33,980 nt of DNA from NCBI GenBank assembly GCA_947370945.1, contig CANBND010000003.1, positions 1-33,980 on the forward strand, in the 5' to 3' direction. The first letter of the stretch is position 1. Each line of letters opens with the position of its first letter. Made by a program: the position numbers and the translations under genes. Of the stretch, positions 1-33,980 are shown piece by piece. The notes under the pieces were generated by a model. That model did no database searches. It was given only the letters and a program-made list of their open reading frames with translations, and was not told the DNA's origin. This DNA comes from Pseudobdellovibrionaceae bacterium (GTDB lineage: Bacteria; Bdellovibrionota; Bdellovibrionia; Bdellovibrionales; Bdellovibrionaceae).

Positions 1-95
1 ACACAGCCTGACATTTTTTTGTCATTTTAAAAAAACAATAGCGCTAAATTGTCTATATTCAATTTAACAAGCACGCAATTTGAAGTTATCACTGT

Positions 96-1532
96 ATGAC
101 TAAAACACTATGTCTCATTTTGATATTATTCACTCAGGCTGTATTTGCGAATAAAAAAACTGTTTGCTCAATGACAATCAATTCAAATCACGAAATTGAA
201 TTGTTTAAAAAACATTTGCCAGCAACCGATTGGAATTTTATCGAACTGGTACCTGGCCCAGCTGAAACTGAAAATCAAAATTGGTTTGCAGAATCGTGTC
301 AGAAAAAAATTGAATGTGATATTTTAGTGATTTCGGGCCATTTTGGTGGAGCATTCTTTGGCGCCAGCAAGTACAAATTGCCGATTCAAGATCTTGAAAC
401 AAAATCATGTGATGAAAATTGTTCTGGCATCTTACATCAACCCAAAGAAGTTTTTTTGTTCGGATGTAATACTTTGGCCACCAAACAAAAGGACCACAGG
501 TCACCCGAAGAATATTTGCAAATTTTAATTGCCGATGGGTTTTCAGCCACACAAGCCAGCCAAATTGTCAGCTTCAGATACAGTGGCTTTGGCGATTCAT
601 TTCAAAGCCGAATGTCGCAGGTATTTGCGAAAACTCCGAATGTGTATGGGTTTTCTTCGGTCGGTCCAGCGGGAAACACCGTCGAGCCACTATTAAATAA
701 TTATCTGCTTTCAAGTCAAAATGAATATAAAAATTTTGAGCTTACGAAATCAAATCCACAAAAAAATACGAAATTATTTTCAAGCCTGAAAGAAACCAGC
801 TTGACTCAGACAAAAGGTGCCATCCTGAATTTAAAAACAGCCGAAGAAAAGCCATATTGTTATTTAAAAAGTTCACGTGTGAATCATTTATCTAAATTAC
901 GTTATATCGAAAAGTTATTTAAAGAAAATAAAGCGATGGGATTGCTGGACCACATTCAGACTTATTTGCACCCCGTTATTGCTGATTTAAAATCTTTGTC
1001 TGCAGAAGAATTGGCGGTTTTAAAATCGCTGTCGACAAATTTAAAAATCAAATCCGATTTGTTGAATTTAATGCAATTACAAGGCGATGTTTACATTCCA
1101 TTAAAAGCCAACGTTATACAAACGCTGAATGATTTACAATTTATTAATGACGATTATGCAACGTCATCGTTTCAAAAATTACTGGACCTAAATAAAGTTT
1201 TTTCAGATCAGAAAAAAGATATGCTCTGTTCATCACAGCTGACTTTGAATTTGCCGGCAAAAGCTGTACCCGCAGCACGTTGGAACGAAATGAATTTTTT
1301 AGTTTCGTTGATGTGTTTAAAACCCAAAGACATCACGATTCAAAATAAATTTGCAGAAATTATGCTAACGCATTCAGATCCTGTTATGCGTGGCACGGCG
1401 GTTTGGTTTTTTAATAGTATTCAAGCCCACGATGAATTGATTTTACAAAAAATTTCAGATGTTTTTAAAAATGACGTGGACGAAAATGTCAGATCAAGTG
1501 CTCGTTTAGTTTTAAAGGCCTTAAAAAAATAA
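96..1532 (+). CDS. Secreted uncharacterised protein with possible clan-CD (caspase/CHAT-like) cysteine peptidase region and HEAT-like C-terminus
   Basis: 478-aa ORF; N-terminal signal peptide (MTKTLCLILILFTQAVFA); hydrophobic strand + H82 (CDILVISGHFGG) and hydrophobic strand + C124 (EVFLFGCNTLA); C-terminal helical repeat-like segment (DPVMRGTAVWFFNSI...DENVRSSARLVLKAL). Confidence 0.8.
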   Translation: MTKTLCLILILFTQAVFANKKTVCSMTINSNHEIELFKKHLPATDWNFIELVPGPAETENQNWFAESCQKKIECDILVISGHFGGAFFGASKYKLPIQDLETKSCDENCSGILHQPKEVFLFGCNTLATKQKDHRSPEEYLQILIADGFSATQASQIVSFRYSGFGDSFQSRMSQVFAKTPNVYGFSSVGPAGNTVEPLLNNYLLSSQNEYKNFELTKSNPQKNTKLFSSLKETSLTQTKGAILNLKTAEEKPYCYLKSSRVNHLSKLRYIEKLFKENKAMGLLDHIQTYLHPVIADLKSLSAEELAVLKSLSTNLKIKSDLLNLMQLQGDVYIPLKANVIQTLNDLQFINDDYATSSFQKLLDLNKVFSDQKKDMLCSSQLTLNLPAKAVPAARWNEMNFLVSLMCLKPKDITIQNKFAEIMLTHSDPVMRGTAVWFFNSIQAHDELILQKISDVFKNDVDENVRSSARLVLKALKK

Positions 1533-1550
1533 TTGAAAATAAAATAGATT

Positions 1551-1581
1551 TACCCCAGTTTGAATCCTTCAAACCAGGGTA
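1551..1581. terminator. Probable bidirectional terminator hairpin between convergent genes
   Basis: TACCCCAGTTTGAA-tcc-TTCAAACCAGGGTA, imperfect inverted repeat (2 internal mismatches) between the stops at 1532 (+) and 1623 (-), flanked by A/T runs. Confidence 0.65.
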
Positions 1582-1622
1582 AAAATCGGATTATAAAATG
1601 TAGTACGTGTTTAAAGAAACAA

Positions 1623-2459
1623 TTATCCTGGAAGCAACTTCAGGGCTAATTGTTGTTGTGTGTTTGCTTGACCCAAAACTGCTGTTGCAGCTTGCATCAA
1701 AATATTTGTTTTCGCCAATGTTGTTGATTCTGCTGCAACATCCGTATCACGAATTCGTGAATTGGCTGCCGATAAATTTTCATCAGAGATCATCAAATTT
1801 GACGAAGCGGATTGCAATCGACTTTGGAACGCACCGATGTTGGCGCGCATTCCACTGACGTTGTTAATCGCATCATCAACAAAAGCCAGACTGCTTTGTG
1901 CAGAAAGTTTATCTGAAACTGATAATTCAGTTAATCCTAAACCTTCAAGTGTTGAATTTGTAGCCGTCGAATCAAAACTGATTCGATCGTTAAATTGATC
2001 ATTTTTAACACCGACTTGGATATCAAAAAGTCCGCCGACACCATTAATTAACGGAACACCGTTAAATTCTGTCGTCTGAGAAACTCGCTCGATTTCTTCT
2101 TTGAGCTGTTGATATTCCACATCAGTATAGCCTCGTTCGCGATCACCGATTGTATCCGATGACGCTTGAATTGCTAGTTCACGTAAACGTGTCAGCATAT
2201 TCGAGACTTCGTTCAGACCACCTTCGGCGATTTGCACCAAAGATATTCCATCGTTCGCATTTCTGTTTGCTTGTCTGAAGCCGCGAATATTCGCTTTCAT
2301 ACCTTCAGAGATCGCCAGACCTGCTGCATCGTCAGATGCATTGTTAATTCTATAACCCGAGGCTAATCGTGCCATCGTGGTCCCTTGTTGATTACTCAAA
2401 GAATACAGATTCTTATGAGCGTTCAGAGCAGATACGTTTGTTGCTATACGTAATCCCAT
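1623..2459 (-). CDS. fliC: Flagellin (short, D0/D1 only)
   Basis: MGLRIATNVSALNAHKNL..., LASGYRINNASDDAAGLAISEGM, NDGISLVQIAEGGLNEVSNMLTRLRELAIQASS; AGGAGG RBS upstream of ATG. Confidence 0.96.
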   Translation of the reverse strand: MGLRIATNVSALNAHKNLYSLSNQQGTTMARLASGYRINNASDDAAGLAISEGMKANIRGFRQANRNANDGISLVQIAEGGLNEVSNMLTRLRELAIQASSDTIGDRERGYTDVEYQQLKEEIERVSQTTEFNGVPLINGVGGLFDIQVGVKNDQFNDRISFDSTATNSTLEGLGLTELSVSDKLSAQSSLAFVDDAINNVSGMRANIGAFQSRLQSASSNLMISDENLSAANSRIRDTDVAAESTTLAKTNILMQAATAVLGQANTQQQLALKLLPG

Positions 2460-2600
2460 TTTATCCTCCTTGTTTGTTCATCATCCTTGACGATAACCTT
2501 TCCTTGGTTGCAATCAGAATCCATCCCGACTATTTTAAAAAATATAAAATCTCTATTAAAAAAATTTACTAAAGTATAAATATTAAATAAGTTCTTCATC

Positions 2601-3440
2601 TTAACCCTGCCTCATTAACTGCATGGCTAATTGACCCTGCTGATTTGACTGAGCTAGAACCGCAGTTCCCGCTTGCATCAAAATATTTTGCTTGGCCATA
2701 TTTGTACTTTCTTCAGCGACGTCTGCATCACGAATTCTTGAATTTGCCATCGCGTTGTTTTCAACACTTTGCTGTAAATTTTCAACTGTCGAACTTAAGC
2801 GTGATTGAACTGAACCAAAATTTGATCGCAATGCAGCCACATGTTGAATCGCTGAATCAACCATCGCTAAAGATTCTTGCGCTGAAAATTTATCATTCAC
2901 ATTCGCTTGATCTAAACCCAACGTTTGCGTTCTGATATCTGACGCTGTTCCATCAAAAGAAATTCTGTCCGCCAGCGGAGAATTTTTTGTATTAATTTGA
3001 AAATCAATATTATCTGCTGTGCCTGATAATAAATTTGTTCCGTTAAATTCTGTTGTTGCTGCGATACGATCCACTTCACTTAATAATTGTGAATATTCAA
3101 CGCCAACCAATTTTCTTTCACGATCACTAATCGTATCTGATGCCGATTGAATTCCTAATTCACGTAAACGAATTAAAATATTAGATACCTCATTCAAACC
3201 GCCTTCTGCGATTTGAATTAATGAAATGCCATCTTGTGCATTTCTGTCAGATTGTTTCAAACCACGAAGTCGTGCTTTGAGTCCTTCAGAAATAGCCAAA
3301 CCAGCAGCGTCATCTGACGACTTGTTGATTTTACTTCCTGAAGATAATCTGTTCATTGCCATGTCTAACTTTCCTTTATTTCCTGAAAGTGTATTCAATG
3401 TATTCATCGAAGCCACATTCGCGTTAATTCTTAAGCCCAT
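2601..3440 (-). CDS. fliC: Flagellin (second paralogue); start placed at MGLRINANV rather than at the upstream ORF start at 3575
   Basis: Classic flagellin N- and C-termini; GGAGG RBS (ttgtttcctcc on +) directly upstream of ATG at 3440. Confidence 0.95.
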   Translation of the reverse strand: MGLRINANVASMNTLNTLSGNKGKLDMAMNRLSSGSKINKSSDDAAGLAISEGLKARLRGLKQSDRNAQDGISLIQIAEGGLNEVSNILIRLRELGIQSASDTISDRERKLVGVEYSQLLSEVDRIAATTEFNGTNLLSGTADNIDFQINTKNSPLADRISFDGTASDIRTQTLGLDQANVNDKFSAQESLAMVDSAIQHVAALRSNFGSVQSRLSSTVENLQQSVENNAMANSRIRDADVAEESTNMAKQNILMQAGTAVLAQSNQQGQLAMQLMRQG

Positions 3441-3576
3441 TTGTTTCCTCCTTGAAACTTTGAGAATCCGATTTTTATTTTGTGTCTCGCTTTTAAACGT
3501 CTCACTCGTAAAATTCTTTTTCTCACTCTGAGAATCCATCCATGAATTCCCAAAAAACGTAAAACTCTTGTACACT

Positions 3577-3603
3577 TTTTCGGCTCATCTTGAGAAAACT
3601 TGA
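3577..3603 (-). promoter_or_regulatory. Sigma-28 (FliA)-type promoter for the flagellin at 2601-3440
   Basis: Minus strand TCAAGTTT-N11-GCCGAAAA versus consensus TAAAGTTT-N11-GCCGATAA (7/8 and 7/8, correct spacing). Confidence 0.75.
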
Positions 3604-3682
3604 GGGCATTGTTTCAAATAGATTCAAATTTGGCCCTAAGTACTGCTTTACTTTGATTCAGGACCTTAGTATTTTGTGTCTC

Positions 3683-4975
3683 ATGGAAATCAGAGATCCC
3701 ATCCACGGTTCGATAAACTTGACTGACGGCGAGGTCGCCATCATTGAATCGGTCGAGTTTCAACGTCTGCGCGAAATTAAACAGCTTGGCTTTGCCGAAT
3801 TCAGCTTCCCCGGAGCAACTCACAATCGTTTTTTACATTCGATTGGCGTTAGTCACGTTGCCGGACTGGTCTTTGATAGTGTTTTTCGAGCGTTCCCGTT
3901 TAAAAAATCACAAAATAAAAATCGCTTCCGCCAACTTGTTAAATTGGCAGCTCTTCTGCACGACATTGGTCACGGACCCTTAAGCCACACAACAGAACTT
4001 GTGATGCCGCAACTGAAAAAATTAAATATTAAACTTTATAACGATCAAAAAATTTCTCAAGACAGACAAGCCAATCACGAAGATTACACGATCAAATTCG
4101 TGACTGATTCCGAGATCTCGAAAATAATTCAGAAATACTTCCCCGATATCACGGCCGAGCACGTCGCATGTTTGATTGATAAAGATTTAAAGTGTGATGA
4201 ATTTATTTTTCTGGATGGAGTCATTAATTTCAGACCGCTGTTATCACAAATTGTTAGCTCTGAATTAGATGCTGACCGCATGGATTATTTAGAACGTGAT
4301 TCGTACTTCTGCGGAATCAATTACGGAAAAATTGATCGTGATTGGTTAATTCAAAATTTAACCTTGCACATTAAAAATAGCACGGCCTATCTGGCACTGA
4401 ATCGCAGGGCATTGTATGCCTTTGATGATTTTTTAATTTCACGTCACCATATGCATTTGATGGTTTATTTTCATCACAAGAGCATTATTTACGAAGAAAT
4501 GCTGAACAGATATTTAACTTCGCCGGATTGCAAATTCTTTTTACCTGCGGATTCAAACGAATATATTTCATATACAGATTACAAACTGTACGAACATCTG
4601 GATACAGTTGATAATCAATGGGCCCAGCGTATTGCAACTCGAAAACCCTATCGCGTGGCGATTGAATTACATAACCAAGAACAAATTCGTACTGAAAATG
4701 TACAAGCCCTTTTAGAAAAAAAAGGGATCGATACAATTTGGGCCAGTTCAAATGTCCGACTTTCAAAATATCATCAAACTGTTCAAGACATTTCAGAGAA
4801 TCCAAATCAAATTTATGTCATTGATCAATATGACAAATGGGATACGCCATCACCGATTGGTAACGCCACACAAATTTTCAGTAAATACGAAGGTGCGCGC
4901 GTGATTGATCGCGTTTACGTTGCACCTGAAAATTTTGATCATGCGAAGATTTTGTTATCTGAAGCGAAGTACTAA
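3683..4975 (+). CDS. HD-domain phosphohydrolase, SAMHD1/dNTPase-like (COG1078 type)
   Basis: MEIRDPIHGSINL..., HNRFLHSIGVSHVAG, LLHDIGHGPLSHTTE, SSELDADRMDYLERDSYFCGI; internal ATG at 3683 preferred over 3590. Confidence 0.88.
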   Translation: MEIRDPIHGSINLTDGEVAIIESVEFQRLREIKQLGFAEFSFPGATHNRFLHSIGVSHVAGLVFDSVFRAFPFKKSQNKNRFRQLVKLAALLHDIGHGPLSHTTELVMPQLKKLNIKLYNDQKISQDRQANHEDYTIKFVTDSEISKIIQKYFPDITAEHVACLIDKDLKCDEFIFLDGVINFRPLLSQIVSSELDADRMDYLERDSYFCGINYGKIDRDWLIQNLTLHIKNSTAYLALNRRALYAFDDFLISRHHMHLMVYFHHKSIIYEEMLNRYLTSPDCKFFLPADSNEYISYTDYKLYEHLDTVDNQWAQRIATRKPYRVAIELHNQEQIRTENVQALLEKKGIDTIWASSNVRLSKYHQTVQDISENPNQIYVIDQYDKWDTPSPIGNATQIFSKYEGARVIDRVYVAPENFDHAKILLSEAKY

Positions 4976-5659
4976 TTAACTTGCCTTCAAATTCAAATAT
5001 TTAAAATCTTGAATAACATCCCAAGCTGTCGCAAAAGATCCATAAGTTTTTTGTGCTAACTCGGTCGCTGTTAAAGTTGGATTCAAACTCAGTTGCGCCA
5101 CCATGTCTGCCCGATATGACGGACCAATAAGCAATCGATAATAATACGTTGTGTGATATTTTGACAATTGTTGGACTGACAAAATATCATCTTTACGATC
5201 TCGCAATGTGTGCTTTGCTACGACCAATTTACTTTTTTCAAATCGCAAATCTTCACCATGTTTTTTAACTAAAAAACTATACTCACTGGTCAATCCTAAT
5301 AAAATACGATCACCTTTATGCAAAGATTTAAATTTATTAAATCTTGAATCCGTCTTTAATAAATAGGCCAAGGCCGAAAAATAGCACTTTACTTTTATAT
5401 CTTTTAAAATTTTGGTGGCTCGATATAAACGATCTACATTTATTCTTTCAGCGTGAATTTCAATCCAGTTTGTAATTAATGACAGTGTTCGATAGTCACC
5501 GGATAAGCCCTCAATAACTCCGGCAATAAGCGCATCTTCGATATTCACATTTTCTTTTGTGTTTCGATCTCCAATTTTTATACCAACAGCAATCATTGAT
5601 CTGGTTAATAACAGTCCAGTCTGATAAGCATCCGTCGCAATAATTCTTTTAAAACTCAT
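4976..5659 (-). CDS. Uncharacterised protein, partner of nucleotidyltransferase; possible C-terminal winged-helix
   Basis: 227-aa ORF overlapping the upstream nucleotidyltransferase gene by 11 bp; C-terminal NPTLTATELAQKTYGSFATAWDVIQDFK looks like a helix-turn-helix. Confidence 0.75.
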   Translation of the reverse strand: MSFKRIIATDAYQTGLLLTRSMIAVGIKIGDRNTKENVNIEDALIAGVIEGLSGDYRTLSLITNWIEIHAERINVDRLYRATKILKDIKVKCYFSALAYLLKTDSRFNKFKSLHKGDRILLGLTSEYSFLVKKHGEDLRFEKSKLVVAKHTLRDRKDDILSVQQLSKYHTTYYYRLLIGPSYRADMVAQLSLNPTLTATELAQKTYGSFATAWDVIQDFKYLNLKAS

Positions 5660-6188
5660 AGCCTAATTTTTTCGTTAAAATCTGAACTTGCGAATCTACA
5701 TAATTTGGCCAATCAGGATTCGCATCATAGTTTTTAACCCAATCAATAATTTCTAAAAGTTCAGATTTTGTAATTTTTAAATCAATGCAGTCTTGTAAAT
5801 CAAAACCACGGTCACAATAGGCCAGAACCTTTGTGCCAATCAGATCAATTCGACCAAGTGTTTGAAAATGAATGGCCTCTCCAATATAAAGTGGCTCAAG
5901 ACGTTTTTTCCAATCTGTACGTAAATATTTCCGAAGTGATTCAGGGCCATGATTTAACCAATTTTCTTTAAGCGATGTTTGCTCTAGATTGAATTGCACC
6001 GCAAATTCTTTCGAGGCTTTTAAAATATATTCTGGAACAAGCGGATCTAAAACATCAACATCTTGGGTTTGCCTTGTAATAACACCTAATATTGAAAGTG
6101 CAGCGCCGCCAATAACAACCGCAGAAAAGCTAAGTTTTTTATTTTTTAAATAGAGATCAAAATTTTCAACGATCAGTTTTGGCTTCAT
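5649..6188 (-). CDS. Nucleotidyltransferase-fold protein (AbiEii/DUF6036-like)
   Basis: VVIGGAALSILGVITRQTQDVDVLDP (GG...TxDxD) and GTKVLAYCDRGFDLQDCIDL motifs. Confidence 0.75.
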   Translation of the reverse strand: MKPKLIVENFDLYLKNKKLSFSAVVIGGAALSILGVITRQTQDVDVLDPLVPEYILKASKEFAVQFNLEQTSLKENWLNHGPESLRKYLRTDWKKRLEPLYIGEAIHFQTLGRIDLIGTKVLAYCDRGFDLQDCIDLKITKSELLEIIDWVKNYDANPDWPNYVDSQVQILTKKLGYEF

Positions 6189-6196
6189 AAAATTAC

Positions 6197-6237
6197 CTTT
6201 TAAAATAGTATCATTTAAAATGATACTATTTTAAAAG
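6197..6237. promoter_or_regulatory. Perfect 19-bp inverted repeat with 3-nt centre, putative operator (or leader hairpin) of the nucleotidyltransferase operon
   Basis: CTTTTAAAATAGTATCATT-TAA-AATGATACTATTTTAAAAG, 8 bp upstream of the ATG at 6188. Confidence 0.85.
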
Positions 6238-6259
6238 CAATTTAGCAAGATTAAAGACC

Positions 6260-7441
6260 CTAAACTCGCTTCAAAATCACAGCGACACCTTGTCCGCCAC
6301 CAATACACGCAGAACCCAGACCATACTGAACACCACGTCTTTGCATTTCGTAACATAAATGATTTAAAATACGTGTGCCCGAGGCGCCCAACGGATGTCC
6401 AACAGCGATAGCCCCACCATTCACATTTGTTTTTGCCAAATCTAATTTTAATTCTTTGGCCACTGATAAAAATTGTGCGGCAAACGCTTCGTTCACTTCG
6501 ATCAAATCCATTTGTTCCAACGTCATATTTGCCTTTGTCAGAGCTTTGCGAATTGCAGGCGCTGGACCAATGCCCATGATTTTTGGATCACATCCGACAC
6601 TGGCCCACGAAATAATTTCGGCCATCGGTTTTAGGTTATTTTTTTTAACGAAAGATTCACTGGCCACAATTGTACACGCGGCACCATCAACAACACCGGA
6701 TGCTGTTGCCGCAGTGACAAGGCCGTCTTTTTTAAATAAGGCCTTCATCGCAGAAATTTTTTCAAGTGTTGCATCTGGTTTTGGGTGTTCGTCTTTGTTA
6801 ATGATCACTTCACCTTTTTTTGTTGTGACTTTCACATCGCAAATTTCTGTTTCGAAAAATTTTTGATCAAGTGCGTTTTTGCAGCGACGTTGAGTTTCAA
6901 TTGAATACTGATCACAGTCGTTTCGTGTGATTTGATATTTTTCGCCAAGGTTTTCGGCCGTGATTGCCATTGGAATTCCGGCATAAGCGTCAGTTAAGGC
7001 GCTGGTCATGTAATCTTCTAATTCAAAATTACCTAAGCGCATTCCATCAAAACGAACTTTGCGTGCGACATAAGGAATTTGCGACATCTGTTCGACGCCG
7101 CCGGCTAAAATTGCTTGTCCGTCGCCAGATTTTATCATTTGCACGGCGTTGATGACGGATTCAAAACCTGATCCACACAAACGATTCACGATGTATGCTC
7201 CGCGATCAACGGGGATATCACTTTTTAGACCGACGTGTCGTGCCAAATAGGCCGCGTCGGCGCCGCTTTGAATCACGTTACCAATAATCACGTGATCAAT
7301 TTGATCTGGATTTATGTTTGATGCCTGCATTGTGCTTTTTGCGGCAGCCACTGTTAAATCTGTGGCTGAAATATCTTTCAGGCTTCCACCGAATGAACCA
7401 AATGCTGTGCGTTTACCTGTTAATAAATAAATTTTTTCCAT
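6260..7441 (-). CDS. Acetyl-CoA acetyltransferase (thiolase)
   Basis: NRLCGSGFESV active-site Cys, NVNGGAIAVGHPLGASGTR, GSACIGGGQGVAVI. Confidence 0.95.
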   Translation of the reverse strand: MEKIYLLTGKRTAFGSFGGSLKDISATDLTVAAAKSTMQASNINPDQIDHVIIGNVIQSGADAAYLARHVGLKSDIPVDRGAYIVNRLCGSGFESVINAVQMIKSGDGQAILAGGVEQMSQIPYVARKVRFDGMRLGNFELEDYMTSALTDAYAGIPMAITAENLGEKYQITRNDCDQYSIETQRRCKNALDQKFFETEICDVKVTTKKGEVIINKDEHPKPDATLEKISAMKALFKKDGLVTAATASGVVDGAACTIVASESFVKKNNLKPMAEIISWASVGCDPKIMGIGPAPAIRKALTKANMTLEQMDLIEVNEAFAAQFLSVAKELKLDLAKTNVNGGAIAVGHPLGASGTRILNHLCYEMQRRGVQYGLGSACIGGGQGVAVILKRV

Positions 7442-7510
7442 TTTGCATACTCCTGTATTTTTTTATTTTAATAGCGTAAAAAGAAATAACAACATCTGCA
7501 AGGATATCTT

Positions 7511-8755
7511 ATGAACATACTGGTTATCGGCTCAGGCGGACGCGAACATGCGCTGATCAAAAGTTTTAAAAAGTCTGCGACCAGTAAAAATATTTTTGTT
7601 CTTCCGGGCAATGACGGAATGGCGGACGATGCAACCCTGGTTGATATTCCACAAAATAATTCTGAAAAAATAGTTTCATTTTGTAAATCTGAAAAAATTA
7701 ATTTTGTTTTCATTGGCCCCGAAGATCCTTTAGTAAATGGATTATCTGATGCGCTTCGAGAAAACGATATCCTCTGCGTTGGCCCATCAAAAACAGCAGC
7801 TCAGCTTGAGGGATCAAAAATTTTTGCCAAAAATTTTATGAACCAAGCCAACATTCCCACCGCAAAATCATACGTGGTTACAACAGTTGAAAACACTGTT
7901 GATAAAGCACAGTTTTTTTCCGCACCCTATATTTTAAAAGCCGATGGTCTGGCCGCTGGCAAAGGTGTTTTTATTTGTAAAACCATCGACGAGTTAAAAT
8001 CGGCAGCCACCGATTTATTTGTTCATAAAAAATTAGGAGCCGCTGGCGACTCCGCGTTGCTTGAAGAAAATTTACCTGGTAAAGAACTGAGTTTTTTGAT
8101 TTTAACCAACGGAAAAAATTATGAAGCCTTACCGTTGGCACAAGACCACAAACGCTTGCTGAATAACGATCTGGGGCCGAACACCGGTGGCATGGGCACA
8201 GTTGCACCAATGAAAATTTCAGATACCTTACACCAAAAAATTGTTGATCAAATAATTAAACCCAGTGTTTCACAAATCCAAAATCAAAATTTATTATTTC
8301 GCGGAATTTTATTTGTCGGCATCATGGTTGTTGACGATCAGCCGTATGCGCTTGAATACAACACCAGATTTGGCGACCCCGAAACTCAGGTGATTTTACC
8401 ATTGATCGAAAACGATACCTGTGAATTATTTTTTGATTTATCGAAAGGAATTCTAAATCCGATTCAGAAAAATAATTTACATGCCGTGTGCATTGTGAAT
8501 GCTGCAGAAGGCTACCCAGATCATCCTGTTAAAAATACGCCGATATTTTTTAATTCAGAAATAAAAAATCATTTACTGTTTGCCGCTGTCAAAAAAACGA
8601 ATGATTGTCTTGTGACAAACGGCGGTCGAGTTTTAAATGTCGTTGCGACGGCAGCAAATCAAACTGAAGCTTTGGAAAAAATTTATATTTTGAATCAGAA
8701 AATTGAATTTTCAAATCGCCAATATCGATCGGATATTGGTTTGAAAATATTTTAA
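7511..8755 (+). CDS. purD: Phosphoribosylamine--glycine ligase
   Basis: MNILVIGSGGREHALIKSF, GPEDPLVNGLSD, KADGLAAGKGV, LGPNTGGMGTVAP, EYNTRFGDPETQ. Confidence 0.97.
   Translation: MNILVIGSGGREHALIKSFKKSATSKNIFVLPGNDGMADDATLVDIPQNNSEKIVSFCKSEKINFVFIGPEDPLVNGLSDALRENDILCVGPSKTAAQLEGSKIFAKNFMNQANIPTAKSYVVTTVENTVDKAQFFSAPYILKADGLAAGKGVFICKTIDELKSAATDLFVHKKLGAAGDSALLEENLPGKELSFLILTNGKNYEALPLAQDHKRLLNNDLGPNTGGMGTVAPMKISDTLHQKIVDQIIKPSVSQIQNQNLLFRGILFVGIMVVDDQPYALEYNTRFGDPETQVILPLIENDTCELFFDLSKGILNPIQKNNLHAVCIVNAAEGYPDHPVKNTPIFFNSEIKNHLLFAAVKKTNDCLVTNGGRVLNVVATAANQTEALEKIYILNQKIEFSNRQYRSDIGLKIF
8708..8747. terminator. Hairpin embedded in the 3' end of purD, possible terminator
   Basis: TTTTCAAA-tcg-CCAATATC-gatcg-GATATTGG-TTTGAAAA, followed by TATTTTAATTTT. 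Confidence 0.5.
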
Positions 8756-8763
8756 TTTTAAAC

Positions 8764-9309
8764 TTACCAGTTCCAACGATAGCCGACTTGTGATTTGCTT
8801 TCAGCCGTGGTCATTGATTCAGAAATAACTAAGTCTTGCTTAGCATTTATTTTTTCTGTGATTTCAGCTTCGGTTTTTGCCGCACGCGCATCATAACTTA
8901 AAGTTGCATGCACCCAGCCTTTGTATTCAATACGAGCCAGCGCCTGCATTGCTAAAACTTTAAAATTAAAAGTGTGTTTCACTTTGTTATTATCTTCGAA
9001 ATCCGCCTGAACGTTTAATTTTTTTTCTGCAGCATCTGCAGTTTTACCAAAAGAAGTTTGACGTAGTGGTGTTGTGCTCCACCAAAGCGAAACTGTATTA
9101 TCTGCCATTTTGGCCAAGACTTCATTTGCTGAAGCATCGTTTGCAATTGTTGACGGCAAAATTTTATTTTTTTCTTCTTCAGTGATTAATGATGACGACA
9201 TTTCAGTAGGTAAACTTAAGACCTTCGTTGTTTTCAAATCAACACGGCCCCAGCAAAATGTGCTGGCGATCATAACAAATAAAAAGTGCGCAATTTGCTT
9301 TTGATTCAT
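8764..9309 (-). CDS. Small exported protein of unknown function
   Basis: Signal-peptide-like start MNQKQIAHFLFVMIASTFCWG at internal ATG 9309. Confidence 0.7.
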   Translation of the reverse strand: MNQKQIAHFLFVMIASTFCWGRVDLKTTKVLSLPTEMSSSLITEEEKNKILPSTIANDASANEVLAKMADNTVSLWWSTTPLRQTSFGKTADAAEKKLNVQADFEDNNKVKHTFNFKVLAMQALARIEYKGWVHATLSYDARAAKTEAEITEKINAKQDLVISESMTTAESKSQVGYRWNW

Positions 9310-9497
9310 AAGTACCTCTATAGAATAACAGATACAAAACGTAGGCCAAAGATAATCATTGCAATAGCGATTATAAGCGAAATTTCTGGACCAGTCTGGG
9401 ACATTTTGGGCAACACGTGACAGATCTGGCATCCATGAAAAAAATTTATGCAGGTGACTTATTTTGAGACGCTCTACAGGCGTGTTTTGATAGATAC

Positions 9498-10529
9498 TTA
9501 TTCGTCGTCTAAAATATAATTCGACGGATCAACTGGAATACTGTTCACACGAACTTCGTAATGCACGTGCGGCCCCGTTGACCGACCCGTTGAACCCGAT
9601 GCTGAAATCACGTCGTATTTTGAAACTTTTTGTCCGACCTGAACATACAATTGTGAATTGTGTCCGTATCTGGTTAATACGCCGAATCCGTGATCGATTG
9701 AAACTAATTTTCCGTACTGTTCGTCCCAACCGGCGAAACTAACAATGCCATCAGCGGGCGACCTGACAGGCGTTCCCGGCGATACAACAAAATCCAATCC
9801 TGCATGCATTCGCTGTTTTCCGTTGAACGGATCAACTCGAAAACCAAAACGTGACCCTATGGGCCCGCGCACCGGACGAATGCTGGGCGTGGCTGCTAAT
9901 AAACTTTGACGATCAGATAATAATTCCCACAGTTCGATAACGGATTGTTCTTTCAGATTTGAATCTTTGATTGCATCATCAATGCGGATCACAAGCGTTG
10001 CGTAATTCGAAGTTGATTTTTCAGAAGCCAGTTCACCCTTCATCGGATTTAACGCCGCTTCAGATTGAACGACAGGGTCTGACTTTTCCAGATCTGATAA
10101 GCTCATTCGTTGGTTTTTAATTTTGTCAGTTGCGGATTCTTTGATTTCGTCTTGTAAATTCTGTGCGATTTGATTGGCCGAAAAATTTAATTTTTCTGGA
10201 CGATCTTGCAATTTGGTATCGGTAATTAATTTTAATTTATTTGAAATATTTGTCACACGATCCAGTGCGGATTGTAAACCATCCAGCTTTCCTTCGACGA
10301 CTTGAAATTGTTTTTTCAAATTTAAATTTTCAATTTTTAATTTTTTATTTTCAAGTGATTGCGCCAACAGTCCAAAATAATCAATGAATCCCGCCATAAA
10401 AGCCAAAACAACAACCGCCATAAAAAAGGCCGTTAATTTAAAATACGCCACTGGTAAAACCAGACGCTTTGTTGATTTGTCATCACTGGTGACAAAATAA
10501 ATTGTTATTGTTTTACGAAGTTCGCTCAC
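9498..10529 (-). CDS. M23-family metallopeptidase (LytM/NlpD-like) with N-terminal TM and coiled coil
   Basis: SRFGFRVDPFNGKQRMHAGLDFVVSPGTPV...DHGFGVLTRYGH...GSTGRSTGPHVHYEVR. Confidence 0.93.
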   Translation of the reverse strand: MSELRKTITIYFVTSDDKSTKRLVLPVAYFKLTAFFMAVVVLAFMAGFIDYFGLLAQSLENKKLKIENLNLKKQFQVVEGKLDGLQSALDRVTNISNKLKLITDTKLQDRPEKLNFSANQIAQNLQDEIKESATDKIKNQRMSLSDLEKSDPVVQSEAALNPMKGELASEKSTSNYATLVIRIDDAIKDSNLKEQSVIELWELLSDRQSLLAATPSIRPVRGPIGSRFGFRVDPFNGKQRMHAGLDFVVSPGTPVRSPADGIVSFAGWDEQYGKLVSIDHGFGVLTRYGHNSQLYVQVGQKVSKYDVISASGSTGRSTGPHVHYEVRVNSIPVDPSNYILDDE

Positions 10530-10531
10530 AG

Positions 10532-11248
10532 TTAAAAGCTTAATACCAAAACTGTGACATTGTCATCGCCGCCATTGGCTAAAGCATTTTCAATAAATAA
10601 TGGCGTGGTTTTATCAATGGGTTGTTCATTAAAAATTTGGCTCATTCGTTCATCTGTAATCATGCCCGTTAAACCATCTGAACAAAGTAAAAAAGTATCC
10701 CCCACAGAAACTTCACGTTCCATAATATCCGGAAATACATCGCGCTCGAAACCTACACTGCGTGTGATGACATTTTTGCCGATAGTTTTTTTAGCTTGTT
10801 CTTCGGTTAATAATCCCAAACGAATTTGTTCATTAATCAAGGAATGATCTTCGGTCACCTGCCAAACATAAGGCTTCCGATACAAATAGGCGCGGCTGTC
10901 GCCAACATTGGCGATAAATAATTTACCTTCGCGCAAATAAGCCATGACCATTGTTGTACCCATACCATTTAATCGCGGCTCTTGCGTTGCACGATCAAAT
11001 ATTCTGTGACTGGCTTCTGTATAGGCTTGCAGTAAAACTTCTTTTGGCGAGAATTGATGTGCTTTGACATGCCCTGCAACCTCACGAACAGTCTCAACCG
11101 CAATTGCAGAGGCGACTTCACCGCCCATGTGGCCGCCCACACCATCAGCAACAACAAAAACACCCACTTTTTCGTCAACTAAAAACGAATCTTGGTTTCC
11201 TTGTCGTTTCAAACCTTTATCTGTTAAACACCAAACTTGAAATCTCAT
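10532..11248 (-). CDS. PP2C-family Ser/Thr protein phosphatase (Stp/PrpC-like)
   Basis: GNQDSFLVDEKVGVFVVADGVGGHMGGEVAS, NVGDSRAYLYR, DGLTGMI, GGDDNVTVLVL. Confidence 0.94.
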   Translation of the reverse strand: MRFQVWCLTDKGLKRQGNQDSFLVDEKVGVFVVADGVGGHMGGEVASAIAVETVREVAGHVKAHQFSPKEVLLQAYTEASHRIFDRATQEPRLNGMGTTMVMAYLREGKLFIANVGDSRAYLYRKPYVWQVTEDHSLINEQIRLGLLTEEQAKKTIGKNVITRSVGFERDVFPDIMEREVSVGDTFLLCSDGLTGMITDERMSQIFNEQPIDKTTPLFIENALANGGDDNVTVLVLSF

Positions 11249-11397
11249 TAGTAAACATTGTCACAACCCTATGAATTGAAGTCAAACGAGACCGCACCTA
11301 GACCAATGTCTAATTCTAAAAAATCTGACAGTTCACACTGACCAAAGGCTCAATTTCAAATGTCTTACCTCCGATAGTCTAGATATCAGGAGCAACT

Positions 11398-12339
11398 ATG
11401 AAACATAAAAAAAATCAGACTACATCAAAATCAAGCCTGCAAAAATTTATCATCGGGTCTTTGTTCGTTCACTTGATTGCAGCCTTGACCATTGTCGCAT
11501 TTCCGTATTTAAAACCTGAAAAAAAATCTGAAGTCGAAGTTGTTCTGATCGAACAACAACCTGAACCTGAGGATTCAAAGCTACAAAAAAAATTAGTCAT
11601 CGAAACGAAACCTGAACAAATTGTTCAAACAGATGAAAATCAATCCAATAATCAATTGGATGAAAAAGCCAAATACCTGAGCGCAAAAAATAACACTGTT
11701 CAAAAAGAAACTGTCGCGAAAAATATTGGCCAATTTAAAAATTCAAATTCAAAACAAAACGCTCCTCAACAAGCAGCTGTCGCAGAAATTGACAAACAAA
11801 TTGCAAATCACAAAAATGATTCGACTCCAAAATCTAAATTATTTGATTCAGGCTTTGATGCTTACGCTTCATTAAATAAAAACGAAGTCGTGAAAAAAAT
11901 GGCGCAGAAAGAACATTCTTTTCAAAATGGATCAGCGCTGCAACAGGCATCCAGCACGAATGATAATATTGAAAACACCGAACCCAGTTTAATGACTCAG
12001 TTAAACACGCGCGAATATAAATATTATGGGTATCACAAACGCATTCGCACACAATTAGACCAATGGTACGAAACAAAATTGCGTGATCAAATGAAAAAAA
12101 TTATGTCACAGGGGCGTACTATTGCTGCCGAAGAAAATAAAACGACACAGCTGTTAATTATTTTAAATGACAAAGGCAATCTGGTTAAAATTCAGGTTTT
12201 GGGTGCTTCTGGCGTCCGCGAACTTGATGACGCAGCCGTAGAAGCTTTCCGCAAAGCCGCTCCATTTCCAAATCCGCCGAAGGGTATGATCGATAACGAC
12301 GGAACCATCAAGGTTCGCTGGGATTTTGTGCTTTCATAA
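11398..12339 (+). CDS. TonB-like protein with C-terminal TonB domain
   Basis: N-terminal single TM (FIIGSLFVHLIAALTIVAF), charged linker, C-terminal GNLVKIQVLGASGVRELDDAAVEAFRKAAPFPNPP. Confidence 0.85.
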   Translation: MKHKKNQTTSKSSLQKFIIGSLFVHLIAALTIVAFPYLKPEKKSEVEVVLIEQQPEPEDSKLQKKLVIETKPEQIVQTDENQSNNQLDEKAKYLSAKNNTVQKETVAKNIGQFKNSNSKQNAPQQAAVAEIDKQIANHKNDSTPKSKLFDSGFDAYASLNKNEVVKKMAQKEHSFQNGSALQQASSTNDNIENTEPSLMTQLNTREYKYYGYHKRIRTQLDQWYETKLRDQMKKIMSQGRTIAAEENKTTQLLIILNDKGNLVKIQVLGASGVRELDDAAVEAFRKAAPFPNPPKGMIDNDGTIKVRWDFVLS

Positions 12340-12429
12340 TCAAAATATTTGAACCAATTCTCAGTTGAAATTAGCTCCTATTTCAGTATAGAGTCTTCAT
12401 TCTAAATGACTCGAACCGCGGAGAAAAAA

Positions 12430-15231
12430 ATGTCTTCAATCAAAGACCTTAAAAATCTGAATAAAACCACTTTAGATTCCATCGCACGTCGTGCACATTA
12501 CCTAGCGACGCAAATGATTTTTCAAGCGAACAACAGGCCGGATAAAGAAAAAGGCGACCCCAAAGTCGGCGGTCACCAATCAGGTTCCGCATCGGCATTG
12601 CACATCATGGGCGCTTTGCATTTAATTGTAAAAACTGGTTTCGATCACATCGCGAATAAACCGCACGCAAGCCCGACAGATCATTCATATAATTATTTAT
12701 TAGATTTATTTTTAAATTCTGATTTTTCAAAATTAACCGAAGATCAAAAAAATACGGCGATGATGAATCTGCGTAAGTATTCAAAAAATGGCGAACACGT
12801 TTTTCAATCTTATCATTCAGCCTACGATTCAGATCATCACAATTTTTTTCCGTCAGGTACGGTCGGTATTCCACCCGTTCAAGCTGGATATTTAGCATTA
12901 GCTTACCGATTTGCCAAAGAACATAATTACGATGTGCCCGAAGCTCATTTTTGGGCGCTGTCAGGCGATTCTGAATTCCGCGAAGGTTCGATGTACGAAG
13001 CTGTTCCCGATTTTGCCGAACGTGAAATCGGAAATTTAACTTGGATCGTCGATTACAATCGACAATCGCTGGATGGTCACCGTGTCGTGAACCAAAAAAT
13101 TCTGGCCGGCACAGATGCTGATCGTATTGAAAAATCAATGGCTGCAAACGGTTGGGAAGTCATTCAACTTCGTCATGGATCAAAACGAATTGCCTTATTT
13201 AAAAAACCGGGTGGCGAAGATTTTAAAAATTTCTTAGAAAAAGAACTTTATGATTATGAATTACAAGCGTTGCTTTTAGTTCAAGACATGAAGGCTTTAA
13301 AAAAAGGAATCGCCAAAGAACATCCGAACATGAAAAAATTTATGGATTCAGTCAGCGACATTGAACTGTACGAAGCACTTCGTGATTTCGGTGGCCACGA
13401 TATGGTCGGCATCGCCGAAGCCATGTTGAAATCCAAAGAATCAAAACGCCAACCCACAATTATTATTGCACACACATTAAAAGGTTGGGGCCTAAAGATG
13501 GCCGCGCAACCCGGAAATCATTCGTCATTAAGCTCAAATGATGAAATCGACGAAATGCAAAAAACCCAAGGCATTAACGGAGCATCGTTATTTTCTGGTT
13601 TTGATGCAAAATCTGTCGAGGCTCAATTTTTAAAAACACGCGGTGATAAATTATTTTCTGAAATCAAAGCGCAAAATAATTTAAAAATAAAAAATCAGAA
13701 ATTTTTTATGGATGCGATTTCAAGCATTGGCGAAATTCCAGAAAAATTAGACATCAATACAAAAATGGCCAGCTATCCGCACACACAATGGATGTTGGGT
13801 CAATTGACCGCCAAATTAACTCGGATCGCAAATGCGGACAGCGCAAAATTAAATGATTTTGAAAAAAAATGGAAAACCGCCGGCGAATTATTTATGACAA
13901 TGGCTCCTGACGTGGGCACATCGACAAATTTAAATCCTGCGATGGATGGTAAAATTTTTGGTGCTCCGACTGTCACTGACCTTGAAACAGATCTTGGCGT
14001 GAAAGATACCAAATTACCTGACTTGGTTCCGGGCGAAGAAGTTTCTGACAGGTTTCTGCGATTTGAAATTGCCGAAGGCAACGTGATGACATGTGTGGGA
14101 TCATTCGGAAAAATGCGCGATATCACGGGTGTTCCGATTATGCCACTGATGACTGTGTATGATTTCTTTATCAAGCGCGCGATGGATCAATATTTTTACA
14201 ATCAATACTGGAAATCAAGTTTCATCTGCGTGGGAACTCCTTCGGGCGTAACGCTCTCACCAGAGGGTGCTCAGCACGGATGGAAATCTGATTTTCAAAT
14301 TCCAAATCAAATCACATGGGAACCATTTTTCTGTATCGAAGTCGATTGGATTTTATCAGACGCATTCAAACGCCACATCATGAATGATAACACCGGCCGA
14401 ACAGGCGTGTTGTTGCGTTTAGTCACGCGCGGTGCTGAACAAAAAGATTTAATGAAATATTTAACCAAGCAAACACGATTCAAAACAAATTCGCAAGTCC
14501 TGTTAACACGCGCTGAATTTTCAGTCGCCGGCGGAACAAACGAAGAAGAAATTTCTGCGATTTCTGAATCAGAAATTTTAACCACTTTGCGCGCCGACGT
14601 GCTGGCTGGTGCATATTACCTGATTGATTATCGTGGTTATGCAGGTTTTGAACCCGGCGATAATGTTGTCAATATTTTTGCGATGGGTTCGATGTGCACC
14701 GAAGCCATCAAGGCTTCTGAAAATTTATTGTCTCGTGGAATTTATGCGAATGTCATTGTTGTGACATCGCCGGATTTATTGTGCGGAATTCAAGGCCACG
14801 AAAATGATTACGATTATCTAAGAAACGGTTTGAAAATTAATTCTGATTTGTATTTAAATCGCCAAGGTCACGTCGAGTCTGCGGATCTGATTATGGCATC
14901 TGGTCGTCGTATTCCGGTGGTCAGCGTGCACGACGGCGAAGCTGGTTTATTAGATAATATCGGTTCTATCGTTGGCGTCAGACAAGAATCATGTGCTGTA
15001 CGTAAACATTCTAAGTGCGGCCGTCCGGTTGAAATTTACCATTACCACAGTATTGATGATGCGGCCGTTATGGATGCGTGCGGAAAAGTTTTATCTGAAA
15101 CAGCACTTGAAAAAGTAATTGTCAGTAAAGAAACATTTCAGCAAACCGCAGACAGTGCGCACACGAATCACCAAGATCGCCCACACTGGACTGAATTATG
15201 GCCGACGAAAAATCAAAGCCATAAGCATTAA
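12430..15231 (+). CDS. aceE: Pyruvate dehydrogenase E1 component, homodimeric type
   Basis: KVGGHQSGSASALHIMGALH, GDSEFREGSMYEA, HTLKGWGLKMAAQPGNHSSL, TPSGVTLSPEGAQHGWKSD; start at MSSIKDL with GGAG RBS preferred over 12406. Confidence 0.93.
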   Translation: MSSIKDLKNLNKTTLDSIARRAHYLATQMIFQANNRPDKEKGDPKVGGHQSGSASALHIMGALHLIVKTGFDHIANKPHASPTDHSYNYLLDLFLNSDFSKLTEDQKNTAMMNLRKYSKNGEHVFQSYHSAYDSDHHNFFPSGTVGIPPVQAGYLALAYRFAKEHNYDVPEAHFWALSGDSEFREGSMYEAVPDFAEREIGNLTWIVDYNRQSLDGHRVVNQKILAGTDADRIEKSMAANGWEVIQLRHGSKRIALFKKPGGEDFKNFLEKELYDYELQALLLVQDMKALKKGIAKEHPNMKKFMDSVSDIELYEALRDFGGHDMVGIAEAMLKSKESKRQPTIIIAHTLKGWGLKMAAQPGNHSSLSSNDEIDEMQKTQGINGASLFSGFDAKSVEAQFLKTRGDKLFSEIKAQNNLKIKNQKFFMDAISSIGEIPEKLDINTKMASYPHTQWMLGQLTAKLTRIANADSAKLNDFEKKWKTAGELFMTMAPDVGTSTNLNPAMDGKIFGAPTVTDLETDLGVKDTKLPDLVPGEEVSDRFLRFEIAEGNVMTCVGSFGKMRDITGVPIMPLMTVYDFFIKRAMDQYFYNQYWKSSFICVGTPSGVTLSPEGAQHGWKSDFQIPNQITWEPFFCIEVDWILSDAFKRHIMNDNTGRTGVLLRLVTRGAEQKDLMKYLTKQTRFKTNSQVLLTRAEFSVAGGTNEEEISAISESEILTTLRADVLAGAYYLIDYRGYAGFEPGDNVVNIFAMGSMCTEAIKASENLLSRGIYANVIVVTSPDLLCGIQGHENDYDYLRNGLKINSDLYLNRQGHVESADLIMASGRRIPVVSVHDGEAGLLDNIGSIVGVRQESCAVRKHSKCGRPVEIYHYHSIDDAAVMDACGKVLSETALEKVIVSKETFQQTADSAHTNHQDRPHWTELWPTKNQSHKH

Positions 15232-15236
15232 TTCAT

Positions 15237-15992
15237 ATGGCTGATTTTTCTTTTCCTGATGAAGGTGAATTATTTAAAGCCCCGCAAAGAAAATCAGAGA
15301 CCCTGATTTTCTTTGCTCATTTTTTTCAGGGTCACAAAAAAGCTTTACGCAGACATATTGAATTTGTGAACGAATTAGGTTTTGATGCTTACGCCTTTAA
15401 CCTAAAAGATTCACCCAAGGACCATTATTTTGTTCCGTACAGCCCTATTTCGAAAAAATTCGGCATGAAGCATGCGCTGGCGGATCAAATTGAAGAACAT
15501 TTTAATTTACAGACTGAATACAAAACAAAAATTATTTTTGCATTTTCAAATGTCACCGGATGTTGCATGGAATTCATGGCCAGACATTTTTTAAATGGCC
15601 GCAATGAAATCAGTGCTATGATTTGTGATAGTGGCCCAGGTAAAAATTTTGTGTATTCTTCGTTTAAATTATTAGAACACCAACTCAATGTAAAATCATT
15701 GCCGCTTAAAATTTTAGGCACACCGTTCGTAGCCCTTGGATGGACGCCGTCTTTACACAAAGACATTAAAACAGATCTTGAAAAATTTCCGAAAGATTTT
15801 CCATTATTAAGTATTCGTGGCTGGAAAGACCCGATGATTTCGCCAAAACACATCGATGAAATTTTCGATGTGGCTACAAATTTAAAATGGCAAAAATGTG
15901 GCTTACCACAAGCAGGTCATTTGAATGGCCTGCGTGATTTCCCGAGCGAATATAAACCTGCTGTTGAAAAATTTTTAACAAAACTAATTTAA
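15237..15992 (+). CDS. Alpha/beta-hydrolase-like protein
   Basis: RGWKDPMISPKHIDEIF and QAGHLNGLRDFP (Asp and His of catalytic triad), central FAFSNVTGCCMEFMARHFL; 5-bp gap after aceE. Confidence 0.7.
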   Translation: MADFSFPDEGELFKAPQRKSETLIFFAHFFQGHKKALRRHIEFVNELGFDAYAFNLKDSPKDHYFVPYSPISKKFGMKHALADQIEEHFNLQTEYKTKIIFAFSNVTGCCMEFMARHFLNGRNEISAMICDSGPGKNFVYSSFKLLEHQLNVKSLPLKILGTPFVALGWTPSLHKDIKTDLEKFPKDFPLLSIRGWKDPMISPKHIDEIFDVATNLKWQKCGLPQAGHLNGLRDFPSEYKPAVEKFLTKLI

Positions 15993-16011
15993 GTGGTCGT
16001 TTTAATATTTT

Positions 16012-17853
16012 TTAAAATAAATAACTGCACTGAAGTTTGGTTTGCTGCTTAATTTCGGCTACGTTTTTAAAGGCAGCTGATGATTTACCGTCTTGAAATT
16101 TTTTATATTTTTTTTCTTCAAGCGCGCGACTGATGTTTTCGACTTCGTGATCACGTGCATGAGCTTTTGCTTCTTTCAGTAATTTTTTAACATATCTGTA
16201 ACCTATAAATAAGGGTATGGCTGGAGCCGTGTATGACGCCAGTTTAATAAATGCATTCAATTTATTCTTGAAGTTATAAGTAATTTTTTGTGCAAATTCT
16301 GACGACGGCGTCACAAGTCCAGTGAATAAATTTTCAGCCGCTTGATCTGCTAATTTTTCCCAAACTTCTTTTCGAGCTTCGACATTTGGTAAACCTAAAA
16401 TAAAATTTTTAAATTTTTTAATTGAAATTTTAACTTGTTCTGTGAACTTTACATCGGCAAGAACCCAATTTGTACCCCACGCTACTGAAAAAAATCTGCG
16501 GAAAGCTTCGTCTTTGTATTTCACTTCGAATTTACGGTTGATCGTTTCTCCTTCGAAATTTTGCTTAACATATTCAGAGTACTTGCGTGGATCCATCGGA
16601 ATAAAATCTTTTGTTAATTTTAAAACGAAATATTCAGCGATGCGCTCTTCAGCCAACTGCTGTGCACGCTGTTGAATCATTTCTTCCGACAAAATTCGAT
16701 CTTCTGAATCTGGAACAACGCCTGTCAATAACACTTCAGCTTCTTGGGTCATACGCTCTGCCATAGCAGAATCCAGAATTAGCCCATTTTTAATTTTTTC
16801 TAGAATATCTAAATGCTGTCTAAGGCGATCTTCGTATCGTTTTTTTTCTGTGGCAATTTTCAATAAAAAATTATCTAGATTTGTAACTCCTAAAAATCGT
16901 TTTAAATCAAAAACACGTGTTTGGTTCACATCTGCCAAGAAACCTGAATGAAAAGTTTTAATAATACATAACCGAATCACATCGTTCACATCCAAAGACG
17001 TATCTTTAACCCATTCATTTAAAAATAATTGCGAAAATTTTAAATCCCCATGAATAATTTTTTGGGCTTTAAAACTGTCGAAAATTCGATTCAACGCAAT
17101 CCATTTATATTCAAACTTTTTAAACATATCTTCGCGCACAATATTTTGTAATTTCGAATCAGACAAGACAACTGTTGAAATCAAAGTTGCATCGTTCATG
17201 TCCGCTGCTGTCAGCTGGCGTTTTAAATAAGTGTCTGGCGCCAAGGTATTTAAATATTTTAATGAACCTTCGATATCAAGCATTTCTTCAGGCAATAATT
17301 GACGCGCCTGAATCAGCGACTGCAATAACGATCTAACCATATTTTCAAATTTGGCCGGCTCCAAAAAAACGCGATCGGGGTTGTGACCATCCGTTAAATG
17401 ACCCAACATATTTGAATATCCGACGTGTGCTCCTGTGCCATCAATTTTTGTGTGAAAACCGAAACCAAAAGTTTGCAAATCGCCGTTTTTCATTCCTTTA
17501 TAAATTAAATAATTTGCCAATGGATGATTGCGTTCCGCCAATGCTAATTTGCTTTCAAAAATACGCGACATTAAACCAAAACTTCCGTGGCCATCGACAT
17601 TAATTTTTTCTAAATCACCAGGAAAGTGAAACAACTGGCGCTGAGCTGAAAACAACATCGGAGAACTTGCTGCAGACATATCAATATATTGGTTTGTGAT
17701 CGAAAGATATTTACTGACTTCGTCATTATAACCAGCCGCGCGGTACAGATGATACGAAACTCTCAAGTGCACATCGGCTTCGTTCGCCACAGCCGTCGAG
17801 GCCCCTGTCAAAGAAATTAACACTAAACAAAAAATGGCAAACAGGTGTCTCAT
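16012..17853 (-). CDS. Large exported/membrane-associated protein of unknown function
   Basis: Signal peptide MRHLFAIFCLVLISLTGASTAVA at internal ATG 17853; possible TM YTAPAIPLFIGYRYVKKLL near C-terminus. Confidence 0.75.
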   Translation of the reverse strand: MRHLFAIFCLVLISLTGASTAVANEADVHLRVSYHLYRAAGYNDEVSKYLSITNQYIDMSAASSPMLFSAQRQLFHFPGDLEKINVDGHGSFGLMSRIFESKLALAERNHPLANYLIYKGMKNGDLQTFGFGFHTKIDGTGAHVGYSNMLGHLTDGHNPDRVFLEPAKFENMVRSLLQSLIQARQLLPEEMLDIEGSLKYLNTLAPDTYLKRQLTAADMNDATLISTVVLSDSKLQNIVREDMFKKFEYKWIALNRIFDSFKAQKIIHGDLKFSQLFLNEWVKDTSLDVNDVIRLCIIKTFHSGFLADVNQTRVFDLKRFLGVTNLDNFLLKIATEKKRYEDRLRQHLDILEKIKNGLILDSAMAERMTQEAEVLLTGVVPDSEDRILSEEMIQQRAQQLAEERIAEYFVLKLTKDFIPMDPRKYSEYVKQNFEGETINRKFEVKYKDEAFRRFFSVAWGTNWVLADVKFTEQVKISIKKFKNFILGLPNVEARKEVWEKLADQAAENLFTGLVTPSSEFAQKITYNFKNKLNAFIKLASYTAPAIPLFIGYRYVKKLLKEAKAHARDHEVENISRALEEKKYKKFQDGKSSAAFKNVAEIKQQTKLQCSYLF

Positions 17854-17925
17854 AATAAAACTTCCTTCTAGATTGTATGCTCTATAATTCATAAAGAATT
17901 AATAAAGCAAAACCAGAACCAAGTT

Positions 17926-18579
17926 TTATTTTTTGCGCAGAATCAACAAGCCTTCAGTCGTCGGCACAAATGTTGACATGAAATCAGACGCTGCAAATAT
18001 CTCGGCAGTCATTTTTTTCATTCCGGAAATTTGTTTGTCATTAAATTTTTGCAGTGTTTGATCGCCCCACACGGCTCCGGCTAAAAAAACATTATCAATA
18101 ATAATCATACCACCATCAGAAATATTTTTTTCGGCCCATTTATAATAATCATAATAGGCGGCCTTGTTGCCATCGATAAAAATACAATCAAAGGGACCTT
18201 GATCTGATATTTTTGGCAAATTCAAAAGCGCATCGCCTTCGACGATTTCGCATTGACCTGATAAAATATATTTTTGCAAAGTCTGTTTTGATTTTTCAAC
18301 ATGCAACGGCGATTTTTCAAACGTCCACAGCTTTCCATATGGTGGCAACAGTTCTAAAAAATACACGGCAGATAATCCTGTCAATGTACCGATCTCGATC
18401 ATTTTTTTAGGTTTTACAGCCGCCGCTAAAAATTGAATCAGATGAGCTTCGGTCTGCGATACTGAAATGGCCGAAAGGCCCAACTCTGTAGATGCAAGCC
18501 GTGCCTGTTTTTTTAAATCTGATTCGGCTGGCAGTACAGATTCGATGTAGGAATAAATGGGGCTGATTTCTTTACGCAT
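17926..18579 (-). CDS. Class I SAM-dependent O-methyltransferase (CCoAOMT-like)
   Basis: MIEIGTLTGLSAVYFLELLPPYGKLWTFEKSP, FDCIFIDGNKAAYYDYYKWAEKNISDGGMIIIDNVFLAGAV. Confidence 0.93.
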   Translation of the reverse strand: MRKEISPIYSYIESVLPAESDLKKQARLASTELGLSAISVSQTEAHLIQFLAAAVKPKKMIEIGTLTGLSAVYFLELLPPYGKLWTFEKSPLHVEKSKQTLQKYILSGQCEIVEGDALLNLPKISDQGPFDCIFIDGNKAAYYDYYKWAEKNISDGGMIIIDNVFLAGAVWGDQTLQKFNDKQISGMKKMTAEIFAASDFMSTFVPTTEGLLILRKK

Positions 18580-18650
18580 GCGCTTAATCTATACGAAATT
18601 TTGGGTGTTTCCAATTGCTGAATTCAAATTTTGTGACTAGAATTTCAAAC

Positions 18651-19637
18651 ATGTCTGAAACATTACTTGAAGTCCAAAATTTACGTACACGCTATATCAC
18701 TGACGACGGCACAATATTTCCGGTCGATGATATCTCTTTTCGAGTCAAAAAAGGCCAAACACTGGGTATCGTCGGCGAATCTGGTTGCGGAAAATCGCAA
18801 ACTGCGCTGTCGATCATGGGTTTGATTCAATCACCAGGAAAAATTGTTTCAGGTGATGTTTTATTTAAAGGCGAAAGTCTTTTGAAAAAAACTGAATCGC
18901 AAATGCGTGAAATTTTGGGTAACCAAATGGCCATGATTTTTCAAGAACCCATGACTTCATTAAATCCAGTTTATACAATTGGAAATCAAGTCGAAGAAAG
19001 CATTCATCTGCATCAAAAAAATTTAACAAAACAACAGATGAAAGAAAAAACAATCGACATGTTAAAACTTGTCGGCATTCCTGCACCTGAAAAAAGATAC
19101 GACGAATACCCGCACCAATTATCGGGCGGTATGCGCCAACGTGTGATGATCGCTATGGCCATGAGCTGCAATCCCCAATTATTAATTGCCGATGAACCAA
19201 CGACCGCACTTGATGTAACTATTCAGGCGCAAATTTTAGATCTGATGCGCAAAGTTCAAAAAGAATTCCAAGCCGGCATGATTTTAATCACGCATGATCT
19301 GGGTGTGGTCGCTGAAATGTGCCAAGACGTTTTGGTGATGTACGCAGGCAAAGTCGTCGAATACGGAACAGTCGAAGATATTTTTTATCGCCCTCGCCAC
19401 CATTATACTCGCGGATTATTAGATTCAATTCCGCATTTTGAAACGGGACACAGACTGGAACAATTAAATACTATTCCAGGATTAGTTCCGAATCTTTATA
19501 AATTACCAACAGGTTGCAGATTTTTAGATCGCTGCACATTCGCAACTGATCTTTGTCGCACACAAGAACCTAATCTTGAAAATCTGCGTGGCACTCATCG
19601 CGTGGCCTGCTTCAACCCTGTGGCTGCGAAATCGTAG
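18651..19637 (+). CDS. Oligopeptide/dipeptide ABC transporter ATP-binding protein (OppD/DppD-like)
   Basis: Walker [26 protein letters not shown], Walker [14 protein letters not shown]-terminal Cys cluster [14 protein letters not shown]; start at MSETLLEV. Confidence 0.94.
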
Positions 19638-19648
19638 AAAGAATAAAT

Positions 19649-20617
19649 ATGTCTGAAGTTTTACTAAAAGCCGAAAATATTATTAAGCACTTCCCGATTC
19701 ACGGTGGCTTGCTATCACGCCAAGTTGCGGCCGTGAAAGCCGTACAAAATATTTCTTTTGAATTAAAAAAAGGGGAAACACTGGGTTTGGTTGGCGAATC
19801 CGGTTGCGGAAAATCAACATTGGGCCGCTGCCTGATTAAATTAATTGAACCGTCATCTGGTAAAATATTTTTCAAAGGCCAAGACATCACAAATGCTACC
19901 GGTGAAAAATTGCGGGATCTTCGTAAACACATGCAAATTATTTTTCAAGATCCGTACGCTTCATTGAATCCGCGGATGACCATCGGTTCAATCTTAGAAG
20001 AACCTTTAATTATTCATAACCTTTATAAAACTGAAGCTGAAAGATTAATTCGCGTTCGTGAATTGATTGATCTGGTCGGATTACGTCCTGAACATTTATC
20101 ACGTTACCCGCATGAATTTTCAGGTGGCCAACGTCAACGTGTGGGTATCGCCCGCGCCTTGGCCGTGAATCCAGAATTAATTATTTGTGACGAACCCGTT
20201 TCTGCATTGGATGTTTCAATTCAAGCCCAAGTGATTAATTTATTGATGGAGTTGCAAAAAAAATTAGGCTTAACGTATGTTTTTATTGCACACGATTTAA
20301 AAGTCGTTGAACACGTTTCAACAAAAGTGGCCGTGATGTATTTAGGCGAAATCGTTGAATACGCAGACGCCGAAGAACTGTATAAAAATCCGAAACATCC
20401 GTACACAAAGGCCTTGTTATCGGCGATTCCTGTGCCTGACCCAAAACCCCGCGAACAACGAATTATATTAACCGGAGACGTCCCCTCGCCGATCAATCCA
20501 CCATCGGGCTGTTATTTTCATCCACGCTGTCCAATTGCTACAGATGAATGTAAAATAAATAAGCCTGAATTGAAATCTGTGGGCACCAATCATTTCGCCA
20601 GTTGTTTGAAGGTTTAG
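19649..20617 (+). CDS. Oligopeptide/dipeptide ABC transporter ATP-binding protein (OppF/DppF-like)
   Basis: Walker [59 protein letters not shown]. Confidence 0.95.
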   Translation: MSEVLLKAENIIKHFPIHGGLLSRQVAAVKAVQNISFELKKGETLGLVGESGCGKSTLGRCLIKLIEPSSGKIFFKGQDITNATGEKLRDLRKHMQIIFQDPYASLNPRMTIGSILEEPLIIHNLYKTEAERLIRVRELIDLVGLRPEHLSRYPHEFSGGQRQRVGIARALAVNPELIICDEPVSALDVSIQAQVINLLMELQKKLGLTYVFIAHDLKVVEHVSTKVAVMYLGEIVEYADAEELYKNPKHPYTKALLSAIPVPDPKPREQRIILTGDVPSPINPPSGCYFHPRCPIATDECKINKPELKSVGTNHFASCLKV

Positions 20618-20709
20618 GCTCGGTTTCGACCAATTGAACTGATACCAGACCAAAGCCTTGAAATAATCACGAAACTTAAGGCCAGCTAAAAATCTGCCGA
20701 TCATACAGT

Positions 20710-21519
20710 ATGTCTGAAGCCAATGCTTGGGTCTTGTTTGACTCAGTTACACAAATACAATCGAAATCGCTGTCACAAGAACAGCTCCAATCAGCCATTT
20801 TCAAAATGAAAAAATCTGATCTGGTCCGATTTCACGTTTGGACAACCGGATGGCAAAACTGGCAAGCATTAAATATCTTTTTGGACAGTGATCAAACTGT
20901 TTTTATTAAAAATATTGAAACTGCTAAAAAATTAGATGAAGAAAAAACAGTCCGACGCGTAAAAAAAGAAGCTACACAAGCAAATACGCAAACGAAAAGT
21001 AAATCCATTACAAAATCGATGACGATGATTAAATTATCTGATGAGTTAACAAAAACATCTAATAAATTAAAACCAAAAGAAGAGAAATTTAATTCTGAAA
21101 ATTTAACATGGTCAGGTTCGACTCCTCCAACAGACTTAAATTTTGCAAAAACAAAAGCTACCGAGTATTCAAACCGCGCCGCCCGACATGAATTAAAAAT
21201 TGAAATTTTATTAATATCTGTAAAAGGAAAAACTTTTCGGAGTCATTCAAAAAACATTTCATTATCTGGATCAATGCTGGAAGACAACGTGCCCTTTGAT
21301 TATTATGGGACCACATTTGATATCGTCGTTGTTAATCGCCATGCTGACAAACCTGCAAATTCGCGTGTACAAATGAAAGCGAAAACAATTGGCGATGGTC
21401 TTACGTCACGTATTCAATTTCAGAACGCGACTGAAGATCAAAAAAAACGACTGACTTTGATGCTGAACGAATATATTGAAAAACAAAAAGCACAAGCCAC
21501 TAAAAAATCTGCTGCCTAA
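20710..21519 (+). CDS. PilZ-domain protein with N-terminal GYF_2-like region
   Basis: NRAARHELKIEI...HSKNISLSGSML...DGLTSRIQF; N-terminal WVLFDSV...TTGWQNWQALN. Confidence 0.75.
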   Translation: MSEANAWVLFDSVTQIQSKSLSQEQLQSAIFKMKKSDLVRFHVWTTGWQNWQALNIFLDSDQTVFIKNIETAKKLDEEKTVRRVKKEATQANTQTKSKSITKSMTMIKLSDELTKTSNKLKPKEEKFNSENLTWSGSTPPTDLNFAKTKATEYSNRAARHELKIEILLISVKGKTFRSHSKNISLSGSMLEDNVPFDYYGTTFDIVVVNRHADKPANSRVQMKAKTIGDGLTSRIQFQNATEDQKKRLTLMLNEYIEKQKAQATKKSAA

Positions 21520-22187
21520 AAACCAAAGCCCATAATAAAATTAATTGATTTAACTTGAAAATCTTCGCGACCAGCCATTTGCGCAATTTGATCTCGAAAA
21601 CCAACTTCGCCGTAAATTGATTTTATAAATGGACGTGATCGCTCACCAAAAAAAATATCAAATCCAATTCCACCGCCACCACCGTAACCATAACCCTGAT
21701 CGCGATTTTTTAATTTAGAATAACTTGTAACGGATGTCGTCGCCCCGCTGACGACTGATGATATCGGTGTCAAATCAACAAACTGATATGTTGCAATTCC
21801 GACGGCCCATACGTATAAATTCAGACCCGATTTTTTTTTCGGAACTGGGTACAATGTAAATCCAAATTCTGGTGCAACTTGTGTGAATTTATAATCAGAT
21901 TTAACTTCAACGCCATTGTCTAAAAAATTTTGTGTGCCTGCTGAATAAATCATTTTAGCTTTCATGAAATATCTGAATACATCGCCGCCAGAATCTATAG
22001 TCATCTCTAGGCCATAGCCGGCTGCGCCCTCAGCCAATGAAATATCTTTGTCACCCGAATACGTCTGATAAATAAAACCTATTTTAGAAAATTTCGCATT
22101 TCGCAATTTTGATTGCGCCCATAGGCTGCCGCTGGTGATGGTCACTAAAATTAGAATCAAAAATAATCTGATGAATTGCAAACGCAT
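21516..22187 (-). CDS. Exported outer-membrane beta-barrel-like protein
   Basis: Signal peptide MRLQFIRLFLILILVTITSGSLWA; alternating aromatic strands; terminal Phe (FIMGFGF). Confidence 0.75.
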   Translation of the reverse strand: MRLQFIRLFLILILVTITSGSLWAQSKLRNAKFSKIGFIYQTYSGDKDISLAEGAAGYGLEMTIDSGGDVFRYFMKAKMIYSAGTQNFLDNGVEVKSDYKFTQVAPEFGFTLYPVPKKKSGLNLYVWAVGIATYQFVDLTPISSVVSGATTSVTSYSKLKNRDQGYGYGGGGGIGFDIFFGERSRPFIKSIYGEVGFRDQIAQMAGREDFQVKSINFIMGFGF

Positions 22188-22312
22188 ACCTTGATTTCTA
22201 TTTTATATCTTATTTTGAGACACCTGATAGTGATTTTTAAGGCAATGAATCATATCAAGATCGTACAAAAGTCTAGAAATTTAATTATTTTTTTAAATTG
22301 GCTAAAGTATTT

Positions 22313-22340
22313 TCAAGTTTTAGAGACTTTGATCCGATCA
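22313..22340 (+). promoter_or_regulatory. Candidate sigma-28-like promoter upstream of lipoprotein gene
   Basis: TCAAGTTT-N12-TCCGATCA (7/8 and 6/8 to FliA consensus, spacing 12 rather than 11); same -35 as the flagellin promoter. Confidence 0.35.
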
Positions 22341-22393
22341 GATCGACGTAATGCATATTTATTTATGTTTAACTAATTTAAAGGAGAAAACAC

Positions 22394-23677
22394 ATGGGAC
22401 GTAATTTTACACAAAAATTGGTGATCACGACGGTGACCGGAATGGCTTTGTTTCTAACCGGATGTCCAAAAGCCTCAACGGCTGCAGCCACAGTGGCAGC
22501 ACCTAAAACATTATATGTTTCATCGGGCCTTTGCTACTCAGGCAGTGGTATCACAACATATACTCAAACAACTGCATCTCGTGCAGTGACAAAGTGGAGC
22601 TCATCAAATGGTGCCGCACAGGGTGTATTTACAGATCTAAATCAAGCGTCCAGCGTTTCAGTAAACACGGTGCCACAAGCATTAATAGATAAAGGCGACT
22701 ACGTTTTGATGTTAACTGAAAATGCGACGACAATGGGTGACCGTAAAATTTTTAAAATTAAAAAGAATGATCCCGGTACTTATATTACCTACGCTAATGA
22801 TCCGACAGCTTTCAATGCTGTTGCTGCCAATATCACTCGTTCAATGGCGATGGATGTCGATGGAACTGTTATCTTTAGTAAATCTATTGGTGCAGAAAGA
22901 TTAAATACTGTTGGCGCACGTTTAGTTAAGGGTGGTGGTAATGCATGGGTCAATCCATTAGCCGCAACAGGTAACTGTTTTACAGCTGCAGGTACATTAA
23001 TTCCGAAGTTAACTACGATTGCACCGTTCACTGGTCAAAATCAAGGTAAGACAATTTACCTTCATGCCGGAGCAACGGCCGTACTTAATCGCATCGGCGC
23101 AGTTCAAAGAACTGGTTTAACTTCGGCAACAGCAGCCGATTGCGCAGGATCAAGTGCCGCCGGTGGAGCCTCGACGACAGCTCATGTCAATGGTGGTACT
23201 TTGACTGGTGTCGTGGGTATGGCAGCAACGGGAGCTTCATTAACAAGTTTTGTTTATATACCGACAGCATCACCCGCAGTAACAACTGGTAAATTATTAG
23301 TTACATATGCTCCTTCGATTAATACTCAGTTTGATAACTTAACAACTTTTAATACTGGAATTGTTTCTTGGGATGTGACTGAAACATCTGATACTGCAAT
23401 CACATTTACAAATCCAACTATTATTTGGCGTGATGATTCAATTGTTTGGGCGCCATCAGCTATTGCTTATGACTCAACAACAAATTCAATTTATGTTGCT
23501 GTCGGTGGAGCGCCAGGTGTTATCAATCAAACAACTGGTAACTATGGTTACAACATTGAAAAATTCACTTTAGACACTTCAACATTTTTACTGACTCGCG
23601 TATCTACAAATAACCAACCATTTATTATCGGTAACGGTTACACGAAATGTATTTCTGATATCTCAATCGGCGATTAA
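22394..23677 (+). CDS. Lipoprotein of unknown function
   Basis: Lipobox FLTGC after hydrophobic leader; AAAGGAG RBS; Ala/Thr/Gly-rich secreted body. Confidence 0.85.
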   Translation: MGRNFTQKLVITTVTGMALFLTGCPKASTAAATVAAPKTLYVSSGLCYSGSGITTYTQTTASRAVTKWSSSNGAAQGVFTDLNQASSVSVNTVPQALIDKGDYVLMLTENATTMGDRKIFKIKKNDPGTYITYANDPTAFNAVAANITRSMAMDVDGTVIFSKSIGAERLNTVGARLVKGGGNAWVNPLAATGNCFTAAGTLIPKLTTIAPFTGQNQGKTIYLHAGATAVLNRIGAVQRTGLTSATAADCAGSSAAGGASTTAHVNGGTLTGVVGMAATGASLTSFVYIPTASPAVTTGKLLVTYAPSINTQFDNLTTFNTGIVSWDVTETSDTAITFTNPTIIWRDDSIVWAPSAIAYDSTTNSIYVAVGGAPGVINQTTGNYGYNIEKFTLDTSTFLLTRVSTNNQPFIIGNGYTKCISDISIGD

Positions 23678-23700
23678 TTTAATCTTTATAATTAATATTA

Positions 23701-23732
23701 AAAAACCGTTAGCAAATGCTAACGGTTTTTTT
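23701..23732 (+). terminator. Rho-independent terminator
   Basis: AAAAACCGTTAGCA-aa-TGCTAACGGTTTTT followed by T run, 24 bp after the lipoprotein stop. Confidence 0.93.
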
Positions 23733-23756
23733 ATTTTCATCATTTGCTTTTTAATT

Positions 23757-24254
23757 CTATTTTTCACCACTCAAAAGCTCTTTGATCCGAATTTTTAATT
23801 TATCAATATCAAAGGGTTTTTTAATGTAATCATTCGCACCCACTTCGCGGGCGCGTTCGAAATCGGATTCTTCGGCCTGAGCCGATAAAAATATCAACGG
23901 AATTTTTTTCAGATCGCGGTGATCTTTAATCATCTGAGCCAATTCAAAACCATTAATCCACGGCAAACCCACATCCATAATAATAAAATGAATTTCATGA
24001 TCTTCGTCTAAAATTTGCGTCAACTCGGGCCCATCAGCAGCCATACGCGTAACGTAGCCTTCGGCTTCAAGAATTCTTTTCAATGAATTTCTTTGAGTCT
24101 CGTCATCTTCGATCACTAATATGTTTATTGGATTTAATTTATTTTTAACATCACGAAATTGATTTAATTCAACCACGGGCTGTTCGGCCATACGTTGTTT
24201 TGTCAGACGTTCAATTTTTTTAATCAGATCTTCGGTGCTTAATTTTTTTGTCAT
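23757..24254 (-). CDS. Single-domain response regulator (CheY-like) with short N-terminal extension
   Basis: ILVIEDDETQRNSLKRIL, IIMDVGLPWINGFELA, LSAQ, ANDYIKKPFD. Confidence 0.94.
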   Translation of the reverse strand: MTKKLSTEDLIKKIERLTKQRMAEQPVVELNQFRDVKNKLNPINILVIEDDETQRNSLKRILEAEGYVTRMAADGPELTQILDEDHEIHFIIMDVGLPWINGFELAQMIKDHRDLKKIPLIFLSAQAEESDFERAREVGANDYIKKPFDIDKLKIRIKELLSGEK

Positions 24255-24256
24255 AA

Positions 24257-25201
24257 TTAATGTGATTCTCCGTTAGCATCCATCCAGCGTTCCGCATCCA
24301 AGGCCGCCATGCAACCCGTGCCCGCTGCTGTTATCGCTTGACGATAAATTGCATCTTGCACATCGCCACAAGCAAACACGCCCGGAATATTTGTGTACGT
24401 TGAATCTGATTTTGTATTTAAATAACCGACATCATTCATATCCAAAATATCTTTGAATAATTTTGTGTTCGGTTGGTGGCCGATAGCGATAAATAAACCA
24501 TCTAATTTTTTTTCTGTGATTTCATTTGTAATCGATGATTTTAATTTTATCCCTGTCATTGATTTGCCATCACCTAAAACTTCATCAACAGTCGCATTCA
24601 CAATAAATTCAATTTTTGGATTGTTCCTTGCGCGATCTAACATAATTTTAGAGGCTCTGAAATTTTCACTTCGGTGAATAATATAAACCTTGCTGGCAAA
24701 TCGAGTTAAAAAATTAGCTTCTTCCATCGCGGTGTCGCCTGCACCTACAACGCCGACTTCGACATTCTTAAAAAAGGCACCGTCACATGTCGCACACGCA
24801 GAAACTCCGCGGCTCATGTATTGTTTTTCGGATGGTAATCCCAATAATTTTGCGCTGGCGCCAGTTGATACGATCACTGATTTTGCCAGATGCAATTTAT
24901 CGCCAATGAAAATTTTAAACGGACGCGATGTGAAATCAACTTTTGTCACGTTACGTGTGATAAAGCGTGTACCGAAACGTTCGGCTTGTTTTCGCATCAC
25001 TGAAATTAAATCTGGGCCCGTGATACCGTGTTCAAATCCCGGAAAATTTTCAACTTCAGTTGTAATCATCAACTGACCGCCGGCCTCTTCGCCTTCGATC
25101 ATCAGCGGCTTTAAATTCGCACGCGCAGCGTACACCGCCGCCGTTAACCCAGCAGGACCAGATCCGATGATAATCATATTTTCGACTGTTTGATTTTCCA
25201 T
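24257..25201 (-). CDS. trxB: Thioredoxin-disulfide reductase
   Basis: IIGSGPAGLTAAVYAARA, SACATCDGAFF redox CxxC, VGAGDTAMEEA, GVFACGDVQDAIYRQAITAAGTG; start at MENQTVENM. Confidence 0.95.
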   Translation of the reverse strand: MENQTVENMIIIGSGPAGLTAAVYAARANLKPLMIEGEEAGGQLMITTEVENFPGFEHGITGPDLISVMRKQAERFGTRFITRNVTKVDFTSRPFKIFIGDKLHLAKSVIVSTGASAKLLGLPSEKQYMSRGVSACATCDGAFFKNVEVGVVGAGDTAMEEANFLTRFASKVYIIHRSENFRASKIMLDRARNNPKIEFIVNATVDEVLGDGKSMTGIKLKSSITNEITEKKLDGLFIAIGHQPNTKLFKDILDMNDVGYLNTKSDSTYTNIPGVFACGDVQDAIYRQAITAAGTGCMAALDAERWMDANGESH

Positions 25202-25290
25202 AAATATCCTTTTCAAAATATAAGAATGATTTAACGTAGCTTGTTCGCAGAGTATCGAAAAGGCCAATTTACGTCTAACGCTGATTGTTT

Positions 25291-25962
25291 TTATCTATTT
25301 GCGGATATAGAACATAACAAATGATCTGAGCCTATAAATTCGATCAATTTTTCCGCAACATGCACAGGATCAGCGGCTTTACTTTCAATTCTTGGCCGAC
25401 TGTTCGCTGGCAAAAGGTCGGTCTGCATATACCCCGGAGAAAATAATTTAATTTGAATATTTGATGTATTTTCAATTTGCAAGGTCATGATTAATCCACG
25501 CAAAGCATGTTTTGCCGCAGCATAACTGGCTGCATTCACATCTGGTTTATTTTCCGCGATGTCAGAACCCACACAGGTTATTGATTTTAAATTTTTAAAT
25601 TCAGACCTTACATTTAAAATTCTATGAATAAATTGAGCTGGGTATAAAAAATTAACACTGAGAGCCCATTCGTGATCTGACCATTTTTTATTTTCAAAAA
25701 CGCCATACGGCCCACCACCTGCGCAATAAATAATTTCAGTCGGATTAAATTCTATGATTTGCTTTAAAAAATCTACATCGATCGAATTTTTTGAAAAATC
25801 TTCGGTTATTTTTTTTGTATTTTTTGTAACTTTATTATTTTGAATTTTTCTGGAAACCAATAAAAATTCATTTTCTAAGTTCGTATTTAATTGCTGATAT
25901 GTGGCCCAGCCCAGTCCCCGACTGGCACCCAGAATCACAATTTTTTTGGCAGACTTTTGCAT
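25291..25962 (-). CDS. SDR-family oxidoreductase
   Basis: ILGASRGLGWATYQQL, YCAGGGPYG, ASYAAAKHALRG (YxxxK). Confidence 0.9.
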   Translation of the reverse strand: MQKSAKKIVILGASRGLGWATYQQLNTNLENEFLLVSRKIQNNKVTKNTKKITEDFSKNSIDVDFLKQIIEFNPTEIIYCAGGGPYGVFENKKWSDHEWALSVNFLYPAQFIHRILNVRSEFKNLKSITCVGSDIAENKPDVNAASYAAAKHALRGLIMTLQIENTSNIQIKLFSPGYMQTDLLPANSRPRIESKAADPVHVAEKLIEFIGSDHLLCSISANR

Positions 25963-26017
25963 AGACTATTGATCTTTCAGTTGCTGTATTCTGTCAAGAT
26001 GACTATGCTTTTTAAAT

Positions 26018-26293
26018 ATGCCTGTGATCAAAATCGCGCAAAAAAATAAAATTATTTCTGTCGAATCAGGAAAAAATCTGATGGATGCGTTACTTGAAGC
26101 CGAATTGCCCGTGGCGTCTTCGTGTCATGGCCAAGGTGTTTGTTCAAAATGTTTTGTGACTGTTTCACCGATTGGAGCCCACACCGAACTTGAATTAAAA
26201 ACTTTAGAAAAAAATAAACTGGATTTGTCAAAACGACTTTGCTGTCAAATTTTTGTGACTAATGACTTAAGTGTTGAAACGACGTATTGGTAA
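26018..26293 (+). CDS. 2Fe-2S ferredoxin
   Basis: ASSCHGQGVCSKCFVTV...RLCCQIFV. Confidence 0.9.
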   Translation: MPVIKIAQKNKIISVESGKNLMDALLEAELPVASSCHGQGVCSKCFVTVSPIGAHTELELKTLEKNKLDLSKRLCCQIFVTNDLSVETTYW

Positions 26294-26296
26294 AAT

Positions 26297-26998
26297 CTAT
26301 TTCACCAATTTAATATAATTAATCTCAATTCCTTGATTCACAAATATTTTTTCAAACGATGTTTGAAAATTATTTTGTTTATACACATTATCTTGGTCAT
26401 ACAGATTCAAAGTTTGATATTCAATTTTATATTTGGTTTCTTTGATTTCTTCCAAGGCCCATAAAAAATATTCGCGTGAATCAGTTTTGAATTCCAGAAA
26501 TGATCCTGAACGTTGCATTTGATAAATTTCATTTAATAAAACGCGGCTGGCTACGCGATTTTTGGGTTTTCTTGGAGTTACCCACGGATCAGAAAAATGA
26601 ATATACATATTATTAATTTCATTTTCTGCAAATAATAAATCTAAATTGAATGCATGATATCTGCAAATGGCATTATGAACACCACCTTGAAATTTGGCGC
26701 GCTTGATCGACTGAATCAATGGTTTATATTTCAATTCAAGTCCGACCAAACAGCGGTCTTTGTGTTTTGCTGCGTGATGCGCGAAATGCATTCCTGCGCC
26801 TGTACCCACCTCGACATCCATCGGTGTAACATCTGAAACTTTAAACACATCACTGCGCCATTTGCTTTTATTCAACGGAGCTCGCTCTTCGTTAAAGGCA
26901 ATGTCTTTGTATTCATTATCAATCGCCATCGCGTAAGGGTTGGGCTTTGGCAATGTGCGAGTCAAATTAATTTTAGGACGAATTTTTTCTTCAGACAT
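26297..26998 (-). CDS. trmB: tRNA (guanine-N7)-methyltransferase
   Basis: VEVGTGAGMHFAHHAAKH, GLELKYKPLIQSIKRA, IHFSDPWVTPRKPKNR. Confidence 0.88.
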   Translation of the reverse strand: MSEEKIRPKINLTRTLPKPNPYAMAIDNEYKDIAFNEERAPLNKSKWRSDVFKVSDVTPMDVEVGTGAGMHFAHHAAKHKDRCLVGLELKYKPLIQSIKRAKFQGGVHNAICRYHAFNLDLLFAENEINNMYIHFSDPWVTPRKPKNRVASRVLLNEIYQMQRSGSFLEFKTDSREYFLWALEEIKETKYKIEYQTLNLYDQDNVYKQNNFQTSFEKIFVNQGIEINYIKLVK

Positions 26999-27025
26999 AG
27001 TATTTATTTTCTGTATTATTTTTGT

Positions 27026-28039
27026 TTATTTTTCAGTGTATATTGGGCCGCTGATCAGATGGCGATCGCTCATAGGTCTGCGTGATTTGAATTCTGCTAG
27101 TCGCAAACTGCAACTTTTCATCTCGCAGGTCGAGCAATACTTTTGATAACAAGGATCTGTGTGAAATGCAAATTCGCCGTCAAATTTATAATCGTTAACG
27201 ACTTTTTTTTCAAAATCATGAATCAGTTCATGTACCAAATGTATTTCTAAAAACTGAGGCACAACTAAATGCGCATCGATATGGTGAAATGAGCCTGATC
27301 TGATAATTCTTAAATTATGTATGTCAATAATTTCGGGCACCAAATGTTTTTGAATTTTTTCTGACAATTGACTGACGCTGGATAAATCAGTTTGATCTAA
27401 TAATCCGCCGATGTTGTCTTTGATGATCTGAACAGATTCGTAGACAAGCCACAAACCAACAACAATACCAATCAAAGGATCGATCCAGGTAATTCCTGTG
27501 ATCTTATACAAAAATAATCCAATGATAATGCCCACTGTTGTTTTTACATCGGCCATCAAATGCGAGCCACTGGCTTTCAGTGCCTCTGAATTTTGTTTTT
27601 TTCCAACAGATTTTAAATACGCGCCGGCTATAAAATTAATAATTGAAGCGACAATAATATAAAATAAACCCACATTAATATTATCAACAGAATTGCCCAT
27701 AATTAATGATCGAACAGATTCAAAAATAATGGCCAAGGCTGCAAATAAAATAATTCCACCCTCGAAAGAAGCCGAAAAATATTCTAATTTTCCGTGACCA
27801 TAAGGATGCTCTTCGTCAGCCGGTGCTAATGCATATTTTAACAAAATGAGCGCAACAACTGCAGTGACTACGTTCGTAATTGTTTCGATAGCATCAGACA
27901 AAATCGCAGTTGAGGATGTTTGAAAGTACGCAATAAATTTCAAGGCTAAAACAAAAACACTGACAGCCAACGATATTCGCGCGGCGTTTCGAGTTTGTGA
28001 TATTTTCTCAGAAGTTATATTTGAATTTGTATATGACAT
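27026..28039 (-). CDS. Cation diffusion facilitator (CDF) family transporter
   Basis: FQTSSTAILSDAIETITNVVTA, DEEHPYGHGKLEYFSASFEG, SGSHLMADVKTTVGI, WIDPLIGIVVG. Confidence 0.94.
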   Translation of the reverse strand: MSYTNSNITSEKISQTRNAARISLAVSVFVLALKFIAYFQTSSTAILSDAIETITNVVTAVVALILLKYALAPADEEHPYGHGKLEYFSASFEGGIILFAALAIIFESVRSLIMGNSVDNINVGLFYIIVASIINFIAGAYLKSVGKKQNSEALKASGSHLMADVKTTVGIIIGLFLYKITGITWIDPLIGIVVGLWLVYESVQIIKDNIGGLLDQTDLSSVSQLSEKIQKHLVPEIIDIHNLRIIRSGSFHHIDAHLVVPQFLEIHLVHELIHDFEKKVVNDYKFDGEFAFHTDPCYQKYCSTCEMKSCSLRLAEFKSRRPMSDRHLISGPIYTEK

Positions 28040-28064
28040 AGACTAAATATATGCCCTAATAGAG

Positions 28065-29072
28065 TTAGGCTGTCTTTCTTTTTTTATCGAACAAACTGAT
28101 CACCGCTGATTTTTCAAGCGTACGTCCGCCCGTATGCAGGCGATCGTGATCTATTTGATAAGCCATAACTCGGTTTCGACCTTGACGTTTCGCTTCGTAC
28201 AGCGCCATGTCGGCTCGACGTACAAGCTCTTTAGGTTGCACGTTTTCATTATGATCAATCGTTGCAAAACCAATTGAAAGCGTTAATCTAATCGCATCTT
28301 TGCCTTGCGCAAAAACCATATCCTCAACACGCTTTCTTAATCTTTCACAGAAGAATTCAATTCCTGATAACGGGGTCTCCGAAAGGACAATTAAAAATTC
28401 ATCGCCACCATATCTGGCTGGAATATCCACTGTGCGAGTGCTTGATCTAATAATTTTTCCGACTTCAGATAAAATATAACTTCCGAACAAATGATCATGA
28501 CCATCATTCACAGATTTAAAACGATCCATGTCCATCATCACAACAGTGACGGGTCTTGAAAATCGTTTCGATCTTTCAATTTCAAATTCTAATTTTTGAT
28601 ACAGCGAACGCATATTAAATAAACCCGTCAAATCATCGATTTCGACAAGGTTTTGTAATTTTTGATTCGTTTCTAAAAGTTCTTCTTGCATATCACGCAC
28701 GCGCAATTGCGTACGCACACGCGCCAAAAATTCAAGCGGCACAAACGGCGAAGAAATAAAATCCGTCGCACCTAAATCCAAATACTGAGTTATTTTTTCT
28801 GTCGTCACATCGCTGGATGTGATCATTACCGGAATTGTTTGCAACGTCGGAATTAAACTTTCTAAAAAAGCGACTCCATCATTTTCAGAAAAATCAGGAT
28901 CAATAATCACCAACTGCGGACGCAAATAATTTAAAGCTTCGCTGGCTATTTGTGGCGAAGTAAATCCGCGCACATCGTAACCTTCCCAACGCAGTGGCTC
29001 CATCAAAAGATCAAGTGTATCTTGATCTTCATCCAGCACTAAAATGCATCTGTTTTTAGGGTCGCGCTTCAT
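28065..29072 (-). CDS. REC-GGDEF diguanylate cyclase response regulator
   Basis: Receiver LVLDEDQDTLD...LVIIDPDF...; GGDEF motif RYGGDEFLIVL; I-site RTVD five residues upstream. Confidence 0.94.
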   Translation of the reverse strand: MKRDPKNRCILVLDEDQDTLDLLMEPLRWEGYDVRGFTSPQIASEALNYLRPQLVIIDPDFSENDGVAFLESLIPTLQTIPVMITSSDVTTEKITQYLDLGATDFISSPFVPLEFLARVRTQLRVRDMQEELLETNQKLQNLVEIDDLTGLFNMRSLYQKLEFEIERSKRFSRPVTVVMMDMDRFKSVNDGHDHLFGSYILSEVGKIIRSSTRTVDIPARYGGDEFLIVLSETPLSGIEFFCERLRKRVEDMVFAQGKDAIRLTLSIGFATIDHNENVQPKELVRRADMALYEAKRQGRNRVMAYQIDHDRLHTGGRTLEKSAVISLFDKKRKTA

Positions 29073-29208
29073 AGGTATCTTATCGGCAAAATGACTGATT
29101 TTTTAAAGGGCATTTTCAGTAATTCTGGACCAAAACGAGACAGTTTTATTGAATTTAATTCTCCACTCAATTACTGTTTAAAGCTACGAGCCAGACAAAG
29201 GACTAACA

Positions 29209-31635
29209 ATGAACGAAACACAACCGAACAAACATAAAGTGATCGAATCCAAATGGCAAAAAATTTGGGATGATCAAAAAGCGTATTTTGCAGATAATAA
29301 TTCAAAAAAACCAAAATATTATGCGCTGGATATGTTTCCGTATCCATCGGGTTCAGGTTTACATGTGGGGCACATTGCTTCGTACACGCCCAGCGATATT
29401 ATTTCACGTTACAAACGTGCCAATGGATTTAATGTTTTACACCCAATGGGTTTTGATTCGTTCGGTTTACCCGCCGAACAATATGCCATACAAACCGGAG
29501 TTCACCCAACTGTCACAACTGAAAAAGCGATCGCTGATTACAAGGCCACATTAAAAAGTTATGGATTCAGTTTTGATTGGTCACGACAAATTTCAACGTG
29601 CGATTCTTCGTATTACAAATGGACTCAATTTATTTTTTTAAAACTTTTTGAAAAAGGATTGGCTTATCAAAAAGAAGTTCCCGTAAATTGGTGCGCGGGT
29701 TTAAAAACAGTTTTGGCCAATGACGAAATTGTTGATGGAAAATCAGAGCGCGGTGGTCACCCCGTCATTCGTGTTCCAATGAAACAGTGGATGTTAAAAA
29801 TCACGGATTATGCCGAAAGATTATTAGCAGACTTGGATAAAATTGACTGGCCCGAACGCACCAAAGAAGCCCAAAGAAACTGGATCGGTAAATCCGAGGG
29901 GGCTATGGTCAATTTTAAAATCAAAGATCATTCTGATATTTTAGAAATTTTCACAACCCGACCCGATACAATTTTTGGTGTCAGTTTTATGGTTTTGGCG
30001 CCGGAACATCCGTATGTGAAAAAAATAACAACACCCGCACAGCAAAATGAAATTACAAAATACGTCGACGACACCAAAAAGAAATCTGACCTTGATCGAA
30101 AATCATCGACAGAAAAAACAGGAATTTTTACGGGAGCCTTCGCCATAAATCCTTTGAATCAAAAATTAATTCCAATTTGGATCGCAGATTATGTCATGAT
30201 GGATTACGGCACAGGCGCTATCATGGCGGTTCCTGGGCACGACGAACGCGATTTTGATTTTGCAAAAAAATTCGGTCTTGAAATCACCAGAGTCTTGCAA
30301 GCCAAAGATGAATCAGAAACTGATTTGCCGTTCATAGGCGATGGCACAATTTGTAATTCAGATTTTTTAAATGGTCTTGATAAAACTTCAGCGATCAAAA
30401 AAATGAATTCCTATCTCGAAGAAAAAAATCTGGGCAAAAAACAAATTCAATATCGTCTGCGCGATTGGCTTTTCAGTCGTCAACGTTATTGGGGCGAACC
30501 GTTCCCCGTGTATCAAGATCATGATGGCAATTTAAAACCCATTCCTTACGACGAGCTTCCAGTTGAATTACCACAGGTTGCAAATTACGAACCGTCCGAT
30601 TCGGGCGAAGCTCCACTGTCGAATAACAAAGATTGGGTTAACTATACACATGCAGGTAAAAGTTTAGGTCGCAGAATAACAGACACCATGCCCGGCGCGG
30701 CTGGTTCGTCGTGGTATTTTTTACGCTACACAGATCCGCAAAATCAAACCGAAGCCTTCAACAAAGACGTCGCAAATTATTGGATGCCCGTTGACTTGTA
30801 CGTCGGTGGGCCAGAACACACGGTTGGTCATTTATTATACGCGCGTTTTTGGACGAAAGTTTTGTTTGATGCCGGAATGGTTAACGCCGATGAACCGTTT
30901 CAAAAATTAGCTCATCAAGGAATTATCTTGGCACCCAACGGTGAACGCATGTCGAAATCACGCGGCAATGTGATTCCTGCAGATCAAGTCGCAAAAAATT
31001 ATGGCGTCGATGTGATGCGTGTTTATATTTGTTTTTTAGGCCCGTTGGACAAAGACAAAGCATGGGTTGAAACCGGTATCGACGGCGTCAAAAGATTTCT
31101 GGATCGCATCGGCAGGTTGGTGTTTGACGAAAACAGCGGCCAAAATATTTTCAACGACGATATTTTAATTCCCGAGGTCGAAAAATCTGTTCATAAAACG
31201 ATCAAAAAAATTACCGAAGATATCGAAAATATGAGCTTTAACACAGCGATCAGTCAGATGATGATTTTGGTCAACGATCTTTACAAACATAATTGCAAAT
31301 CCAAAAAAGCATTGATGCCCTTATTGCAAGTTTTGCAACCATTTGCTCCACACATCTGTGAAGAGCTTTGGCAAAAACTTGAAGGTGAAGGTCTGATCGT
31401 CACTGCCGCTTGGCCGAAATACAGTGCTGAACTTTGCAAGGACGACGTCGTTTCTATGGGGGTCCAAGTGAACGGTAAAATGCGCGGCACGATTGATTTA
31501 GCCATCGATGCGAACGAGGCCACCGCCGTCACCGAGGCTTTAAAAATCACAACTGTTCAAACGGCACTCAACGGAAAAACTCCGTCGAAAGTTATTTTTA
31601 AAATCGGAAAAATTTTAAATCTGATTGTCAGCTGA
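29209..31635 (+). CDS. leuS: Leucyl-tRNA synthetase
   Basis: MFPYPSGSGLHVGH, TTRPDTIFG, LFSRQRYWGEPFP, NGERMSKSRGN. Confidence 0.98.
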   Translation: MNETQPNKHKVIESKWQKIWDDQKAYFADNNSKKPKYYALDMFPYPSGSGLHVGHIASYTPSDIISRYKRANGFNVLHPMGFDSFGLPAEQYAIQTGVHPTVTTEKAIADYKATLKSYGFSFDWSRQISTCDSSYYKWTQFIFLKLFEKGLAYQKEVPVNWCAGLKTVLANDEIVDGKSERGGHPVIRVPMKQWMLKITDYAERLLADLDKIDWPERTKEAQRNWIGKSEGAMVNFKIKDHSDILEIFTTRPDTIFGVSFMVLAPEHPYVKKITTPAQQNEITKYVDDTKKKSDLDRKSSTEKTGIFTGAFAINPLNQKLIPIWIADYVMMDYGTGAIMAVPGHDERDFDFAKKFGLEITRVLQAKDESETDLPFIGDGTICNSDFLNGLDKTSAIKKMNSYLEEKNLGKKQIQYRLRDWLFSRQRYWGEPFPVYQDHDGNLKPIPYDELPVELPQVANYEPSDSGEAPLSNNKDWVNYTHAGKSLGRRITDTMPGAAGSSWYFLRYTDPQNQTEAFNKDVANYWMPVDLYVGGPEHTVGHLLYARFWTKVLFDAGMVNADEPFQKLAHQGIILAPNGERMSKSRGNVIPADQVAKNYGVDVMRVYICFLGPLDKDKAWVETGIDGVKRFLDRIGRLVFDENSGQNIFNDDILIPEVEKSVHKTIKKITEDIENMSFNTAISQMMILVNDLYKHNCKSKKALMPLLQVLQPFAPHICEELWQKLEGEGLIVTAAWPKYSAELCKDDVVSMGVQVNGKMRGTIDLAIDANEATAVTEALKITTVQTALNGKTPSKVIFKIGKILNLIVS

Positions 31636-31670
31636 TAATCTTTTAAAGCTTTCAGTTATTTCACAAAATC

Positions 31671-31704
31671 AGGGTTGCAATTAATTGTTGATTGCAACCC
31701 TTTT
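31671..31704 (+). terminator. Rho-independent terminator after leuS
   Basis: AGGGTTGCAAT-taattgttg-ATTGCAACCCT followed by TTT, 35 bp after the leuS stop. Confidence 0.88.
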
Positions 31705-31767
31705 CTATGTGAAAAAATCTCTATCAAAATAAAGTGCTAACTTTTTTAAACTGATCGAGGTTTTTTT

Positions 31768-33735
31768 ATGGAAACAACAACATCTGTACCGAACGCAAAT
31801 TCTTCACAAACTTATGCTCATGAAAAAGCAAGCTCTTGGAACGCAGAAAAAAGCGCCAAAGTTTACGGAATTAATAACTGGGGCAATGGCTATTTCAAAG
31901 TCAATCCACAGGGTCACGTTGTTGTAACTCCAAAAGGCGACAAAGGCCCATCGGCTGATTTGTATGAACTGACTCAAGAATTACAAGACCGCGGTCTGCG
32001 TATGCCGATCATGATTCGCTTTCCAGATATCATTAACGAACGTGTTCAACTTTTATATTCTTGTTTTCAAAAAGCATTCGTCGATCACAATTACAAAGGT
32101 AATTATTGCGGCGTTTACCCAATCAAAGTGAATCAACAACGTCACTTGGTCGAAGAACTTGTGAAATTCGGCAAGACTTGCAATTTAGGCCTCGAGGCTG
32201 GTTCAAAACCAGAATTATTAGTTGTTCTTTCGTTAATGAATAATCCAAATGCTGTGATTATTTGTAACGGATTCAAAGACGCTGAATATATTGAAACGGC
32301 ATTGCTCGCACAAAAATTAGGTCGCGAAATTATTATCGTTGTTGATCGTAAAGACGAATTAAAAATCATCACTGATTGTGCAAAAAAATTAAATATGCGT
32401 CCTAAAATTGGATTCAGAGCCAAATTAAATACTCAAGGCGCTGGCAAATGGGTTGATTCTGCAGGGGCTCGCTCAAAATTCGGTTTAACTGCTGTTGAAA
32501 TTGTTGAAGGTATCGAATTTTTAAAATCAAATGACATGCTGGATTGTCTTGAATTACTTCATTACCATATCGGATCACAAGTTCCATCGATTCAAAGTAT
32601 TAAATCATCACTCAAAGAAGCCGCACGTTTTTATATTGAATTTCATGCGCTTGGTGCAAATCCGAAATACATCGACGTGGGCGGCGGCCTTGGTGTGGAT
32701 TACGACGGTACAGGCTCTTCAGATTCGTCTGTGAATTATTCTGAACAAGAATATGCAAACGATGTTGTATCGACGATTCAAACTTTGTGTGATGAAAAAA
32801 ATATTCCACATCCAAATATTATTACTGAATCAGGCCGATCACTTGTGGCACATCACTCGGTTCTCATTTTCAACGTGATTGGTGTAAATAATTTGTATCG
32901 CCAAAAACCGCCATTTCCTGCGACTAAAAAAGATCCAACGATTATGCAAGAGATGCAGTACATTCACGAAAAATTAAATGTTGAAAACATGAATGAATGT
33001 TTCAATGATTTACTGCAGGCGAAATCTGAAACATTGAATTTATTTACTTACGGCGTATTAAGCCTTGCACAACGCGCATGGTGCGAAAGCATGCATTTTG
33101 CTATCGCTACAAAAATGTTGGAACTAGGACGCATCACTCCTGATTACGAAGACATCGTCGAACAGTTGCGTACAGAATTATGCGATACATATTTTTGCAA
33201 TTTTTCTGTGTTTCAATCCGTTCCCGACTCATGGGCTGTGGGTCAATTGTTTCCAGTGATGCCAATTCATAATCTGGAAAAAGAACCACATCACGAAGCA
33301 ACGATTGCAGATTTAACTTGTGATTCAGACGGTAAAATCGAAAAATTTATCGACACTGAATCTGGCGAAGTGAAAAAAACTTTGCGCGTTCACCCGTACA
33401 AAGAAGGCGACGCTCCTTATTACATGGGAATATTTTTGACAGGTGCGTACCAAGAAATTTTGGGCGATCTGCATAATTTATTTGGCGATACAGATGCCGT
33501 TCATATTTCGATTCATGATTCAGGCTATACTGTTGATCATTATATTCCAGGCGACACAGTGACCGAAGTCTTAACATACGTTCAGTACGGTCGCGCCGAC
33601 ATGGTCGACAAAGTCCGCCAATACACCGAAGAATCCATCGCCGCTGGAAACATTTCAAAACAAGAAGCCAAATCTTTGATTAAACATTACGAAGAAGGTT
33701 TGTCTGGTTATACCTATTTAGAAGAAATGGAATAA
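31768..33735 (+). CDS. speA: Biosynthetic arginine decarboxylase
   Basis: YGINNWGNGYFKVNPQGHVVV, GVYPIKVNQQRHLVEELV, GLEAGSKPELL, LHYHIGSQ, DVGGGLGVDYDG, ESGRSLVAHHSVL. Confidence 0.97.
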   Translation: METTTSVPNANSSQTYAHEKASSWNAEKSAKVYGINNWGNGYFKVNPQGHVVVTPKGDKGPSADLYELTQELQDRGLRMPIMIRFPDIINERVQLLYSCFQKAFVDHNYKGNYCGVYPIKVNQQRHLVEELVKFGKTCNLGLEAGSKPELLVVLSLMNNPNAVIICNGFKDAEYIETALLAQKLGREIIIVVDRKDELKIITDCAKKLNMRPKIGFRAKLNTQGAGKWVDSAGARSKFGLTAVEIVEGIEFLKSNDMLDCLELLHYHIGSQVPSIQSIKSSLKEAARFYIEFHALGANPKYIDVGGGLGVDYDGTGSSDSSVNYSEQEYANDVVSTIQTLCDEKNIPHPNIITESGRSLVAHHSVLIFNVIGVNNLYRQKPPFPATKKDPTIMQEMQYIHEKLNVENMNECFNDLLQAKSETLNLFTYGVLSLAQRAWCESMHFAIATKMLELGRITPDYEDIVEQLRTELCDTYFCNFSVFQSVPDSWAVGQLFPVMPIHNLEKEPHHEATIADLTCDSDGKIEKFIDTESGEVKKTLRVHPYKEGDAPYYMGIFLTGAYQEILGDLHNLFGDTDAVHISIHDSGYTVDHYIPGDTVTEVLTYVQYGRADMVDKVRQYTEESIAAGNISKQEAKSLIKHYEEGLSGYTYLEEME

Positions 33736-33750
33736 GCGAGCAACGCTCGC
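33736..33750. other. Small hairpin immediately after speA stop
   Basis: GCGAGC-aac-GCTCGC. Confidence 0.6.
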
Positions 33751-33805
33751 CGGATAAGACGTTCGACGGCAATCAGTTTTAAATAAATTTCTGGCTTAAA
33801 AAATG

Positions 33806-33842
33806 TAAAAGCTAATTCTGCTTCCCGCAGAATTAGCTTTTA
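33806..33842. terminator. Strong hairpin, likely terminator downstream of speA
   Basis: TAAAAGCTAATTCTGC-ttccc-GCAGAATTAGCTTTTA, perfect 16-bp arms. Confidence 0.75.
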
Positions 33843-33849
33843 GTGGATC

Positions 33850-33871
33850 TACCGTCCGAGAAAGGACGGTA
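33850..33871. other. Hairpin-forming inverted repeat
   Basis: TACCGTCC-gagaaa-GGACGGTA, perfect 8-bp arms; outer GGAT/ATCC can extend the stem with a bulge. Confidence 0.7.
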
Positions 33872-33980
33872 TCCGGATGACACATACCAAACATATGCGT
33901 TTTCGTAAGTTTTTAATGATAACTTTAATGGTTTTGAAGATTATATCTATGCAAAGTTAAAATGTCCCTTATTCCGCCCA

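Follow-up and report, generated by a model that had tools for sequence, protein, structure and literature searches.

A 41-bp palindrome before a DUF6036 nucleotidyltransferase operon and its probable role as an operator for the second protein of the operon

In the window, by which the whole analysed stretch of 33,980 nucleotides is meant, a perfect palindrome precedes a two-gene operon encoding a nucleotidyltransferase (NTase) and a second protein, P2; comparison with related operons points to this palindrome as the operator that P2 would bind (with a probability of about 0.8) and through which it would repress its own promoter. An operator for the operon's own product had been proposed in the preliminary description and is strongly supported by the comparison, in which an equivalent site was found in 19 of 19 operons with the same type of P2, with the −10 box inside it in most of them; further backing comes from the different operator of operons with a diverged partner, from the uniqueness of the site in the genome and from the helix-turn-helix (HTH) of P2. 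The whole 41 bp had been assigned to this operator, whereas conservation is confined to the inner 21 bp. Its conservation at the operon's promoter agrees with what defines autorepressed operons. The pair appears to represent an undescribed, horizontally scattered NTase module whose partner family is absent from the curated libraries searched; each of two types of P2 goes with an operator type of its own, which gives an operator code, and a specific protein–DNA pair and a candidate toxin–antitoxin family from relatives of predatory bacteria become directly testable.

Table 1. Positions of the features of the operon and its upstream region in the window
Feature	Positions	Strand	Basis
Perfect palindrome, 41 bp, 20-nt arms and 1-nt centre	6197..6237	-	sequence, simulations; unique in genome
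Conserved 21-bp operator core AGTATCATTTTAAATGATACT	6207..6227	-	equivalent site in 19/19 class-A operons
Outer arm CTTTTAAAAT on +	6197..6206	.	comparison: only in window's copy
Outer arm ATTTTAAAAG on +	6228..6237	.	comparison: only in window's copy
Putative −35 box TTGCTA	6243..6248	-	scan; L075 has TTGACA-17-TATCAT in this register
Putative −10 box TATCAT, inside left half-site of operator	6220..6225	-	promoter scan and comparison
Shine-Dalgarno-like AAAAGG, overlapping right arm	6196..6201	-	sequence
DUF6036 NTase, 179 aa, putative toxin	5649..6188	-	PF19502, AF2 model, PDB neighbours
NTase active-site segment G27 ... R39-x-T41-x-D43-x-D45	6054..6113	-	alignments: invariant or nearly so
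P2, 227 aa, putative autorepressor/antitoxin, 11-nt overlap with NTase gene	4976..5659	-	partner in related operons
P2 C-terminal HTH, residues 182-226	4982..5116	-	model and local Foldseek matches

The palindrome and its conserved core

The coordinates and sequence of the palindrome were correct in the preliminary description, as was its end 8 nt before the ATG of the NTase gene (6188, minus strand); the perfection of the inverted repeat likewise stands, but its arms are better described as 20 nt around a single base than as 19 + 3 + 19. It is the longest perfect inverted repeat in the window (loops of up to 5), and its length is far beyond chance: against the 20 nt observed, the longest arm was 12 among 30 first-order Markov sequences (34 kb each) and 14 among 20,000 simulated 72-bp stretches with the local composition. 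The 41-mer occurs only once in the 2.59-Mb genome, even with up to 3 mismatches allowed. A genome-wide search for the 19-mer, suggested earlier, likewise gave no second copy, and the nearest other match, with 2 mismatches, falls within a coding gene. The exact operator consensus also has a single occurrence in the window's genome, and sites with one mismatch remain at background (16 versus 14 for the control); with a single copy each of the 41-mer and of the exact consensus, a genome-wide repeat or regulon was rejected, and the operon itself is most likely all that the switch controls.

Searches of related genomes and of GTDB contigs recovered the same NTase–P2 pair in scattered Bdellovibrionota, Myxococcota and Acidobacteriota, and in one MAG labelled as Planctomycetota. 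Class A comprises the 19 non-redundant operons with a P2 of the window's type, the window included, the other P2s being 37–45% identical to that of the window. An operator resembling NGTATC-N9-GATACC is located 0–52 nt before the NTase ATG in every one of these 19 operons; the 21-bp sites show few departures from this pattern, and TAT at positions 3–5 and ATAC at positions 17–20 are invariant. The inner 19 bp are identical in the window and in the related operon L075, whose P2 is 43–44% identical and whose proteins are about 44–47% identical to those of the window, and the upstream sequences of the related operons are unrelated. A different palindrome, GTATTGTA-N3-TACAATAC, is found in the operons whose P2 shows only about 27% identity (class B), while the NTases of the two classes stay about 45–50% identical, and a third group has ATATTAC-type sites before the NTase. 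In all three operator types, TAT lies about 6–8 bases from the centre, so that the half-sites differ in their letters but not in their spacing. Some class-B loci, namely L044/L115 (from −73 to −38 relative to the NTase start), L118 and L120, show two overlapping or tandem arrays of TATTGTA/TACAATA half-sites instead of one palindrome.

At the level of single residues, proline at window position 210 of P2 occurs in four operons, and these alone have T, not G, at operator position 16, although they form a single clade and so possibly reflect one event. Co-evolution between the HTH segment and the operator was also tested statistically and rejected, since the correlation of their divergence (Mantel r 0.15) is no stronger than that for the rest of P2.

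The outer 10 + 10 bp of the window's palindrome are not common to the related operons and are left unexplained by the 21-bp operator, and the probability of 10 further matching pairs by chance is about 1.6e-6. Long near-perfect palindromes before the NTase are also present in two distant DUF6036 operons, L055 (−43 to −15; ATACTGGTATGTATAATACATACCAGTAT) and L124 (−61 to −23; TAGCACAACTATGTTG...CAACATAGTTGTGCTA); extended arms are therefore not confined to the window.

Promoter overlap, repression and alternative readings

A TATAAT, TATACT or TATAGT hexamer occupies operator positions 10–15 in 12 of the 19 class-A operons, and a −35 box with at least 5 of 6 matches stands 16–18 nt upstream in 7 of 19, where 0.3 were expected and none of 2000 shuffles reached this number. 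In the window and L075, the −10 box is better placed at TATCAT (operator positions 3–8), 17 nt after TTGCTA or TTGACA, which leaves a leader with a Shine-Dalgarno sequence; transcription in the window would then start at about 6213. With the −10 box at positions 10–15, the ATG follows after 6–10 nt in about half of the operons, and their message would be leaderless. In both layouts, the operator would cover the core promoter and the transcript would start in or after the palindrome. The window's own −35 box is weak (4/6), and promoter-like sites near the palindrome were not significantly enriched in the scan.

According to the mechanism proposed from these comparisons, P2, most likely as a dimer, would contact both GTATC half-sites within the inner 21 bp through its C-terminal HTH and, because the −10 box lies within the operator, bound P2 would exclude RNA polymerase. 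Once P2 is lost or titrated, transcription would start inside the palindrome, and NTase and P2 would be made from one overlapping message, the former as the probable toxin and the latter as the probable antitoxin and repressor of a mobile two-gene module. P2 binding, dimerisation, repression, the start site and NTase toxicity are all inferred here.

The hairpin proposed earlier to hide the Shine-Dalgarno sequence fails for transcripts that start inside the palindrome, the RNA of which (−4.2 kcal/mol) is unstructured around this site, and may apply to read-through RNA only. The overlap of AAAAGG (6201-6196) with the right arm is confirmed in the sequence, and the thiolase gene, which has the same orientation, stops 22 nt upstream without a clear terminator; in the read-through RNA the palindrome folds with −28.3 kcal/mol (z −4.7), with AAAAGG in the stem, and the hairpin is extended by a bulge as far as the ATG. 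Two levels of control can be considered, in which the inner 21 bp would act as the P2 operator and the outer arms would fold the read-through RNA over the ribosome-binding site; this arrangement is tentative and has a rather low probability, although, if true, the module, inserted behind a housekeeping gene, would be translated solely from its own repressible promoter, as an insulation device for the toxin gene. It is also unlikely that such folding of the thiolase read-through transcript, burying the Shine-Dalgarno sequence and blocking NTase translation, explains the element, either alone or beside the operator. The outer arms are perfect and present only in the window's copy, in favour of a hairpin, but they are not conserved, the recurring part keeps its sequence and not merely its pairing, and at least 10 of the 19 related operons have the ATG 0–4 nt after the operator, mostly with the −10 box inside it, so that the main transcript would lack the hairpin. 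The RNA hairpin is a possible second layer peculiar to the window's copy.

Since the binding partner is deduced from conservation alone, a different host regulator, or even the NTase, could instead be the protein that binds the operator; this is very improbable, as the operator travels with the NTase–P2 operon across phyla, changes with the type of P2 while the NTases of both types remain similar, and is a singleton in the window's genome. A terminator of the thiolase gene is hardly tenable, for although the palindrome sits just past the thiolase stop and was flagged as terminator-like in a terminator scan (19 pairs, 3 GC, tail GTAATTTTAT), an immediate U-run is missing and GC pairs number only 3, the other members of the genus examined have a different sequence after the thiolase without such a palindrome, and the operator accompanies the NTase gene, not the thiolase; the earlier remark that it fits a terminator poorly was fair. 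The long hairpins at 23688-23743 and 33806-33842, just past gene ends, resemble ordinary terminators, unlike the palindrome.

The two proteins and known systems

The NTase matches PF19502 (46.6 bits, cut-off 23.6), as do 15 of its 15 aligned relatives, and belongs to DUF6036, for which no mention was found in the literature searched. D43 and D45 of its DxD motif are invariant in the alignments. No sequence match was detected in the PDB; the AF2 model (pLDDT 93.9) is nearest in Foldseek to 5uvd, MenT1 (8an5) and Rv1045 (6j7p), and combines an NTase fold with a conserved DxD, as in MenT-like enzymes (8an5, E 0.045). MenT1 and Rv1045/TglT are the closest solved toxins, with Foldseek probabilities of 0.93 and 0.84, respectively, and share the DxD-type NTase core, although the E-values are weak and their partner proteins are unrelated to P2.

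For P2, a known family was rejected: none was found in Pfam, NCBIfam or PADLOC, the match in PHROGs is weak and partial (E 0.009, function unknown), and no sequence relative exists in the PDB. Its AF2 model (pLDDT 92.6) confidently predicts an HTH at the C-terminus, with helices at residues 182-192, 198-205 and 209-226; Foldseek against the PDB gave no whole-fold match, only local HTH matches to Lrp-type and phage proteins. The RX4-6H RNase motif of HEPN-MNT partners is not present in P2, where the distance between the conserved R57 and H69 is 12 residues.

The analogy with AbiE drawn in the preliminary description holds for the mode of working, and not for membership. As in AbiE (AbiEi/AbiEii of Streptococcus agalactiae) and MenAT (Rv2827c/Rv2826c), an NTase is combined with a (here putative) DNA-binding partner in one operon and an inverted repeat overlaps the (here putative) promoter, and both AbiEi and Rv2827c autorepress (PMC7319586). 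Membership in AbiE was rejected on three counts, namely the AbiEii profile, the N-terminal winged HTH of COG5340 and the paired repeats: the NTase is a DUF6036 protein, with 12.8 bits for AbiEii/DUF1814 (cut-off 22.5) and an E-value of 0.035 for PADLOC AbiEii; no search of Pfam, NCBIfam or PADLOC makes P2 COG5340-like, and its HTH is C-terminal instead of N-terminal, AbiEi being absent among its listed Foldseek matches; and a single 21-bp palindrome replaces the pairs of 23-bp repeats of AbiE/MenAT (PMC7319586). The NTase gene also comes first in the window's operon, unlike in AbiE/MenAT.

In MqsRA-type systems, an antitoxin with a C-terminal HTH represses the promoter. The toxin gene comes first in these operons (PMC6918082), a likeness to the window's operon with its putative toxin in first place, while the toxin fold and the antitoxin family are different.

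Toxin–antitoxin function and genomic setting

A toxin–antitoxin function of the pair appears somewhat favoured by the pattern of gene loss. In 8 operons (L006, L010, L011, L014, L016, L022, L024 and L063), a stop, a deletion or a frameshift disrupts the NTase, whereas P2 is intact, a count that is partly biased, as many loci were found through P2, and that MAG frameshifts may inflate; the reverse case was not seen among the operons compared, and in L121 both genes are broken. A broken NTase beside an intact P2 is the pattern that would be expected from toxin loss with antitoxin retention.

A phage or plasmid origin was rejected, since the window's NTase found no match in either collection; in viral contigs, one distant NTase–P2 relative (L062) was found via the NTase, and none by the search with P2. 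In the same genus, L101 has the HD gene directly after the thiolase with no operon between, and other genomes have a different sequence there, so that the pair gives the impression of having been inserted at a variable site. The contents of this gap in the window (4973-6260), L093, L094, L099, L100 and L101 suggest a local insertion hotspot. At 4973-4978, the stop codons of P2 and the convergent HD-domain gene abut, with neither spacer nor terminator between them. Identical 21-mers near contig ends, at window 33868-33888 and G000 contig C121:205-225, and at C76:126-146 and C105:8871-8891, are probably repeats where the assembly breaks.
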